64,000 nucleotides of DNA from Drouetiella hepatica Uher 2000/2452 (GTDB lineage: Bacteria; Cyanobacteriota; Cyanobacteriia; Elainellales; Elainellaceae). Every line of letters begins with the position of its first letter. Within the stretch, counting starts at the first letter, position 1. The position numbers and the translations under genes are program-made. Below are positions 1 to 64,000 of this stretch, piece after piece. Where the stretch lies: the NCBI GenBank assembly GCA_019359505.1, contig JAHHHD010000015.1, positions 62,001-126,000 of the forward strand. The letters are read 5' to 3'. Below the pieces are notes generated by a model. The model was not told the origin of the DNA. It was given only the letters and a program-made list of their open reading frames with translations, and did not search any database.

Positions 1-292
1 ACTCCCAGACAAAGTAGGAGCGGTTTTGCTTCTGGCTCCAGTCTTCGGGCATCTGCACCTCTAGGCTCAGAAAGACGTCAGGGACGATCGGGTCAAGCTT
101 GAGTCCGTAGAATAGCCCAACGTTCGCAGCCGCAATAAAAGGAGGGGGTACAGCTTGAGAACTGTAAAGCGGCTCCACGAGAAGCCGCTGCTGTTTTTCA
201 GACTGAAAATTATCCACGGGCGTGTCGTCTTCAGTAACAATGTGGCTGATGTCAGGAATGACAAGTTCTTCGGCTAAAAGCTCTGGAGTCAT
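1..292 (-). CDS. Uma2 family (DUF820) endonuclease-like protein, partial
   Basis: The reading frame starts at ATG 292 and runs off the left edge, leaving about 97 residues of the N-terminal half. The visible protein has an acidic start, a segment TPVDNFQSEKQQRLL, then GLFYGLKLDPIVPDVFLSL and a WSQKQNRSYFVWE stretch. This pattern is typical of one large cyanobacterial Uma2 subgroup with a PD-(D/E)XK nuclease fold; the 'PDVFLSLEV' segment fits the first acidic strand. Uma2 proteins are present in many copies in cyanobacteria and their physiological role is unclear. The rest of the nuclease core lies outside the window. Family call is fairly sure, function is not. Confidence 0.75.
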   Translation of the reverse strand, partial: MTPELLAEELVIPDISHIVTEDDTPVDNFQSEKQQRLLVEPLYSSQAVPPPFIAAANVGLFYGLKLDPIVPDVFLSLEVQMPEDWSQKQNRSYFVWE

Positions 293-329
293 GGCATCTA
301 GCAAGTGCAATAGTTCCTATATTACGTCT

Positions 330-440
330 GATATAGCACTACGTAATTGAGTTAGGACAAGTTATTTTTGGAGAGCCGCGCGGAGCGCGGCTCTCCAAAA
401 ATAACTTATTGGATCTAAGCCGCATAGCGCCATACTATGC
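330..440. repeat. Type B palindromic element, hairpin 359-407
   Basis: A perfect inverted repeat has 23-nt arms (359-381 and 385-407) around a GGA loop and ends in the cap GCGC-GGA-GCGC. The flanks on both sides (ACTACGTAATTGAGTTAGGA on the left, GGATCTAAGC on the right) reappear in opposite orientation around the hairpin at 25218-25259, so the two form one dispersed element family. The T-run is on the 5' side and the A-run on the 3' side of the hairpin, so it does not look like an intrinsic terminator. Confidence 0.85.
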
Positions 441-446
441 CCAATG

Positions 447-542
447 CTATGGCAACCGCCAAGGCGGTTAGGACGAGGAAAGTTAGGGTGGGGCGCGAAG
501 CGCCCCACCCTAACTTTCCTAAGCAAACGGGCGACAGCTATA
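447..542 (+). repeat. Type A palindromic element
   Basis: The element has a left flank GCAACCGCCAAGGCGGTTAG, a perfect 21-bp-arm hairpin (476-496 and 500-520, loop GAA) and a right flank CTAAGCAAACGGGCGACAGC. Related flanks are found at 2711-2807 (reversed), 6601-6670, 17734-17840 and 33121-33210. It fills part of the gene-free stretch 293-690. Confidence 0.85.
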
Positions 543-563
543 TGTAGAGATGGGGGTATTCAG

Positions 564-603
564 GGAAGGATTTTTTGTTGCGCACGCAACAAAAAATCCT
601 TCC
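564..603. repeat. Hairpin repeat, 18-bp perfect arms
   Basis: Arms at 564-581 and 586-603 are perfectly complementary around a four-base centre. There is a T-run on the left arm and an A-run on the right. It lies just upstream of the DUF4268-like gene. An open frame runs through it from 550 into that gene, but it is treated here as non-coding. Confidence 0.8.
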
Positions 604-690
604 TCTTTAACGATTACCTTACATAGGTTGCTCGAAAGGTTGTGTTCTGGCAGCGTAGGATGGAGAGAGAAATCATTCGTGCTGCTGAAT

Positions 691-1839
691 ATGCCATCTG
701 AGCCTCTGCAAAAGCTAACTTTGGGACGATTGGAAAAAGTTGACTTGCGCACCTACTGGAGTGGGGAGAATGCTGAGTTCGCGTCTTGGCTGGCGCAAGC
801 AGACATCATCAAGCTGTTGGGAGAAGCCATTGGCATAGAGCTAACGGTGTCCCAGGAAGAAACTGATTCAGCCGAGATTCTTTGTCGGGATGGTGACGAT
901 CGCCCTATTTTGATCGAGACTCAGCTAGAGCCAACCGATCATTATCATCTGGGACAGCTTTTGACAGCGATGGCGCGTCTTCAGGCAGATACGCTTCAGG
1001 CAAACACGCTTCAGGCAGCTGCGGTAATCTGGATCGCCAGTAGCTTTACCTCAGAGCATCAGGCAGCGTTGAGTTGGCTAAATCAGATTGCTCCAGGAAT
1101 TCACTTCTTTGGGGTAGAGATTGAGCTGTGGCGCATTGGTGAATCAGTAGCTCCCAAGTTTAATTGGGTCGTCCAACCCCATAGAGAAACGATCGCTGTG
1201 TCTGACTCTCTAGCAGAGCTTTTACCAGAAGATCTCTCAGAGGTTCTTCCAGAGATTCTTCCAGAGATTCTGACAGAGGCACAACAGCAGAATCTAGATT
1301 TTTGGTATGGGCTGTGCCATCAGCTAGAGCGACGGGGCAGTATTGTAAAACCGAGTCACCCTTCGACTGAAGATAACATCAGCTTTGCTATTGGGAGAGC
1401 TGGATTTCGGCTGTATACCCGATTGGATGAATCTGATCAAGTTGAACCAGGCTCAAATGAACCAGGCTCAAATGAACTAGACGCAGATGAGCCAGAGCAG
1501 AGCCTAACTGTGGGGCTGTTGCTCTCCGGTGAAGACGCAAGACCCCACTTCTATTTGCTGGAAGAACAACAAGAGGCGATTGAAGCTGAGATTGGTATTC
1601 CCTTAGAATGGGATGCGGAAGGTGACGGAAAAACCTGCTTGATTTACTGTACTTTGGCGGATGTTGATCTTGCCGATCGCGATCAGTGGATTGAATATTA
1701 TCAGTGGTTCTGTGTCTACCTGGAACAGTTTCATGACGTGTTGGGCGATCGTATTAAGCGCCTCAACGCAAACGACTATCAGCCGCTACCAGACTATGGT
1801 TTTAATCCGCTGAAGTCAGCTAGTTTGCCTGGGTCTTAG
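691..1839 (+). CDS. DUF4268-like protein, possible PD-(D/E)XK nuclease N-domain
   Basis: The frame is open from 550, but ATG 691 (MPSEPLQKLTLG) is taken as the start because residues upstream are encoded by a hairpin repeat. The protein is about 382 residues. The N-terminal half has a 'FASWLAQADIIKLLGEAIGIEL' type helix followed by AEILCRDGDDRPILIETQLE. That resembles a PD-(D/E)XK-like core (D near the start of one strand, E-T-Q on the next) seen in restriction-like proteins. The C-terminal half (FWYGLCHQLERRG, then EWDAEGDGKTCLI) fits DUF4268. Two low-complexity linkers, LQA-T repeats (about 98-112) and EPGSNEPGSNE (about 251-265), are encoded by short direct repeats. No partner methylase is adjacent. 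Role unknown, possibly DNA metabolism or defence. Confidence 0.7.
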   Translation: MPSEPLQKLTLGRLEKVDLRTYWSGENAEFASWLAQADIIKLLGEAIGIELTVSQEETDSAEILCRDGDDRPILIETQLEPTDHYHLGQLLTAMARLQADTLQANTLQAAAVIWIASSFTSEHQAALSWLNQIAPGIHFFGVEIELWRIGESVAPKFNWVVQPHRETIAVSDSLAELLPEDLSEVLPEILPEILTEAQQQNLDFWYGLCHQLERRGSIVKPSHPSTEDNISFAIGRAGFRLYTRLDESDQVEPGSNEPGSNELDADEPEQSLTVGLLLSGEDARPHFYLLEEQQEAIEAEIGIPLEWDAEGDGKTCLIYCTLADVDLADRDQWIEYYQWFCVYLEQFHDVLGDRIKRLNANDYQPLPDYGFNPLKSASLPGS

Positions 1840-1884
1840 AAAACAAGTAGGAATTGGAAGTCAGTAGGAATTTAGGGAAGTAAC

Positions 1885-2667
1885 GTGACTCACTTATCTT
1901 TTGAGAATAAGAAGGTCTTGGTGATAGGTGGATCGCGGGGTATTGGTAGAGCGATCGCCATTGCCTTTGCTCAAGCGGGAGCGAAATTAGGAATTCATTA
2001 CGGACACAGTCAGGAAGCGGCTGAGCAAACAAAAGAGATGCTTGCGGATAATCATCATCAGATCTTTCAGGCAAATATCGCAGATGCCAGCGCTGTAGAG
2101 AAAATGGTGAATGAGGCGATCGCCTATTTAGGACAGATTGATATCCTGGTGAATAGTGCTGGAGTCTATCAGGAAAATCCATTGGATGTTACAAACTACG
2201 CAGATTGGCAGACCGTCTGGCGGCAAACTTTAGATACCAATTTGATTGGCATTGCCAACGTCACTTTTTGCGTTGCTCAACACATGATTCAACGCAACAT
2301 GACTCAGAGCAATAGCGGACGAATCATTAATATCAGCTCACGGGGAGCCTTTCGAGGAGAGCCGAGGGCGATCGCCTATGGAGCTAGCAAAGCCGGACTC
2401 AATTCCTTTAGTCAATCTCTGGCTCAACATCTTGCCCCACACAACATTTTTGTCACTGCCGTTGCGCCGGGATTTGTTGAAACAGACATGGCGCGCTCCA
2501 TTCTAGAAAGCCCTGCCGGAGATGCAGTCCGACAACAAAGCCCTCTTAATCGAGTGGCACGTCCTGAAGAAGTTGCCCACACGGTGCTGTTTCTAGCATC
2601 TGAGGGTGCCGAGTTTTTGACGGGCGGTATTGTGGACGTGAACGGAGCTAGCTATTTGCGATCGTAA
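1885..2667 (+). CDS. SDR family oxidoreductase (FabG-like)
   Basis: This is a 260-residue classical short-chain dehydrogenase/reductase starting with GTG. Residues about 13-20 carry the Rossmann motif GGSRGIGRA for NAD(P), followed by the NSAG motif near residue 90. The catalytic Ser is in NISSRG, with Tyr165 and Lys169 in YGASK. The C-terminal APGFVETDMA and DVNGA segments are typical of FabG-type 3-oxoacyl reductases. The length matches the family. It probably reduces a keto group on a small metabolite or acyl chain, but the substrate cannot be read from sequence. No operon partner is visible; the upstream gene ends 45 bp before it and is unrelated. Confidence 0.85.
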   Translation: MTHLSFENKKVLVIGGSRGIGRAIAIAFAQAGAKLGIHYGHSQEAAEQTKEMLADNHHQIFQANIADASAVEKMVNEAIAYLGQIDILVNSAGVYQENPLDVTNYADWQTVWRQTLDTNLIGIANVTFCVAQHMIQRNMTQSNSGRIINISSRGAFRGEPRAIAYGASKAGLNSFSQSLAQHLAPHNIFVTAVAPGFVETDMARSILESPAGDAVRQQSPLNRVARPEEVAHTVLFLASEGAEFLTGGIVDVNGASYLRS

Positions 2668-2710
2668 CGTCGATTTTTACTATTTTCTACGCTGCTTTAT
2701 TTGTCTGTTA

Positions 2711-2807
2711 TGGCTGTCGCCAGTTTGCTTAGGGCGTTTAGGGTGGGGCGCTTTGCGCCCCCTACCCTCAATGTTCCCGTCCTAACCGCCTTGGCGTTTG
2801 CTATAGC
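2711..2807 (-). repeat. Type A palindromic element, reverse orientation
   Basis: This is the reverse complement of the element at 447-542: CTGTCGCCAGTTTGCTTAGG on the left, CCTAACCGCCTTGGCG on the right, and a central imperfect hairpin with the cap GCGC-TTT-GCGC. It occupies the SDR to PPC-like gap (2668-2970). Confidence 0.8.
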
Positions 2808-2970
2808 TTGCATCCAAATCAATTCCGGGTTACAGCTTGGCGATCGCATCGTCCTAACCTAGGGGAATACAGCCATAGTTGGAATTTTCCAAAAATAGTG
2901 ATTTTGTTCAAGATTATGCTGTTGCCAGACCCCTATAATCTCCCAAGTTCATATAAGTCCTGGGATACCT

Positions 2971-3444
2971 ATGACCTTCACTTCTCTCGGCGCAGACAGC
3001 AGTTTCTCCAGCTTAGCTAGCGCTTCGATTAAGTCAACCTCTTTGCTTAAAGGCGGCGCAATAACTACGCTAAGCGCTTCCAAGGCAACGAGAGGTCAAG
3101 CCATCCGCATCACTCGATCGAGCTTTCAAGATGCTGGACGAGTGGGCACTCGCGAAGATGATCCAATATTTTACCGATTCACATTAAATACCCGTACTCC
3201 AGTTCGCCTCTCCACAAGAAATCAGGAGGCTGGCGGTATCTTCAGCGCATTTGTTCCTGAATTGCGGGTTGAGCTACAGCAGAGTAGCGGTAGACGTATC
3301 CGTAGCCAAACAATAGAGGGAGGAGAAATTGAAACTATTACCGCTACCCTAGCTCGTGGTACCTACTTTGTTCGGATTACGAGCGGGGGGCAAAGCGTTC
3401 CCTATCTCCTTGGATTTAGACGTGGCGCTAACTTGTTTAGTTAA
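2971..3444 (+). CDS. Secreted-type protein with pre-peptidase C-terminal-like (PPC) domain
   Basis: The protein has 157 residues and starts at ATG 2971. It opens with a Ser/Ala/Leu-rich segment of about 40 residues without a clear hydrophobic signal core. It is followed by a beta-rich region (DPIFYRFTLNTRTPVRLSTR, then ITATLARGTYFVRITSGG, then PYLLGFR). This strand pattern matches the calcium-linked PPC beta-sandwich commonly appended to cyanobacterial extracellular proteins. Here the domain stands alone. Function is probably structural or binding at the cell surface; the export route is unclear. Homology is inferred from the TYFVRITSG-type strand and is not certain. Confidence 0.6.
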   Translation: MTFTSLGADSSFSSLASASIKSTSLLKGGAITTLSASKATRGQAIRITRSSFQDAGRVGTREDDPIFYRFTLNTRTPVRLSTRNQEAGGIFSAFVPELRVELQQSSGRRIRSQTIEGGEIETITATLARGTYFVRITSGGQSVPYLLGFRRGANLFS

Positions 3445-3460
3445 TCTGCCAGAAGCCTCT

Positions 3461-3491
3461 ATCAGAGAATATAGACTTTTGCTTCTCTGAT
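3461..3491 (+). terminator. Hairpin after PPC-like gene
   Basis: Arms ATCAGAGAA (3461-3469) and TTCTCTGAT (3483-3491) form a 9-bp stem just downstream of the stop at 3444. There is no U-tract after it, so termination is only possible, not shown. Confidence 0.35.
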
Positions 3492-3580
3492 GGATGCTCT
3501 CCTATTGCGGACTTCTGTGGGAGAAGTTAGGAAATTTAGCAGCAAATTATGACTACGCGCAGATACCCACAGGGGTAACT

Positions 3581-3724
3581 ATGCTTGTTATCTTGTCAAT
3601 CATTGCTGGTGTAATCGTTGCTGGTGTAATCGTTGGGCTTGTGATTGTTGGACTTGTCATCAATGGTCTGATTCTGTATCATCTTCTCAGCTCTACTGCA
3701 AAGCGGGCATTTGGTTGCTTGTGA
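3581..3724 (+). CDS. Small single-helix membrane protein
   Basis: The frame is open from 3494, but ATG 3581 has a good ribosome binding site (AGGGG, six bases upstream). This gives a 47-residue protein. Nearly the whole N-terminal 35 residues are hydrophobic and glycine-spaced (IIAGVIVAGVIVGLVIVG), then a short basic tail with SSTAKRAFGCL. The regular Gly spacing suggests helix packing in the membrane. No homologue is recognised. The sequence could also be a chance frame within a gap, so confidence is moderate to low. Confidence 0.4.
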   Translation: MLVILSIIAGVIVAGVIVGLVIVGLVINGLILYHLLSSTAKRAFGCL

Positions 3725-3796
3725 AGAGGCTTTCAGCTTTTCAAGTAGCGGCGAGGCAAGGGCATCCGATATATCCGTAGGTAGAGCGATCGCACC

Positions 3797-5146
3797 ATGA
3801 ACGATTTCATTCGACGTAGATTTTCAGCTCTGGCGATTCTAGCTTGTGCTGTAGCCCTACTTTTAGGTATCCAGGCAAGCCCCAGCATTTCCCAAACTGC
3901 TCCAGCTCAGCGGCCCATGTGGCAGCCTGCTCAAGGCACCTGGCAGCCCGTTGCTTCTCACCGCGAGGATAGGGGGGCGATTAAAGTCGTCTGGCTAGAA
4001 GGAACGCCTTATGAGATGGGTCGTCAGCACGGCACTTTACTACATGATGAGATTGCTTCAATAGGTAAAGAAGCGATCGAAGCACTGAGTTTTGCAGGTC
4101 GAGGATTGGCGTTGGGGCGGTTGGCTATGCGGCGATCGTTTCCTGATGTGATTGAGGAATGCCGAGGTTTGTCATCTGCGACTCAAGATATTGGTCTGAC
4201 GTTTGATGGCTGCATGGTCTTAGCCTATGGCGACGTGTTTCAAGAGCAATTTGCTTACTTACTACCGCCGATTTTATTCCATGACGGCTGTGCTGGCTTT
4301 GTAGCCTTGGGAGACGCTTCAAGCGATGGTGAGGTCTATCATGCTCGCACCCTGGATAATAATAAAAAGCCGGTCGATTACTGGGTAAAAAATCCAACTG
4401 TTTTCATCCGCCAGCCCAATGATGGAATTCCCCATGTGTTCATCGGTATCCCCGGAGCGGTGTGGCCCAACTCTGGTTTCAATGCCGAAGGCATATCTAT
4501 CTCCTTAGATACCGCACATCCTCGAACCATCGATGACATTTCGCTTAGGGGAGCCAGCAATGTGCAGCTGATGGCGCGGATTATGAAACAGGCTCATAGC
4601 TATGATGAAGCCAAGACGTTGATGAATACTTGGGAACGCGCCCGCGCCAATTTGATCCTGATTGCGGATGGAAAATCTCAACAGGCTGGAGTGTTTGAGA
4701 TTCTTGGTCGAGAGCTGGGTATTCGGGAAATTCGCGACAATGGCACCGTCTACATGACGAATCACTTTGTCGCCCCAGCAACAGCAGGGAAGGATCCTAC
4801 GCCTTCAGGCTCAACGCTGTCTCGGTTCAAGCGTCTAGAGCAACTGCTTGAATCCAACACTCCCTACACAGAGTATGGCAAAGTTGATCCAGAAGTGATG
4901 GTGAAGATTCTGCGCGATCGCACTAATCCCACTACCCTACAATCCAGCCCCTTGACTGTGTTTGACGACGATGTCAGCGTCGGAGGCAACGGCGCACTGC
5001 GGCAGGAGCTATTCGATGACAAGCGGCTGCTTTTTTGGGTGGCAGGTGGCAGTGTTCCAGTGCCCGAAAATCCGTTTGTTTGCTTCTCATTCGGGGAGAT
5101 GATTGGACTGCCGAATGCAGTGCCTTGTTCCACACCTGCGCTTTAA
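3797..5146 (+). CDS. C45 family autoproteolytic acyltransferase/hydrolase
   Basis: The protein is 449 residues. An N-terminal signal peptide (RRRFSALAILACAVALLLGI, cleavage near residue 30-36) sends it to the periplasm or surface. The core has the Ntn-hydrolase pattern of acyl-CoA:6-aminopenicillanate acyltransferase-like (C45) proteins: YEMGRQHGTLL near residue 73, then DGCAGFVALG with the likely nucleophile Cys165 exposed after autocleavage, and EVYHARTLDN shortly after. C45 enzymes cut or transfer amide-linked acyl groups; the substrate here is unknown (peptide, acyl-homoserine lactone or cell-wall amide are options). It ends 13 bp before the tandem DUF1400 gene, so the two probably form an operon. 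Confidence 0.8.
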   Translation: MNDFIRRRFSALAILACAVALLLGIQASPSISQTAPAQRPMWQPAQGTWQPVASHREDRGAIKVVWLEGTPYEMGRQHGTLLHDEIASIGKEAIEALSFAGRGLALGRLAMRRSFPDVIEECRGLSSATQDIGLTFDGCMVLAYGDVFQEQFAYLLPPILFHDGCAGFVALGDASSDGEVYHARTLDNNKKPVDYWVKNPTVFIRQPNDGIPHVFIGIPGAVWPNSGFNAEGISISLDTAHPRTIDDISLRGASNVQLMARIMKQAHSYDEAKTLMNTWERARANLILIADGKSQQAGVFEILGRELGIREIRDNGTVYMTNHFVAPATAGKDPTPSGSTLSRFKRLEQLLESNTPYTEYGKVDPEVMVKILRDRTNPTTLQSSPLTVFDDDVSVGGNGALRQELFDDKRLLFWVAGGSVPVPENPFVCFSFGEMIGLPNAVPCSTPAL

Positions 5147-5159
5147 CCAAGGGAAAGCA

Positions 5160-6533
5160 ATGCTGAACGTTTCACGCATGAAATCAGAATTTATTCAATC
5201 AGTGTTCATCCGGGCTGTAGGGCTGTTGCTTGGGGCGATCGCTAGTCTCTTATGCAGTGTGGGAAGAGCGGATGCCGCCGAGACCGTGATTCTAAATTAT
5301 CTAGACACGCGCATTCCTGTTTCTAATCAAGAGTTTTTAGAGTTTGCTAACGGCACTGAAGTTTCTGACAACTTGCAAGCCTATTTTCAAAAAGTTCCTC
5401 TGACTCCAGACGAAGCTCGTCGTTTGCTGAATGAACCGATCGTTCCTAAGATTAGTCTAAGGCTCAATTCCAACTTAAACGAGTTTCTGGCTCTCCAGCT
5501 CAATCATCTCATGGGCGAACCCTATGGTCGTGAGTCATTGGATGCGTTGGAAACCGTTGTAATCTCCGCGTTGGCAGATGATGATAGCTTTTCGATTCTG
5601 AAGTTAATTGATAAGTATCCAGAGTCAGACGTGAAAGTCTATTTAGGCAGACTCGATCGCGTTCACAGCGATGTCAGCTTGTTTGTGGAACGAGTTCAAC
5701 CCATCTTGCAACAGTCAGATGGATTGCTTGAAGATCTGGTGTGCGATTGCGGAGTCGAGTCGGGACCTGCTCTAATGTCCTCAACGCCAGCTGATTTGCC
5801 TACTGCATCTGCTAAGAAGCTTTTTGAAGCCTATCAGTCCAGCCAAATTGACACTCTTAGTCTTTTGGCTAGCCTGCCAAAATTAAAAGGTTTTCAAGCT
5901 AATTTTTCTAAGCCCATGACTGGAACGATGGCAAGCGCTAGAGCTAAGGAAACTCCGCTACTGGTTCAGGCATCATCCGACTACACTCCTCCTCAGCTAG
6001 CTCAGGAGATAGTGGTTAAGTACGGCCCCTTAAGGCGATCGCTGAGCATCGCCGATTTAACGACCTTAGCGGAGACAGGAAAGCCATCGCGATCGCTCAA
6101 GTCTCTACTCGGACTCGCCAAAGTTTCTCCAGAGAATGTTCAAACGCTGCTCAATCGAAGCGTGAAGGTGGATGCTACCTTCTTGGATAAAAATCTCCGC
6201 AATGTTTTGGGAGAATTTGCTCTGTTTGAAGTGGGTCAGATTGTTCAAACAGGTTCAGGTAAGGCAAATATTCAGGCGCTGCGATCGGCACTGATCCTTT
6301 CAGCCCGTGATGACAATCACGTCACTTTCCTGGAGTTCTTGCAAAACTATCCGCTACCCCAGATGTATGTGGATGGAATGCGGCTAGCTAGACTGGCGCG
6401 TCTGGTCGCAGCCTCCGGTGGAGCTAGAGGGTTAGTTGTTAATGAGGCTCAAAACTTGGAGGACTTTTTAGTGAATGTGCAGGCTGCCATTGCCAAAGAG
6501 GTTTGTAATTGCGAGAACCAACCAGCGGGTTAA
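5160..6533 (+). CDS. Exported protein with two DUF1400 units and no hydrolase domain
   Basis: ATG 5160 follows an AAGGG ribosome binding site and gives 457 residues. Residues about 12-40 form a signal peptide ending SVGRADA. A first DUF1400-like unit covers about 41-190: VILNYLDTRIPVSNQEFLEF, then MGEPYGRESLDALETVV, then KLIDKYPESDVKVYLGRL. A second covers about 290-440: VVKYGPLRRSLSIADLTTLA, then NRSVKVDATFLDKNLRNVLG, then EFLQNYPLPQMYVDGMRLAR. DUF1400 normally sits in front of a cyanobacterial alpha/beta hydrolase, but no GxSxG nucleophile elbow is seen here. A Cys pair (CDCG and CNCEN) follows each unit. It is probably a binding or scaffold protein in the periplasm, co-transcribed with the C45 enzyme. 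Confidence 0.75.
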   Translation: MLNVSRMKSEFIQSVFIRAVGLLLGAIASLLCSVGRADAAETVILNYLDTRIPVSNQEFLEFANGTEVSDNLQAYFQKVPLTPDEARRLLNEPIVPKISLRLNSNLNEFLALQLNHLMGEPYGRESLDALETVVISALADDDSFSILKLIDKYPESDVKVYLGRLDRVHSDVSLFVERVQPILQQSDGLLEDLVCDCGVESGPALMSSTPADLPTASAKKLFEAYQSSQIDTLSLLASLPKLKGFQANFSKPMTGTMASARAKETPLLVQASSDYTPPQLAQEIVVKYGPLRRSLSIADLTTLAETGKPSRSLKSLLGLAKVSPENVQTLLNRSVKVDATFLDKNLRNVLGEFALFEVGQIVQTGSGKANIQALRSALILSARDDNHVTFLEFLQNYPLPQMYVDGMRLARLARLVAASGGARGLVVNEAQNLEDFLVNVQAAIAKEVCNCENQPAG

Positions 6534-6600
6534 TGTCTGAATTTACGATCCTAGACAGTGAGAACTGCTGTGTGAGATTCCAAATGTTGCGTTGAGGTAT

Positions 6601-6670
6601 AGCAACCGCCAAGGCGGTTGGGACGGGGACATTTTGGTGGGACGCGAAGCGCCCTACCAAAATGTCCTAA
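6601..6670 (+). repeat. Type A palindromic element
   Basis: The left flank GCAACCGCCAAGGCGGTT is followed by an imperfect hairpin with arms GGACATTTTGGTGG and CTACCAAAATGTCC around the cap CGC-GAA-GCG. The right flank is shorter than in other copies. It is one of three elements filling the gap 6534-6870. Confidence 0.8.
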
Positions 6671-6675
6671 CGATC

Positions 6676-6746
6676 GTGGATTAAATAACCTGCACAACCG
6701 ATCTGCAAGGGCTTAGCATTGCTAAGCCCCTACCCCAAGAATTACT
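6676..6746 (-). repeat. Type C dispersed element
   Basis: The element contains ACCTGCACAACCGATCTGCA, a GGGCTTAGCATTGCTAAGCCC palindrome and CCCCAAGAATTACT. Its reverse complement matches 17975-18049 almost base for base, and a shortened copy is at 62201-62247. Confidence 0.85.
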
Positions 6747-6760
6747 GGCGATCGCTATAC

Positions 6761-6846
6761 CTAGGACGTGTCTTAAAAGTTATTTTTTCGGGCGCGGAGC
6801 GCCCGAAAAAAAAACCCTCCCAACCAGTTTTAAAACACGCCCTAGG
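6761..6846. repeat. Nested palindrome: outer arms plus inner capped hairpin
   Basis: Outer arms CCTAGGACGTGTCTTAAAA (6761-6779) and the matching sequence ending at 6846 enclose an inner perfect hairpin with 13-nt arms (6783-6795 and 6799-6811) and a GGA loop. The inner hairpin has the same GCGC-GGA-GCGC cap as other elements. It lies between the convergent DUF1400 and Omp85 genes. Confidence 0.8.
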
Positions 6847-6870
6847 GCCAGAGTTTGGGTGGATAGGCAT

Positions 6871-8433
6871 TTAAAAGCGATCGCCGATCGTGACAATGAC
6901 TTGATTATCCCCATCGTCCGAGATTGCAAACTCCAGTCTGCCCATTCCAAATGGAGATTCAGCATTGAGTCCTATGCCAAAGCCGAAACCATCACCCGGC
7001 TTATCCCGCACTTCGGCAGGTCTGCCGATTACCTCATCGGCTGTACCTAAATCGGTTCCGTAATCGACGAACAGCGATCCTCTTAGCCGAATATTTCGAG
7101 AGAAAACAGCAAAAGAAGTGATAGGAAAACGATACTCAGCAGCGGCTTGAATGAAGCTTGATCCTGTTCCTACTCCCCCTTCATCAAATCCGCGAACAGA
7201 GTGATCTCCTCCAATATTAAAGGCTTCGTAAGGTGGAACATCTCCCAGGATTGTGCCAGCTTGAAGTTGCAAAATTAAAGTTCGAGGCCCCGGAGCAAAC
7301 CCAATAAAATTGACGGGCAGGTATTGAATGAAACTCCCTGATAGCCGCGTGTAAGCCAGTTCATCACCACTGATCTTAAAGCCTTGATCCACCCCGGCGC
7401 GGGCAATGAAGCCATTTGTAGGAAACGTTCTATCGTCCCGCCGATCAAGCAGGGCAGCAAAGTTGAGGGTAATATAGTCATCCACGCCATCATCATCGAT
7501 GGTCAAAGAATTTCCATCTTCATCAGAAGCAAAAACCTTAGAGGTGAATAGCTCGTCGCGCACTGTTACCCGTTGATAGGAAACGCCGATCGCAGAATCA
7601 ATCTGACTCCCTAGCGGCAAGAGTACCTCAACACCTCCAGTCAAGCGATCGATCCAAGGTGTATTTCCGTTGGGTAAATCCAAATCATTATCCCCACCCC
7701 GAAAAGCAGGAAACCAAGACTGCTGGCTAGAGAGATTGACTCCAAATCCACGTCGAGGATCATCGGTAGCGCTAGTGAAGCCGAGATCAAATGCAACGAT
7801 ATGTTCTCCTCCTTCCACCACCAAGTTGAGAGCATTGCCATTGCCTAAGCCTTGATTGAGGCTGACAGCAGCGGCTAAGCCTGTCACTTTGATTGGAGTA
7901 CGTGCAGGTCTAGTGCGGAGGGAGCCTCGCAAAGCCGTTGGATCAAACAGATGAGTGTTAAAGCCAAAGGAGAACGAATCATTTTGTAAATCGGCGGGAG
8001 CAGTCTGCACTTGAGCAAACTGCTCCTCAATCGTGATGGCTTGAGAGAGATCGGCAAACTGTACCGAAGCTACGGTATCAATCTGCCCGTCTGTCTGTTC
8101 AACATCTTGAGTTTCTGGCAGCAAATCTGCGGCTTGAGTCGAAGGGCGATCGAGCAAAATTTCTGCTGTGGGTTGAGGGGGTGTCGCAGCTTGATAGAGA
8201 AGTGGCAATTGAACACCTTGCACTCTAATCTCATGGGTGTCAGCCGCTCCTTTATGATCTGATTCACCAATTAGAACAAGCTCCAGTGGATAATTAGGAG
8301 TTTGCAGCACTTGTTCTGTCTCCATCGACTGTGCCCAACTTGCAGGTGCAAATAGGGAATCCCATAAGATTACTTTTAACAAGCCCGTAGTGAACAAAAG
8401 TACCGATCGATAATAAGCTAAGGGTACTGACAT
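6871..8433 (-). CDS. Omp85/TamA-type outer membrane beta-barrel, no POTRA visible
   Basis: The protein is 520 residues. Residues 1-35 are a signal peptide ending in ASWAQS. Residues about 36-170 are polar and Gln/Thr-rich with no recognisable POTRA repeat. From about 180 on, amphipathic strands alternate with Asp/Gly turns, as in a 16-stranded bacterial surface antigen (D15) barrel. VRGFDEGGVG near residue 420 fits the conserved loop-6 VRGY/F motif, and the chain ends in a strand finishing in Phe (VTIGDRF), the outer membrane insertion signal. Omp85 proteins insert or move proteins or lipids across the outer membrane. It is transcribed away from the TVP38-TamB-like pair, which suggests a TamA-like partner for it. 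Lack of POTRA is a reading by eye. Confidence 0.8.
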   Translation of the reverse strand: MSVPLAYYRSVLLFTTGLLKVILWDSLFAPASWAQSMETEQVLQTPNYPLELVLIGESDHKGAADTHEIRVQGVQLPLLYQAATPPQPTAEILLDRPSTQAADLLPETQDVEQTDGQIDTVASVQFADLSQAITIEEQFAQVQTAPADLQNDSFSFGFNTHLFDPTALRGSLRTRPARTPIKVTGLAAAVSLNQGLGNGNALNLVVEGGEHIVAFDLGFTSATDDPRRGFGVNLSSQQSWFPAFRGGDNDLDLPNGNTPWIDRLTGGVEVLLPLGSQIDSAIGVSYQRVTVRDELFTSKVFASDEDGNSLTIDDDGVDDYITLNFAALLDRRDDRTFPTNGFIARAGVDQGFKISGDELAYTRLSGSFIQYLPVNFIGFAPGPRTLILQLQAGTILGDVPPYEAFNIGGDHSVRGFDEGGVGTGSSFIQAAAEYRFPITSFAVFSRNIRLRGSLFVDYGTDLGTADEVIGRPAEVRDKPGDGFGFGIGLNAESPFGMGRLEFAISDDGDNQVIVTIGDRF

Positions 8434-8506
8434 ATATCTCTATCGGTGAATGAAAATAATCTCATGTTACATCACTATTAGTTGATGATTGAGTATTCTC
8501 CAGGAG

Positions 8507-8557
8507 GTAATAATTTTTTGTGGCGCGGGCAAAGTCTATGCCACAAAAAATTATTAC
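8507..8557. repeat. Hairpin repeat, 18-bp arms, 15-base loop
   Basis: Perfect arms at 8507-8524 and 8540-8557 enclose a 15-base loop. Short outer matches (GAGTATTC and GAATAC) extend the symmetry. It lies in the divergent promoter region between the Omp85 and TVP38 genes. Confidence 0.75.
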
Positions 8558-8678
8558 TTGAATACCACCAATAATTGAGATGTACGCCTTGGTTGAGCCG
8601 CCGATTTTTCTAGATTATGCCATGAAAGGTCGCGAGCTGGCGGTTGCTCTTAAAGTGAGAATGCCGCGCTAGTAAAAG

Positions 8679-8709
8679 TTCAACCCGTCGGGCTAGACGG
8701 ATGGGTGAA
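8679..8709 (+). promoter_or_regulatory. Structured leader candidate upstream of TVP38-TamB-like operon
   Basis: The RNA can fold as TTC-A-ACCC-GTC, loop GGGCTA, GAC-GGAT-GGGT-GAA (10 base pairs with two bulges). A purine-rich GAAGGAGG follows at about 8741-8748, and a second AGGAG lies seven bases before ATG 8772. This may be a regulatory 5' leader or a mobile-element end; no known RNA family was recognised. Confidence 0.3.
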
Positions 8710-8771
8710 GAAATCTCTATTGTGAATCTTTTATACTTCTGAAGGAGGCACCTTAAAAAGCAGGAGCTTTA

Positions 8772-9503
8772 ATGGAACCCTTGAGGTCAAAAACTCGCAT
8801 AGCCAGGTTCTTTAGCTTGCAAAATACGATCGCTCTGCTTGTGCTGGGGGTATGTATTGCAACAGGCATCTGGGTGATTTCGCAGTCCCATATTAACTGG
8901 TCGCAGCCTGAGCAAATTACTCAGCTCATTCAACAGCAAGGCATCTGGGGCGTTCTGTTTTACATTGGCTTTGTGATTGTGGCGATCGTGGTTAGTGTCA
9001 TTCCTAGCACTCCTGCAACGATCGCAGCAGGAGCCATTTGGGGACCCATGACGGCAGGTATCTATGCGGTGATTGGCATCTCTGTAGGCAGCCTGCTTGC
9101 CTATTTTATTGGGCGTACCTTGGGGCGATCGGCAATGCGGGCATTAACGGGGAAAGTCATCTACTTCTCAACGCATCGGGGCGATCGCTACATCGGCTGG
9201 CTAATTTTTGTGGTGCATCTGCTGCCTGTTCTGCCCTATGAATTGATGAGCTATGCGGCAGGAACCTCAGGCATTTCCCTGTCAATTTACGCTAGGTCAG
9301 CATTTTTAGGAATCATTCCCTGTGCATTTCTACTAACATTCATTGGCTCTAGTATCTCAATTGGATTTCCTGTTCTTCTGGCTTTCCTAGGGTTGTTCAT
9401 AACGGTTCTGGCGTTGCTCACTTGGGGAATTAAACGCCACAATTGGCTAGGATTACGAGATGTAATTCGAGTGGAACCAGATCACGATAGTTCACGTCAT
9501 TAG
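8772..9503 (+). CDS. TVP38/TMEM64 (DedA/VTT-like) membrane protein
   Basis: This 243-residue polytopic inner membrane protein has hydrophobic helices near residues 17-36, 60-80, 85-115, 140-165, 175-195 and 200-220. The family signature is present: a re-entrant segment SVIPSTPATIAAGAIWGP followed by GSLLAYFIGRTLGRSA, and later HLLPVLPYELMSYAAG. VTT/DedA-type proteins are linked to phospholipid scrambling or undecaprenyl phosphate recycling, which is family knowledge rather than shown here. It is followed after 24 bp by the TamB-like gene and is most likely co-transcribed with it, which would place a lipid-handling membrane protein beside a lipid-bridge protein. An AGGAG ribosome binding site precedes ATG 8772. 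Confidence 0.85.
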   Translation: MEPLRSKTRIARFFSLQNTIALLVLGVCIATGIWVISQSHINWSQPEQITQLIQQQGIWGVLFYIGFVIVAIVVSVIPSTPATIAAGAIWGPMTAGIYAVIGISVGSLLAYFIGRTLGRSAMRALTGKVIYFSTHRGDRYIGWLIFVVHLLPVLPYELMSYAAGTSGISLSIYARSAFLGIIPCAFLLTFIGSSISIGFPVLLAFLGLFITVLALLTWGIKRHNWLGLRDVIRVEPDHDSSRH

Positions 9504-9527
9504 TCGGTTATCACATCTGTAAGCAGC

Positions 9528-12500
9528 ATGTCGCACTTTAAATATCGGGGTGGTCGGAGAGCAAATCGGCAGCTGGAAGGCAGACAGTGGCTGATCGTTG
9601 GGCTGGGAGCGGGCGGATTTTTAGCGATCGCTGGAGTCGCAGGATCGCAGTGGATTGGGCAGCAGATTCACCAGCAGGTAAACCACCAGCTTCTCCCTAA
9701 AATTGCAGCCGAATTGCAGAGGGCACTCGATCGCCCGGTGCAGCTCGGCGCACTTGAGCGGGTCACACCGATTGGCTTGCGGCTTGGAGCATCCAGTATT
9801 CCTGCCACTGCAAACGATCCCGATGAGATGCGCATCAAAGCTGTCGAAATTCACTTTGATCTAGCTGATGTGCTGCTACACCAGCAGTTGAAGCTTGACG
9901 TGACGCTGATTGAACCGCAAGTCTCTCTAGAACAGAATGCTAAAGGAGATTGGTTAGAGACTGAGCTAAATCTTCAAAGCGGAGATTTTGCGGAAATTAA
10001 GCAAATTCAGATGAAGAATGCCAAAGTAACTTTGATCCCCTTCTTGAGCGATCGAGTTTCGGATACTAATCGTCAACGGACAATGACAGTACTTCCTCTT
10101 CAGGGATCGTTCCAACTTGAAGACGATGAGCATCTCACCCTTAATCTAAGTGGAGCATTTCGACAGGGAAACTGGGGAATCAAAGGGCAGACCAATCTGA
10201 AGACAGAGAAGGTGAGTCTTGCAGTGACCACTCAGAATGTAGAAATTGCACCGTTTGTTTCCTTGCTACCTATCCCGGTAACGGTAGACCAAGGAACGAT
10301 CAGCGGACGTATCCAGATCAATAAATCTTTGCATCAGCCGATCGCGCTACAGGGAGTTGCAGAGATTAAACAAGGCGCCTTGCGAGCAAAAGGTGAGCCA
10401 AATCCTATTTCTGATGTTGCCGGAACTCTGCGCTTTAACGGACAGAAAATTCAGGTACAGCAGGGACATATTCGCTTTGGCAAAATTCCGTTTGATCTGG
10501 GAGGAACGATCGATTTACAACAGGGTTTAGATCTGCGGGCAACCGTGCCGTTTGTCAGCGCTGCCGATTTTATGCAGACTTTTAAGTTAAATCTGCCTTT
10601 TTCGGTGACTGGAGCGCTGAAATCAAAGGATGTTCGCGTTTCAGGAGCCTTTGATCACGTCATCTTTTCGGGAATGGCTGAGGCTGCTCAACCCTTTCAG
10701 ATCGATCGCCTCACCGTTCCAGTAGCGCAAGCACAATTTATTCTGGATAAGGAAACCGATCAGCTCACGCTGAAACAGGTCGAGTTTCTGCCCGACAGCG
10801 GCGGCAAAATTATAGCTAATGCCGACATCACCCTAGAGGACGATCAGGCTCCACTAAAGGTCAACTTGAGTGCAGAACAGCTTTCTGCTGATGCGCTGGC
10901 GCAGCTCTATGGCTTGTCTGAAGTTTTACCGACTGGAACTCTCTCATCTACGAAGTTAGGAAAAATTGAGGCTCAGGCTCAGGTTACTGGAACAGGCGAT
11001 CGACCCAATCTACAGGCTAATTGGCAGCTTCAGGGCGATTATCCAGCTCAAGGACAAGCCATTTGGGCGGATAAGCGACTGAGGGTACAGAATACCTCTC
11101 TGAAGTTTGCAGGCGGGACGATTACTGGAGCAGGGCAGATGATCGAGGGTAAATGGCAGGCACAGATCAACACAACGCCGCTACATCTAGCTGCTGGAAC
11201 TGTGCAGATTGAGGGCACGCTGACCGATCAGAACTGGAACGCGAATATTCAAGGTTCTCAGGTGCAGCTAAAGGCGATCGATCCAGCTCTGCCAGGTATT
11301 CTTGATGGGCAGGTCAAAGTAACAGGTACGCTGAAACAGATATCTGCCAACGCCATAGACGCAGTAGGCACGCTTCAGCTTTCTCAAACCAATATTCTTC
11401 CTCAACCGCTGACCGCAGCATTTCAGTGGGATGGCGATCGACTACACATCATCAATGCTGAAACCCAGAACAGCCATTTGAGCGGTGTCGTTAAGCTCGG
11501 TTTCACCGGAACAAAGCCCACCCTCGAAGCGATGGATCTGGCAGTGCAGATTAGAGAAGACTTGGCAGGTTTAGTAGCTAAATTGCCGAGTGTCTCCAAG
11601 GCTGCCAGTCTCAATGGATTTGCTAGCTTTGACGGACGCTTGACAGGAAACCTGATTGAACCGCATCTCGTAGGGCAACTTCAGGTCGATGGGCTTGCAC
11701 TCAATCAGTTTCAGTTTGAGCCATTGACAGGTGCGGTTCAGTTCACGACAACAGGGTTACAGCTCGACCTCAAAGGATCGCAGGATCGAATTCAAGGCTG
11801 GATCGATCGCCCGTTTCAAACGGTTGCCCTTCAGGTTCAGTCCGATCAGGCAACTCTCCAAGGACGCTACCATCAGGGACAGTTGACCGGAACCGTGAAC
11901 AAACTACCGCTTCAGTCTGTTTACCAGCTCACGCAGGCTTCTCCAGCTATCCAAGGTGTAAATGGTCTGCTGTCGGGGCGGTTCAACTTCAATGCTCTCA
12001 ATACCCATCCGCAGGGAGTCGCAAAAATCAGCGTTACTCAGCCCACAATTGGCACTTCTCAGTCGAATCGTTTAGGGCATGAGCAGGATCAGCTTACGGG
12101 TACGATTCAGTATCGCGATCGGATAGCCACGCTGAACAAGGGCGAGTTCCGGTTAGGCAAAAGTCTTTACCGCTTCAACGGACAGGCTCTCTTGGACAAA
12201 GATCCGCAAATGAGCGCCAGTGTTTCAGTGAGTGAGGGAGAGCTAAGTGACCTCCAAATGGTTTTGGCGGAAATTCAAAAAATTCAGCCTAGTTCAACCC
12301 ATCAGTTGCCCGAACTTGCGTCGTTAAACGGTCGCTTTTCAGGAAATGCTGCTCTGTCTGGCTCACTGCGATCGGGTTTCTCAACCCGCTTTGATATCCA
12401 GGGTCAAGATTGGTCATGGCAACAGCATGGAGTTCGAGAGATCACAGCAAGTGGTCAGTATGATGGACAGCAAGTGGTGATGCATCCGCTACAGCTAAAG

Positions 12501-13304
12501 GGGATAACTTATCCAGATGGTCAAGGCAAAATAATTCAGAATCTAGATACTCAGATTCTGCTGACGGGGAAATATGGCAGTATCAACAACGGACAAATTC
12601 AGCTCACAAATTTACCGCTTGCTGCAATTCAAAAGTGGATGAATGTATCGATGCCATTGGAAGGGAACTTAAGCACTTCTGCAACGGTGACAGGCGACTT
12701 GAACGCAACGGCGATCGGTGGAGATGTTAGCCTTAGCCAACTTCGAGTGAAGCATATCCCTCTTCCCGAAACCCATTTGGGATTTCAATATCAGCACGAT
12801 CGCTTAAAAATTACGAGCCTAAACGCTACTCGTAATTCCCCTTCCTTTCAGAACTCTTTAGTAGCTCCCCCCTCTGATGCTGTGGGAGCAGAAAAGTTCT
12901 ATTTTGCAGTCAGCGCGATCGACTTTACGCTGCCTGTAGAAACGCTGCAAACTTACGTTGATTCAGGAGAGATAACCAGTCCACTGGGATTCTACGCTCA
13001 ATTTCTGGATGAACAGACCTTGCAGAATATGCGATCGGCGCTGCAATACCCGCTGGATGTCAGCTCTGTTGAGGTCGCTGAGATCCTTAACTCATCGACA
13101 GGGGATGCGTGGCTGTTCTGGTTGGGAGAATTCATTCAAACAAAATCAGGTGAAAATGGTCAGGTTGCCATTGAAACTGCTTTGGTTGAAGCTGCAAAAG
13201 CCAAGCCCAAAAATGTCACGCTCATGGACGTGTTACACCATTTCCCCATCCAGAAAGTTCGCATTAATACGGGGGCTGTGATGAAGCTACTGCGATCGAA
13301 ATAG
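9528..13304 (+). CDS. TamB/AsmA-like envelope protein with C-terminal DUF1400
   Basis: The protein is 1258 residues. A single N-terminal membrane anchor (WLIVGLGAGGFLAIAGVAGS, about 22-42) is followed by the cyanobacterial TamB opening LQRALDRPVQLGALERVTPI and LIEPQVSLEQNAKGDWLETE. Long beta-strand repeats (Gly-x-Ile/Leu-x, as in TamB/AsmA grooves) run to about residue 1080. The usual TamB C-terminal domain is not seen. Residues about 1121-1258 instead match DUF1400: FYFAVSAIDFTLPVETLQTY, then QYPLDVSSVEVAEILNS, then TLMDVLHHFPIQKVRINTG. The 1258 residues are short for cyanobacterial TamB. TamB-like proteins bridge inner and outer membranes for phospholipid or outer membrane protein traffic. 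It is in an operon with TVP38 and near a POTRA-less Omp85. Confidence 0.8.
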   Translation: MSHFKYRGGRRANRQLEGRQWLIVGLGAGGFLAIAGVAGSQWIGQQIHQQVNHQLLPKIAAELQRALDRPVQLGALERVTPIGLRLGASSIPATANDPDEMRIKAVEIHFDLADVLLHQQLKLDVTLIEPQVSLEQNAKGDWLETELNLQSGDFAEIKQIQMKNAKVTLIPFLSDRVSDTNRQRTMTVLPLQGSFQLEDDEHLTLNLSGAFRQGNWGIKGQTNLKTEKVSLAVTTQNVEIAPFVSLLPIPVTVDQGTISGRIQINKSLHQPIALQGVAEIKQGALRAKGEPNPISDVAGTLRFNGQKIQVQQGHIRFGKIPFDLGGTIDLQQGLDLRATVPFVSAADFMQTFKLNLPFSVTGALKSKDVRVSGAFDHVIFSGMAEAAQPFQIDRLTVPVAQAQFILDKETDQLTLKQVEFLPDSGGKIIANADITLEDDQAPLKVNLSAEQLSADALAQLYGLSEVLPTGTLSSTKLGKIEAQAQVTGTGDRPNLQANWQLQGDYPAQGQAIWADKRLRVQNTSLKFAGGTITGAGQMIEGKWQAQINTTPLHLAAGTVQIEGTLTDQNWNANIQGSQVQLKAIDPALPGILDGQVKVTGTLKQISANAIDAVGTLQLSQTNILPQPLTAAFQWDGDRLHIINAETQNSHLSGVVKLGFTGTKPTLEAMDLAVQIREDLAGLVAKLPSVSKAASLNGFASFDGRLTGNLIEPHLVGQLQVDGLALNQFQFEPLTGAVQFTTTGLQLDLKGSQDRIQGWIDRPFQTVALQVQSDQATLQGRYHQGQLTGTVNKLPLQSVYQLTQASPAIQGVNGLLSGRFNFNALNTHPQGVAKISVTQPTIGTSQSNRLGHEQDQLTGTIQYRDRIATLNKGEFRLGKSLYRFNGQALLDKDPQMSASVSVSEGELSDLQMVLAEIQKIQPSSTHQLPELASLNGRFSGNAALSGSLRSGFSTRFDIQGQDWSWQQHGVREITASGQYDGQQVVMHPLQLKGITYPDGQGKIIQNLDTQILLTGKYGSINNGQIQLTNLPLAAIQKWMNVSMPLEGNLSTSATVTGDLNATAIGGDVSLSQLRVKHIPLPETHLGFQYQHDRLKITSLNATRNSPSFQNSLVAPPSDAVGAEKFYFAVSAIDFTLPVETLQTYVDSGEITSPLGFYAQFLDEQTLQNMRSALQYPLDVSSVEVAEILNSSTGDAWLFWLGEFIQTKSGENGQVAIETALVEAAKAKPKNVTLMDVLHHFPIQKVRINTGAVMKLLRSK

Positions 13305-13413
13305 CAGAACTAGCCAGGTTCAGCTCATCCTACTAAATTTGATAGTCCTTACCTAAATACCACTACCCTAAATTTTATCCAAGGGCATCGGGTGGATGAA
13401 ATAAGACAGTAGC

Positions 13414-14967
13414 TCATTCCACATTAATTGTCCCGTAGATATCCGCATTATCGATCGATGTTTGTCCTGCATCAGAGGCAGTATTTTTTACGAACTGCGG
13501 CAGTTGCTTGAAAGAGATGACTTTGGGTGAAGGTAACGTTCCTATCTGTTCCATCAAATCTTCAGTGACCATGAAGATTGCGCCTCCTTTACCCTGTCCT
13601 GCACTCATTCCAGTTCCGCCAATAGCTCTATTATGCTCAAACAGAGTCTCCCTCAAAATGAGACGACCGGATTTGATAAAAATTGCGCCGCCAAATCCCC
13701 CACCGCTGCCGCCAAATCCCAGACCGCCCGCACTGCCGCCAAATCCGCCTTGACCGGGATTTCCAGCATTACCTATCGTTCCCCCTGTGCCGCCAAATCC
13801 TCCTGAGCCGCCGCCGCCCCCAAAGCCGCCGTCGCCGCCATCACCGCCGTTACCACCGTTCGCCATCTCAGGAGAAGTATTGCCGCCGTTGCCGCCGTTG
13901 CCCGCATTTCCAAACCCGCCAAATCCGCCGCCACCGCCAAAGGCAACTGTCCCAATGCCGCCTTGATTCTCCCAAAGTCCAAAGCTACCAAAGATTCCCA
14001 CGCCGCCATTGCCGCCGTTTCCACCGTTGCCGCCGTTTCCACCGCTCACCCCTGCATTGCCGCCATTGCCGCCGTTACCCGCGTTCCCAAATCCGCCAAA
14101 TCCGCCGCCACCGCCAAAGGCAATACTGCCGATGCCCCCGATGCCAATACCGTTTACCCCTGCGATCGCTCCTCGATTCGCCCACAGTTTATCGTTATGC
14201 GTGTCAATGGTAATCGGGCTGGTTTTTGTAGATGAGGGATCTAGCGTCAAGCTAACGCCATTCACGCCCAGGATTGCCCCTCGATTGACCTTCAATTTAC
14301 TTTTGCTAGTTTGGATGCTGGGCTTAACATCCTGAAGGCTAGGCTGAAGCTCAGCCTGTCTTGTCTCAGCCTGCTGCATCTCACCCTGCTGACTATCGGT
14401 GCTGCGATAGGCTCCCTCTCCACCGATCGCCTGATTGTTTACAAATCTAACGGTGTTGAGCGTGACCCTGCCTTGGCTAATAAATAGTCCACCGCCCATT
14501 CCTGCGGAACCCCCTGCGCCATTTTGTCCGCTGCTGCCTTGAGCTAAGCCATCGGCGATCGTCAGGTGGCTCAGAGTCACGTCTCCTCGTTCGACATACA
14601 GGACTTGATGGGCGTGATTGCCGCTGATGGTATCGTTACCATCACCCACAATCCTCAAATTACGGGTGATTTTAGGTAAAGGACTGCTAAGCGCGATCGC
14701 GCCGCTGACTCCGCTAAGATCAATTAAATTATCATCTGGATACTCATTAGCTTGGTCGATCGCCCAACGCAGTGAGCCAACTCCGCTATTCGCAGTATTC
14801 GTGACTCGAATCAGTTTAGAACCAGCTACCTCAGCATTGAGATGAATATCAGCAAAAGCCTCTGTGGTAATGAGGCAGCTAGCGCCCAGAGTCAGGCAAG
14901 CTAACGGCAAAATAATAGACCCTAAATATTTCAGAACGTTGAACAGTAGGCGATGAACTAGATTCAT
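13414..14967 (-). CDS. Glycine-rich exported protein with beta-helix start
   Basis: ATG 14967 is chosen over an upstream TTG because it gives a clean signal peptide (FNVLKYLGSIILPLACLTL, ending at TEAFADIHL). The product is 517 residues. Residues about 45-170 look like a right-handed beta-helix of surface proteins: GSLRWAIDQAN, then DLSGVSGAIALSSPLP, then GDVTLSHLTIADGLAQGS. Residues about 270-445 are PGRS-like with GGNGGNGG and a duplicated unit FGGGGGFGGFGNAGNGG. Two NRGAI-GVNG units precede it. The C-terminal part returns to beta-helix (FGGAIFIKSGRLILRETLFE). It is probably a cell-surface or S-layer-associated structural protein. The gene is convergent with the TamB-like gene. The GC-rich repeats favour slippage. 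Confidence 0.7.
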   Translation of the reverse strand: MNLVHRLLFNVLKYLGSIILPLACLTLGASCLITTEAFADIHLNAEVAGSKLIRVTNTANSGVGSLRWAIDQANEYPDDNLIDLSGVSGAIALSSPLPKITRNLRIVGDGNDTISGNHAHQVLYVERGDVTLSHLTIADGLAQGSSGQNGAGGSAGMGGGLFISQGRVTLNTVRFVNNQAIGGEGAYRSTDSQQGEMQQAETRQAELQPSLQDVKPSIQTSKSKLKVNRGAILGVNGVSLTLDPSSTKTSPITIDTHNDKLWANRGAIAGVNGIGIGGIGSIAFGGGGGFGGFGNAGNGGNGGNAGVSGGNGGNGGNGGNGGVGIFGSFGLWENQGGIGTVAFGGGGGFGGFGNAGNGGNGGNTSPEMANGGNGGDGGDGGFGGGGGSGGFGGTGGTIGNAGNPGQGGFGGSAGGLGFGGSGGGFGGAIFIKSGRLILRETLFEHNRAIGGTGMSAGQGKGGAIFMVTEDLMEQIGTLPSPKVISFKQLPQFVKNTASDAGQTSIDNADIYGTINVE

Positions 14968-15020
14968 AATCGCTAATCCTGCCAGGATTAGATTTTCAAA
15001 CAGCTGATTATTCAAACATC

Positions 15021-15100
15021 AGTAGATCGCAAATCGGTTTTTGGGGCGCGCTTTGCGCGCCCCAAAAACCGAAAAGTAATGTCGTGCTTTGCAATCTACT
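15021..15100. repeat. Nested palindrome with capped inner hairpin
   Basis: Outer arms AGTAGATCGCAAA (15021-15033) and TTTGCAATCTACT (15088-15100) match at 12 of 13 positions. They enclose a perfect inner hairpin (15034-15050 and 15056-15072) with centre GCGC-TTT-GCGC. It lies between the glycine-rich gene and the ABM gene, and its right outer arm overlaps the last codons of the ABM frame. Confidence 0.8.
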
Positions 15101-15761
15101 GAACATGATTAAAAATAGAATTCATGAATGTAAGCGCACAGGCAATTAAGAATATTCCCAGCGCGTTCGTTTGCTTTGGTATCGGTTCGTACTTAGACTG
15201 CAACCAGAAACTCAGCAGCCGTGATACGAGGGGCATCACCACCCAGGTTAGAGTAGAAGATGAGATAAAGTTACTCAGCAGCATGGAGTTTGCCAGTGAC
15301 CAATTTTGGGCAATACTAAACTGAGTAAACAATAATGTTTGAATGACTACAGTAGGATACAGTCCTAGGATAACAGCTAGATTTTGTTTCCAGGCGGGTG
15401 ACCCTAAGCCTAGTTGTTCTGATCCTGTTTTTTGAGAGAACCACCCCTCTAGCCCAGTGCTAAACGACTTGAAGCGGTAGGTTCTAAAGAACTGCTGCCC
15501 GGATTCAAGCAACTTTTCCCGATCCTCTGATTTAAGCCAGCTGTGCAGATGCTCTGGAGAATCAAAGTGAATTAAAGAATACCACTTAAGCTGAGAACCT
15601 TGAACTGGAGAGCAAAGATCGGTACGGATGTATCCTTCGTGATGCTTTGCAGAATCAGTTAGATCGGCGTGCCATCGCTTAAAGGCTGAGCCTTTTCCTC
15701 TAGACACCGTATGCTCAACGACCAAGCTTGCAGGAGAAATTTCATCGGTCGGAAGGCTCAT
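15096..15761 (-). CDS. Antibiotic biosynthesis monooxygenase-like domain plus membrane helices
   Basis: ATG 15761 (MSLPTDEISPASLVVEHTV) is chosen because the upstream extension is low-complexity and overlaps the SH3 gene. The protein is 222 residues. Residues about 10-105 form a ferredoxin-like ABM fold: VVEHTVSRGKGSAFKRWHAD, then GYIRTDLCSP, then KWYSLIHFDSPEHLHSWLKS. Residues about 125-220 contain three hydrophobic helices, including AVILGLYPTVVIQTLLF and TLTWVVMPLVSRLL. This two-part architecture is common in uncharacterised bacterial proteins in which the ABM part may act on small aromatic or heme-related compounds. The enzyme activity is not established. Confidence 0.75.
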   Translation of the reverse strand: MSLPTDEISPASLVVEHTVSRGKGSAFKRWHADLTDSAKHHEGYIRTDLCSPVQGSQLKWYSLIHFDSPEHLHSWLKSEDREKLLESGQQFFRTYRFKSFSTGLEGWFSQKTGSEQLGLGSPAWKQNLAVILGLYPTVVIQTLLFTQFSIAQNWSLANSMLLSNFISSSTLTWVVMPLVSRLLSFWLQSKYEPIPKQTNALGIFLIACALTFMNSIFNHVQ

Positions 15762-15786
15762 GCTGGCGTTCTCTGGTAGTCTGGCT

Positions 15787-16278
15787 CTAGTGGTCTGAGT
15801 ATTGGCTGGAGCGTGCCTGTCGTTGATTCCCTTGATGCTGGCTCTGGCGATCGCCCCAATAGCCTGGGTCTGCCTGCAAGCTACTGCCCTGCCCCCTGCG
15901 CTGATTGCTACTATTCTGAGGCTGGCGAATTTTCTGAGTATCAGAGGTAACAAACTCTTCCCGAATCCATCCCTTTAGCATCGGCGAATCAGAAAACTGC
16001 ACGTAATTCCACAGGTAGCCCTCATTACTCCCCACCTGCTCAAGGACGGTGACGCGATCGCCCCCCAGTCCATACCCAACTCGCTGCCTGTTGGTTCCTG
16101 GCTTGGGATAAACGTTAATCTCAAAATCTGGCTCCGGTGCAACTAGCACACTCGGCTGGTTCAGGCTCTGGTTGCTTTGATTGCTGCTATTATCCGCCCA
16201 TGCAAACGGCACAAGAACAGTTGAGCAAATCACAGCAATTGCCATCAGCACTGAAACAATGAATGGTTTGAAGGTCAT
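15787..16278 (-). CDS. Secreted bacterial SH3 domain protein
   Basis: ATG 16278 (MTFKPFIVSVLMAIAV) gives a 163-residue protein with a signal peptide ending in PFAWA. An extended frame upstream reads through the 15-bp tandem repeats and is not used. Residues about 45-115 make a bacterial SH3-type barrel (INVYPKPGTNRQRVGYGLGG, then LWNYVQFSDSPMLKGWIREE), a fold that binds peptidoglycan or peptides in the envelope. The C-terminal 45 residues are Gln/Asn/Ser/Arg-rich and probably disordered. Its start is 62 bp downstream of the guanine deaminase stop, so read-through transcription is possible. Confidence 0.75.
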   Translation of the reverse strand: MTFKPFIVSVLMAIAVICSTVLVPFAWADNSSNQSNQSLNQPSVLVAPEPDFEINVYPKPGTNRQRVGYGLGGDRVTVLEQVGSNEGYLWNYVQFSDSPMLKGWIREEFVTSDTQKIRQPQNSSNQRRGQGSSLQADPGYWGDRQSQHQGNQRQARSSQYSDH

Positions 16279-16289
16279 GATTTTAAGGG

Positions 16290-16341
16290 CTACTTTAACT
16301 ACTGCTACTTCAACTACTGCTACTTCAACTACTGCTACTTC
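16290..16341. repeat. 15-bp tandem repeat between guaD and SH3 gene
   Basis: Three full copies and one partial copy of CTACTGCTACTTCAA lie directly after the guaD stop codon and directly before the SH3 gene start (on the minus strand). They form the leader of the SH3 gene, and changes in copy number could alter its spacing. Confidence 0.85.
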
Positions 16342-17710
16342 AAGTACTAAGGGATTGAGCTTTAGCCTCCCGTTCGTATGCGGGTTCCCCCATGATGTAA
16401 GTTGCCTCAATGGCGCGATCGTCGCCCAACATCATCAGCGTAAATGTTTGTTCTGCCAGTTCATCTATTGAAGTTGCAATGGTTTCTGGGTTGCGGAACG
16501 CCATTAGCGGCGTGGAGCGCAGATCTAGCACAACAAAGTCAGCTTCCTTTCCCGGATCGAAATTGCCGATCGTATCGCCTAGTGACAGCGCTCTTGCTCC
16601 CCCCAGCGTTGCCAAAAACAGCGCCTGAAAAGGAGAAAGCTTTTGCTGTCGCAGTTGCGCCACTTTATAGGCTTCGCTTGCTGTTTGTAGCAGCGAAAAG
16701 CTGGTACCGCCCCCTACATCAGTTCCCAACCCTACTTTCACTGGGTGTTCTGCCGACTTCGCCTGCTCAATTTTGAATAAGCCGCTGCCGAGAAACAGAT
16801 TGGAGGTTGGGCAAAAGGCGATCGCTGATTCAGCTTCCGACAGCCGCTTAAGTTCTTGATCCGTCAGGTGTATTCCATGGGCAAATACCGAGCGGCTTCG
16901 CACTAGCCCAGCTTGGTCATAGGCATCTAAATAACCACTGCTCTCTGGAAATAGCTCTTTCACCCATGCCACTTCGTTCAGATTCTCAGAAATGTGCGTG
17001 TGCAGATAAACATCTGGAAATTCATCCAGCAGCTTTCCTGCAAGACGCAGCTGCTCATTCGTAGAGGTAATCGCAAACCTGGGCGTAACGGCATACAGTA
17101 GACGCCCGTTTTTGTGCCACTTCTGAATGAGGGCTTTACTATCTTGATACGAGGTTTCTGCGGTATCCACCAAAAAATCTGGAGCATTGCGATCCATCAT
17201 GACTTTGCCTGCAATCATTCTGAGATTGCGACGGCTTGCCTCTTCAAAAAACGCATCAGTTGAGACTGGAAATACCGCAGTAAACACTAGAGCCGTTGTT
17301 GTTCCATTTTTCAGTAGCTCATCTAGAAAAATAGAAGCAACTTTCTGAGCATAAGCCTTATCGCTAAACTTACCTTCAGTCGGGAAAATGTACTGATTCA
17401 GCCATTCCAAAAGCTGCTCACCGTAGGCAGCAATGATTTCAGTTTGAGGAAAATGAATGTGAGTATCGATGAACCCTGGCATGATCAGTCGCCCAACGTA
17501 CGAAGTGATGGGCATCGCCGCATACTTATCCTTCAGAACGTCGTAGGCTCCTAACTCCTTGATCTTACCGTCTTCCAAAATCAGCAATCCATCAGAAATA
17601 TAACGGACACTTTCTGATACAGAGCTATGGAAAGGATCATCAATAAAATCTAGAAAGGAGCCGCGAAACGCCTTAAGAGAATGTTGTGGGGATTGAGCAA
17701 GGCTTGCCAT
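16340..17710 (-). CDS. guaD: Guanine deaminase
   Basis: The 456-residue amidohydrolase matches guanine deaminase over its full length. The Zn-binding motif is GFIDTHIHFPQTE (near residues 80-92), followed by LEWLNQYIFPTE, which is distinctive for guanine deaminases. Later come HTHISE, VFAHGIHL and LGTDVGGGTSFSL, carrying the remaining His ligands and the catalytic Asp. It converts guanine to xanthine and ammonia in the cytoplasm and so supplies nitrogen from purines. An AzgA-type purine permease lies on the same strand 2 kb upstream, suggesting a scavenging role. The promoter side is occupied by repeat elements at 17734-18049. Confidence 0.93.
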   Translation of the reverse strand: MASLAQSPQHSLKAFRGSFLDFIDDPFHSSVSESVRYISDGLLILEDGKIKELGAYDVLKDKYAAMPITSYVGRLIMPGFIDTHIHFPQTEIIAAYGEQLLEWLNQYIFPTEGKFSDKAYAQKVASIFLDELLKNGTTTALVFTAVFPVSTDAFFEEASRRNLRMIAGKVMMDRNAPDFLVDTAETSYQDSKALIQKWHKNGRLLYAVTPRFAITSTNEQLRLAGKLLDEFPDVYLHTHISENLNEVAWVKELFPESSGYLDAYDQAGLVRSRSVFAHGIHLTDQELKRLSEAESAIAFCPTSNLFLGSGLFKIEQAKSAEHPVKVGLGTDVGGGTSFSLLQTASEAYKVAQLRQQKLSPFQALFLATLGGARALSLGDTIGNFDPGKEADFVVLDLRSTPLMAFRNPETIATSIDELAEQTFTLMMLGDDRAIEATYIMGEPAYEREAKAQSLST

Positions 17711-17733
17711 GTCAGTTCAAAGATTCAGATAGA

Positions 17734-17840
17734 GCAACCGCTAAAGCGGTTAGGACGGAGACATTTTTGGTGGGGCGCGAAGCGCCCCACCAAAAATGTC
17801 CTAAACAAACTAGCGACTAAGCAAACTAGCGACAGCGATA
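17734..17840 (+). repeat. Type A palindromic element
   Basis: The left flank GCAACCGCTAAAGCGGTTAG is followed by a perfect hairpin with 19-nt arms (17760-17778 and 17782-17800) and a GAA loop. The right flank AAACTAGCGACTAAGCAAACTAGCGACAG is partly duplicated. It lies in the 408-bp gap 17711-18118. Confidence 0.85.
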
Positions 17841-17895
17841 CGCGCGCAATTTTAATTCTCCAGCAGGTTTGAAAGAAGGATCTAAGAAGATGATT

Positions 17896-17928
17896 GAAAA
17901 GTATCAAAAGTTCTGCATTTGCCCCTCA
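17896..17928 (+). repeat. 33-bp repeat shared with 23040-23072
   Basis: GAAAAGTATCAAAAGTTCTG and the following 13 bases match 23040-23072 with two differences. After it, the sequences diverge and meet again only at a short GGGCGATTT. The second copy overlaps the annotated start of a histidine kinase. Confidence 0.75.
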
Positions 17929-17974
17929 GAATTGGAGGATGTAGAGGGCGATTTAAGTTGCTATCAGGCTTTTC

Positions 17975-18049
17975 AAGTAATTCTTGGGGTAGGGGCTTAG
18001 CATTGCTAAGCCCCTACAGCAGATCGGTTGTACAGGTTATGTAATCCAC
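17975..18049 (+). repeat. Type C dispersed element
   Basis: AAGTAATTCTTGGGGTAGGG, the palindrome GGGCTTAGCATTGCTAAGCCC and ATCGGTTGTACAGGTTATGT match the reverse complement of 6676-6746. Confidence 0.85.
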
Positions 18050-18118
18050 CATCCTAAACAAGGGCTTAAAACCCTTCTAAGTTAAGCGAATGAACTACGC
18101 ATTGAAATAGCACTTAAC

Positions 18119-18457
18119 TTAATCTGGGGTAGCAGCGGATTCTGATTTTACCTGAGCAGACTGTCCAGCATTCTGGGAGTCCGGCTGATTTGCCTGGTTG
18201 TTAGAGTAGCTGTACTGTCCGTCTTTGCCTTGAGCTGCCTGCTGCATTTGATCCGCCTGTTTATCTTGAGCGTACTGACTCTGTTGTAAATATTCCTCTT
18301 GTTTAGAGCTTTGATCTTCTTGAAGTTTTTGATTCGATTGCTGTACTCCTTGGAATCGATCCAAAAATCCTGCTGCATTAACCGATGCAGGACTGGCAAT
18401 TAATGTAGCCATAGCAAAGAAAACACCTATAGCAACCAAAATCAATCGACGAATCAT
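18119..18457 (-). CDS. Small Gln-rich exported protein
   Basis: The protein has 112 residues. Residues 1-29 are a signal peptide (LVAIGVFFAMATLIASPASV, cleavage after VNA). The rest is Gln/Ser/Asp/Lys-rich with a predicted helical, coiled-coil-prone segment (NQKLQEDQSSKQEEYLQQ, then QADQMQQAAQ) and a disordered tail. No domain is recognised. An AGGAGAAC ribosome binding site precedes the ATG. It is probably a small periplasmic protein of unknown role. Confidence 0.7.
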   Translation of the reverse strand: MIRRLILVAIGVFFAMATLIASPASVNAAGFLDRFQGVQQSNQKLQEDQSSKQEEYLQQSQYAQDKQADQMQQAAQGKDGQYSYSNNQANQPDSQNAGQSAQVKSESAATPD

Positions 18458-18528
18458 TATGTTCTCCTTAATGTACCAAACTTGTATACGATACCATCTC
18501 TAGTTCATTAAAAGATCTTGCTATTCAG

Positions 18529-19653
18529 CTATGCATCCTGTTCTAATGCTGTATTTTCAGCAACAAGGGGCGTTGATGTTTCTGAACTAGCAGGGTTTGT
18601 CACTGTAATCGCTGGGGCGATCGCTCCATCCCCTGCAAACTTCTTAGCAATTTCGTCGCGCTGGTTCACCAGATACACGCTGATTAGCGTTAAAGCAACA
18701 CCAATCCATTGCAGTCCAGATAGCGTCTCATCTAGAAGTAAGCTGCTGAACAGTAGGGCAAAAACCGGAGTCAGAAAAATGAGAGCGCTAACGCTGGTCA
18801 TATTGCCCGTTGATGCCAGATAGAAGAATATTCCGTAGGTGATTGCTGTGCCAAATACCGTCGCATAGCCTAATCCAGCCCATTCTCCAGCGTGAAGGTT
18901 TACTATCTGGCTGTCTTCCCAGATAAAGGACAGCACTGCAAGCGGTAGCCCACCCAAGATCATGTGCCAGCCCGTTGCCACAAGCGGATCAGCATGTTGC
19001 TTGACGTAACGAATAATGATGGTGCCAAAGGACATGGCTAGAGCTGCCAACAGCATTAGTAATTCGCCACTGTTTAGCAGATTTTGAATGTTAAATCCAG
19101 AAGCAACAACAGGCTGCGAGTTAACCAAGCTATCACTGCTGCTCAAAACCGCTTGAACAGCATAAGGAACAGAAATTCCCAGATTTTTCAGGAGATTAAA
19201 GAACCAGTAGGCAGGTAAGCCACACAAGCAGATGCCTGCTAGCCCAATGCCCAAACCCAGCCAGCCCCAGAGTCCAATTAACTCGCCAAATAGAAACCTT
19301 GAGAGTAAGGCAACCACCAAGGGCTGGGCATCAATCAAAATAGCGCCTATCCCGGCTCCCGTACGCACCAATCCCTCAGTGAGGAAGCCTTGAAAGATGG
19401 CGCCATCGATAAGGGCAAATAAGCCGATCCATAGCCATGCCTGCCAAGTTGTAGGTTGAGGGCGCTTCATGAGGGCTGCAACACCCAAGATTAAGACACC
19501 TGCTGGCAGAAGGCGAAAGGCGGCAAGGAAGAGCGGTGTTGTGTCGGGAATGATGAACTTCATCACGACCATCGCCGTTCCTAAGAAGAAGAAAGGAGCA
19601 ATGAGAAAGAGCGGCGATCGAGTAAAGTCTGATTGTTTTACTTGTATCTGCAT
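18529..19653 (-). CDS. EamA family (DMT) transporter
   Basis: The protein is 374 residues with about ten hydrophobic helices in two EamA repeats. The first (residues about 13-150) contains FFFLGTAMVVMKFIIPDTTP. The second (about 220-335) contains SFGTIIIRYVKQHADPLVAT and ends in WIGVALTLISVYLVN, the typical last helix. The C-terminal 40 residues are polar. Members export metabolites such as amino acids or nucleobases. It lies between the guanine deaminase and the purine permease on the same strand, which hints at a link with purine or nitrogen compounds, but this is context only. Confidence 0.85.
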   Translation of the reverse strand: MQIQVKQSDFTRSPLFLIAPFFFLGTAMVVMKFIIPDTTPLFLAAFRLLPAGVLILGVAALMKRPQPTTWQAWLWIGLFALIDGAIFQGFLTEGLVRTGAGIGAILIDAQPLVVALLSRFLFGELIGLWGWLGLGIGLAGICLCGLPAYWFFNLLKNLGISVPYAVQAVLSSSDSLVNSQPVVASGFNIQNLLNSGELLMLLAALAMSFGTIIIRYVKQHADPLVATGWHMILGGLPLAVLSFIWEDSQIVNLHAGEWAGLGYATVFGTAITYGIFFYLASTGNMTSVSALIFLTPVFALLFSSLLLDETLSGLQWIGVALTLISVYLVNQRDEIAKKFAGDGAIAPAITVTNPASSETSTPLVAENTALEQDA

Positions 19654-19783
19654 GAGCTTATGTCAACGTTTCTGATAAAGGTTTCGACGAGAAGGAAAAG
19701 ACAGCCAGTGTTGGCTCTAGGAGTAAGGTCTACCTCAAAAAATGTTGAAGGTTATACCATAAAGCCTTACCCTTCTGATACCA

Positions 19784-21217
19784 CTAACTGCGACCGAATC
19801 GTAGCGTCATGAAAATGAACCGAGCGACAAAGATACCCGCAATGATCCAAGTACCCCATGACACTTCACGCGCTTTGCCCTGGAACGTTTTGAGAATTGC
19901 ATAGCTAATAAACCCGATCGACAATCCCTCGGCGATCGAGTAGGTCAGAGGAATCATAAAAACCGTTAGAAAGGCTGGAATCGCCACCGCCATATCGTCC
20001 CAATCAATCTCTCTAATCTCTGACAGCATCATTGCTCCCACAATCACGAGTGTCGGCGTGGTGGCAAAGGCTGGAATACCCGCGAAGAGTGGGATAAAGA
20101 ACAGCGCGACCACAAATAAAGCGCCGATGACGATCGCAGTGAAGCCCGTTCGCCCGCCTTCAACAACACCCGCTACTGACTCTACATATACGGTGACGCT
20201 GGAGGTTCCGAGTAAAGGTGCAACAGTTGTTCCAAAGGCATCTGCCATCAGCGCTTGGTTTGCCCGTGGAAGCTGACCATCACGACCAATATAGCCTGCC
20301 CGCATTCCCACACCCGTCAATGTTCCAATGGTGTCAAAAATATCGACGAACAAGAAGACAAACAGCACGGCCAGCCAGTCGATAAAGTTTTGGCTATTCA
20401 GTTGGGCAAGACCGCCGATCGCCTGTCCCATTAGCGCCTGGGGAAGCTCTGGAAAAGCAAAGATGCCTTTGGGCCAGGGCGCAACTCCTGAGATCCACGC
20501 CAGTAAACCCGTTGCAATAATACCCAGCAAGAGCGCTCCTCTGACTCGCCGCACCACCAGTCCTGCGGTGATCAGCAGCCCAATTGCCGCCATTAGCGTA
20601 TTAGGTTCGGCAAAGCTGCCGAAGGCGGTTTTGGTTGCTTCATTTGCCACAATTAATCCTGCACCCCCCTCGTTCACAGCGCCCGACAGACCAATGTAGG
20701 AAATGAACAGACCAATTCCGCCTGCTGTCGCGTGCTTAATGGAGGAAGGAATTGCCTGAATCAAATGGCGACGAATGTCGGTGAACGTTAAAACAATGAA
20801 GACTAGACCCTGAATAAATACGCAAGATAATGCCAATCGCCAATCGATTTTAAGTCCAATGACGACGGAAAAGGCAAAGAAGGCGTTTGTGCCCATCCCT
20901 GGAGCTAGCCCAAAAGGATAGTTCGCGAAAAACCCCATGCAAAAAGTGCCAATTGCCGATGCAATCGCAGTAGCCACGGCGAGTTGAGAAAATAAATCGC
21001 CAGGTGTTTCCAGAAAAATGGCGTTTGACAAAATGATGGGATTTACCACCAAGATGTATCCCATCGTCATAAAGGTGGTGATGCCCGCCAGAATTTCTGT
21101 TTTGAACCCTGTTTTATAGAAATTAAATTTAAAGTAATTCGCGATCGCAGTTTGCCAACCGTTATAGGGGGGAGGTTGGGGCGGATCTAATCGTTCAATG
21201 TCAATATCTGTCTTCAA
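19784..21217 (-). CDS. NCS2 family purine permease (AzgA-like)
   Basis: The protein is about 477 residues from TTG 21217, which has GGGAG eight bases upstream. An earlier TTG at 21256 is possible but has no properly spaced ribosome binding site. The protein has about 12-14 membrane helices. The AzgA-subfamily pattern is clear: TEILAGITTFMTMGYILVVN at the start, GLAPGMGTNAFFAFSVV in the third helix, LFVDIFDTIGTLTGVGMRAG, and SVAGVVEGGRTGFTAI. This subfamily imports adenine, guanine and hypoxanthine by proton symport. With guanine deaminase nearby it gives a route to use external purines as nitrogen. A candidate NtcA-type promoter is found at 21304-21345. Confidence 0.9.
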   Translation of the reverse strand: MKTDIDIERLDPPQPPPYNGWQTAIANYFKFNFYKTGFKTEILAGITTFMTMGYILVVNPIILSNAIFLETPGDLFSQLAVATAIASAIGTFCMGFFANYPFGLAPGMGTNAFFAFSVVIGLKIDWRLALSCVFIQGLVFIVLTFTDIRRHLIQAIPSSIKHATAGGIGLFISYIGLSGAVNEGGAGLIVANEATKTAFGSFAEPNTLMAAIGLLITAGLVVRRVRGALLLGIIATGLLAWISGVAPWPKGIFAFPELPQALMGQAIGGLAQLNSQNFIDWLAVLFVFLFVDIFDTIGTLTGVGMRAGYIGRDGQLPRANQALMADAFGTTVAPLLGTSSVTVYVESVAGVVEGGRTGFTAIVIGALFVVALFFIPLFAGIPAFATTPTLVIVGAMMLSEIREIDWDDMAVAIPAFLTVFMIPLTYSIAEGLSIGFISYAILKTFQGKAREVSWGTWIIAGIFVARFIFMTLRFGRS

Positions 21218-21303
21218 AGCAGCTTTCTCCCACCAACTTGTGTAACTCCGGTGCAACTCCGGCTTTTACTAACAAAAATTTAGCAAGGCGTTATTTTGCT
21301 CAA

Positions 21304-21345
21304 ATAATAAGAAGATTGTCAGGCTCTAGTTGTCACATTTAATAC
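21304..21345 (-). promoter_or_regulatory. Candidate NtcA-activated promoter of the purine permease
   Basis: On the minus strand GTA-N8-GAC (21345-21332) is followed after exactly 22 bases by TATTAT (21309-21304), which fits TAN3T. NtcA-activated cyanobacterial promoters have GTA-N8-TAC about 22 bases before TAN3T, so there is one mismatch. Regulation of a purine importer by nitrogen status would make sense. Confidence 0.5.
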
Positions 21346-21615
21346 AATATTGCCGCAAACTAACCCTCTGCTCAATCCATTTACTTTAGAGTATTTAACT
21401 ATTTTTCTATGCTCTTGCTCAAACGATTTAGCTTCAATAAAACTATAGCTCTGTATGACTCATCAAACTTGCTAATAATCTACTAACAATTTGCCAACAA
21501 TTTGCTAACAACAAACCATCATTTTGATAGTTTTTCTACTCGCGCCGCAGTCATCTCTGAATTTTGCTCTTCTAAAGTTCTCAACGATACAAAATTACCC
21601 GATAAAATTTGTTAT

Positions 21616-21630
21616 GTATACTGTATACAG
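21616..21630. promoter_or_regulatory. Palindromic operator-like site before Rieske gene
   Basis: GTATACTGTATAC (21616-21628) overlaps the perfect 10-bp palindrome CTGTATACAG (21621-21630). It lies about 100 bp before ATG 21727. It may be a repressor site or part of a promoter (TATACT is a good -10 box). The rest of the gap 21257-21726 is AT-rich and has short direct repeats such as AACAATTTGC near 21485-21510. Confidence 0.35.
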
Positions 21631-21726
21631 TTAAGAAATTGTAAAACTAAACCTCTCTGCTTTTTCGCATCTTGGTACAGTTTAAGTGGATTCATTTTTT
21701 ATGCGGAGGTCTGGAATAGTACTGCA

Positions 21727-22860
21727 ATGTTAGTCACACAACAGTCTGTATTGCGTCGGTTCTGGTATCCAGTTGTTCCTATTGCGGATTTATCAGATGG
21801 GTTGAAGACATTTGAATTACTAGGCGAGAAAATTCTCCTCTGGCTAGACTCAGACGATCGACCGATCGCCGCTCAAGATCGCTGTTGCCATCGATCGGCT
21901 CAACTCTCCTTGGGCACTGTGATTAACGGCAATATTTCATGCCCTTATCATGGGTGGCAATTTGACGGCTGTGGCACTTGCGTTCATGTTCCACAACTGA
22001 AGCCAGATCAGGCAATTCCTGCGAGTTACCAAATACAGGTTTACCCCTGTGTGGAGCGATATGGCTATGTCTGGGTTTGTCTAGGAGAACCCCTGACGGA
22101 CATTCCGACGATCGCTGAAGCAACTGATCCTGCCTTCCGTCTAATTCATGAGTTTTACGAACCGTGGCGATGCGCTGGATTACGCGTGATGGAAAACGAG
22201 TTTGACTTGGCTCATCCAACCTTCGTTCACACCGCAACCTTTGGTAGCGAAAACCATCCTATTCCCGATGTGCTAGAAGTGACTGAAACTGAATGGGGAC
22301 TCCAAGTACGGGGGACTCTAGGCGTTGTCAATCCAGAGTTGCAGCAACAGAATCTAGGCATGAATGAACAACAAACAGTTCGTACTTTAGATATGGTTTG
22401 GTTCATGCCGTTTACGGTTAGGTTGCGGATTAATTATCCTAACGGACTGGCTCATGTCATCGTGAATACCATGACGCCTATTAATGACTCAACTTCTCAG
22501 ATGGTACAGTTTTGCCTCCGCAACGATACGGAGACAGATACACCCAGCCAAGATGTAATTGCCTTCGATCGAGCTGTTACTTTAGAAGACAAGCGGATTC
22601 TAGAATCGACTGATTATGATGTGCCGCTAAGTCTAAACCAGGAACAGCATATGTTCACAGACAAACCTGGAATTATGATGCGGAAAAAGATAGCGGCTCT
22701 CCTAAAAGCGCAGGGTGAGGTGGAATATACCAAAGAGCAGAATCTAGGCAGAGTAACAGAATTCTCTGATCAATCCAATCAGAATAAATCTAATCAGAAT
22801 ACATCTAATCAAGACAAGCCTAATCAAAACCATGTCTCAATCAAAATACTACACTCATAG
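21727..22860 (+). CDS. Rieske [2Fe-2S] aromatic oxygenase, pheophorbide a oxygenase-like
   Basis: ATG 21727 is used; the frame is open upstream but non-homologous. The protein is 377 residues. The Rieske cluster ligands are Cys53/His55 (DRCCHR) and Cys72/His75 (CPYHGW). The mononuclear iron motif D-x2-H-x4-H is present as Asp160, His163 and His168 (FDLAHPTFVH). This places it among Rieske non-heme iron oxygenases of the cyanobacterial/plant group that includes PaO and related enzymes; the substrate is unknown. No separate reductase gene is adjacent. The last 30 residues are a low-complexity Asn/Gln/Ser tail (SNQNKSNQNTSNQD) made by a 12-bp tandem repeat. An upstream GGAGG lies about 19 bases from the ATG, so the exact start is not certain. 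Confidence 0.8.
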   Translation: MLVTQQSVLRRFWYPVVPIADLSDGLKTFELLGEKILLWLDSDDRPIAAQDRCCHRSAQLSLGTVINGNISCPYHGWQFDGCGTCVHVPQLKPDQAIPASYQIQVYPCVERYGYVWVCLGEPLTDIPTIAEATDPAFRLIHEFYEPWRCAGLRVMENEFDLAHPTFVHTATFGSENHPIPDVLEVTETEWGLQVRGTLGVVNPELQQQNLGMNEQQTVRTLDMVWFMPFTVRLRINYPNGLAHVIVNTMTPINDSTSQMVQFCLRNDTETDTPSQDVIAFDRAVTLEDKRILESTDYDVPLSLNQEQHMFTDKPGIMMRKKIAALLKAQGEVEYTKEQNLGRVTEFSDQSNQNKSNQNTSNQDKPNQNHVSIKILHS

Positions 22861-23039
22861 AACAGCTAAAATCGTTTAGGGTTCAACTGGCGGCAAAGGG
22901 CGATCGCCCTAAATAAGAGGGTAGGAATTATTACTTTAGAGCGGTGCAGAGTAGAGGGAAATGGAAAATATTAAGCTTTGAGAGCTAAATCATCAAGTTG
23001 CGATTGTGTTCTTCAAAATCAATGCTTTAGAGATTATCT

Positions 23040-23072
23040 GAAAAGTATCAAATGTTCTGCATTCGCCCCTCA
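23040..23072 (+). repeat. 33-bp repeat overlapping histidine kinase start
   Basis: This copy of the 17896-17928 repeat covers ATG 23052. It continues into an imperfect inverted repeat (CAACCCCCCAATTCT near 23071-23085 against AGAATTGAGGGATTTGGGGG near 23123-23142), suggesting an inserted element at the gene's 5' end. Confidence 0.7.
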
Positions 23073-24350
23073 ACCCCCCAATTCTGCGAGACTTTCGAGC
23101 CAGTTCTTGTTCAAAGTCCCCTAGAATTGAGGGATTTGGGGGGCGATTTGGGTAGCAATCTGCACTTCTCAGACATCTTCTTAAAGTGGGTTGAATCCAA
23201 TCTCCACATAGCGCTTTTTCTCTGTCTGGCAGCCTTTTTCCTGGGAATGCTCACAGGTATTCTGATGAGTCAGCAAACCTTGCAGAGACAGCGAACCGAT
23301 TTGTTGGAAGAGAGTCAGCAGGTAGAAGTAGCCTTGCGACAGAGCGAAGCTAAATTTAGACGCTTTGCTGAATCTAATGTGCTTGGGGTCTATGTCGCTG
23401 ATTTTAATGGAGCTATTTTTGAAGCCAACGATGCCTTCTTGGAGATGGTCGGCTATACCCAAGATGATCTGAGCGCAAATCAGATGAATTGGGCTAACAT
23501 GACTCCACCGCAGTATGTTCAACTGGATCAGCAAGCGATCGCAGAACAAAAAACTCAGGGAGTTTGCAGCGCATTTGAGAAAGAGTATTACCGTAAAGAT
23601 GGCAGCCGAGTTCCAGTGCTGTTTGGTTGTGCCGTTTTTGATGCAGAGCAGCAGCGATCGATCGGCTTTGTGTTAGATCTCAGCGATCGCAAACGGGCGG
23701 AAGCCGCGTCTGTTCTTGAAGAACGCAACCGCATAGCCCGCGAAATTCATGACACGCTAGCCCAAGCGTTTACCAGCATTATTGTTCACCTGGATGTTGC
23801 CACGCGTAAGCTGACGATCGATCCTATCCTTGCTCAAGAATGCATTCAAACCAGCTATGACTTAGCTCAGTCTGGACTATCCGAGGCGCGGCGATCGGTT
23901 ACCGCTTTGCGCCCTCTCTATTTAGAAGATGGCGATCTCTACAATGCCCTCTGTCAGTTGGCTAGGCAGATGTTCGCCCACAGTCCAATGCAGCTTGTCT
24001 TTAATCAAGAGGGAACGCCCTATTCGCTTCTCCCAGAAACCGAGCATCATCTACTTCGTATTGGGCAGGAAGCGTTGATGAATGCCTGCAAGTATGCCAA
24101 GGCAACTGAAATTCAGCTGAGTTTGAGGTACGAGCCAGCCCAGTGTGTTTTACAAATTAAGGATAATGGGATAGGGTTTGCGCTGGATAGCGTTTCGGAC
24201 ACTGTTGGAAGCGGCTTTGGTCTATTGGGAATGACGGAACGGGCTGAACGGATTGGGGCACAGTTGACCATCCAAAGCGCTCTGAGCCAGGGAACGGAAA
24301 TCCTTGTATGGGTCAATCAAGATATGGGTCATTCAGGGAACCTCTCATGA
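23052..24350 (+). CDS. Sensor histidine kinase, TM-PAS-HisKA_3-HATPase (NarL/LiaS type)
   Basis: The protein is up to 432 residues. Residues 1-45 are encoded by repeat sequence, so the true start may lie further in, before the membrane helix (HIALFLCLAAFFLGMLTGIL, about 52-72). A PAS domain follows (RFAESNVLGVYVADFNGAIF, then DGSRVPVLFGCAVFD; about 105-215). The HisKA_3 phosphoacceptor is His233 in REIHDTLAQAF. The HATPase part contains GQEALMNACKYAKATEI (N box), KDNGIGFA and GFGLLGMTERAE. The stop overlaps the start of the response regulator by ATGA, so the two are translationally coupled and form a two-component pair. The signal is unknown. Confidence 0.85.
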   Translation: MFCIRPSTPQFCETFEPVLVQSPLELRDLGGDLGSNLHFSDIFLKWVESNLHIALFLCLAAFFLGMLTGILMSQQTLQRQRTDLLEESQQVEVALRQSEAKFRRFAESNVLGVYVADFNGAIFEANDAFLEMVGYTQDDLSANQMNWANMTPPQYVQLDQQAIAEQKTQGVCSAFEKEYYRKDGSRVPVLFGCAVFDAEQQRSIGFVLDLSDRKRAEAASVLEERNRIAREIHDTLAQAFTSIIVHLDVATRKLTIDPILAQECIQTSYDLAQSGLSEARRSVTALRPLYLEDGDLYNALCQLARQMFAHSPMQLVFNQEGTPYSLLPETEHHLLRIGQEALMNACKYAKATEIQLSLRYEPAQCVLQIKDNGIGFALDSVSDTVGSGFGLLGMTERAERIGAQLTIQSALSQGTEILVWVNQDMGHSGNLS

Positions 24351-24982
24351 ATTCATCTCCTGTTATTCGCGTTCTGCTCGCGGATGACCACCCCGTATTG
24401 GGTCAAGGACTAGCCATGCTGTTGGAATGTGAGCCGGATATCACGGTCGTCGGACAGGCTCTCAATGGTAGGGAAGCCATTGAACTCTTTCGTCAACACC
24501 AACCCGATGTCACGCTAATGGACTTACGGATGCCAGAAGTGAGCGGAGTGGAAGCGATCGCCGCAATTCGGGCGGAGTTTCCCCAGGCTCGAATTATTGT
24601 ACTAACGACTTATGACGGCGACGAAGACATCTATCGCGGGCTGCAAACAGGCGCAAAGGGCTATCTGCTCAAGGGAACTCGGCTTGAAGAGTTATTAAAT
24701 GCCATTCGCACGGTCTATCGTAACCAGTCCTACATTCCGCCTCACATAGGCGCGAAACTAGCAGAACGCATGGGCACGTCAGAGTTGAGCGATCGAGAGC
24801 TAGAGGTGCTTCGCTTAATGGCAAAGGGTAAAAATAATCCTCAGATCAGCGCTGACCTGAACATCGCCGAGAGTACGGTTAGATTTCACATCAGCCATAT
24901 TTTGAGCAAGCTGGGCGTGAGCGATCGCACTCAAGCGGTGATTACAGCAGTACAGCGGGGTATCGTGGATTTGTCGGTTTGA
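24347..24982 (+). CDS. NarL/FixJ family response regulator
   Basis: The protein is 211 residues, starting at ATG 24347, which overlaps the kinase stop codon. Residues 1-120 are a receiver domain: acidic pocket Asp13/Asp14 (LLADDHP), phosphoacceptor Asp59 (LMDLRMPEVSG), conserved Thr (VLTTYDGDE) and Lys in GYLLKG. Residues about 145-205 are a LuxR-type HTH (LSDRELEVLRLMAKGKNNPQ, then ESTVRFHISHILSKLGVSDR). It is the transcriptional partner of the upstream kinase. Targets are unknown. Confidence 0.93.
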   Translation: MNSSPVIRVLLADDHPVLGQGLAMLLECEPDITVVGQALNGREAIELFRQHQPDVTLMDLRMPEVSGVEAIAAIRAEFPQARIIVLTTYDGDEDIYRGLQTGAKGYLLKGTRLEELLNAIRTVYRNQSYIPPHIGAKLAERMGTSELSDRELEVLRLMAKGKNNPQISADLNIAESTVRFHISHILSKLGVSDRTQAVITAVQRGIVDLSV

Positions 24983-25188
24983 TTCAATTGAGGTACGCTA
25001 GCTATCCCAACATTTTGATAGGTGTAAAACTCAATGTTGAGCTGGCGACAACATTTAATGAATCTTCTATTAATGAATTTTCTAAGGTAAAAGGCAAATT
25101 CTCATTTGCGATTTTCACCAACGAAGGGGTATGTCATCTCGAATTAGTTCTGTTCTCAAGTTTTGCATCTGCATAACCTGAGCTGTGA

Positions 25189-25290
25189 TGATATAGCGCT
25201 ACGCGCTTAGATCCAATGAGTTATTTTTTGAGAGCCGCGCGGCTCTCAAAAAATAACTCGTCCTAACTCAATTACGTAATGCCATATTGT
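25189..25290 (-). repeat. Type B palindromic element
   Basis: A perfect 42-bp palindrome (25218-25259) without an unpaired loop is flanked by CGCTTAGATCC on the left and CCTAACTCAATTACGTAA on the right. These are the reversed flanks of the element at 330-440. It occupies the 465-bp gap 24983-25447; the rest of that gap shows nothing convincing. Confidence 0.85.
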
Positions 25291-25447
25291 TTCGTTATCT
25301 TTTATTGCTACTGTCAGCTCGAATATTCAATGCGATGTCAGTATGGAACGTAAGACTGAATAGATCAGGCTGGCTCACGCAGCGGCAGATTGCTATTGGT
25401 TCCCATCATCGTTGCAATATCCCTGTACCCTTTAAACCTGGAATCCT

Positions 25448-25843
25448 ATGATTATCTGGAATACGATCGTTAACGCACGAAAACTGGCTGGCTCAGTAAT
25501 AATTGGCGGTCTGCTCTGTCTCCCGTTGGTTCCTACTGCCGCTCGTGCTGGCATTGACCAAGCTCCGATGCTTCTGGCTCAAGAACAGAATGTTCGGATT
25601 GCTACTTTACAGTGTGGCGGTTACACGATCACCATCCGTACCGAAGGCAGTGCAGCTAGCGACAGCTACTCCTATTTGACAGATGGTCTTTTTCTAACTA
25701 ATGGCACCCGCGACGGTGAAACCTACCTTTTCTATAACAATGACTACGAGTACAAAGTTGTGACCCAAGGCGGTGGTTCTGGCAGTCTAACGGTTTCCCA
25801 CTATGGAGAAACCATGATGACTAAGCAGTGCACTTGGTCTTGA
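25448..25843 (+). CDS. Small exported beta-rich protein, MliC-like features
   Basis: The protein has 131 residues. The signal peptide (GSVIIGGLLCLPLVPTAARA) is cleaved near residue 35. The mature part is beta-rich and has only two cysteines, one near its start (TLQCGGYTITIRTEG) and one at the end (TKQCTWS), likely forming a disulfide. The small size, the paired Cys and the Gly/Tyr-rich strands resemble MliC/PliC lysozyme inhibitors, but this is a fold-level guess. No operon partner is apparent. Confidence 0.65.
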   Translation: MIIWNTIVNARKLAGSVIIGGLLCLPLVPTAARAGIDQAPMLLAQEQNVRIATLQCGGYTITIRTEGSAASDSYSYLTDGLFLTNGTRDGETYLFYNNDYEYKVVTQGGGSGSLTVSHYGETMMTKQCTWS

Positions 25844-25927
25844 TGCAGCGGTATTCTATTCACCTACTATCAGCAAATAGCCAAAGAACTTGGGAAATAA
25901 CTGTTGTCGCTTTAGCTTCGTGATGAC

Positions 25928-26464
25928 TTGCTCCATCAGTTAGCGTTGAATCTCATTGCCGAGTTGAGTCAGGATGCACTGCCCGATCGCGTTTATGTTG
26001 AATCATTAACTCACACCCTGATCGCGCATCTCGTTAGAAAATATGCAGTTATGGAAAATCAGGCGATAGATCAAGCGATAGATCAGGCGATAGATAGGAA
26101 ATTGCCTTCCCATAAACTCGCGCTTGTCATAGACTACATCGATCAGCATCTTGATGCCGTTGTCTCTTTGGAAGCGATCGCTAGAGTGGCAAACATGAGT
26201 TCTTCCTATTTCTTGACTCTTTTCAAGCAATCCACTGGATTGACTCCACACCAATACGTTATGGCTCAGCGCATCAAAAAAGCGAAAGCCTTGCTGATCC
26301 AAACCCAGATGTCGATTGGAGATATTGCTAGCCAAACCGGGTTTGCAGACCAAAGTCATTTAACTCGCTTAATGCGAAAGCATACAGGCTTAACCCCAAA
26401 AATCTTGCGGAATGATTTAGCTAGCAGCAATCAAGAAATCCTTTTCAACGCCGTAGGTCAGTAG
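25928..26464 (+). pseudogene. AraC family regulator, N-terminally truncated
   Basis: The C-terminal half of an AraC/XylS regulator is intact. The two HTH motifs are about residues 85-175 (VVSLEAIARVANMSSSYFLT, then FKQSTGLTPHQYVMAQRIKK, then SIGDIASQTGFADQSHLTRL). The preceding DDLLHQLALNLIAELSQD segment belongs to the conserved linker of the cyanobacterial family, where full proteins have about 100 more N-terminal residues. Here a TAG at 25913-25915 lies in frame just upstream, and only TTG 25928 is available as start. The sensing half is therefore missing. A 12-bp repeat codes AIDQAIDQAID. It is likely a pseudogene, though a short DNA-binding product is possible. Confidence 0.65.
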
Positions 26465-26673
26465 AGACGCACCGCATCTGTCATCAGGACAACGCCTCAA
26501 AGTAGACCGAAGACGATCGCTCGGCACACTATCACTCCTATCTGTACTCAATAGCAAAGAGAAAGCTGTACTCTGCTACAGAACCTTTTGCTACAGAACC
26601 TTAAGTGAAAAAGTGCAATCTTTGAGACGCTGAATCTTAATGGGTCTATTCCCGTTGCCCATAGCCTTAAAGG

Positions 26674-26728
26674 GATGAATTTTTGTTTGAGAGGGGCGCT
26701 CCGCGCCCCTCTCAAACAAAAATTCATC
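26674..26728. repeat. Hairpin repeat, 26-bp perfect arms
   Basis: Arms at 26674-26699 and 26703-26728 are fully complementary around a TCC loop with a GCGC-TCC-GCGC cap. It lies in the promoter region of the binding-protein gene. A direct repeat GCTACAGAACCTT occurs twice near 26575-26603. Confidence 0.85.
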
Positions 26729-26799
26729 TCAGCGCTCAGCATCACCTAGCTCATATAAGCTTAGTCAGATATCACTTTCAGACCTTAAAGGAATTTAAT

Positions 26800-28458
26800 A
26801 TGATTCGACAGCTAAAACGATGGCAGATGGGTTTATTTGCCCTGGCAGCCGTCCTCAGCATTACCCTTGCCAATTGCGCCCAGCAGAGTACCGCCCCTAC
26901 CCCTGGAGCCAGCGCCAGCCTCGCATCCGGCGCTCCGGCAGCGACAGCCCTGGTATTTGGCACAGGCGGCGATCCGGTCAACCTGGAACCGGGCAACTTT
27001 GAAGACAGCAACTCTGGCTACGTTCAGGATCAAATCTACGATCGACTAATTCGCTTTAAGCCTGGAACTGCCGATCTAGAGCCAGGACTGGCAACCGAAT
27101 GGTCAGCGTCTGCTGACGGCAAAACTTGGACATTCAAGCTGCGAGACGGCGTGAAATTTCATGATGGCACAGACCTCAACGCCGCTGCCGTAGTGGCTAA
27201 CGTCAATCGCTGGTGGGACGAAAAAGACGCGCTGGGCTTCCGCGATGCTGGGAAAACCTATGCCATTTGGTCAAGCCTGTTTGGTGGCTTCAAAGGCAGC
27301 GAAGATTCGCTGTTGCAGGACGTGAAAGCCGTTGATGCTAAAACCGTCCAGTTTGTTTTGAAAGACCCGTTTGCCGCATTTCCAGCCGCGATCGCCTCTA
27401 ACTACTTTGGGATTGCCAGCCCCGATGCCATCAAAAAAGCTGGAGCTAGCTATGGTACTCCCAGTTCGACGGCAGTTGGCACAGGTCCCTACATTCTCAA
27501 GGAATGGCGATCAGGCGATCGCATCGTGCTAGACAAAAACCCTAGCTTCTGGAAGGGCGAACCTAAGATGCAGCAGGTGATTTTCCGTACCATCAAAGAA
27601 CCTGCCGCCCGTCTGGCAGAACTGCGCTCAGGCAGCATTGACTTCACGGTAGATATTGCTCCTGACCAGTTAAAAGAGCTGCAAGCCGACCCTAACCTGA
27701 AGGAGATTCGCCGCCCGTCCTTTAACGTGGGCTACTTGGCGCTCAATCCCAGCTTTGAGCCATTTCAGAAAAAAGAGGTGCGTCAGGCAGTAGCCATGGC
27801 GATTAACCGCAAGGCGATCGTCGATTCCTTTTGGTCCGGTCTGGCAAAAACGGACGCTCACTTTATTCCCCCCTCAATGCAGGCTTACCAGGATGCCAGC
27901 CTGAAGGAGTATGAGTACAGCCCTGACAAAGCCAAGGAGATGCTGGCGGCGGCAGGTTATCCCGACGGCTTTGACTTAGAGCTGTGGTATATGCCTGTCT
28001 CACGTCCCTATTACCCCACTCCCAAACCGATCGCCGAAGCCTTTGCCGCAGACTTGGGAGCGATCGGCATTCGGGTCAAGCTCAATACCAAAGACTGGGC
28101 GGCGTATCTAGCCGATCGCCTCAAAGCTCCGGGCTTTCAGGCTTACATGATGGGCTGGACAGGCGACTATGGCGACCCCGACAACTTCCTCTACTACCAC
28201 TTCAGCCCCAGCGGCACCAAGGACATTGGTAACTGGAAGAGCGATCGGGTCGCTACCCTACTAGAGAATGCTCGTCAGGACAGCAAGGAAACCGAGCGCG
28301 CCAAAATGTACGCTGAGGTGGACAAAATTACCTACGAAGAGGCGGTGCGGATTCCGATCGTCCATTCGGAGCCGCTGTTGGCGCAGCGCAGCAATATCTC
28401 AGGGTGGCAGCCCAGCCCGCTGGCTACAGAACCCTTTGATGCGATCGAGAAGAAGTAG
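26800..28458 (+). CDS. ABC transporter substrate-binding lipoprotein, family 5
   Basis: ATG 26800 follows AAAGGA and gives 552 residues. The signal sequence ends in a lipobox (LANC) with Cys26 as the lipid attachment site. The body is an SBP_bac_5 protein: YVQDQIYDRLIRFKPGTADL, then LATEWSASADGKTWTFKLRD, then VKFHDGTDLNAAAVVANVNR, and RQAVAMAINRKAIVDSFW. These bind peptides, nickel or related ligands in the periplasm; the specificity is not evident. The permease gene follows after a 56-bp gap that contains a strong hairpin with a U-tract. The second permease and ATPases of a complete Dpp/Opp system are not in the window. Confidence 0.92.
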   Translation: MIRQLKRWQMGLFALAAVLSITLANCAQQSTAPTPGASASLASGAPAATALVFGTGGDPVNLEPGNFEDSNSGYVQDQIYDRLIRFKPGTADLEPGLATEWSASADGKTWTFKLRDGVKFHDGTDLNAAAVVANVNRWWDEKDALGFRDAGKTYAIWSSLFGGFKGSEDSLLQDVKAVDAKTVQFVLKDPFAAFPAAIASNYFGIASPDAIKKAGASYGTPSSTAVGTGPYILKEWRSGDRIVLDKNPSFWKGEPKMQQVIFRTIKEPAARLAELRSGSIDFTVDIAPDQLKELQADPNLKEIRRPSFNVGYLALNPSFEPFQKKEVRQAVAMAINRKAIVDSFWSGLAKTDAHFIPPSMQAYQDASLKEYEYSPDKAKEMLAAAGYPDGFDLELWYMPVSRPYYPTPKPIAEAFAADLGAIGIRVKLNTKDWAAYLADRLKAPGFQAYMMGWTGDYGDPDNFLYYHFSPSGTKDIGNWKSDRVATLLENARQDSKETERAKMYAEVDKITYEEAVRIPIVHSEPLLAQRSNISGWQPSPLATEPFDAIEKK

Positions 28459-28464
28459 TTCTAG

Positions 28465-28497
28465 CGAGGTCTTTGGATATCCAAAGACCTCGTTTTT
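28465..28497 (+). terminator. Intrinsic terminator/attenuator between SBP and permease genes
   Basis: A perfect palindrome, CGAGGTCTTTGG-ATAT-CCAAAGACCTCG (28465-28492), is followed directly by TTTTT. It sits seven bases after the SBP stop codon. Partial read-through would give more binding protein than permease. Confidence 0.9.
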
Positions 28498-28514
28498 ATA
28501 TCCCCCCATCTGCC

Positions 28515-29519
28515 ATGCTGCAATATATCGGCAAACGCCTGTTTGATCTTCTACCCGTCCTTTTAGGAATCACCCTACTGGTATTCCTGTTTCTCCAATT
28601 GATTCCCGGCAATCCGGCAGTAGTTTTGCTGGGACCTCGCGCCACTCCGGATCAAATTGTCGCTTTGCAAGAGCAGCTTGGGCTAAATCGACCGCTGCCG
28701 CTGCAATACCTTGCTTTTCTGGGCAGACTCATTCGGTTTGATCTGGGCAAAAGCATTCTCAGCGGCGTACCGATCGCTCAGGAGTTAGCCATCCGCTGGC
28801 CCGCAACTTTTGAGCTTTCGGTGGCTGCCATGCTGGTGGCGATGCTGCTAGGTATCCCTGCCGGAATTCTGGCGGCCGTCCGCAAAAATGGCTGGATTGA
28901 TAACTTAGCTATGAGTGCATCGCTACTGGGTGTATCTATGCCTGTCTACTGGCTAGGGCTGCTGTTGATCTATCTATTTGCCGTCAATTTGCACTGGCTG
29001 CCCCCCAGCGGTCGTTTGGGCGTGGGTGTACAGCTTCAGCCGATCACAGGGTTCTACATTCTCGATTCAATCCTGCGGCTGAATTTTCCGGCGCTTCTAG
29101 ATGTGCTGTCTCATCTAATCTTGCCCGCCATTACGGTAGGCACGATTCCCCTCGCCATCATTGCCCGCATCACTCGCAGCGCCATGTTAGAGGTGCTGTC
29201 TCAAGACTACATTCGTACCGCTCGCGCCAAAGGCTTGATCGAGCGTTGGATCATCATGAAGCACGCCCTCAAAAATGCGCTGCTGCCTGTAATCACCATC
29301 ATTGGGCTGCAATTTGGGACGCTCTTGAGCGGCGCCATCCTGACGGAAACTATCTTTTCATGGCCAGGGATTGGCTCCTGGATCTATGAGGGCATTTTGG
29401 CGAGAGATTATCCGGTGGTGCAAGGCGGCGTGGTGTTTGTGGCGATCGTCTTTGTCTTAATCAATCTCCTCATCGATATTTCCTACGCCTTCCTTGATCC
29501 CAGAATTCAATATAAGTAA
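28515..29519 (+). CDS. ABC transporter permease, DppB/OppB family
   Basis: ATG 28515 (MLQYIGKRLFDLLPVLLGIT) matches the usual family start and gives 334 residues. The family's N-terminal signature, PVLLGITLLVFLFLQLIPGN, is present. Later comes the EAA-type cytoplasmic loop IRTARAKGLIERWIIMKHAL, and the end ILTETIFSWPGIGSWIYEGI then FLDPRIQYK is typical. About six membrane helices are visible. It should pair with the upstream binding protein and a DppC-type permease encoded elsewhere. Confidence 0.93.
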   Translation: MLQYIGKRLFDLLPVLLGITLLVFLFLQLIPGNPAVVLLGPRATPDQIVALQEQLGLNRPLPLQYLAFLGRLIRFDLGKSILSGVPIAQELAIRWPATFELSVAAMLVAMLLGIPAGILAAVRKNGWIDNLAMSASLLGVSMPVYWLGLLLIYLFAVNLHWLPPSGRLGVGVQLQPITGFYILDSILRLNFPALLDVLSHLILPAITVGTIPLAIIARITRSAMLEVLSQDYIRTARAKGLIERWIIMKHALKNALLPVITIIGLQFGTLLSGAILTETIFSWPGIGSWIYEGILARDYPVVQGGVVFVAIVFVLINLLIDISYAFLDPRIQYK

Positions 29520-29526
29520 TCAGGAT

Positions 29527-29615
29527 AGGACTTACGCAAGCCCTCTAGCTGTAGTGCATTTTTGTTGTGTGTGGTGGGCGCAGCCCACCACACACAACAA
29601 AAATGCGTAAGCCCT
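29527..29615. repeat. Nested palindrome with TAGGACTTACGCA-type ends
   Basis: Outer arms AGGACTTACGCA (29527-29538) and TGCGTAAGCCCT (29604-29615) match at 11 of 12 positions. They enclose a perfect 24-bp-arm hairpin (29556-29579 and 29583-29606) with a GCA loop. The element lies between the convergent permease and COP23 genes. Confidence 0.8.
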
Positions 29616-29700
29616 ACAGGAGTTGGCGCTGCTGATTTTAGGGACGAATTTTTGTGTGGGAGAGATGGACTCCTCCCGGTATCCAGCAACGCCAAAAATC

Positions 29701-30396
29701 TTATCTGAGCTTTGTTCCGGTGCCGCCATCCGCAGTGTCTAGAAAAGGGCGAAGGTTAATGTTGCCAGCGCTGCCAGCGTTAGAGCGACGACCCGACAGA
29801 GAGGACAAATCAACGCCGATCGCCTGCCCAATTCGGTTGATGATGCCGCCGCCGTTGTTCCCCGTAAAGGTGTTGACCGCGCTGGTTTGCTCTCCACTAT
29901 CCGCAACCGTCAAATTTGAGAAAACGCGATCGCGGGTGGCAATTGGGTCTTGTCCGGGAGGAACGGTTAGCACAATCCGGCAGCCAGGAACCTGCTCGGT
30001 CGTAACGCAAATCGTGTTGTAGCCATTCTCGATCGCGGTCTGCATTTCTAGCAATCCATCAGGGCGATAGAACTCCAGCCGACGGCTAATTTCAGCACAG
30101 CGCCGTTCAGGAGTCCAGCCGCCGCCTAGCTCACCCGGTTTCGCCCAAGCATAGCTCTGGCTGGGCTGGCTTTGAGGACGATACATGACGGTATATTCGC
30201 TGCTGCTAACCTCGCAGGTAAAACGGGCATTATCTGCTCCAGAACCTGGATTAGATTGGGTTAATCCTGCTCCAGCATTGATTAGCGCCCCGGTGCTGAG
30301 TAGCAGCGGCAAGGCGAGCCTCAGACTGCGTTGAAGTTTAGAGTAAAGGCTGGCTTGACTAGCGTTTTGGTCAAAGAAGCTGGATGGTTTCGACAT
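29701..30396 (-). CDS. COP23 domain protein
   Basis: The protein is 231 residues with a signal-like hydrophobic stretch (LRLALPLLLSTGALINAGAG, about 26-47). The domain at about 58-165 has the cyanobacterial COP23 pattern: RFTCEVSSSEYTVMY, then AWAKPGELGGGWTPERRCAE, then SRRLEFYRPDG, and YNTICVT. The cysteines in TCEV, RCAEI, TICV and GCRIV probably form two disulfides. The founding protein was described as circadian and membrane-associated in cyanobacteria; no activity is known. The C-terminal region is Gly/Ser/Asn-rich. Confidence 0.8.
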   Translation of the reverse strand: MSKPSSFFDQNASQASLYSKLQRSLRLALPLLLSTGALINAGAGLTQSNPGSGADNARFTCEVSSSEYTVMYRPQSQPSQSYAWAKPGELGGGWTPERRCAEISRRLEFYRPDGLLEMQTAIENGYNTICVTTEQVPGCRIVLTVPPGQDPIATRDRVFSNLTVADSGEQTSAVNTFTGNNGGGIINRIGQAIGVDLSSLSGRRSNAGSAGNINLRPFLDTADGGTGTKLR

Positions 30397-30423
30397 GGCA
30401 AAATTCTCTCGGTTGATTGATCT

Positions 30424-30471
30424 GGGTTAATAAAAATCCGGGTTGATGAAAATTCAGGCTAATGAAAATAT
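30424..30471. repeat. Three imperfect 16-bp repeats in COP23 leader
   Basis: GGGTTAATAAAAATCC, GGGTTGATGAAAATTC and AGGCTAATGAAAATAT are adjacent and differ at a few positions each. They lie about 30-75 bases upstream of the COP23 start on the minus strand and may be a regulatory array or decayed slippage product. Confidence 0.6.
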
Positions 30472-30577
30472 CTGATCGGGTTTTTGGCAGAGTTATGTCT
30501 GAGGCTTTTCAGAAGTGTTCTGTTGGTACCTGCTGTTGTGAAATTCTGGACTGTAATTTTAGAGCTTCCTACTAGAC

Positions 30578-32428
30578 CTAGGTAGACGATCGCTCTGCAT
30601 CAAAAGTTCCGGCTGGCTCTGGCAGAATTGCAGGCAAACAAATTGTAAACGTTGATCCTCGATCGATCGCGCTTTCAACCCTGACGCTGCCTCCCATACG
30701 TTCGCAAAGCTTGCGCGTAATCGCCAAACCTAGCCCCGTACCGCCATACTTGCGCGTTGTCGAGTCATCGGCTTGGCTAAAAGGCTTGAAGAGCTTTGCA
30801 AGATGATCAGGAGTCATGCCGATGCCAGAGTCAGAAATTTGGAAGGTAATGTATTCTGCGCCATGCTGACTCACGCTGCGTGCAACCGTAATCGTAATCG
30901 TTCCTTGGTGGGTAAACTTGCAGGCATTGCCGAGCAGATTGAGCAAACATTGGCGGATTTTCATCATGTCACCATCCATTGTTCCTAGATCTTCAGGACA
31001 CTGAACTTGCAGCACGTTGGTGTTTTGGTTGACCAGAGGGCGAAGGGTCGTGACGATTTCTTGAATGAGTATCGAAATATCAAAGATTTCTGAAGTAAAG
31101 GTCATGCGATCGGCTTCAATCTTTGACAAATCGAGAATATCGTTGATCAGCCCTAGCAAATGCTGCCCTGAGCCATGAATGCGCTGAAGATCGGTTGCCA
31201 AGCTCGATTGGCCTGTTTCAACAGCCTCCTCCATCAGCATTTCGCTGTAGCCAATGATGGCATTGAGCGGCGTGCGCAGCTCATGGCTCATGTTCGCCAA
31301 AAATTGACTTTTAGATTTATTAGCTGCCTCCGCCGTGTTTTTGGCTTGTTGAAGCAAAAGCGCATCCTTTTGGCGATCGTTCTCATAGGCTTCTAGCATT
31401 GCCAGCATTTCGTTGATGGCGCTGCCCAGCCCTGCCAGCTCATCGCGTCCGAGGGTCGATACGCGAGTCGCCAAACCTTCCTGAATATCGATCTGGCTTA
31501 CTTCGCTGCTGAGCTTAGTCAGACGAGACAGCACCAGTTTTTCTAACCCAACGACCGTGATTAGACCAAAGCCAAGGTCTGCCGCCAAAATTGACCAGGT
31601 GAGATAGCGAACTGCGGTTTGTCCCTGCTGGTAGACCGTTCTAGGAGAATCGACCCGCAGCATGAGAGCAGGCTTGCCGTAGATATCGGGCGTAATCGTG
31701 TACCCAGCGATCGTATTTTCATCGATCGGGCGAATCACAATCGGCTGCTGCAGCGAGAACTGCGATCGCACTGCCTGAAAATCGGCAGGCAATGCCGCAT
31801 TGAGGGAAAAGAGCGCCAGAGAGAACCGCTGCGTTTCGGGCAGAGTATCCACTTCCTGTTGATTGAGGTAGCGTCCCAAAATTAGAGTGCCTCGGATGGT
31901 GCCCGTGCCGTCGCTATTCACGATCGGACGCGCCGCCAGCATCATGGCTCCAGCAGGAAGCATAATTAGACCATAGCGACTGTCGATTGGCGTGGCGTGG
32001 GTTAAGAGGGCATCACCGGGTACAATGTGCTGCCGTACCGTTGCCGGGACAGGGGCAAAGCTCTTTGTCTTGAGATCAAAGCCCGTACCGTAAACAATGC
32101 GTCCTGAAACATCAACAAACAGAATGAGATTCACTCGAATATTGGCTAGAGACTCAGCATTGAGATTGACTTTCTCGAATTCTGGCTTTTCGTCTGCTAC
32201 AAACGCGTAGGAATCATCCCATGCCGACCAGTCCGCAAAACGATCGCTAAACTGACGATTGATTTGGTCGAGGGTATCCACCAAATTTATGACTATTTCA
32301 CGAGTCTTTTCCTGTTCGACTGCCTGAAAGCTGCCCACAAAGATATGGGAAGCGATCGCGTATAGCGCCAGGTTCAACCCTGCCAATGTTGTCCCGACAA
32401 TCAGAAGCGCTTTCTGACGTAACCTCAT
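30578..32428 (-). CDS. Sensor histidine kinase, CHASE4-HAMP-HisKA-HATPase
   Basis: The protein is 616 residues. A membrane helix (ALLIVGTTLAGLNLALYAIA, about 7-30) precedes a periplasmic CHASE4 domain (about 45-265), recognised by DRFADWSAWDDSYAFVADEK and LILFVDVSGRIVYGTGFD. A second helix is at about 270-295, then HAMP (LTKLSSEVSQIDIQEGLATR). The kinase core has the phosphoacceptor His near 382 (LANMSHELRTPLNAIIGYSE), an N box (LLNLLGNACKFTHQG), and DSGIGMTPDHLAKLFKPF plus KYGGTGLGLAI. No receiver domain is fused and no response regulator is adjacent. The ligand is unknown. Confidence 0.9.
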   Translation of the reverse strand: MRLRQKALLIVGTTLAGLNLALYAIASHIFVGSFQAVEQEKTREIVINLVDTLDQINRQFSDRFADWSAWDDSYAFVADEKPEFEKVNLNAESLANIRVNLILFVDVSGRIVYGTGFDLKTKSFAPVPATVRQHIVPGDALLTHATPIDSRYGLIMLPAGAMMLAARPIVNSDGTGTIRGTLILGRYLNQQEVDTLPETQRFSLALFSLNAALPADFQAVRSQFSLQQPIVIRPIDENTIAGYTITPDIYGKPALMLRVDSPRTVYQQGQTAVRYLTWSILAADLGFGLITVVGLEKLVLSRLTKLSSEVSQIDIQEGLATRVSTLGRDELAGLGSAINEMLAMLEAYENDRQKDALLLQQAKNTAEAANKSKSQFLANMSHELRTPLNAIIGYSEMLMEEAVETGQSSLATDLQRIHGSGQHLLGLINDILDLSKIEADRMTFTSEIFDISILIQEIVTTLRPLVNQNTNVLQVQCPEDLGTMDGDMMKIRQCLLNLLGNACKFTHQGTITITVARSVSQHGAEYITFQISDSGIGMTPDHLAKLFKPFSQADDSTTRKYGGTGLGLAITRKLCERMGGSVRVESAIDRGSTFTICLPAILPEPAGTFDAERSST

Positions 32429-32574
32429 CCCTCAACCGCCTCATTACCCATCAAAACGCTAGTCAAAAGGAGCGATCGAACCCGATGTTCTGAAAGCAAT
32501 TGACAGCAATATGCTCTAGCGTTCCCGCAAGTCGATGGGTCAAACCATCACTGGTCGGTACTGATATTTATGTG

Positions 32575-32619
32575 ATGATTTTTTATGGGGTAGGACTTGC
32601 CCACCCCATAAAAAATCAT
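32575..32619. repeat. Hairpin repeat, 16-bp arms
   Basis: Arms ATGATTTTTTATGGGG (32575-32590) and its complement (32604-32619) enclose a 13-base loop. It lacks the GCGC cap of most copies. It lies upstream of the CHASE4 kinase. Confidence 0.75.
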
Positions 32620-32712
32620 TTGATTGCAGGCATGAATTTCGCTCCTTTCAAAAAATTTATCCCCAGATTGAGCAATGCCAGATTCAGTGCGGGGTTTGCC
32701 TGACTCAGATCT

Positions 32713-33132
32713 CTACCGAGAAGAGGCAGCCGCGATCGGCGGTAGAGTTGCCTGCTGAGAACGTGAGCTATGCCACCATTCCTTAAGGGGCTGCGGTAGC
32801 TTGATAGCATACAGCGTGACGACAAAAGCCCGCCCTGATGACTCCTGACCCAAAACTTCTACAACATAAGAAGGACTGTTTCGGGTGGCAACATCCAGCA
32901 CAAATCGTTTTCCGACCCGTCGCCAGCTTGGCTCTTTGCTGCGCCATTGAATGCGGCAGCAGGGCCAAGGCAACTCTTCTCGATCGAACAATCGGCAGCA
33001 AGGTCCTACGACTCGGTAGGCAAAATGTCCGCCAAGGCTCTGAAAAACTTGTCCCTGCTTAAGGGGATGCTGGATGAACTGCAACCAAACCTCCTGTTTT
33101 TTAGACAGTAGCCAACTCGTAACAACCGCCAA
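32713..33132 (-). CDS. Conserved hypothetical protein, start displaced by repeat element
   Basis: The protein is about 131-139 residues. It contains EVWLQFIQHPLKQGQVFQSL, then HFAYRVVGPCCRLFDREELP, then GKRFVLDVATRNSPSYVVEV and TLYAIKLPQPLKEWW. The composition and even codon use look like a real, conserved gene, but no family name is recognised. No ATG is available at the N-terminus. TTG 33132 lies inside a type A palindromic element (33121-33210). A CTG at 33108 (reading LSKKQEVW) looks like the eroded original start. Translation may be weak, or the gene may be decaying. Two Cys-Cys pairs (PCCR) are notable and could bind metal. Confidence 0.55.
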   Translation of the reverse strand: MAVVTSWLLSKKQEVWLQFIQHPLKQGQVFQSLGGHFAYRVVGPCCRLFDREELPWPCCRIQWRSKEPSWRRVGKRFVLDVATRNSPSYVVEVLGQESSGRAFVVTLYAIKLPQPLKEWWHSSRSQQATLPPIAAASSR

Positions 33133-33210
33133 GGCGTTTAAGACGGGAACATTTTTGGTGGGGCGCTTTGCGCTTCACCAAAAATAGCCTAAGCAAACTG
33201 GCGACAGCTA
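33121..33210 (+). repeat. Type A palindromic element
   Basis: AACAACCGCCAAGGCGTTTA, a hairpin with arms ATTTTTGGTGGGGCGC and GCGCTTCACCAAAAAT (two mismatches), and CTAAGCAAACTGGCGACAGC on the right. It overlaps the presumed start codon of the minus-strand gene ending at 32713. Confidence 0.8.
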
Positions 33211-33296
33211 CATAACGTGTACATAACGTGATATTCGTCACATAGCATATCACTGCTGGGTTGCTAGCTGGATTGCCTATTGCTGGATTGCCTATT

Positions 33297-33331
33297 AAAA
33301 AGCGATCGCACCCCTACACAGATGCGATCGC
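33297..33331 (-). terminator. Intrinsic terminator of rpsN built from two HIP1 sites
   Basis: On the minus strand GCGATCGCA (33331-33323) and TGCGATCGC (33310-33302) form a 9-bp stem followed at once by five U. Both arms contain the HIP1 octamer GCGATCGC. It lies about 75 bp after the rpsN stop. Confidence 0.8.
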
Positions 33332-33404
33332 CTTTATGGATATCTTTTTCACCAGCTATCTATAATTTTTTAGAATTTAATTACCCCAAAAACTACAGCA
33401 GGTT

Positions 33405-33707
33405 CTACCAGCTTGACTTGACAACACCGGGCAACAAACCTTGGTGAGCCATCTCCCGCAGAACATGGCGAGAAAGACCAAAATCTCTGTAGTAGCCTCT
33501 GGGACGACCTGTTAACCAGCAGCGATTGTGCAAACGGACTCGCGCACTGTTGCGAGGGAGCTGTTGAATTTGACGATGAATTGTGAGCCGTTCTTGCTGA
33601 GATGCGGCGTTATCAAATTGTTCCTGTAGAGCGTTGCGCTTTTCAGCGAACTTTTCCACAGTCTTTTGGCGCTTTTTCTCGCGCTCAATCATGCTTTTCT
33701 TTGCCAT
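33405..33707 (-). CDS. rpsN: 30S ribosomal protein S14
   Basis: The 100-residue protein matches S14 of the long, zinc-free type. The start [20 protein letters not shown] is typical. The C-terminal half has [20 protein letters not shown] (one Cys, not the CxxC...CxxC zinc ribbon) and ends [20 protein letters not shown]. It binds 16S rRNA in the head of the small subunit. It is the third gene in the minus-strand order rseP-nth-rpsN, 121 bp after nth, and has its own terminator. Confidence 0.98.
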
Positions 33708-33828
33708 GAAAAGATTCTATTACCCTAGTTAGAACAGCGTTTCCTATTATACGCAATTTTTCCTAGAGATTAGGAGAAGAAAATCAAAAAGATCAGAGGA
33801 TGGTTTTAGAGCGACAGAATGCCGCCAA

Positions 33829-34548
33829 TCACGCCAATTCAGGAGCCGAAGCAAGAGACACAGAAGTCAGCTCAGAGGGGACAATCGGCACAAGGGCACG
33901 ATCGACAGAGGGACATAGATCGGTGAATAGACAGCGATCGCATAGCGGACGACGGGCATTGCAGACCGCTCGACCATGATAAATCAACCGAATTGACCAA
34001 TTTTCCCAGTCGGGCTGGGGCAGCAGCTTGATCAAATCTTGCTCAATTTTAACTGGATCATCTGCCTGGGTTAGACCTAGCCGCTGAGTCAGGCGCTTGA
34101 CGTGGGTATCCACCGTCACTCCAGCGTTAATCCCAAAAGCATGAGCCAAAACCACATTGGCAGTCTTGCGCGCCACTCCGGGTAGCCTCAGCAATTCCGC
34201 CATGCTGCGAGGCACCTGGCCCTCAAACTCCGTCATGATCAGGCGGCAGGCACCCTGAATATTTTTTGCCTTGTTGCGATAAAAGCCAGTCGATCGCACC
34301 AGCTCGATAATTTCGTCCAACTCGGCGCTGGCTAAAGCTGCCGCATCAGGGAATTGGCGAAACAGCTCAGGTGTCACCTTGTTGACGCGCTCGTCTGTGC
34401 ATTGAGCTGACAGAATGGTGGCAACCAAGAGCTGTACGGGAGTCTCGTAATCCAGCGAACATACCGCATCTGGATACATCTGCTTCAGACGAGCCAGAAC
34501 TTCGAGTGCCCGCTGCTTCTTAGAGGGGCGTTTGCGCGTTTGTGGCAT
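33829..34548 (-). CDS. nth: Endonuclease III
   Basis: ATG 34548 (MPQTRKRPSKKQRALEVLAR) is the likely start, 10 bp after the rseP stop; 239 residues. The helix-hairpin-helix LPGVARKTANVVLAHAF carries the catalytic Lys, and the catalytic Asp is in TVDTHVKRLTQRLG. The [4Fe-4S] cluster ligands are visible as Cys-x6-Cys-x2-Cys-x5-Cys (CNARRPLCDRCLFTDLC). It removes oxidised pyrimidines and nicks abasic sites in base excision repair. The short C-terminal tail after the cluster is low in conserved residues. Confidence 0.97.
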   Translation of the reverse strand: MPQTRKRPSKKQRALEVLARLKQMYPDAVCSLDYETPVQLLVATILSAQCTDERVNKVTPELFRQFPDAAALASAELDEIIELVRSTGFYRNKAKNIQGACRLIMTEFEGQVPRSMAELLRLPGVARKTANVVLAHAFGINAGVTVDTHVKRLTQRLGLTQADDPVKIEQDLIKLLPQPDWENWSIRLIYHGRAVCNARRPLCDRCLFTDLCPSVDRALVPIVPSELTSVSLASAPELA

Positions 34549-34558
34549 TAAACTTGCG

Positions 34559-35653
34559 CTACTGAAATAGCCGTTGGAAGACTTCAAGCTGAGTGGTATC
34601 CCGCACAATTAGAAAAACGCCTAGACCCAAGAGCAGCACTAGACCTGTCTGCATGACGCCTTCCTGGAATCGGCTGGGAAGAGGTTTGCCACGCAAGCCT
34701 TCAATGAGCAAGAAGGCAAGCTGACCTCCATCTAAGGCAGGCAGCGGCAGAATGTTGATGATCGCAAGGTTGATGCTGATGATCGCCGCGAAAGGGAAGA
34801 GGCTACTCGCGTTGCTGGCGGCTAAACCTGCACCCTGCTCCACAATTTTGACGGGTCCCGCCACCTGATTGGCAACAGACGAAAAATCTGTGATCAGCAT
34901 GACGAATCCCTGCACCGTGCGGACAACCGTGTTTTGAAACTGGTCGGCTGCAAGACTCAGCACCTCGCCTACACCCTTGGGTCGGCGATATTGGGTGATG
35001 CTGCCGTTGGGCGCAAGCTGCACACCAATACGCGCCACACCATCGTCTCCCGCCTTGGGAGTCACGCTTAGGTCAATCTGACGATCGCCTCTCTGTACCT
35101 TCAGCGCCACCGCCTGGTCAGGCTTTGTCTTGATCGCTTCCATTAGAGACTTCAGTGCTGCGTCAGATGCCCCTAGCTCTTCACCGTCAACCGCAATTAC
35201 AATATCACCCGATTTGACTCCTGCCAGAGCGGCGGGGGAATCTTGTGAAATTACCTCAGGGACAAAGACACCGGGCTGGTAATCAAACTTTTCAGGAACG
35301 CCTACGGCGGTGAACTGTGCCACAAACACAAAATAGGCAAAAATCAGGTTGGCAATTACGCCCGCGCTGATGACGATCGCCCGATCGAGAATAGGACGGT
35401 TGCGCAGCAGGTTAGGATCATTAGGCGGGATAGCGCTTTCAGGATCATCATCGGGGAAGCCCACAAAGCCGCCAAGGGGAATGGCGCGAATGGCATACTC
35501 GGTTTCTGCACCTTGATACTTCCAAAGGATAGGTCCAAACCCAATGGAAAAGCGGTTGACATGGATGCCCTGAAGCCGAGCCGCTAGAAAATGCCCTGAC
35601 TCATGTACCACAATTAATAGTGCAAGAACCGCGATCGCCGCTAAAACTGACAT
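34559..35653 (-). CDS. rseP: Site-2 protease / RIP metalloprotease RseP
   Basis: The protein is 364 residues. The Zn-binding HExxH motif is in the first helix (VVHESGHFLAARL, near residue 16-20), and the third ligand Asp is in LPALDGGQLAFLL. A single PDZ domain lies between (about 125-205: DSPAALAGVKSGDIVIAVDG). About four membrane helices are present. It cuts transmembrane substrates inside the membrane, for example anti-sigma factors. It is the first gene of a likely rseP-nth-rpsN transcription unit. Confidence 0.95.
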   Translation of the reverse strand: MSVLAAIAVLALLIVVHESGHFLAARLQGIHVNRFSIGFGPILWKYQGAETEYAIRAIPLGGFVGFPDDDPESAIPPNDPNLLRNRPILDRAIVISAGVIANLIFAYFVFVAQFTAVGVPEKFDYQPGVFVPEVISQDSPAALAGVKSGDIVIAVDGEELGASDAALKSLMEAIKTKPDQAVALKVQRGDRQIDLSVTPKAGDDGVARIGVQLAPNGSITQYRRPKGVGEVLSLAADQFQNTVVRTVQGFVMLITDFSSVANQVAGPVKIVEQGAGLAASNASSLFPFAAIISINLAIINILPLPALDGGQLAFLLIEGLRGKPLPSRFQEGVMQTGLVLLLGLGVFLIVRDTTQLEVFQRLFQ

Positions 35654-35800
35654 AAGCCCTGCTTGAGTTGGTTAGTTTATTGCTTTGTTAAGCATCTTAA
35701 CCATTCTAGAGCTTGTAGGTGAGTCGTCGGGTTCTAAACAGCTTGCCCAATAAAAGCAGACTGCGTAAACAGCCTGCCAAACCTAAGCATAATGAGGCAT

Positions 35801-37141
35801 ATGGTTAAAATTCTGCATTTGTCTGACATTCATATGGGGAGCGGGTTCTCCCATGGGCGGATCAATCCTGAAACCGGGATCAATACTCGCCTGGAAGATT
35901 TTGTCAAAACATTGGGGCGCTGTATCGATCGCGCCATTGCTGAACCTGTAGATCTGGTGCTATTCGGCGGCGATGCCTTCCCCGATGCCACTCCGCCACC
36001 CATTGTCCAGGAAGCATTTGCCAGCCAGTTTCGTCGCTTAGTCGATGCCGACATTCCGACCGTTTTGCTGGTAGGCAACCATGACCAGCACTCCCAGGGC
36101 TTAGGTGGTGCGAGTCTGTGCATTTACCGGACGCTAGGGGTTCCGGGCTTTGTCGTGGGCGATCGCCTTCAGACTCACCGCATCCAGACGCGGGGTGGCG
36201 CTATTCAGATCATTACTCTGCCCTGGCTGACTCGCTCGGCATTGCTCACTCGCCCTGAAACAGAAGGCTTTTCCCTGGCAGAGGTGAATCATTTGTTACT
36301 CGATCGCCTGCGGGTTGCCCTAGAGGGTGAAATTCGGCGGCTCGACCCCAATCTGCCGACCGTGCTGCTAGCCCATTTGATGACCGATACCGCCCGCTTT
36401 GGCGCAGAGCGATTTTTGGCGGTAGGCAAAGGCTTTAATGTGCCCATGTCGCTACTGGCGCGATCCTGTTTTGACTATGTGGCACTGGGTCATGTGCATC
36501 GCCATCAAGTTCTGTCAGAGCAGCCCTACATTATCTATCCCGGCAGCATTGAAAGAGTAGACTTCAGCGAAGAGGAAGAAGAGAAGGGCTTTATCTTAGC
36601 GGACGTTGAAAAGGGCAAAACGCAAGTCGAATTTTGTTCTCTGCCTGTCCGTAAATTCCACACCATTAATATAGATGTCTCCAAAGCCGAAGAGCCTCAA
36701 GCAGAACTGCTAAAAGCGATTCAGGCGGCTGAAATTAAGGATGTAGTAGTTCGCTTGATTTATCAGCTTCGATCGGAGCAAATGCCCTTGATTGAAAGCA
36801 GTATTTTACACCAGGCGCTTGAAGCAGCGCATACGTACACTATTCAGGCCGAATTGATTAGCCAAATGGCGCGATCGCGCTCACCTGAGCTAGGCACAGG
36901 CAGCATCGACCCGCTGTCGGCACTTAAAACTTATCTGCTTCACCAGCCTCACCTGACCGATATTGCCGATGAGATGATGCAAACCGCTCAACTGCTTCTG
37001 AGCAGTGACTCAGAAGCAAGCCTAGATTTCATAGAACCCGTTTCGTCTGAAGGCGATCGCCCATTCCTGAATCAGGGGATCAAAGACGAGATCAAAATGG
37101 GGATCAGAGAACGGGAATCTGAGCAGTTGCGGCTGCTGTAA
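35801..37141 (+). CDS. SbcD-like exonuclease subunit / metallophosphoesterase
   Basis: ATG 35801 has a GAGG three bases upstream; ATG 35792 is a weaker alternative. The protein is about 446 residues. The calcineurin-like metal site is clear: KILHLSDIHMG, GGDAFPD, VGNHDQHSQGLGG, LAHLMTDTARFG and YVALGHVHRHQVL. The order matches the SbcD/Mre11 nuclease family. The C-terminal capping region is at about 280-400. SbcD normally acts with an SbcC ATPase on DNA hairpins and ends, but no sbcC gene is nearby. Hairpin-rich DNA is frequent in this window, which makes the enzyme relevant. The last 30 residues are polar. Confidence 0.85.
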   Translation: MVKILHLSDIHMGSGFSHGRINPETGINTRLEDFVKTLGRCIDRAIAEPVDLVLFGGDAFPDATPPPIVQEAFASQFRRLVDADIPTVLLVGNHDQHSQGLGGASLCIYRTLGVPGFVVGDRLQTHRIQTRGGAIQIITLPWLTRSALLTRPETEGFSLAEVNHLLLDRLRVALEGEIRRLDPNLPTVLLAHLMTDTARFGAERFLAVGKGFNVPMSLLARSCFDYVALGHVHRHQVLSEQPYIIYPGSIERVDFSEEEEEKGFILADVEKGKTQVEFCSLPVRKFHTINIDVSKAEEPQAELLKAIQAAEIKDVVVRLIYQLRSEQMPLIESSILHQALEAAHTYTIQAELISQMARSRSPELGTGSIDPLSALKTYLLHQPHLTDIADEMMQTAQLLLSSDSEASLDFIEPVSSEGDRPFLNQGIKDEIKMGIRERESEQLRLL

Positions 37142-37192
37142 ACTCCTCGACTTGACTCGCAATATTTCGTACAAGATCAGCCTGGGAATTGT

Positions 37193-37301
37193 GTGAAGTT
37201 AATATAAAGTTTCAATGGGGTAGCCATTGGCAAAATCCAGGGCTAAACCTTTCGCGAAAAGGCTTTCGGCTGAAATGCAATTGTGAAGTTCGTGTGAAGT
37301 T
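37193..37301 (+). promoter_or_regulatory. Paired 11-bp-spaced GTGAAGTT repeats in rlpA leader
   Basis: GTGAAGTT (37193) and ATAAAGTT (37204) start 11 bp apart, and two more GTGAAGTT copies (37283 and 37294) are also 11 bp apart. One-turn spacing of tandem half sites is typical of OmpR/PhoB-class response regulators. The gap 37142-37491 also has a short hairpin TGCT-TTC-AGCA followed by a run of seven T near 37432-37446. Confidence 0.45.
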
Positions 37302-37491
37302 GTGACGGTTTCTCATCCGTCCCTGATCCCGATCGCAAAATCTTCGTGTTAGTCTGTGGCAGTTCAATAACCAGGAGTGAACACGTAACGAGTACGAGTT
37401 AGAGACGGGTGCAGACATACCAAATACTGCTTTCAGCACTTTTTTTGGATGTTCCGATCTCGCTACTCCCTGTACCTTTCACGATGGACGT

Positions 37492-38691
37492 ATGAATCAC
37501 AAATTTTTAAGCGGTTTCACCGTAGCTTTATTGATAGCGACGTTGGGAGATCTTCCCAGCTACGCTGATCAATCAGGTTCAGTAGACGAAAGTCTGACGG
37601 TAAAAGTTTCCGCAGAATCAACTTCTTCCAGTCAAGAAGAACCTAGCTCTACTCAGGTAGCAGAAGCCAACGAAGCTGCTTCGTCTCAGCCCAAGGTCAG
37701 TCAGCCCCGACCTGACGAAGCGCTCAAAGTTGGTGAATACCAGTCCCAGGATCTAGCCCGCCCTGAGGAAGTTATCACAATTATCCATCCTCACCAGATG
37801 GCAGAGCGGCAAGCCGCAACCCTCTATGTGCGCAACATTCCGGTTCTGACCTTTTTAGCACCCAGTGCTTCCAGTGTAGATGCCGATTCTAGAGGTAACA
37901 CTCCTGCTAGCGGAACAGATTTGAAACTATCGAATCAAGCTGCGGATGAGAGTCGGGCAAACGGCTCAAGCTCTGAGGTCAAGGTTGCGAGTACACAGAA
38001 CAGCAGCCTTGACGACGCAGACACCTTGCAGCTTGCTTCAGGGGCGATCGCTGAGAATGCCCCTAGCAATCCCCATGATCCGGTCTGGCGAGCCACCGAG
38101 ATATCTGCTCGACTGAACCAGTTCAACCAAAATAGCGCAGATGCCAGCACGATTAACGTTATCTGGGATACGCAACAGCAGCAGTACGTCATCAAGGCGG
38201 GAGATGAGGTCTTGGTGACAATGGATGCCAACACCATTCTGCCAAACACGACTAAGAATCCGACTGAGGACGCCCTGCAAGCTACCAATTTGATTCGTCG
38301 GCAGATGGGCAACGCGCCGCCGATCGATCAAATTCCTGGTAGACCTGAAGTCGCCTCTACCCTTTCACTTGGCTCTGTCCAGTTCACAATCTCAGGCTGG
38401 GCATCCTGGTATGGGCCTGGGTTTGACGGCAACTACAGCGCTAGTGGCGAAGTCTTCAACGAAAACGCCCTTACAGCCGCTCACCCCGATCTGCCTTTTG
38501 GCACGCAGGTGCGCGTCACCAACATGGATAACGGTATGTCGGTCGTTGTGCGGATCAACGATCGCGGGCCCTATGCTGGCGATCGCGTGATTGACCTCTC
38601 GCGCGGTGCTGCATCGGTTATTGGTCTAGTTCAGTCTGGCGTTGCACCCGTCAGTCTGGAAGTTCTGGGCGCGGCATCTGCTTCTCGATAA
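37492..38691 (+). CDS. rlpA: RlpA-like septal ring lytic transglycosylase
   Basis: The protein is 399 residues. A signal peptide (FLSGFTVALLIATLGDLPSY) is followed by about 260 residues of Ser/Glu/Ala-rich linker with little structure. The C-terminal double-psi beta-barrel (about 300-395) carries the RlpA signature: GWASWYGPGFDGNYSASGEV, then LPFGTQVRVTNMDNGMSVVV, then RINDRGPYAGDRVIDLSRGA. RlpA cuts peptidoglycan strands lacking stem peptides at division sites; cyanobacterial homologues often have such long N-terminal linkers. There is no SPOR domain. A candidate response-regulator site lies upstream. Confidence 0.88.
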   Translation: MNHKFLSGFTVALLIATLGDLPSYADQSGSVDESLTVKVSAESTSSSQEEPSSTQVAEANEAASSQPKVSQPRPDEALKVGEYQSQDLARPEEVITIIHPHQMAERQAATLYVRNIPVLTFLAPSASSVDADSRGNTPASGTDLKLSNQAADESRANGSSSEVKVASTQNSSLDDADTLQLASGAIAENAPSNPHDPVWRATEISARLNQFNQNSADASTINVIWDTQQQQYVIKAGDEVLVTMDANTILPNTTKNPTEDALQATNLIRRQMGNAPPIDQIPGRPEVASTLSLGSVQFTISGWASWYGPGFDGNYSASGEVFNENALTAAHPDLPFGTQVRVTNMDNGMSVVVRINDRGPYAGDRVIDLSRGAASVIGLVQSGVAPVSLEVLGAASASR

Positions 38692-38750
38692 GCCCAAAGC
38701 GATTCTAGATAAGTTTCACTAGCCAATATTTCCTGGTTGAGGCTAGTTTA

Positions 38751-38776
38751 GGGGGTTGGCATTGCCGACCCCCTTT
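38751..38776 (+). terminator. Terminator-like hairpin after rlpA
   Basis: GGGGGTTGGC-ATT-GCCGACCCCC (38751-38773) forms a 10-bp stem with one G-T pair and is followed by only three T. It separates rlpA from the glycosyltransferase gene. Confidence 0.55.
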
Positions 38777-38800
38777 CAAGCTTAAAAACGATCAAGCTCT

Positions 38801-39832
38801 ATGTTTCCCAAAGTCAGCGTCATTATTCCGGCATATAATGGCGATCGCTTCATGCGTCAGGCGATCGACAGCGTTCTGGCGCAGACCTATTCTGATTATG
38901 AAATCATCGTCGTAGATGACGGCTCCACAGACCGAACGCAGCAGGTCTTACAGCTCTACGGAAGCCAGATTCGATATCAATATCAGCCTAATCAAGGGGT
39001 GGCGATCGCCCGAAATCGCGGCATTGCCCTAGCGCAGGGTGAACTAATTGCCTTTTTAGATCAAGATGACTGTTTCTTGCCCAATAAGCTGGCTTTGCAA
39101 GTCGAAAAGCTAGAGCAATCTGCGGCTGAAATTGGCATGGTGCACAGCGGCTGGCGAAGAATTAATGCGGAGGGCGCTCTTCTCGGAGAAGTTGAACCTT
39201 GGCGCTATGCTCCTCAGCTCAATCTCTATGAATGGATATGGTGGAAAACAGTGCTGCTGAGCGCCATGATGTTTCGGCGATCTTGGCTAGAGCGAGTTGG
39301 CGGGCTAGATCCCAGCTTTAAGCAAGCTTGCGATGTTGACCTGGCGCTCCGGCTGACCCTGGCAGGTTGCCAAACCCTCTGGCTGCCGCAAATTACGGTT
39401 TGCTACCGAGAACACGATCGCAATGATTCACGCAATACGCTGCTGCAAGCCCAGGAAAACGATCGCATTTTAGACAAGTTTTTCGCTTTACCTAATATCC
39501 CTCCTGAAATTCGTCAACAGGAAAGTCAGTGCCGTTATCACACGCTGGTATGGAGTGCAGGACGGCTGTATGGCAGCGATCGCCTCCCTGAAATGGCGCA
39601 ATACCTGCGAAAATCCCTCGACTATACGCCCTACCTCCTGACTGAAACCCTGCTGGATTGGGTCAACAGTTTCGCCACATACTTCTCCGAGCAAGGGACT
39701 TTTTTCAGTGCCCATGCCCTCACCCAATCTGAGGAGTGGCAAAAATTAGTCATGTCGATCGCAAAAAGCCAGGACTCCCTCATTTGCCAGAGCCTAAAAT
39801 CCAAAATTGCGATCGCCTATCCTAGAAACTAA
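38801..39832 (+). CDS. Family 2 glycosyltransferase
   Basis: The protein is 343 residues. The GT-A fold is plain: VSVIIPAYNGDRFMRQAIDS at the start, then YEIIVVDDGSTDRTQQVL, and the metal-binding DxD motif in LIAFLDQDDCFLP. Later GGLDPSFKQACDVDLALRLT fits the acceptor/catalytic loop with ED-like residues. It is cytoplasmic and transfers sugar from a nucleotide donor; the acceptor is unknown. No other glycan gene is adjacent, so it may act in surface polysaccharide or glycolipid synthesis. Confidence 0.9.
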   Translation: MFPKVSVIIPAYNGDRFMRQAIDSVLAQTYSDYEIIVVDDGSTDRTQQVLQLYGSQIRYQYQPNQGVAIARNRGIALAQGELIAFLDQDDCFLPNKLALQVEKLEQSAAEIGMVHSGWRRINAEGALLGEVEPWRYAPQLNLYEWIWWKTVLLSAMMFRRSWLERVGGLDPSFKQACDVDLALRLTLAGCQTLWLPQITVCYREHDRNDSRNTLLQAQENDRILDKFFALPNIPPEIRQQESQCRYHTLVWSAGRLYGSDRLPEMAQYLRKSLDYTPYLLTETLLDWVNSFATYFSEQGTFFSAHALTQSEEWQKLVMSIAKSQDSLICQSLKSKIAIAYPRN

Positions 39833-40098
39833 TTCCCCTAGAGATTTAGCCTACGGTTCTGACCGCCCAGCAGTTGGCAGACCTTTGATGTGGAATAATC
39901 CTGATGTTCTGTAAGAGCGATCGCTCTATTTTCTCGTGCACTCTATCAACATCGAACATCATGGAACGGAAATCCCCACCGTAAGCATTGTAAGTAGCAA
40001 GATACAATAGGTGCAGCAATGCTTAGAAGTTCTCGCGGCATTCCTGTACACAAGGCATTTCATCACTCTAGTAGCTCAGGCGAGGAGAACCTCATCGA

Positions 40099-42651
40099 AT
40101 GGGAAAAGTAGTCGGCATTGACTTAGGGACAACGAATTCTGTTGTGGCCGTTATGGAAGGTGGCAAACCCGTCGTCATCGCCAATTCCGAAGGGATGCGG
40201 ACTACTCCTTCTGTGATTGCCTTCACTAAAGATGAGGAGCGCTTGGTTGGGCAAATGGCGCGTCGGCAGTCTGTGCTCAACCCACAAAATACTTACTACG
40301 GCGTAAAGCGCTACATTGGGCGGCGCTACAGCGAACTCAGTGCTGAACTCAAGCGGGTAGCCTACACGATTCGCAAAGACGAGTATGACGCTGTGCGGAT
40401 CAAGTGTCCGCGTCTGCGTAAAGAATTTGCACCCGAAGAGCTTTCCTCAATGGTGCTGCGCAAGCTGGCAGATGAAGCTACGCGCTACCTTGGCGAAACT
40501 GTAACCGGAGCCGTGATTACCGTCCCGGCGTACTTCAACGATGCCCAGCGACAGGCAACCCGCGATGCCGGACGCATTGCTGGGCTAGAAGTTTTGCGAA
40601 TTTTGAACGAGCCGACCGCTGCTTCGCTGGCCTATGGACTCGATCGCATCGATAGCCAAACCATCCTGGTGTTTGATTTGGGCGGCGGCACTTTTGACGT
40701 ATCGATCTTAGACATTGGCGATGGCGTGTTTGAGGTGAAAGCTACCAGCGGCGATACACAACTCGGCGGCAGCGACTTCGATCGCCGCATTGTAGACTGG
40801 CTTGCCGATCAGTTCATGCAGCAGGAAGGGATGGATTTGCGGCGCGATCGTCAGGCATTACAGCGTTTAATGGAGGCTGCCGAAAAAGCCAAGATCGAGC
40901 TTTCGGGAGTCTCTTCTACAGAGATTAATCTGCCGTTTATCACTGCAACTGAGGATGGCCCTAAGCATCTGGAAACCCGGATGACGCGATCGCAGTTTGA
41001 GGAGCTGTGTGGCGATCTAGTTAACCGACTGCGTACCCCCGTTAAGCAGGCTTTGAACGACACTGGGCTAAGAGCAAGCCAGATTGACGACGTAATTTTG
41101 GTGGGTGGAGCCAGCCGGATGCCCATGGTTAAAGAGGTCGTGCGGGTACTGCTAGAGCGTGAACCTAAAGAAAACATTAATCCCGATGAGGCGGTGGCAG
41201 TGGGTGCAGCCATTCAGGCAGGTATCCTCAATCAGGAAGTGCAGGACATTCTGCTGCTGGATGTCACGCCGCTTTCAGTGGGGCTAGAAACGATCGGCGG
41301 CGTGATGAAGAAGCTGATTCCTCGCAACACCACCATTCCAGTCCGGCGATCGGATTCTTTCTCCACCTCTGAGAACAACCAGACGATGGTAGAAGTTCAT
41401 GTGGTTCAAGGCGAGCGCGAGATGGCGACGGATAACAAGTCCCTTGGGCGCTTCAAGCTTATGGGCATTCCTCCGGCTCCGCGCGGTATTCCCCAAGTTC
41501 AGGTCGCGTTTGACATTGATGCCAACGGCATCTTGCAGGTGACGGCAATGGACAGAACCACCGGACGAGAGCAGGGCATCACCATTCAGGGTGCCTCTAA
41601 CCTGAATGAAGCCGAGATTAACCGCATGGTGCAAGAAGCAGAGCTGTACGCCGATCAGGATCGCCAGAAGCGCGATCGCATTGAGAAACGCACTAAAGCT
41701 GAGGCTTTGACCTACGAATCTGAACGGCAGCTCCGTGAGGTGGCGCTAGACTTTGGGATGCAGTTTGCTAGCTCCTACCGCCGCCGCATCGAAAATCTGG
41801 TGCAAGACCTGCGTGGATTCCTCAAGCAAGACGACGATCGCGGCATTGACATGACCCAAGCCGATCTGCGGGATGCCCTTTACGATCTGCAACGAGAGGT
41901 TTACCAGCTCACGCAGGAAGAGGAAGGCGAAACTGATTTCTTTGGTTCTATCCGCCGCACGCTCTCCAGCATTGGGGAAGACCTGTTTGGCGATGATGAC
42001 GAGTATTACGACGATCGCCGGGACAATTACGGACGAGATGCCTACAGCCGTGATGCGTACAGTCGAGATGCTTACGATCGCGGTGGCAGTCGGGACAGCT
42101 ATAGTCGAGATGCCTACAGCCGGGACGATTCCAGTCGGGACAGCTATAGTCGAGATGCCTACAGCCGTGATAGTTACAGTCGGGACAGCAGCCGGGATGA
42201 TGCCTACGATCGCGGTAGCCGAGACGCCTACCCAGCAGAAAATTATCCAAGAGACACCAGAGACAGCTATACCAGAGACAGGGCTTCCAGAGAAGTTAGC
42301 CCCAGAAATAGCCGCGATTCCTACAGCTCAGACGATCGAGAGGCTTATGATCGCAACGAGCGAGACACTTACAGCCGAGACACTTACAGCCGAGACACCT
42401 ACGGTCGAGAGGGCGGCGATCGCACTCCTTATCCGCGAGAGGGTGCCAGCCGCGGCAGCGATCGAGATGTCAACGGTCGCGAGGGCTATCGAGATGGCAA
42501 TTCGCGAGATAGCTACCCTCAAGACCGCTATCCTCAAGACCGTGATGGCCGCCGACCTGCGGACTCCGTTCGTCGTCCTCCAGCCAATCCTAATACCGGG
42601 TACACCGATTTAGATGATGGGTGGGATGATGACGATGAATGGCTGTCGTGA
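40099..42651 (+). CDS. dnaK3: Chaperone DnaK with long Arg/Asp/Ser/Tyr tail (DnaK3-like)
   Basis: The protein is 850 residues; standard DnaK is about 640. The ATPase domain starts [20 protein letters not shown] and contains [20 protein letters not shown] and [10 protein letters not shown]. The substrate domain follows (about 390-510), then the helical lid to about 630. From about residue 634 an acidic [11 protein letters not shown] leads into about 150 residues of [10 protein letters not shown] repeats, then Pro/Arg/Asp segments and an acidic end. An AGGAG ribosome binding site precedes the ATG. Cyanobacterial DnaK3 has a long charged C-terminus, is linked to thylakoid membranes and polysomes, and is paired with DnaJ3, as here with dnaJ 136 bp downstream. 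Assignment as DnaK3 rests on this context. Confidence 0.88.
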
Positions 42652-42693
42652 ACGCCTGTAGCGAACGCCTGTAGCGAACGCCTGTAGCGAACG
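42650..42693. repeat. 13-bp tandem repeat after dnaK stop
   Basis: Three copies of GAACGCCTGTAGC and a partial fourth start at the dnaK stop codon, within the dnaK-dnaJ spacer. Confidence 0.85.
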
Positions 42694-42787
42694 ATTGTGG
42701 GCACTGATAGGAAGCGATCGTGACCTCGCCCGCTACATAACATTGAAATCCTGAAGCTAAAAAATTAGAACTCAAAATTCCCTGAAT

Positions 42788-43738
42788 ATGCAGAACTTTC
42801 GGAACTACTACGCAATCTTGGGAGTTCCCAAAGAAGCTACGCCTGAAGAAATTAAGCAAGCCTACCGCAAGCTGGCGCGGCAATATCACCCGGACTTGAA
42901 TCCAGGTGACAAAGTGGCTGAGGAAAAATTTAAGGCGCTGGGGGAAGCCTATGAAGTGCTGTTTGATGCTAGCAAACGCACGCAGTATGACCAGTTCAGC
43001 CGTTTCTGGAATCAGAGCGGCTTTCAGGGCGTTGCCGCACGCGCCAAAGCCTGGGGCAATCGTAACGGGCGAGGCGAGGATGAGGATGATTTTGGGCAAT
43101 ACCGCGACTTTAACTCTTTTGTCGATCAGCTTCTGAGTCGGCAGGCAGAAGCTTCTACTATGCCAACTGATGAAGAGGTTTATCGCCCTAAAACTACAAA
43201 AACGGCATATACGGTATCGCGCCCTAGCCCCCGCAATGCCGAAGCGCGACTAACTGTCCCGATCGACAAAGCCTACACTGGAGGTCGGGAGCGCGTGCGG
43301 CTAGAGGATGGGCGATCGCTAGAGGTGAATATGCCCCCCGGAATGCTCACAGGTCAACGGATTCGCCTCAAGGGCCAGGGGGTATCAGGGGGTGATTTAT
43401 ACTTGACGATCGAGGTGCCAACCCATCCGTTCTTTAAGCTAGAGGGAGCCGATATTTTCTGTCAGATTCCCGTCACGCCCACAGAGGCAGTTTTAGGAGG
43501 AGCGATCGAGATTCCTACTCTAGATGGCTTGGTGAAAATGATGATTCCGGCAGGCGTTCGATCGGGACAAAGGCTGCGTCTGGGGGGTAAGGGATACCCG
43601 GTGGAGGGCGATCGGGGCGATCAAATTGTGGAAGTTCAGATTATCACCCCCAAGGATCTAACCTTGCAAGAACGAGAGCTTTATGAAAAGCTCCGCCAGC
43701 TTGAAGCCTTCAATCCCCGCGAAAATTTGCTGCTTTAA
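42788..43738 (+). CDS. dnaJ3: DnaJ-type co-chaperone (DnaJ3-like)
   Basis: The protein is 316 residues. The N-terminal J-domain has [20 protein letters not shown] and the HPD motif ([10 protein letters not shown]). There is a short Gly/Phe-free linker and no Cys-rich zinc domain, so it is a type II/CbpA-like DnaJ. Two C-terminal beta domains follow ([20 protein letters not shown], then [20 protein letters not shown], then [20 protein letters not shown]). It stimulates ATP hydrolysis by the upstream DnaK. The dnaK3-dnaJ3 order is the one known in cyanobacteria. Confidence 0.9.
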
Positions 43739-43874
43739 TCTGCCTTAAAGTAGGGGAATTCCCATTAAAGTTTGTGAAATCACTTGTCAAAGTTCACTAT
43801 TTTGGGAAAACTAGCGAAGGGAGCAAAAGCGAACTTTAATAACAGCCATTTTTTAAGAATAAGGCAAACTTCCG

Positions 43875-46739
43875 ATGCAGTATTCATTCCTGTCCGATCG
43901 CGCTTTTACTCTGGATCAGGAAAGCTTACTGCGTCGTATCACGCACCGCATTCGCCGATCGCTTGAGCTGCAAGACATTCTCTCGACTACCGCAGCTGAG
44001 GTGCGAGCGTTTTTGGGCAGCGATCGCGTCAAAATTTACCGATTCAATGGGGATGGCAGCGGCGAGGTGGTGGCTGAGGCAATCTATGAGAATCGGTTGC
44101 CTTCTCTGCTGGGGCTGACGTTCCCAGCCGATGACATTCCGCCCCAGACGCGCCAGCTGTTTATTGAAGCGCGGGTTCGCTCGATCGTCAACGTCGAGAC
44201 TCGGCAAATTGGTCAAAGCCCGCTACGCAACCCAGAAACGGGCGAAATAGAGCTTGCAGAAATTCAGTTTGTGCCGCTCGACCCTTGCCATGCCGAATAT
44301 TTGACGGCAATGGGCGTTAAGTCATCGCTGGTGGTGCCGATTTTCCACCAAGAAAATCTTTGGGGGCTATTGGTTGTCCATCATTCGACATCTAGGGAGA
44401 TTTTGTCACAAGAGCTTTGGGCAATGCAGATGGTGGTGGATCAGCTATCGGTGGCGATCGCCCAATCGACTTTGCTAACTGAGGCTCACGATCGCGCTCA
44501 GCGCGAGGCAACGATCAACCGAATTATTACGCTACTCCATTCTCAGCAGACGATCGAACTGCAAAAAGCTCTAGAAGAAACTGTAGAAGCTTTAGGTGGC
44601 TCTGGCGGCAGGCTATACATCAACGCCGATGCGCTCGATTTCCACAGCGGCTCCGCCTTGGAACCTGCCCCGAAAACTACTGCTCTAGAAGGAACTCGTC
44701 GCACCATTCCGAGTTACCCTGTTCGGCTTTACACCTGCGGCACCCAGCCCCTCATTTTGCCTAACGCCCGCTATTCTGTCATGGAACATTACAGCGTTTG
44801 GCAAGAACACTTTCAGGGAAAGAAACCCTACGTAGATAAGCCCTACGTAGATAAGCCCGACTTAGACAAGCCCGACTTAGACAAGCCCGGCTCAGACAAG
44901 CCCCAAGCCGATCAGGGCTGTACCTGGATGATTCCAGATCTCTATCAAGAGATGAGTTTACGCAATTTGCAACCCGCTTTTCGACCGACTAGCATTCGCA
45001 GTATCCTGGTCGTTCCACTTTTATATCGGCAGCAGATTTGGGGCTACATCACGATCTTCCGGGATGCTGTAGATACTGAGGTGCTTTGGGCGGGGCAGTT
45101 CGATCCTGACTATCGCCAGACCAATCCTCGGCTGTCCTTTGAGCTGTGGTGTGAAACGCGGCAGGGTCAAATTTACGCATGGAACGCTGATGAGCTAAAG
45201 ATGGCACAGACGCTCGGCGGTCACTTTGGCACTGCGGTACAGCAATATGAAATGCACCAACGGCTTCAGGCGCTCAATACTAACCTGGAAGAGCAGGTGC
45301 AAGAACGAACGGCAGAGCTAGAGCAGGCGGCGCAGCAGCAGCGAATTTTGTTTGAAGTTGTTACTAAAATTCGGCAATCGCTTGATTTAGATCGGATTTT
45401 TCAAACCACGACTCAGGAAGTTTGTGAGTTGCTGAATGCCGATCGCGTCATGGTCTATCGATTTAATGCCGATTGGGGCGGCGAATTTGTGGGCAACTGC
45501 GAGTTTGTTCACTCTAATTGGACAAAAGAGATGCCGCTCAATATGCCATTAGAAAAATCGACTATTTGGAACGATAGCTATATTCAAAAAAATGAGGGCG
45601 GGCGTTTTCGCAGAGGCGAAACCTATGTAATTGACAACACACGGCACTCTGAACTCTCCGATTGTCATCGAGAAATCCTGAATCGCTACCAAATTCGGGC
45701 GTTTCTCTTGGCTCCGATCTTTGTAGGATCGACGCTTTGGGGGTTGCTTGCCACCTACCAGCACTCAGGGGTTCGCCATTGGCAAACTTCAGAGATCCAG
45801 TTTGCGGTTCAGGTGGCGGCTCAGCTGGGGGTAGCCATAGCTCAGGCGGAGCTGCTGTCTCAAACGCGCCAACAGGCAGGGCTGCTCTCTCAGGCTTTGC
45901 AAGAGTTGCAGAAAACGCAATCACAGCTTATCCATACCGAGAAGATGTCTGGTTTGGGTCAGCTTGTTGCTGGGGTTGCCCATGAAATTAACAATCCCGT
46001 CAACTTCATCTATGGCAATCTCACGTATGTCAGGCAGTATGTTGAAGATCTGCTGGGTTTGCTCAACCTGTATCAGCAGAAATTTCCTGCTGCCGGAGCC
46101 GAAATTAGCGATCGCACTCAGGCAATTGATTTAGAGTTTCTGGAGACAGACCTGCCCCAGATTTTGTCGTCCATGGAGCTAGGCACCGATCGGATTTTGC
46201 AAATCGTATCTTCGCTCAAGAATTTTTCTCGGCACGATCAGTCAGAAGCAAAGTCTGTAGACATCCATGAAGGTATTGACAGCACGCTGCTAATTTTGCA
46301 GTATCGCCTCAGTAAAAGCAGTCAAACCATCACTGTCACCAAAGACTATGGCGAGTTGCCGCTGGTGGAATGCTATGCCGGACAGCTCAATCAGGTGTTT
46401 ATGAATGTGTTGAGTAATGCGATCGATGCGGTGGAAGAAGTGATGGGGATAGATCAGAATGGGGATGACGATCGCCCTCCCCAAATTTGCATCAAAACTG
46501 AAGCTTTGGGCGATCGCGTTGCCATTCACATTTCAGATAACGGATCTGGAATGGATGAAACGGTGTTGAAACACCTATTCGATCCGTTTTTTACCACGAA
46601 GCCTGTGGGTTCTGGCACAGGGCTAGGGCTGTCGATTAGCCATCAAATTGTGGTGGAAAGGCACAGAGGCACCATGCAGTGTGTATCGACTCTGGGGCAG
46701 GGGACGGAGTTTATTATCGAAATTCCGATCGCCGTATGA
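43875..46739 (+). CDS. Multi-GAF sensor histidine kinase, phytochrome/cyanobacteriochrome-like
   Basis: The protein is 954 residues with no membrane helix. GAF1 (about 20-200) has the bilin-type features FPADDIPPQTRQLF and Cys138-His139 in DPCHAEYLTAMGVKSSL, the site that binds bilin in phytochrome-like and cyanobacteriochrome GAFs. A middle GAF (about 215-460) contains six 5-residue repeats (KPYVD/KPDLD, about 317-346). GAF3 (about 495-670) also has Cys597-His598 (SDCHREIL). Then comes a coiled coil, HisKA with phosphoacceptor His in VAGVAHEINNPVNFIYGN, and HATPase (NVLSNAIDAV, then DNGSGMDETV, then GSGTGLGLSI). It is likely a soluble light sensor; bilin binding in GAF3 is uncertain. No response regulator is adjacent. 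Confidence 0.85.
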   Translation: MQYSFLSDRAFTLDQESLLRRITHRIRRSLELQDILSTTAAEVRAFLGSDRVKIYRFNGDGSGEVVAEAIYENRLPSLLGLTFPADDIPPQTRQLFIEARVRSIVNVETRQIGQSPLRNPETGEIELAEIQFVPLDPCHAEYLTAMGVKSSLVVPIFHQENLWGLLVVHHSTSREILSQELWAMQMVVDQLSVAIAQSTLLTEAHDRAQREATINRIITLLHSQQTIELQKALEETVEALGGSGGRLYINADALDFHSGSALEPAPKTTALEGTRRTIPSYPVRLYTCGTQPLILPNARYSVMEHYSVWQEHFQGKKPYVDKPYVDKPDLDKPDLDKPGSDKPQADQGCTWMIPDLYQEMSLRNLQPAFRPTSIRSILVVPLLYRQQIWGYITIFRDAVDTEVLWAGQFDPDYRQTNPRLSFELWCETRQGQIYAWNADELKMAQTLGGHFGTAVQQYEMHQRLQALNTNLEEQVQERTAELEQAAQQQRILFEVVTKIRQSLDLDRIFQTTTQEVCELLNADRVMVYRFNADWGGEFVGNCEFVHSNWTKEMPLNMPLEKSTIWNDSYIQKNEGGRFRRGETYVIDNTRHSELSDCHREILNRYQIRAFLLAPIFVGSTLWGLLATYQHSGVRHWQTSEIQFAVQVAAQLGVAIAQAELLSQTRQQAGLLSQALQELQKTQSQLIHTEKMSGLGQLVAGVAHEINNPVNFIYGNLTYVRQYVEDLLGLLNLYQQKFPAAGAEISDRTQAIDLEFLETDLPQILSSMELGTDRILQIVSSLKNFSRHDQSEAKSVDIHEGIDSTLLILQYRLSKSSQTITVTKDYGELPLVECYAGQLNQVFMNVLSNAIDAVEEVMGIDQNGDDDRPPQICIKTEALGDRVAIHISDNGSGMDETVLKHLFDPFFTTKPVGSGTGLGLSISHQIVVERHRGTMQCVSTLGQGTEFIIEIPIAV
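44823..44912 (+). repeat. 15-bp in-frame tandem repeat, six copies
   Basis: Six units coding KPYVD, KPYVD, KPDLD, KPDLD, KPGSD and KPQAD lie inside the middle GAF domain of the kinase. The pairs of identical neighbours suggest recent duplications. Confidence 0.9.
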
Positions 46740-46745
46740 AGGGAA

Positions 46746-47330
46746 TTACTGTCCGGCTGCAAACACCTGGCTAGTCTGCAAATTAAGATCTGGGAAGGCT
46801 AGGGAAATGATGCGATCGCCCTCGCAAAACACTCCAGCTTCTACATAAAGTCCTTCTTGCCAGACCAAGACCGTGATGGCTTGAGTTTGCGGATCGACGA
46901 TCCAATATTCTGGAATGCCCAAGTCCTGATACTGGGCGCGTTTTGCCACGTAATCGCGATCGCGCTGCAACTCGCCAGGGCTGACGACTTCGACCACCAG
47001 CAAAGGCGGAGCCATCGTTAGCCGAATTGTATTGCGCCGCCGGAGTTGTTCGATATGCTCCTCTCGTAGAATCGTTAGATCAGGATAGCGGTTTCTGGGT
47101 TCGCCTCTGACCTCTAGTTCTAAGCCGTGACCTCTGACTCTGAGGTGTCCGACGATCGCGGCAAAGTGTAAGAGCAAAAAGGTGGCAATTCCTACGTTCT
47201 CTCCTGATTCGGGCGGCACTTCGATCAGTTCTCCATTAAATAGTTCATACAGCTTGTCTGTGCCGTCGTCGAAGCACAGATACTCGTCAAAGCTGAGAAA
47301 ACGTAGTTCGGTTTGAGGCATAGTGTTCAA
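46746..47330 (-). CDS. Uma2 family (DUF820) endonuclease-like protein
   Basis: The protein is up to 194 residues (MPQTE at 47321 may be the true start). The PD-(D/E)XK-like core is visible: DKLYELFNGELIEVPP, then NRYPDLTILREEHIEQL with the acidic residue, LLVVEVVSPGELQRDRDYVA with the E-x-x motif and a Lys in KRAQYQDLGIPEYWIVDP. These features define Uma2, a nuclease-like family strongly expanded in cyanobacteria. It stops seven bases before the kinase stop on the other strand and lies four bases downstream of the NACHT gene on the same strand, so Uma2 and NACHT may be co-transcribed. Biological role unknown. Confidence 0.85.
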   Translation of the reverse strand: MNTMPQTELRFLSFDEYLCFDDGTDKLYELFNGELIEVPPESGENVGIATFLLLHFAAIVGHLRVRGHGLELEVRGEPRNRYPDLTILREEHIEQLRRRNTIRLTMAPPLLVVEVVSPGELQRDRDYVAKRAQYQDLGIPEYWIVDPQTQAITVLVWQEGLYVEAGVFCEGDRIISLAFPDLNLQTSQVFAAGQ

Positions 47331-47334
47331 AGTC

Positions 47335-49752
47335 CTAAGTTTCTGGTTTGGATGATTTCCTCTGATTGATCTCCTCGATCGGTAATAGCAAGGTATCCTC
47401 GATCGCTTCTCTGACCGATCGGCTGACGTAACAATCGCTGTTCAAACAATCGACCAGCAGTTTGTTTGCGTCGTGATATCGCTCCAATAGCTGCTTCTCT
47501 TCATCGGTGAATTGCCAATCATGTCCGATGTTGCGATGTTCAATCAAGATTGATCGTAGTTCTTCTGTCCAAGCTTCGCCATTCGATCGCCACCATTGCA
47601 TGAAAGTATCGCGACTTTTCTGATAAGCAGTAGAGTGTTGATGCTTCAGTTTTTGCAGACTGCCTTGCAATTCAGGGATATGGTCGAGGGCGCGGTCGAG
47701 GGCACGGTCGAGGGCGCGGTAGAAGTCAGGGGCGAGGCCACGGTCGAGGGCGAGGGCGAGGGCATGGGCGAGGGCAAGGTCGAGGTCGCGGTCAAGGGCG
47801 ACGAGGTCGCGGGCGAGGTCGCGGTCAAGGGCATGGGCGAGGGCGCGGTCGAGAGCAAGGTCGAGGTCGCGGTCAAGGGCGACGAGGTCGCGGTCAAAAA
47901 CGATGTAGCTGTAGCGGTCGCAGGCGAGGGCAAAATAGAAGGCGCGAGTGGCAGCAGGTTTGTAAGGCTTACCTACAGAATTAGATTTTTGCTGTACCCA
48001 AATTAGGAATTTCTGAAGTTTTTCATCGCTTGCCAATAGTGCATCAATCTGTTGCTTCATCAACTGCACCAGTTCATCGGCATTTCGCATCATGCCCGCA
48101 GTCAGCAAAAATACCTCGCGCCAGCGCTTTTCGGCAATATTTTGGCTAAGCCGCTCCAAGATCGCCGGATCTGAGAGCGTTACAATTTCCCGTGCGGCAA
48201 AATATTCTTGAAAGGTCAAATGCGAAAACGAATAGATGCCCTTGGCGCGTTCTATCAATAGCCCGTGGTGGGCTTCGATCGACTTCAACACCGCTTCACT
48301 GTCTAGATGCAGCGCTTCTGGGTCGGTCTTGGCATCGGGCAAGTTGCGGATGAAATCGGCAATATGATCTTCTAGGGCGCGCTGCTTAAAGAAATATTCT
48401 TTTTGCTCAAAGGTTGTCAGGGCAATTTGGCTCAGCAAATCTTCTTTGCGCTTGAGCGACAGGTTTTTATAGACTGAATCGCGTTCGATTTTGCGTTTGC
48501 CATCCCACTTCTTCAGCAGAATATCCAACCCCTCTTTATACAGTTCCGATCGATTCGCCGGAAAATCGGTGACATCTTCAAACATCAAACAGAGCAGCGT
48601 CAGCAGCAGCGGATTGGTTGCCAGCTCTGCGATCGGCTCGTTGTCATCTAGCTTCTGTTGAAACAGCTTGGCGCGATCGGGGTCGCCTTTGGCAGAGAAC
48701 CATTTGGTCGCAAAACTTTTGATCTGTTCGGGGTTGAAGTCTGCAACTTCAACTTCGGTAAATTGCTCCAAGCTATATTCTTTGGCGGCAATCCGGCAGG
48801 TGATGACAAACCGATTGCAAAGAAACTGTCCAGACAATTGCTCAATCTGCCGCAGCACGCGTTTGGTATCTTCTTCACGCACTTCATCCAACCCATCCAG
48901 CAAAATCAGCGCTTTGCTAGCGGAAATAATCTGGGTTAGATCCCCCCTAGCCCCCCTTAAAAAAGGGGGAACCGAGCCAAGAGAGTGATCAGAGGAAGCT
49001 ACCCGATCGCTCTCAAAGCCCCCCTTTTCAAGGGGGGTTGGGGGGATCAACCCTACCATATACTCCAACAGACTCGGCTGCTTTTCTGCTTCTGCAAAAT
49101 CCTTTAGCGTCACAAACAAAGGAACGCGATCGGGTGCAAAATTCCCTGCAATGTACTGCATCGTCAGATACTTCAAAAACGTCGTCTTTCCAGCTCCCGG
49201 CTTGCCCAACACCATCAGTTTGGGGTAGCGCCGCGCTGCGTCCAGCCCCGGTACCCGCTTCTCTGTGATGCGGCTCAGCCCAAAGCGATCGAATTCATCT
49301 AAATCATGGTGCTTCAGCAGTTCGGGCAACTCTAACCGCCGCCGCCCCATCAGCTTCTCCAAAATATTGACGCTGGTGTAGATGCCCTGCTCACCCGTGA
49401 GGGCGATCGGCTGCGTCATGTCTAGCACTCGCATCGTGCCACATTGCTGCTGAATGGACGATCGCACTTGCTCACGAGTTGCTTGAACTAGGGCAGCAAT
49501 GCGATCGGCTTCGGGTTGCTCTGGTTCTGTTTCTTCTGGCTCGGCAATCTCCTCCCAGTTCAGCTCTAGTTCAGCGCAAGCTGCCGTAAAAAAATCAAAG
49601 TCGGTCGCGTTTCCTTGGAGCAGGCTCCAAATTGTTTGGCGAGAGCAACCGACCGCACCAGCAAGGTAAGTTTGTCCACCTGACTTTCGCTTTAGCGCCT
49701 TTTTGATTGCCTGAATTCCTGCGGTCGAGGCTTGGAGCGATCGAGTTGCCAT
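47335..49752 (-). CDS. HTH-NACHT NTPase with in-frame repeat insertion
   Basis: The protein is 805 residues. Residues about 10-70 contain a helix-turn-helix (GQTYLAGAVGCSRQTIWSLL). Residues about 175-330 are the NACHT NTPase: Walker A LGKPGAGKTT (182-191), a 38-residue insertion at 235-272 encoded by a palindromic repeat, and Walker B ALILLDGLDE (281-290). ITCRIAAKEY and NPLLLTLLCLMF follow, then a helical NACHT C-domain (FSHLTFQEYFAARE). Residues about 605-690 are a degenerate LDRALDRDL repeat tract. NACHT proteins of this build include phage-defence sensors in bacteria. The HTH start suggests DNA or operator binding. Uma2 follows downstream. Defence is inferred, not shown. Confidence 0.85.
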   Translation of the reverse strand: MATRSLQASTAGIQAIKKALKRKSGGQTYLAGAVGCSRQTIWSLLQGNATDFDFFTAACAELELNWEEIAEPEETEPEQPEADRIAALVQATREQVRSSIQQQCGTMRVLDMTQPIALTGEQGIYTSVNILEKLMGRRRLELPELLKHHDLDEFDRFGLSRITEKRVPGLDAARRYPKLMVLGKPGAGKTTFLKYLTMQYIAGNFAPDRVPLFVTLKDFAEAEKQPSLLEYMVGLIPPTPLEKGGFESDRVASSDHSLGSVPPFLRGARGDLTQIISASKALILLDGLDEVREEDTKRVLRQIEQLSGQFLCNRFVITCRIAAKEYSLEQFTEVEVADFNPEQIKSFATKWFSAKGDPDRAKLFQQKLDDNEPIAELATNPLLLTLLCLMFEDVTDFPANRSELYKEGLDILLKKWDGKRKIERDSVYKNLSLKRKEDLLSQIALTTFEQKEYFFKQRALEDHIADFIRNLPDAKTDPEALHLDSEAVLKSIEAHHGLLIERAKGIYSFSHLTFQEYFAAREIVTLSDPAILERLSQNIAEKRWREVFLLTAGMMRNADELVQLMKQQIDALLASDEKLQKFLIWVQQKSNSVGKPYKPAATRAFYFALACDRYSYIVFDRDLVALDRDLDLALDRALAHALDRDLARDLVALDRDLDLALAHALALALDRGLAPDFYRALDRALDRALDHIPELQGSLQKLKHQHSTAYQKSRDTFMQWWRSNGEAWTEELRSILIEHRNIGHDWQFTDEEKQLLERYHDANKLLVDCLNSDCYVSRSVREAIEDTLLLPIEEINQRKSSKPET
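48939..49048. repeat. 110-bp palindromic element inside the NACHT gene
   Basis: Terminal inverted repeats GATCCCCCCTAGCCCCCCTT (48939-48958) and AAGGGGGGTTGGGGGGATC (49030-49048) enclose about 70 bp with further internal symmetry (CCCTT-AAAAAAGGGGG; CCCCCTTTTCAAGGGG). It is read in frame as PPTPLEKGG and PPFLRGARGDL, the peptide signature of a cyanobacterial repeat family. Confidence 0.85.
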
Positions 49753-49890
49753 GGGTGTTTACAATTCCGTTCTGTCAATTCTGTCAGATCTGACACTCTG
49801 ACAACAAGCCGAACGTTGATTCTGACCCTGGTTTGAGGCGTTCTTGAGAAGCTAAACACATCAACATTAGTCACTCAACCCACCAGCGCT

Positions 49891-50139
49891 ATGAAACCGA
49901 TCGCCCAAAGTCTCCTGCGAATCTTCCTCCTAATCTTCTTCACTGCCAACGGCTATATTCTGCTCTCTGGCAGCGTTTGCTTCTGGCTTTCCAATCAACA
50001 AGACGATCTCTCCCCTCAGCAAACCCGTCTCTTCGACACCTGCACCTCAACCTGGACTCAAGGCACAACCCAAATCTTCACCCTGCTGGACAACAACATC
50101 CTCAAACTCCTCCAGGCAGAAAAAGATGGAAAGAAATAA
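49891..50139 (+). CDS. Small membrane-anchored protein
   Basis: The protein is 82 residues. A long N-terminal hydrophobic helix (LLRIFLLIFFTANGYILLSG) is followed by a polar segment with DDLSPQQTRLFDTCTSTWTQ and an amphipathic end. Similar short proteins with DLSP-x-Q-x-x-LF-x-TC and a TM helix are common in cyanobacteria, with no known role. It is divergent from the NACHT gene across 138 bp, and its end overlaps the start of the next small frame. Confidence 0.6.
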   Translation: MKPIAQSLLRIFLLIFFTANGYILLSGSVCFWLSNQQDDLSPQQTRLFDTCTSTWTQGTTQIFTLLDNNILKLLQAEKDGKK

Positions 50140-50440
50140 GGTGAAGCTCGATCGCCCAAGCCTCAACCATGACCCTCCAAACCTCAACGCCGATGATTTT
50201 AGCTCGATCGCCGAATCTCAGAGACTCAACGCCGAGTCTCCAAACCTCAACGCCGAGCCTCCGAACCTCAACGCTGAGTCTCTAAGCCTCAATGCCGAGT
50301 CTCCAAACCTCAACGCCGAATGTCAGAGACTCAACGCTGAATCTCCGAACCTCAACGCTGAATCTTCAAACCTCAACGCTGAATTTTTTAGAGTGCTCAC
50401 CCCTACTCTGCCAACACTTCACCCCAATCTCGATCGCTAA
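50126..50440 (+). CDS. Small protein of 7-residue LNAESPN repeats
   Basis: The reading frame of 104 residues begins 14 bases before the end of the upstream gene. Residues about 34-86 are eight tandem heptads with consensus LNAESPN. The rest is polar. The repeat is a 21-bp minisatellite, so another frame is also open through part of it, and coding is not proven. No domain is recognised. It could be a disordered linker protein or a non-coding repeat. Confidence 0.35.
   Translation: MERNKVKLDRPSLNHDPPNLNADDFSSIAESQRLNAESPNLNAEPPNLNAESLSLNAESPNLNAECQRLNAESPNLNAESSNLNAEFFRVLTPTLPTLHPNLDR
50225..50382. repeat. 21-bp minisatellite
   Basis: About eight copies of CTCAACGCCGAGTCTCCAAA-type units run from 50225 to 50382, with third-position variation between copies. 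Confidence 0.85.
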
Positions 50441-50658
50441 GAAGCAATTTGATAGATCGCAGGACGATATTTTGGCTCAGGAATGGGTTTATGCTCTACT
50501 GCCGCAGTTTCCAGCCAAACGGCTTTTGCTTGCAAAACTTCTCGGAGCGCTTCTTCTTCGGTATCTCCAAAGGCTGAGCAGTATTTGAGGTCAGGAATAT
50601 CGGCAATGTATCCCTGATCGGCTTCGCTATAGAAAATGTTGATATGGTAACTTTTCAT
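50437..50658 (-). CDS. HicB family antitoxin-like protein
   Basis: ATG 50658 (MKSYHINIFYSEADQGYIAD) gives 73 residues with the HicB partial RNase H-like fold: IFYSEADQGYIADIPDLKYC, then AFGDTEEEALREVLQAKAVW. The C-terminal end PIPEPKYRPAIYQ is as in HicB-like proteins. No HicA toxin (short double-stranded RNA-binding protein) is encoded next to it, and it has no DNA-binding C-domain. It is therefore an orphan antitoxin or a stand-alone HicB-like protein. The antitoxin gene of a separate module ends about 50 bases upstream on the same strand. Confidence 0.75.
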   Translation of the reverse strand: MKSYHINIFYSEADQGYIADIPDLKYCSAFGDTEEEALREVLQAKAVWLETAAVEHKPIPEPKYRPAIYQIAS

Positions 50659-50710
50659 CTTGTCATTTCGTTGACAGTGGAGCTTCGAGTGACCTGCCAC
50701 ACGACTACGA

Positions 50711-51010
50711 CTATGCGACCTGCTCTTGCTTAACGGTTACAGATAGTTTTAACCCCAATTGACTTAAGAGAAGTGCGATCGCTGGCAGTCCTAGCGTTTC
50801 TCCTTGAGCAAGCAATTGGTAGCAGTTCTCCCAATCAGCTACATTCGCAGCGTCAATCAGACTTCTACGGGCTTCTGCCACATTTTTCAATGCCAATAAA
50901 ATAGGCTCAAACTCGCCATCTTCTAGGACGGCATCCAGGTAAGCAGCCGCCTCCGCCGGGTCTTTCAGGGATTCAATCAGGTAAGAATGATAGCTTTTAT
51001 GGATTGGCAT
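50711..51010 (-). CDS. Antitoxin of RelE/HigB-type module
   Basis: ATG 51010 (MPIHKSYHSYLIESLKDPAE) gives 99 residues and overlaps the toxin stop by 14 bases. KDPAEAAAYLDAVLEDGEFE and ALKNVAEARRS are the pattern of HigA-like 'addiction module antidote' proteins. The expected C-terminal HTH is weak here: the last part reads LGLPAIALLLSQLGLKLSVT and resembles a degenerate HTH. It should neutralise the upstream toxin. Toxin-first gene order is typical of this family. Confidence 0.75.
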   Translation of the reverse strand: MPIHKSYHSYLIESLKDPAEAAAYLDAVLEDGEFEPILLALKNVAEARRSLIDAANVADWENCYQLLAQGETLGLPAIALLLSQLGLKLSVTVKQEQVA

Positions 51011-51341
51011 TTTGCCTCTTCTGAAAATCTGCCCAGTACTGCTTTGCCCGATAAATATCTTGATCTTGCGTACTTTTATCTCCACCACAGAGCAAAAGAA
51101 CAGTTGTTGCCTTTGCTTGGGCAAAGTAAACTCGATAACCTGATCCATAGTCAATTCTGAGTTCCATGACCCCTTCGCCAACAGGCTTAAAGTCACCCAG
51201 ATTGCCTAGTTCAATTCGATCAAGCCGTTTCTTGATTCTAGCTCTCGCCTGCCTATCTCGTAGAGCGTTTAACCAGAGTTCAAAGGGACAGGTATCGTCT
51301 GCTGTCACGTATAAGATTACTTCCCGTGGCTGTGCCTCCAT
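50997..51341 (-). CDS. RelE/HigB-type toxin (phage-derived Gp49-like)
   Basis: The protein is 114 residues. The RelE-superfamily pattern is EVILYVTADDTCPFELWLNA, then RARIKKRLDRIELGNLGDFK, then GVMELRIDYGSGYRVYFAQA and TVLLLCGGDKSTQDQDI. The conserved basic residues (RARIKKR, RIDYGSGYRVYF, GGDKSTQ) are those used for ribosome-dependent mRNA cleavage in this family. It precedes and overlaps its antitoxin gene. Confidence 0.88.
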   Translation of the reverse strand: MEAQPREVILYVTADDTCPFELWLNALRDRQARARIKKRLDRIELGNLGDFKPVGEGVMELRIDYGSGYRVYFAQAKATTVLLLCGGDKSTQDQDIYRAKQYWADFQKRQNANP

Positions 51342-51365
51342 AAGTTTTAAGTCTGACGATCGCCC

Positions 51366-51578
51366 CTACTCTTCCAACACCTCAACCAAATCCTCGATCG
51401 CCACCTCAAACGCCCTAGCAATCTTTTGAACTGCGGCATAGTCAATCATCGCCATTTTGTCACGCCGAACATAGCTTCTGACGGTGCTATAGGCAACTCC
51501 AGAGCGATCTGAAACTTCTTTGAGCGTCCAGCCTTTCGTCTCAGCAAGTTCTTTGATCCGTAGCCTAACTAGCCCCAT
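51366..51578 (-). CDS. XRE/Cro-type transcriptional regulator
   Basis: The protein is 70 residues and is a complete Cro/C1-type HTH: LRIKELAETKGWTLKEVSDR, then SGVAYSTVRSYVRRDKMAMI, then KIARAFEVAIEDLVEVLEE. The length is that of a stand-alone repressor or antitoxin. It lies upstream of the toxin-antitoxin pair on the same strand with 24 bp between, so it may regulate that unit. Confidence 0.88.
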   Translation of the reverse strand: MGLVRLRIKELAETKGWTLKEVSDRSGVAYSTVRSYVRRDKMAMIDYAAVQKIARAFEVAIEDLVEVLEE

Positions 51579-51744
51579 TTTTATATTGACAGCGATGCAA
51601 TTGCATCGTTTAATGAATGAACAACATCAAAAGCGATCGCTCCTCTTAGCCTGGAAAACTGGAGAGCGATCGCGCATATTCCCATGACGGGAGGTAGCTT
51701 CATGATATCAGGAATGCAGTCGCCTGCGAGGGCGGAGCTTTGTC

Positions 51745-51778
51745 TTGCGCCAATTCTTGCGCCAATTCTTGCGCCAAG
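51745..51778. repeat. 12-bp direct repeats
   Basis: Nearly three copies of TTGCGCCAATTC are adjacent to the larger minisatellite at 51807-51911. Confidence 0.8.
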
Positions 51779-51806
51779 AGTAGTGGTTAGTCGCGTAATA
51801 GTTAGC

Positions 51807-51911
51807 GGGTGGATGGGTGGATGGGTAGATGAAGATCTCATCCACCCATCCACCCATCCACCCCTTTCCCCCTCTCATCCACCCATCCACCCATCCACCC
51901 CTTTCCCCCTC
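51807..51911. repeat. 37-bp duplicated (CATCCACC)n minisatellite with hairpin
   Basis: Two tandem 37-bp units (from 51838 and 51875) are made of TCCACCCA sub-repeats plus CCCCTTTCCCCCTC. The reverse complement, GGGTGGATGGGTGGATGGGT, lies directly before them, so a long imperfect hairpin is possible around AGATCT at about 51833-51838. Confidence 0.85.
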
Positions 51912-51962
51912 TCCCCCAGCACGTCAGTTAATCCTTGACAGACCACCAGCGGAGGCACACCG

Positions 51963-52145
51963 ATGATCTATCGGGATAGCCTGTCTCCTTGGTGCGTGAT
52001 TCAGCACTTGCCCAAGCTGCAATATGCCCTGATAGCCCGCTTTCGCAAACGCAACGATGCCGAGGATTATGTGAAAGTGCTGCGGCGGATGAACCCAGCG
52101 CTAACTTATGAAATTGTGTTTGATGGGGGCGATCGCCTCTGTTAA
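51963..52145 (+). CDS. Small conserved cyanobacterial protein
   Basis: The protein is 60 residues: MIYRDSLSPWCVIQHLPKLQ, then YALIARFRKRNDAEDYVKVL, then RRMNPALTYEIVFDGGDRL. The pattern with FRKRNDAE-x-Y-x-x-LRR is common in short cyanobacterial proteins and resembles a small alpha/beta fold used in binding. An AGGCACACCG sequence lies in front of the ATG. Role unknown. Confidence 0.65.
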   Translation: MIYRDSLSPWCVIQHLPKLQYALIARFRKRNDAEDYVKVLRRMNPALTYEIVFDGGDRLC

Positions 52146-52211
52146 AGAAGGCAAAGGGTAATTGAGGGATTGATGCAACACCTTCTTGCTCCAAAAATCA
52201 AGCACCCTTGT

Positions 52212-52247
52212 GACTTTCAGGAAGTAGCGTACTGCTTCCTGAAAGTC
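52212..52247. terminator. Hairpin between convergent genes
   Basis: GACTTTCAGGAAG (52212-52224) and CTTCCTGAAAGTC (52235-52247) form a perfect 13-bp stem with a 10-base loop. It lies between the 60-residue gene and the trehalose synthase gene, which converge. No long U-tract is seen. Confidence 0.5.
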
Positions 52248-52272
52248 ATCTACCTACTACAATCTAGCTATT

Positions 52273-55740
<3,468 letters not shown>

Positions 55741-56564
55741 GGTGTCGTTCGGATTCCAGGGGGTACAAGTTTGTCCCAATTGTGCGAGTTGCGTGGGGAT
55801 TGAGAAGCGTAGGAATGTATCTAAGTTTTACAGAAAGCTAGATCCATTATGAATGAGTTACCTCACGCAAATGGGTTTCCCTATTCGTAAAAAGGTGAAT
55901 GCGTGAGTCAACCTCATTAACTGTCTAGCTCATAAGCTGAACTCATGAGTTAAACGATTGCGTCTGCGCTTCAGCAGGATGCGCAGAGTTAAGTTTATGA
56001 GAAATCCTAAAAGCTAAAAGTAAGGGCTGTTCCGAATTTGCTGATATGAAGTTGGAGTAAGTTCGTACCCGCAAATCCTGACTCAATTCGACCAATTTTG
56101 TAGTGTCGAATGCACTTCCTCATATTGATTTTAGGAAGATAATTCCGAATAAACTCGGAATTGTGGGGAACCTTTACTTGATCTTCGTAAATTTGTGATG
56201 TGTTGCTGACGTAATCCTTATCAAGCAAGACTTATAAATAAGATGGAAATCACATCGCTTTACATTGGGCTGCAATAGGCTTGACTTATGGATTCGATCG
56301 CGCTCATCTGATCATCCGATCAAATTTATGAGTCAGGTTGTTTACTTCTTGCCCCTAGCAAACTCGCAGGCTAAGCGCTGAATCTCTTCTCGGATTTAAC
56401 TAATCCGTACGAGACAATCTTCGTGTCAAATTAGCTACGCTTCTATTTTTGCGGCTCTCAATCTGTAGGTTTATCTCTACAGATCGAGTCTGATTGAATC
56501 CTTGGAAATCTAACATAACCTAAGATATCCCCTAAACAAGAATTATTGTGAGGCAGGAATTATT
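55741..56564. other. 824-bp gene-free region between treS and malQ
   Basis: No convincing gene was found. It contains several hairpins: TCTGCGC and GCGCAGA (about 55960-55988), AATTCCGA and TCGGAATT (56141-56162), and ATCTGTAG and CTACAGAT (about 56460-56484). GAATTATTGTGA occurs twice just before the malQ start. It probably holds the promoters for both divergent genes and may hold a small RNA. Confidence 0.5.
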
Positions 56565-58070
56565 GTGACTTTTCAACGTGCTAGCGGTGTATTGCTCCAT
56601 CCCACCTGTCTCCCCGGACAGTTTGGCATTGGCGACTTAGGAAAATCCGCCTATGAATTTGTGGATTTTCTGGCGCGAAGTGGTCAAAAACTCTGGCAGA
56701 TTTTGCCTCTAGGGCCGACTGGATATGAACACTCGCCCTACATTATGAACTTCAGCACTTTTGCGGGTAATCCGCTGCTGATTAGCCTGGAGCAGTTAGC
56801 TACAGAAGGATTGCTAGATAGCGAAGCGCTAGTGCCTCTGCCTGACACGGATGCAGCTAATTCAGCCTATAGCCGCGTCCAGTTCGATCAGGTCATTCCT
56901 CACAAGTTCAAATATTTACAGCAGGCTTTCGATCGCTTTCAGCCCACGCCAGACTACGAGAAGTTTTGCCAGGAGCAAGCCTGGTGGCTGGATGACTTTG
57001 TGCTATTCATGGCGCTGCTAGAAGCCCATGACTATAAGCCCTGGAACCAGTGGGAAGCGGCGATCGCGCGTCGAGATCCGCTGGCGCTCAAGGAGCAGAC
57101 TGAGAAATTGCAGGACAGCATCCGCTTCCAAAAGTTCTTGCAGTTTAAGTTCTTTAGCCAGTGGGCGAATCTGCGGGCTTACGCCAACGGCAAAGATATC
57201 CTGATCGTGGGCGATGTCTCGATCTACGTGTGCCACAACAGTGCAGATGTTTGGGCAAGTCCTGAGAACTTCAAGCTTGATCCAGAAACCTACGATCCAG
57301 CATTCATGGCGGGGGTGCCGCCCGATTACTTCAGCGCCACGGGGCAGCTTTGGGGCAATCCGGTCTATGACTGGGACAAGCTAGAGCAGACCAATTTCCT
57401 TTGGTGGATTAACCGCTTCAAGGCAACTCTGCTGTACGTCGATATCGTCCGGGTCGATCACTTCCGGGGCTTTGAAGCTTATTGGCAGGTGCCCGCTGGA
57501 GAAACAACTGCCATGAAAGGCGAATGGCTCAAAGGGCCAGATGCCAAATTCTTCGAGGTTCTAGAAGCTTCGGTAGGCAGCTTGCCTGTGATGGCAGAGG
57601 ATTTGGGCATTATCACTCCTGAAGTAGAGGCATTGCGCGATCGCTTCCAGTTCCCCGGCATGAAAATTCTGCAATTTGCCTTTGGCCACGGCTCTGAGAA
57701 TGCCTATCAGCCCCATCACTATGTCCACAACTGCGTGGTCTATCCCGGCACCCATGACAATGACACGGCGATCGGCTGGTGGACAACGGCATCGGCGGCT
57801 GAAAAGCAGCATGTGGCGGCATATCTGGGCTATAGCTCTGCCGAAGAGGTGCAAGAGATTAACTGGGAGTTTATTCATTTGGCGCTGGCTTCCGTTGCCG
57901 ACCTTGCCGTGATTCCTTTACAGGATCTCTTGGGCTTGGATGGTCGGGCACGGATGAATGACCCCAGCATTAACGAGGGTCAGTGGCGCTGGCGGTTTAC
58001 CCAGTCAGAACTGCTCACTCAGGCGGTGAGCGATCGGCTGTCGCACCTGACAAAGCTGTATAGCCGCTGA
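56565..58070 (+). CDS. malQ: 4-alpha-glucanotransferase
   Basis: The protein is 501 residues with a GTG start. The GH77 signature is complete: RASGVLLHPTCLPGQFGIGD, then LPLGPTGYEHSPYIMNFSTF, nucleophile Asp in VRVDHFRGFEAYWQVP, acid Glu in VMAEDLGIITPEV, and HDND in YPGTHDNDTAIGWW. It transfers alpha-1,4-glucan segments and is needed for glycogen and maltodextrin turnover. It faces the TreS-maltokinase gene, so the two give a glycogen/trehalose module. Confidence 0.96.
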   Translation: MTFQRASGVLLHPTCLPGQFGIGDLGKSAYEFVDFLARSGQKLWQILPLGPTGYEHSPYIMNFSTFAGNPLLISLEQLATEGLLDSEALVPLPDTDAANSAYSRVQFDQVIPHKFKYLQQAFDRFQPTPDYEKFCQEQAWWLDDFVLFMALLEAHDYKPWNQWEAAIARRDPLALKEQTEKLQDSIRFQKFLQFKFFSQWANLRAYANGKDILIVGDVSIYVCHNSADVWASPENFKLDPETYDPAFMAGVPPDYFSATGQLWGNPVYDWDKLEQTNFLWWINRFKATLLYVDIVRVDHFRGFEAYWQVPAGETTAMKGEWLKGPDAKFFEVLEASVGSLPVMAEDLGIITPEVEALRDRFQFPGMKILQFAFGHGSENAYQPHHYVHNCVVYPGTHDNDTAIGWWTTASAAEKQHVAAYLGYSSAEEVQEINWEFIHLALASVADLAVIPLQDLLGLDGRARMNDPSINEGQWRWRFTQSELLTQAVSDRLSHLTKLYSR

Positions 58071-58129
58071 GCTATTGGATTGCAGCAGATTTCTCCAAGA
58101 GACGGCATACCGAGATAGCGATGGAAGCA

Positions 58130-58184
58130 GGGCAGATATTTTTTGAGAGCCGCGCGAAGCGCGGCTCTCAAAAAATATCTGCCC
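58130..58184. repeat. Hairpin repeat, 26-bp perfect arms
   Basis: Arms at 58130-58155 and 58159-58184 are fully complementary, with a GAA loop and a GCGC-GAA-GCGC cap. It lies between malQ and the SLH gene. Confidence 0.9.
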
Positions 58185-58302
58185 CATAACCGAGCAACCC
58201 TGGAACAACTTGAGTATTAGGCTTAGCAATGAGTATTAGACTAAACAAATGGTAGGCTACGCATTAAACTAAACTTGTCAGGGTATTGCTGAAAAGATAG
58301 CT

Positions 58303-59346
58303 ATGACTAACCCACCTCCCGCCGATCGCCGTGCCCGTAATCGTGACCTAGGATTTGACGAAGCCATTGCTATGCTGGTTGCCTTTGGTGCAGTTGGCGC
58401 GATTCTTTGGTGGGGGCTAAGCCAAAAGGAAGCAGATCTAGTGCAAGGGGGACAGGCAGTTCCTTCACTAGGAGCAGATGATTCCCTGCTTAGGGGATTG
58501 GTCTCTCCTGATGGAAATGCCAGCCCAACTTCTGAAACTCCCTCACCTGCCAGGATTCAAGACGGACGATCGCCTCAAGTCGCCGTTCCTAGCCCCGGTA
58601 TTTCTCCTGCTGCCGTTTCTCCCGCAGTGGCTCCGGCGGTTGTAGCCCCGGTAGTTGTAGCTCCCGCTGTCGTTTCTCCCGCAGTGGTGGCTCCTTCGAC
58701 CTCGCCCCTCAGCATTGCTCCACCTCCTGTCCTTGTAGTTCCAGAGGCAAAGACGGCTGTTGAATTTTCGGATGTGCCTACCGACTACTGGGCATACCCG
58801 TTTATTACAGCCTTGGCGCAGCGGGGCATTGTCACTGGGTTTTCAGACGGCACCTTTAAGCCTGATGAAACCGTCAATCGATCGCAGTATGCCGCGATAA
58901 TTGAAACGATTTTTCAGTCGGCAGCTACCCAAAACCCGATCGCGTTCAGAGATATTCCGGGCGATTTTTGGGCTGTCCCAGCGATCGATACCGCCGTGAA
59001 AGCTGGATTTTTGAAGGGATATCCCGATGAAACGTTTCAGCCGAGCCAGCCGATTTCGCGGGTGCAGGTGTTAGCTTCCCTAGTGAGCGGTCTGAACGTA
59101 TCGCAGTCTACAGCCCCAGCAGATGTGGTCAAGCGCTACCAGGACAGCGCTCAGATTCCCGCTTGGGCTGTGCCTGTTGCTGCTTCAGCGACCGAGTCGG
59201 GGATGGTGGTGAATTATCCCGCTGTAGATGCTTTGAATCCTAACCAGCCGATTACGCGAGCCGAAATTTCAGCTGTTATTCATCAAGCGCTAGTGGCGGC
59301 TGGTAAGCTAGATCCAATTTCTTCTGATTACATTGTGCGTCCCTAA
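58303..59346 (+). CDS. SLH domain protein with membrane anchor
   Basis: The protein is 347 residues. A hydrophobic helix near 25-42 (EAIAMLVAFGAVGAILWW) is followed by a Pro/Ala/Val linker with VVAPVVVAPAVVSPAVVAP-type repeats (about 100-130). Then come SLH repeats from about 150 to 340: FSDVPTDYWAYPFITALAQR, ITGFSDGTFKPDETVNRSQY-like sequence, and IPGDFWAVPAIDTAVKAGFL. SLH domains bind pyruvylated cell-wall polymers or tether the outer membrane to peptidoglycan in cyanobacteria. Its stop overlaps the ATG of the PII-like gene by one base (TAATG), implying translational coupling. Confidence 0.85.
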   Translation: MTNPPPADRRARNRDLGFDEAIAMLVAFGAVGAILWWGLSQKEADLVQGGQAVPSLGADDSLLRGLVSPDGNASPTSETPSPARIQDGRSPQVAVPSPGISPAAVSPAVAPAVVAPVVVAPAVVSPAVVAPSTSPLSIAPPPVLVVPEAKTAVEFSDVPTDYWAYPFITALAQRGIVTGFSDGTFKPDETVNRSQYAAIIETIFQSAATQNPIAFRDIPGDFWAVPAIDTAVKAGFLKGYPDETFQPSQPISRVQVLASLVSGLNVSQSTAPADVVKRYQDSAQIPAWAVPVAASATESGMVVNYPAVDALNPNQPITRAEISAVIHQALVAAGKLDPISSDYIVRP

Positions 59347-59705
59347 TGTTAGATTTTGAGCAAGTTTCTCTAGTTCAACCCGCAACGCTAGTCACGATCG
59401 CCACTGAAACAGTGTTGAAAGACAGCATTGTGACTCTGTTGAAAAATCTCAAGGTAAAAAGCTATACGATCACAGAAGTGTCGGGCGAAGGACGGTGTCC
59501 AAGACTGGTGGAGGTTGCGTCTGAAGACGGCGGCGAGACTACAACAGAAACCAGAGTCGAAACTCACACCGCAACTCCAGTTGAGATTCGAGCGATCGTG
59601 TCTCAAGATCTCTCGAATGTGATTCTTTATACCTTAAAAGAATATCAGCATGAGTTTGCGATCGTTGCCTACCGTCAGGCGGTGGAAGCCTTGGGAGAAT
59701 ACTGA
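59346..59705 (+). CDS. PII-like signalling protein
   Basis: The protein is 119 residues. The first strand and helix, LVTIATETVLKDSIVTLLKN, and the following KVKSYTITEVSGEGRC match the PII/SbtB fold. The loop region (about 55-80) is long and Thr/Glu-rich (DGGETTTETRVETHT) in place of the standard T-loop. The end VILYTLKEYQHEFAIVAYRQ fits the last strand. PII-like proteins bind nucleotides and regulate transporters. Coupling to an SLH envelope protein is unusual. No bicarbonate or ammonium transporter is adjacent. Confidence 0.75.
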   Translation: MLDFEQVSLVQPATLVTIATETVLKDSIVTLLKNLKVKSYTITEVSGEGRCPRLVEVASEDGGETTTETRVETHTATPVEIRAIVSQDLSNVILYTLKEYQHEFAIVAYRQAVEALGEY

Positions 59706-59767
59706 GGAAGAAGCTGAGGAAGAAGGCTGGCGCAGCAGCTTAACCATTCTCTGAAGCGACTCCCTTG

Positions 59768-61309
59768 ATGCAAAATATGCTGAAATATATTGCCATCGCC
59801 CTGTTGATCTTGGGCACCTTTTTCCGGTTTTACCACCTTGATGAAAAAGTCTATTGGCTGGATGAAGCTCGCACATCGCTACGGATGTCGGGACATACCA
59901 AGACTGAATTTATTCAGACAGTCTACCAAGATGGCTCTCAGGGCAGGGCGATCGGTCTAGATGAGTTGCAGCAATTTCAGCGTCCGGGTGAGGCGAGTTG
60001 GGGCGATACCTTTAATGCTCTGAAAGGTAACGCTGAGCACACGCCCCTCTATTTTGTGTTGGCGCGGGTGTGGACAGAGACTTTCGGTTATTCTGTAACC
60101 ACAATTCGCAGTCTTTCCGCAGTCATTAGCCTGCTGGTGTTTCCCTGCTTATTTTGGCTCTGTCGTGAGCTGTTTAAAGATAGTGCCGTAGGGTGGGTTG
60201 CGCTGGCGCTAGCTGCCATTTCGCCGCTGCATGTGCTGTACTCTCAGGAGGCTCGTCCCTACAGCCTGTGGACGGTCACAACGCTTCTGTCGAGCGCGGT
60301 GCTGCTGTGGGCAATGCGATCGCCGAGCCGCAATCGCTGGATGGTGTATGGCGTGACGATCGCCCTTGGACTCTACACCCAGCTTTTGTTTGCCTTGGTG
60401 GCGATCGCACAGGGACTGTATGTGGCGATTCTGCCCAAGCGCCGAAGCCTGATATTGCCGTATCTGTGGGCAACGCTGGGGGGAGTGCTGGCATTTGTGC
60501 CTTGGCTCGTGCTGCTGCTCAGCCACATTGAACAAGTCAATGCCGCCACCATCGCCACAACGCGCAAGTACCCTCTGAGCTATTTGCTGGATCAGTGGTT
60601 TTTGAATATCAACCGCGTGTTTATCAACGGCGAACTCGGTTCTTATAATTTGCTGCTGGTTGTCTTGACGATCGCCGCTCTTTACTGGCTCTGCCGCAAA
60701 ACGCAGCGACGCACCTGGGCATTTATTTTCTGCCTGATTGCGGTACCGTTTCTGGCGCTGGCATTGCCCGATCTACTGATGGGGGGGGAGCGATCGCTGC
60801 GGATTCGTTATCTGATTCCCGCCTATCTAGGAATTCAAATTGCTTTTGCCCATCTTTTTGCGACTCAGGCCGCGGCAAAGACTTGGGGACAGAAGCTTGG
60901 GCGAATGGTTTTGATTCTGCTGATTGTCAGCGGCACGCTTGCCTGTGCCGTTAACACTCAAACTCAGGTGGGCTGGAGCAAAAGCATTCGCAAGAGCGGC
61001 TATTATCCGGTGGCGGCTGGGTTCATTAATCACGCCGATCGCCCCCTGGTGATTAGTGATGATCAGACTGAAGATATTTTGTCTTTTAGCTACGAGCTGA
61101 AGCCAGATGTCAAGTTTCAGCTGATCACCAGTCCCAGGAGGCTCAAGATTGCCGCAGGATATGGCTCTGTGTTTCTGCTCAATCCCTCCGATCGCCTCAA
61201 GAACCTTTTAGAAAAACGCGGCTCCCGACTGCTGCTGCTCTGCCAAGACGAAGACGAGAATCCAGGTAAACCTGAAGATCGGCTCTGGCTAGTAAAACAA
61301 GGATTCTAG
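59768..61309 (+). CDS. GT39-type membrane glycosyltransferase
   Basis: ATG 59768 is preferred over the TTG three bases earlier; 513 residues. The N-terminal membrane helix is followed by the acidic motif YWLDEARTSLRMSG, the conserved DE of GT-C/GT39 enzymes. About ten membrane helices follow, with ALAAISPLHVLYSQEARPYS, a well-known signature of this family. The final 100 residues are a soluble domain (NHADRPLVISDDQTEDILSF). Such enzymes use polyprenyl-phosphate sugars to modify lipids, glycans or proteins; the acceptor is unknown. It follows the PII-like gene by 62 bases. Confidence 0.85.
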   Translation: MQNMLKYIAIALLILGTFFRFYHLDEKVYWLDEARTSLRMSGHTKTEFIQTVYQDGSQGRAIGLDELQQFQRPGEASWGDTFNALKGNAEHTPLYFVLARVWTETFGYSVTTIRSLSAVISLLVFPCLFWLCRELFKDSAVGWVALALAAISPLHVLYSQEARPYSLWTVTTLLSSAVLLWAMRSPSRNRWMVYGVTIALGLYTQLLFALVAIAQGLYVAILPKRRSLILPYLWATLGGVLAFVPWLVLLLSHIEQVNAATIATTRKYPLSYLLDQWFLNINRVFINGELGSYNLLLVVLTIAALYWLCRKTQRRTWAFIFCLIAVPFLALALPDLLMGGERSLRIRYLIPAYLGIQIAFAHLFATQAAAKTWGQKLGRMVLILLIVSGTLACAVNTQTQVGWSKSIRKSGYYPVAAGFINHADRPLVISDDQTEDILSFSYELKPDVKFQLITSPRRLKIAAGYGSVFLLNPSDRLKNLLEKRGSRLLLLCQDEDENPGKPEDRLWLVKQGF

Positions 61310-61389
61310 CAACGCGATTCTAGCAACGCCGAACTGTCTTATGGGGAGTAGTGTTTCAAAAAAATCAACAACATGTCTAGAGCATCACC

Positions 61390-62115
61390 TCATGGGGCAA
61401 GACGGGCTTTCTTTGCCCGATTGCTCTCATACCACTGGGCGATCGCTGGAGTCCATTTCTCGAAAGAATTCCAGATTAGTTCGCAAAGCTGCTGAGCTTC
61501 TAGCTGGGCATCTAGCTTCCAACGCAGGTCGAGCAGGTGCATGAGCGATCGGACGTTTGCCGACATCACCCAATGCTGCCGCACGTCAAAAGGAATAATG
61601 CCCCGCGCATGTTCCTCGGAGAAGCCCTGATGAATCCGCTCTTGATAGCGCTTGCAGGCGGCAAGGCACCATTCCACATCCTGCTGCCGAATTTCTTCGG
61701 TGTACTCATAGCGTTTGCCCTGGCGATCGGTGTATGCCCCTAACGGACGTAGGTAGAACACCTCCTCAATATCGCGCTTGCCCTCCACTACGTCCGTAAT
61801 CCGGCTGCCCGTGTAACGGAAAGATTGAACATCGAAAGAAATTCCCACCCGGTGAGTCCGGATCTGCTGCATGGTGGAGTGGGGAAAAAAGCCGCAGTTG
61901 AGGACAATTTGCGGATGCTCTAGGGGGCCGTAATGCCCTCGGTTGCCAGAAAGCAGGTTTCTGACCACCAGATCGCCTGCCTTGTCTTCATCGGGGAAGC
62001 GATCGCGCTCTGCCCAGACAAAGCCTTCAGCATAGTCCTGATGCATAGCCGCATAGATGAGCTGCTGAGGATTTGCTGACTGAGAAAGAACCTCGACGGT
62101 GAAAAAACGATCCAT
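61390..62115 (-). CDS. thyX: FAD-dependent thymidylate synthase
   Basis: The protein is 241 residues. The ThyX motif is present in its cyanobacterial form (RTHRVGISFDVQSFRYTG). GHYGPLEHPQIVLNCGFFPH and HWVMSANVRSLMHLLDLRWK are typical of the family, with conserved His and Arg residues for FAD and dUMP. It makes dTMP from dUMP with methylene-tetrahydrofolate and FAD. It starts at ATG 62115, and the short tail after TPAIAQWYES is basic. Confidence 0.96.
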   Translation of the reverse strand: MDRFFTVEVLSQSANPQQLIYAAMHQDYAEGFVWAERDRFPDEDKAGDLVVRNLLSGNRGHYGPLEHPQIVLNCGFFPHSTMQQIRTHRVGISFDVQSFRYTGSRITDVVEGKRDIEEVFYLRPLGAYTDRQGKRYEYTEEIRQQDVEWCLAACKRYQERIHQGFSEEHARGIIPFDVRQHWVMSANVRSLMHLLDLRWKLDAQLEAQQLCELIWNSFEKWTPAIAQWYESNRAKKARLAP

Positions 62116-62200
62116 AAAAATGGGACAGAACGCAACAGGATTTATAGGATAACCCTGGATGAGTTTTCTGGTTCAGATCTGAGGCGATTTGGCTAAGGAT

Positions 62201-62247
62201 CGTGGATGAAGTAACCTGTACAACCGATCTGGGGTAGGGGCTTAGGA
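62201..62247 (-). repeat. Type C element, shortened copy
   Basis: GTGGATGAAGTAACCTGTAC, AACCGATCT and GGGGTAGGGGCTTAG correspond to pieces of 6676-6746, but the palindromic centre is missing. Confidence 0.75.
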
Positions 62248-62267
62248 TCATGTACAAAACAAAATCC

Positions 62268-62318
62268 AATAGTTTTTTGGAAGTGTCGCGCTCCGCGCGA
62301 CACTTCCAAAAAACTATT
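62268..62318. repeat. Hairpin repeat, 24-bp perfect arms
   Basis: Arms at 62268-62291 and 62295-62318 are fully complementary with a TCC loop and a GCGC-TCC-GCGC cap. It lies next to the type C fragment in the thyX upstream region. Confidence 0.9.
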
Positions 62319-62388
62319 ACAAGTTAATTAATTTGTGATCCTGACCCAGCAAATTAAGTTTCCCGCGCTAGTAGGACCGTTGCGCTAC

Positions 62389-63513
62389 TCATTGCAACTG
62401 ATTCCATGCTTGAATAATAGTCTGTAACGACTGAGGAAGCTGGTTCTGTTCTAGATCAATATAAGCCACCGTGCTCTTCGTAGTCTGTACAACGGTTGTT
62501 GGATAATCAGCCAGTGCAGCGGACGTTAAATACTTCATGCCATCAAGATTTGGAAATCTTTGTTGCTGTAGTAGGTGTTGAAACTGCTGTAGTTCTAGTG
62601 ACGAAAGGCGTTTAATCAGGGTTGGCTCGGAGATGACCGAAGCGCGCATGCCTGTACTTCTACGGTACAGAATTCCCTCTGAGGTGAGGACTGTCTCAGT
62701 CGTGTCGCCTCTTAACCCGCCAGACACAGTCATCTGGAAGATAGTATCTTGAATTGGGAGAGGTGGCTGTGCCTCACTCGCTGTAAAGGACGGTGTAATG
62801 CTGATGCCACTGCCACTAGCGGTCGCATTTTGCACAATCTGTGAGCCATCTTGATTGACATGGTAAACCCAGCTTTGCCGATCGCCCATTACAATCACGC
62901 GATAGCCAGAAATGGCAATTTGAGTGCAGGCGCGTCTGGGTTCAAAAATTCCCATACACCCGTCCCAGGTTCTGGGTTGAGATTCTATCACTTTCAGGGT
63001 GCTGGCTGGAACGTTAGCTTGGCGTGCGATCGTCTCAAACAGACGCTCAACAACCTGCGGAGGTAACTCAGACCTATTTCCTGCTTCCAACTTGATCACT
63101 TGTGCTCTCAGATCAGTTCTGTAAATCCAGTTTTGCTGCCCGTTGGTGATTTCAATGCGCCAGCCCTCAACGGTTGCCATTGCGCAGCGTTCGTTGGGTG
63201 CTGCCAAGCCCAAGCAGCTATCTGACCAAGTTTCTCGGCCAGAGTTAACCACTTTTAAGTCGCGCTGAGCTAGATTGAAGCGCTGGGCTAAATCTCGTCG
63301 AACTCGCCGGACAACCTGCTGAGGTAATCCGTTGGTCAAGAATTGAGAGTCATTGAGTTGTGCGGTAATGGCTCGATCAGTTGAAGTGCTGGCGATCGCA
63401 ATCGGTTGGGCAATGGTCTGGAAAGCTGCGCTAAAAATGACGAAGCTCATTAGGGCGATCGACCCAACTTTTTGAGCCTGACAGATTCTTTGGAATTGCA
63501 AGTCATGAATCAT
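62389..63513 (-). CDS. Exported protein with two related Cys-containing repeats
   Basis: The protein is 374 residues. A signal peptide (KVGSIALMSFVIFSAAFQTI) is cleaved around residue 40. Two similar units of about 75 residues follow (about 60-135 and 140-215). Each has a helix (VRRVRRDLAQRFNLAQRDLK; VERLFETIARQANVPASTLK), the sequence W-x-(D/S)-x-C-(L/M)-G, a second Cys, and a W-(I/V)-Y-x-(T/V) strand; the Cys pairs probably form disulfides. The C-terminal part (about 235-374) is a separate beta-rich domain. This looks like a conserved cyanobacterial periplasmic protein; no function is known. Confidence 0.7.
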   Translation of the reverse strand: MIHDLQFQRICQAQKVGSIALMSFVIFSAAFQTIAQPIAIASTSTDRAITAQLNDSQFLTNGLPQQVVRRVRRDLAQRFNLAQRDLKVVNSGRETWSDSCLGLAAPNERCAMATVEGWRIEITNGQQNWIYRTDLRAQVIKLEAGNRSELPPQVVERLFETIARQANVPASTLKVIESQPRTWDGCMGIFEPRRACTQIAISGYRVIVMGDRQSWVYHVNQDGSQIVQNATASGSGISITPSFTASEAQPPLPIQDTIFQMTVSGGLRGDTTETVLTSEGILYRRSTGMRASVISEPTLIKRLSSLELQQFQHLLQQQRFPNLDGMKYLTSAALADYPTTVVQTTKSTVAYIDLEQNQLPQSLQTIIQAWNQLQ

Positions 63514-63845
63514 AATTGAAACTAGTAGCGGGTAAGCCTGAAAAACTGACTCTTTTAATTTAATTGCTGAACCATAGCAAACTGGGCACTGTTACAAAAA
63601 ATGCAATCGTAAAGCAGGGAAAGGCTTGGGTGCCTCCCGCTGGAGATTCTAAGCCCGAAAAAGGTATCCTTCCCGCTTGACTTTTAAGATAATCGCTAAA
63701 TCTTGAACGTGTGGCTCAATGAGATGCTGGATATAGTCATAATGAGTGGAAGACCGATCGACCCACGGGTTTAAGCTTAGTCCAAACGACGATCGTAGGG
63801 ATGGGAAACGGGTTCACACCGTTAATAGTGCTGTAAATTTGTACT
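63514..63845. other. 332-bp gene-free region before recD2
   Basis: The region is divergent between the secreted repeat protein and recD2. No gene or clear RNA was recognised. The middle part is GC-richer (around 63620-63680), and no strong stem was found. Confidence 0.4.
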
Positions 63846-64000
63846 ATGCAACAGCAACCGGCGATGAACGCGCAGCCCCCGATTGAACCCCTACAAGGAG
63901 TAGTAGAGCGCATCACCTACCATTCCGAGGAGTCAGGCTACACCATAGCGCGGCTCAAAGCCCCTCGCACCCGTGAACTCGTGACGATCGTCGGTAGCTT
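63846..64000 (+). CDS. recD2: RecD2-like DNA helicase, N-terminal fragment
   Basis: The frame starts at ATG 63846 and runs off the right edge after about 51 residues. The sequence LQGVVERITYHSEESGYTIA then RLKAPRTRELVTIVGS is the N-terminal OB-like domain opening of RecD2 (SF1B, 5'-3' helicase without RecBC). The first 15 residues are Gln/Pro-rich. The helicase core is outside the window. Confidence 0.8.
   Translation, partial: MQQQPAMNAQPPIEPLQGVVERITYHSEESGYTIARLKAPRTRELVTIVGS

Follow-up and report, generated by a model that had tools for sequence, protein, structure and literature searches.

Gene content of the locus

The stretch of DNA analysed here (the window) comprises 64,000 nucleotides of the genome of Drouetiella hepatica Uher 2000/2452 (contig JAHHHD010000015.1, positions 62,001 to 126,000). 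It contains, at 9528-13304, an intact open reading frame of 1258 residues that joins a TamB-like groove protein to a DUF1400 domain. The original prediction had located this gene 24 bp behind a TVP38/DedA-type gene, and indeed its start lies 24 bp past the stop of the VTT/DedA gene at 8772-9503. The relevant features are as follows.

3797..5146, + strand: C45-type autoproteolytic acyltransferase/hydrolase, a possible local associate (NF040521, E 3.2e-39)
5103..6533, + strand: secreted protein carrying DUF1400 twice, at residues 55-183 and 296-427 (PF07176 in two stretches, E 4.9e-51)
6871..8433, - strand: Omp85 barrel without POTRA match, probably outside the module (PF01103, E 9.2e-48)
8772..9503, + strand: DedA/VTT-domain membrane protein of 243 aa (PF09335, E 5.9e-23)
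9528..13304, + strand: fusion of a short TamB-like protein and DUF1400, 1258 aa (open reading frame, TamB similarity, orthologues in genomes G391 and G410)
9588..9659, + strand: hydrophobic N-terminal signal anchor of the fusion, about residues 21-44 (hydropathy peak of 1.87 at residue 21-22)
9582..12827, + strand: TamB-type groove region of the fusion, residues 19-1100 (alignment with canonical TamBs and short paralogues)
12888..13268, + strand: DUF1400 domain of the fusion, residues 1121-1247 (PF07176, E 2.8e-29; mostly helical in the AF2 model)

The Omp85 protein has a Toc75-like match (TIGR00992, E 1.3e-46) and an N-terminal extension of 170 residues. It was considered as the outer-membrane partner of the fusion and discarded as such, since its relatives are found in many genomes of the family that have no short TamB and it is absent from the surroundings of the other fusions. 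Two further proteins of the window could not be assigned to a clear Pfam family. One is a 157-aa protein (2971-3444) without a Pfam match that is kept, in rearranged order, beside the fusion in G391; the other is a glycine- and asparagine-rich repetitive protein encoded on the minus strand at 13414-15015.

Anatomy of the fusion protein

The original prediction had described a TamB-like groove protein that ends in DUF1400 and lacks the TamB C-terminal domain, and these observations are confirmed. Residues 19-1095 align with canonical TamB (E 5.5e-126; 28% identity to the TamB of the same genome), and the anchor (hydropathy peak, residues 21-40) aligns with the anchors of the canonical TamBs. 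DUF1400 is the sole Pfam family found in the protein, the match covering positions 2-127 of the 127 in the profile at 102.4 bits against a cut-off of 23.4; PF04357, the TamB C-terminal domain, has no match anywhere in the chain even at E <= 1. No alpha/beta hydrolase domain follows DUF1400, and the chain stops 11 residues past the domain. Four stretches of the protein match NF047952, the NCBIfam model for TamB (E 7.3e-14), yet the score of 50.6 bits stays far below the equivalog cut-off of 825. Judged by this model, the fusion protein is thus a relative of TamB and not a standard TamB. An AF2 model of residues 700-1258, made from two sequences and to be read for secondary structure only (pLDDT 43.8), gave a beta meander with crossing helices.

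A search with the whole protein against 36 genomes of the same GTDB family yielded full-length fusions with 44-45% identity in G391, of the same genus, and in G410, of another genus. Therefore, the fused reading frame is real and no assembly or frame artefact.

A separate branch of short TamB proteins

PF04357 is matched only once in the genome, by the product of an ordinary TamB gene (1664 aa) that lies on a different contig. The fusion protein is a TamB paralogue, and the normal TamB of the cell is encoded elsewhere. Past the position of fusion residue 1095 the canonical protein continues for some 540 residues, the last ~394 of which form PF04357. In eight more genomes of the family a TamB-like protein of some 1190-1340 aa is encoded, two of these being truncated by contig ends; it stops at the point where DUF1400 starts in the fusion. 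A profile of the short TamBs, run against 390 genomes of the class, added G438 from another family and brought the total to 12 genomes in two GTDB families, a minimum, since no more than two candidates were scored in each genome. No short TamB was found in the three order-mates of G438. The fusion to DUF1400 occurs in three of the 12 genomes, belonging to two genera.

A maximum-likelihood tree of the region shared by 24 proteins, rooted at the midpoint, separated the short and fused proteins from the canonical TamBs with a support of 100/100, and placed the three fusions in one clade with the same support. An HMM built on the C-terminal 400 residues of four canonical TamBs found no match in the short proteins. 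Nor did the model find a remnant in the six frames of the 3 kb downstream in ten of the 12 loci, the remaining two (G393 and G398) being cut at contig ends. The short relatives that are not fused to DUF1400 also lack the C-terminal domain. On this comparison, the loss of the domain is common to the short branch and a separate event from the fusion. The original view of a C-terminus replaced by DUF1400 therefore stands in part: the TamB C-terminal domain is missing and DUF1400 occupies the end, but it does so on a shortened paralogue next to a full-length TamB elsewhere in the genome, and the same domain is missing where no fusion took place.

Conservation of the gene neighbourhood

The link with DedA is conserved, the gene adjoining the short TamB in 10 of the 12 loci, but in most genomes DUF1400 is encoded by a separate divergent gene. 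More specifically, in G389 and the three fusions DedA lies directly upstream of the short TamB with both genes on one strand, whereas in the six other loci the divergent DUF1400 gene sits between the two. A stand-alone DUF1400 gene of 183-219 aa is the divergent neighbour of the short TamB in eight genomes (G396, G395, G394, G393, G397, G414, G398 and G438), so that DUF1400 is fused or an immediate neighbour in 11 of the 12 loci and neither in one. If some 5500 genes include about nine for DUF1400, chance alone would place one directly beside the short TamB in roughly 0.3% of genomes, an estimate to be read with the common descent of the loci in mind, which makes them not independent. An all-against-all comparison of the genes of the 12 loci (about 4-22 kb each) showed that every other gene family is limited to at most five genomes, these five being of a single genus. 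As the other surrounding genes vary between loci, the conserved unit is DedA, DUF1400 and the short TamB. DedA and the fusion share a strand and are separated by 24 bp, which by itself is no proof of co-transcription.

The DedA protein

The gene at 8772-9503 matches PF09335 (VTT) at 82.1 bits against a cut-off of 33.9. Among the 390 genomes the 12 highest DedA scores (364 bits and up, the next being 328) fall precisely in the 12 genomes that have a short TamB; the profile was built from ten of these genomes and the independent cases are G393 and G438. The alignment of ten DedA sequences shows that the tip of the first re-entrant region (IPSTPxTIAAG) has no acidic residue and that the second (HLxPxLPYDLxSYGAG) has no Arg or Lys. 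According to PMC10127716, the absence of these acidic and basic residues is typical of COG0398, putative phospholipid scramblases, as opposed to the UndP flippases. Moreover, the model for UptA, the UndP flippase of the UptA/COG0586 type, scores 19.8 bits against 250. By inspection of these motifs, rather than by a tree, the protein is probably COG0398-like and devoid of the features of UndP flippases.

The second-tier DedA relatives in other cyanobacterial families (L147-L151, L159, L169-L173) lie near multicopper oxidase and BNR/Ycf48-like genes; neither TamB nor DUF1400 was seen beside them. In G438 the DedA gene is followed by a pyruvate kinase gene.

Origins of the DUF1400 domains

Nine DUF1400 matches occur in the genome. 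Where it is found otherwise, here and in related genomes, the domain precedes PAF-AH/PETase-like hydrolases. In a tree built from 133 columns of 57 domains, whose bootstrap had not fully settled, the three fused domains form a group (100/100) that lies in a branch of 42, most of them from DUF1400-hydrolase proteins (97/84). Their nearest row is a protein of G393 in which DUF1400 is followed by an alpha/beta hydrolase (81/90). The stand-alone neighbours group with domain 2 of the two-domain protein at 5103-6533 (92/81). Since the fused domain falls in another branch than the neighbours, DUF1400 joined the short-TamB system at least twice, as a neighbour gene and as a fused end derived from the hydrolase branch. 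On the same tree, an origin of the fusion from the adjacent DUF1400 gene (a Rosetta-stone reading) is rejected.

The gene at 5103-6533 also adjoins the fusion in G391. Its product has a signal peptide by inspection, the true start probably being an ATG within the open reading frame, and its domain 1 is very divergent (long branch). Elsewhere in the genome (C66; L097 8226-9712, about 28-30 kb) two tandem stand-alone DUF1400 genes lie beside an Opp-type ABC permease.

The AF2 model of DUF1400, made from three window sequences, is compact and mainly helical (pLDDT 72.5, pTM 0.67). Comparison with solved structures gave nothing clear (Foldseek best E 1.4; VIA best Z 4.1; HdeA Z 3.0), and a sequence search of the PDB gave no match. 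A literature search, for which subscription journals were mostly out of reach, yielded no function for the domain.

Discussion

TamB and AsmA proteins share a chorein-N domain with VPS13 and ATG2 and are predicted to form lipid-transfer grooves (PMC6791001). In the case of ATG2, the N-terminal chorein part binds the VTT proteins TMEM41B and VMP1 (PMC8976877). TamB itself has been defined by a signal anchor, a beta-helical structure and a C-terminal DUF490 domain (PMC4494059), and it is this last domain that binds the POTRA domains of BamA/TamA (PMC11361582).

Starting from the observed anatomy, gene linkage and trees, we infer lipid transport, a scramblase activity of DedA and a role for DUF1400 in it. 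The conserved unit may constitute a dedicated second envelope lipid-transfer system, made of an anchored groove, a DedA scramblase and a DUF1400 distal end in place of POTRA docking; we advance this reading tentatively, at close to an even chance. By analogy with what has been proposed for AsmA/TamB proteins, the groove would take up lipid tails at the inner membrane and conduct them through the periplasm. DedA, located beside its anchored end, would move or equilibrate the lipids of the inner membrane as TMEM41B/VMP1 do for ATG2. DUF1400, periplasmic and helical, would form the distal end and contact the target membrane, be it the outer membrane or the thylakoid, the cargo lipid or a partner. 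Counted against lipid transfer are the location of the DedA gene on another contig in G393 and G438, and the locus of G389, which has DedA and no DUF1400 within the stretch examined. The further proposal that the unit is a bacterial counterpart of ATG2-TMEM41B/VMP1, in which a DedA scramblase and a TamB-derived groove are encoded together and a POTRA-independent DUF1400 end was joined twice independently, is possible but on balance doubtful. The prediction of a variant transport bridge is thereby partly supported.

A short TamB could also act in protein folding, as a chaperone-like periplasmic scaffold for special outer-membrane or secreted proteins, in the way TAM serves autotransporters. In that case DUF1400 would bind the client or an Omp85 barrel, and DedA, a neighbour, would affect nothing but envelope energetics. 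TamB has been linked to the assembly of outer-membrane proteins (PMC11341756, PMC11014939), and in the window the POTRA-less Omp85 gene precedes DedA by 338 bp, another Omp85 gene lying near the short TamB of G389. However, just these two of the 12 loci have an Omp85 gene nearby (a third has a partial match) and relatives of it are also present in genomes lacking a short TamB, the part that is missing from the short proteins is exactly the domain that contacts the POTRA domains of BamA/TamA, and it is DedA that is kept in most loci, which together render a folding function unlikely. Alternatively, the groove may feed hydrolases. DUF1400 would then be the substrate-presenting or membrane-binding part of periplasmic lipases, and the short TamB would supply DUF1400 hydrolases or the C45-type hydrolase with lipids or hydrophobic esters, which would be turned over and not used for membrane growth. 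The usual position of DUF1400 ahead of hydrolases and the descent of the fused domain from their branch, with a DUF1400-hydrolase as its nearest relative, are in line with such a device, as is the C45 gene near the fusion in the own genome and, in rearranged order, in G391. Nevertheless, none of the other ten loci has the C45 gene, the 12 loci share no conserved hydrolase gene, and both the fusion and the stand-alone DUF1400 neighbours are without a hydrolase domain, so that we consider hydrolase feeding improbable as well.

The patchy spread over 12 genomes, the fusion in just three, and the presence of a full TamB might be taken to indicate a decaying duplicate that gained DUF1400 by chance and kept its neighbours by descent only. 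The short TamBs, however, have long open frames with 31-45% identity and > 70 invariant columns, and they retained the same partners in two GTDB families while the other neighbours changed, which makes decay very improbable.

Lipid transfer remains the reading that we favour. It bears on two questions about bacterial bridges, namely the source of their lipids at the inner membrane and the means of docking at the other end. A small set of genes that stay together despite changed surroundings ties a VTT protein to a TamB-type groove without the POTRA-docking end; it makes the DedA-bridge pairing directly testable and provides the first functional context found for DUF1400.

In comparison with TamB (PF04357/DUF490; TAM/BAM-TamB), the fusion has the signal anchor and a long groove region, which over about 1080 residues is 26-29% identical to canonical TamBs from its GTDB family. 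It differs in lacking PF04357, in forming a separate clade that coexists with canonical TamB, in having DUF1400 at or beside its end and in its DedA partner. The AsmA-superfamily bridges YhdP, YdbH and AsmA are likewise lipid-groove proteins without the TamB C-terminal domain, but the short TamB is nearer to TamB by sequence and has another C-terminal end; no linkage of these bridges to DedA genes was found in the literature covered. All three have been proposed to be phospholipid bridges (PMC6791001). The cyanobacterial DUF1400 (PF07176) alpha/beta-hydrolases include the fused domain in their branch, whereas in the fusion the hydrolase part is absent, and DUF1400 does not precede a hydrolase but closes a groove protein at its C-terminus. 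With ATG2/VPS13 and VMP1/TMEM41B the unit shares the combination of a chorein-type groove and a VTT-domain membrane protein, the cyanobacterial pairing being known from gene linkage alone. Our literature search, with subscription journals again mostly beyond it, found no bacterial DedA-bridge gene pair. The accessible part of PMC10127716 speculates that DedAs of COG1238 pair with AsmA bridges, mirroring ATG2, and reports no gene linkage. Both that proposal and ours would have a DedA protein hand lipids to an AsmA-type bridge; the pair described here differs in that the DedA is COG0398-like and that its gene linkage to the bridge is conserved.

Follow-up and report, generated by a model that had tools for sequence, protein, structure and literature searches.

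The purine permease gene in this region is probably transcribed from a promoter that would be activated by the nitrogen regulator NtcA, and we consider the gene a likely new predicted member of the NtcA regulon. That NtcA probably switches on the permease follows from the recurrence of the same control site in front of the gene in many of its relatives. The window analysed is a stretch of 64,000 nt from Drouetiella hepatica Uher 2000/2452 (GCA_019359505.1, contig JAHHHD010000015.1, 62,001-126,000), and its main features are listed in Table 1.

In the literature searched, which excluded the Anabaena ChIP target table and the 2005 regulon prediction, we found no report of NtcA control of a purine permease, and none for a permease of the AzgA/AZG type. 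The text of the Anabaena ChIP study places 25 genes under purines, pyrimidines, nucleosides and nucleotides (PMC3898017), and these 25 may include a permease.

Table 1. Positions within the window of the permease gene, its predicted promoter elements and the neighbouring genes.
Feature	Position	Strand	Basis
Predicted NtcA box TGTATTAAATGTGACA	21331..21346	(-)	GTA-N8-GAC; TGT-N10-ACA; sequence and recurrence upstream of orthologues
Predicted -10 box TATTAT (TAN3T)	21304..21309	(-)	22 nt 3' of the GAC of the box; sequence
AzgA-type (NCS2) purine permease	19784..21256	(-)	Pfam PF00860; AZG1/AZG2 in PDB
EamA-family transporter, lying between the permease and GuaD genes	18529..19653	(-)	PF00892
112-aa ORF; by eye, may carry a secretion signal	18119..18457	(-)	ORF; no NCBIfam/Pfam match at E 0.001
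Guanine deaminase GuaD	16340..17710	(-)	TIGR02967, 590.5 bits (cut-off 375.4)

The predicted NtcA box and -10 box

Read 5' to 3' on the minus strand, the box consists of T (21346), GTA (21345-21343), the eight bases TTAAATGT, GAC (21334-21332) and A (21331), with TGTAT as its left half and TGACA as its right half. Measured against GTA-N8-TAC it has a single mismatch, G for T; the GT-N10-AC core is intact and the TGT-N10-ACA frame is matched exactly. The preliminary description had given GTA-N8-GAC with one mismatch, followed after 22 nt by TATTAT, and its coordinates and spacing are correct on a minus-strand reading. No -35 hexamer was seen by eye: at 16, 17 and 18 nt before TATTAT, only 0, 1 and 2 of the six bases of TTGACA are matched. 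The transcription start would lie near 21297. Riboswitch control was considered and rejected, as no Rfam family reached its gathering score between 15000 and 26000.

In the window we count one TGTA-N9-ACA-N19..22-TAN3T composite where 0.16 would be expected, and the pattern was present in 16 of 100 shuffles. Over the 6.4-Mb genome it has 28 matches, roughly twice the 15 obtained when the pattern is read backwards. Given these figures a lone composite match is weak evidence, and it is the recurrence of the site in relatives, not the single match, that sets it above chance.

The permease gene

The permease ORF encodes 490 aa from a listed start at TTG 21256, which is 47 nt past TATTAT. By eye, TTG 21217 is the likelier start, because GGAG (21230-21227) stands nine bases ahead of it and the N-terminus is then aligned with those of relatives. 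The product scores 140.3 bits against PF00860, and in the PDB it matches at E 0.001 only AZG1 (E 1.1e-72) and AZG2, two adenine/guanine permeases of plants. The likeness to these Arabidopsis proteins spans residues 37-458 of 490; unlike them, the permease described here is bacterial and its substrate is putative. This kinship supports the earlier suggestion that the gene product imports purines.

Two further elements lie on the upstream side of the gene. Between the permease and a Rieske oxygenase gene, positions 21466-21526 hold four in-register copies of a direct repeat (CTAACAATTTG-like) arranged in tandem with a period of 11; arrays of Pho boxes, to which PhoB-type regulators bind, have a similar period. 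The Rieske oxygenase gene is divergent (ATG 21727), and about 100 nt before its start we found a perfect odd-length palindrome, TGTATACTGTATACA (21615-21629); when up to 2 mismatches are allowed, it has this one place in the window where 0.02 would be expected. It looks like an operator, perhaps of the GntR type.

Recurrence of the site upstream of permease orthologues

The family is represented by 36 genomes, and the taxonomic order holds the identical 36, so that an order-level search adds none. A permease orthologue is present in 23 of them (25 were matched at 1e-60, G025 and G028 by a paralogue alone). A strict definition of the site (at least 7 of 8 positions, a spacer of 20-24 nt, TAN3T, all within 400 nt upstream) finds it ahead of 16 of the 23 family orthologues against 0.18 expected from shuffles, and in 0 of 8 members of the paralogue clade; L041 and L030, with only 123 nt and 33 nt of upstream sequence, were left out before counting. 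Dyad scans blind to the motif recovered the same pattern. Within the family, GTA-N9-ACA came top of 71,194 pairs (16 of 23 loci, 1.3 expected). When each genus was represented by a single locus, its best protein match, chosen after the sites were known, the pair was again top, now of 59,611 spaced trinucleotide pairs (9 of 14 genera, 0.9 expected). The family-only and per-genus scans, like the family-only half-site count given below, are reruns, since a 29-locus scan and our table of 22 sites both include six extra-family loci, most of whose sites had been seen beforehand.

When genera are compared, the 22 tabulated sites agree in flanks, N8 and spacer at an identity of 0.27-0.33, which is near random. 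General conservation of the stretch therefore fails to explain the match, and the motif appears to have been retained by selection or regained. Mapped onto the gene tree, the site label takes 7 changes, compared with about 17 when labels are shuffled.

The distribution is uneven. The strict site is missing from seven of the 23 family orthologues, and the nearest relatives are mixed: L003 and L004, both close, and L187 are without it, L002 has a copy at -315, and the site of L031 is degenerate (GGTA-N8-AACA, spacing still 22). Outside the family, 5 of 19 orthologues have the strict site where 0.24 would be expected, and so does 1 of 3 distant permeases (0.07 expected). Orthologues fetched later, to check the idea once it had been formed, gave 0 of 2; of 51 further places, a set of 25 gave 6 (0.43 expected) and a set of 26 gave 1 (0.22 expected). 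The six positives among the 25 duplicate sites known from L034 (five) and L035 (one), and GTA-N9-ACA ranks just 234th and 11088th in these two sets. In genome G029 guaD apparently leads the permease, and the region ahead of guaD yielded no site.

Because the site is sporadic among orthologues outside the family, NtcA-type control would seem to characterise chiefly this family, together with a few scattered lineages. The NtcA-type control proposed in the preliminary description is thus supported across genera of the family, where the site is conserved and has the architecture seen at urtA and glnA; the sporadic occurrence of the site elsewhere counts against it. In another family (f28), the permeases L210, L211, L214, L216, L219 and L221 carry a AGTATGGGG-type box ending in TTGCA, 22 nt from TAN3T; these boxes score 6 of 8 positions and could be a weak or decayed site.

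Comparison with urtA and glnA

The urtA gene is an established NtcA target. Dyad scans of urtA and glnA promoters from the same genomes ranked GTA-N8-TAC first for each. The control composite (7 of 8 positions, spacer 19-25, 500 nt; slightly wider than the permease limits) lies upstream of urtA at 28 of 29 loci and of glnA likewise at 28 of 29, with one locus of each gene omitted from the counts. A spacing of 22 nt is the commonest value for both (24 of 29 each), in agreement with the earlier reading of the 22 nt between the permease box and its TAN3T box as an NtcA-type spacing. According to the text of the Anabaena ChIP study, glnA is an NtcA target, and the canonical NtcA site is centred at -41.5 from the start (PMC3898017). 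The permease promoter resembles these class II promoters in its TGTA-N8-NACA box, its 22 nt to TAN3T, the lack of a -35 element and the predicted nitrogen-acquisition gene downstream. It differs from them in that its right half-site is mostly off consensus and in that its site occurs chiefly within a single taxonomic family.

The difference in the right half is consistent. TAC is present in only 2 of 16 family permease sites, compared with 23 of 28 at urtA and 28 of 28 at glnA (Fisher p 1.4e-5 and 1.0e-9, respectively); the other 14 permease sites depart from it, most commonly to CACA (10 of 16). The GAC mismatch noticed earlier is thus the rule for this gene. For the 508 Anabaena ChIP sites, the study's text describes GTN10AC as highly conserved and A3 and T12 as only somewhat prevalent (PMC3898017). 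The off-consensus right half suggests a weaker and later-responding promoter than those of glnA and urtA, one that may call for more severe starvation.

The ntcA gene, and further composite matches in the genome

The genome, listed as 99.78% complete, encodes NtcA (TIGR03697, 385.3 bits, cut-off 244.95); six further matches to this model all fall below the cut-off. Of the 28 composite matches, 8 fall within an ORF of 120 aa or more; another 11 are outside such ORFs and are followed, within 400 nt downstream, by the start of an ORF of 90 aa or more; neither applies to the remaining 9. Together with the purine permease, the 11 include urtA (597.1 bits, cut-off 492.75), an aliphatic amidase (L060; 711.3 bits, cut-off 427), an MSMEG_0572/Sll0783 nitrogen-starvation response protein (L071; 294.1 bits, cut-off 109.85) and a polyamine-type ABC ATPase that is below its cut-off. 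For the rest, either no role in nitrogen use is evident or no family is matched; examples are a short-chain dehydrogenase, a chloride channel-like protein and a protein with a KaiB-like domain.

Guanine deaminase and the possible purpose of purine import

GuaD is a likely functional partner of the permease. Among the 19 family genomes where both genes were found, 9 have them at most 2.1 kb apart (between match ends), variously on the same strand, divergent or convergent. A general control of guanine deaminase by NtcA was rejected: among 28 guaD promoters scanned (one locus was dropped), GTA-N8-TAC occurs in 2 against 0.8 expected and ranks 8888. TGT-N10-ACA is found in 5 of the 28 (1.1 expected, rank 172) and the 7-of-8 composite in 4, with those of G010, G012 and G023 being the permease's own site seen from the opposite side. 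The guaD of G022 (L086) has an independent composite candidate, TGTAATTTACTATACG, with a spacing of 21 to TACCTT. No NtcA-type composite was found in the 300 nt upstream of guaD in the window (L084).

Two hairpins lie upstream of guaD in the window. A perfect 14-bp-armed hairpin with a 1-nt loop (17989-18017) stands between the 112-aa ORF and the guanine deaminase gene, and a perfect 19-bp hairpin with a 3-nt loop (17760-17800) lies about 50 nt upstream of the latter. The core of the second, GGGGCGCTTCGCGCCCC, also occurs in L071 and L074, other fetched loci of the same genome, and for this reason the hairpin is probably a dispersed repeat.

XdhB (TIGR02965) was not found above cut-off in this genome and exceeds the cut-off in 17 of the 36 family genomes. 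Full purine breakdown here was rejected, with no xanthine dehydrogenase subunit at its family cut-off. The weak relative encoded on contig 19 comes with a small subunit that bears an apparent Tat signal, its neighbours are XdhC- and MobA-like, and by eye it looks like a PaoABC-type enzyme. With no XdhB above cut-off, perhaps only the amino nitrogen of guanine is recovered: each guanine would perhaps give one ammonia and leave xanthine over, unless another route exists. The earlier link to guanine deaminase is supported by the proximity of the genes in 9 of 19 genomes; the guaD promoters, which mostly lack the motif, and the failure to find XdhB above cut-off here speak against the earlier interpretation.

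These results bear on whether the permease is meant for purine nitrogen at all. Its promoter could be NtcA-driven and the protein serve purine salvage or nucleotide balance instead, a reading that concerns purpose, is compatible with an NtcA promoter, and is possible, although we find it the less probable one. It is favoured by the lack of an XdhB above cut-off here, by the guaD promoters mostly free of an NtcA mark, and by the lack of a significant tie between xdhB and the permease (14 of 23 genomes with and 4 of 13 without, Fisher p 0.16; tallied by hand, with the split, below-cut-off gene of G011 scored as positive). The proximity of guanine deaminase to the permease argues for purine nitrogen use, as do the other composite matches in this genome that head nitrogen-scavenging genes.

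Other regulators and chance

The main rival to NtcA itself is another regulator of the CRP family, for example cAMP-CRP of the SyCRP1/AnCrpA type, which we judge improbable. Cyanobacterial CRP sites read TGTGA-N6-TCACA, and CRP-activated promoters have TAN3T about 22 bp downstream (PMC2633013). The permease site thus shares with them the TGT-N10-ACA frame, which this consensus includes, and the distance to TAN3T; the CACA right half of 10 of the 16 family sites is that of half a CRP site, and the genome holds the six additional below-cut-off matches to the NtcA model. CRP, however, requires a G as the fourth base of the left half, where the permease box has A and so does not conform to TGTGA-N6-TCACA; all 22 tabulated sites have A here, although the procedure by which these sites were chosen favours A. 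In addition, urtA and glnA of the same genomes share the left half and the spacing, and CACA also ends 5 of 28 urtA sites.

A chance match ahead of an ordinary sigma-70 or constitutive promoter, to which the only about twofold genome-wide excess, the mixed nearest relatives and an overlapping 9-of-12 sigma-70-like pair (21322-21293) might point, is just as improbable, since the site recurs in the family, its position and orientation suit this gene, and sigma-70-like pairs are at chance level (10 observed, 9.9 expected across 16000-23000).

A proposed model for NtcA-dependent purine uptake

Under NtcA control, a shortage of nitrogen would raise 2-oxoglutarate, and NtcA would then bind TGTATTAAATGTGACA. 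Bound about 41.5 bp before the start, it would take the place of the missing -35 element, as in class II promoters, and recruit RNA polymerase to TATTAT. The AzgA-type permease so produced would import guanine, hypoxanthine or adenine, and guanine deaminase, mostly outside NtcA control, would release one ammonia from each guanine.

A more speculative version, which we regard as rather unlikely, would make purine import a conserved late tier within the NtcA regulon. The off-consensus right half would be kept so that the permease needs high 2-oxoglutarate or PipX, and cells without xanthine dehydrogenase would practise a partial scavenging of the amino nitrogen of guanine, leaving xanthine for their neighbours.

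The consistent difference between the permease boxes and those of glnA and urtA in the same genomes gives a ready-made way to ask if the strength of a half-site sets the order of the nitrogen response. If NtcA does control the permease, nucleobases would join urea, amides and others among the organic nitrogen sources that NtcA opens, and the finding would bear on which organisms consume the purines released by other microbes.
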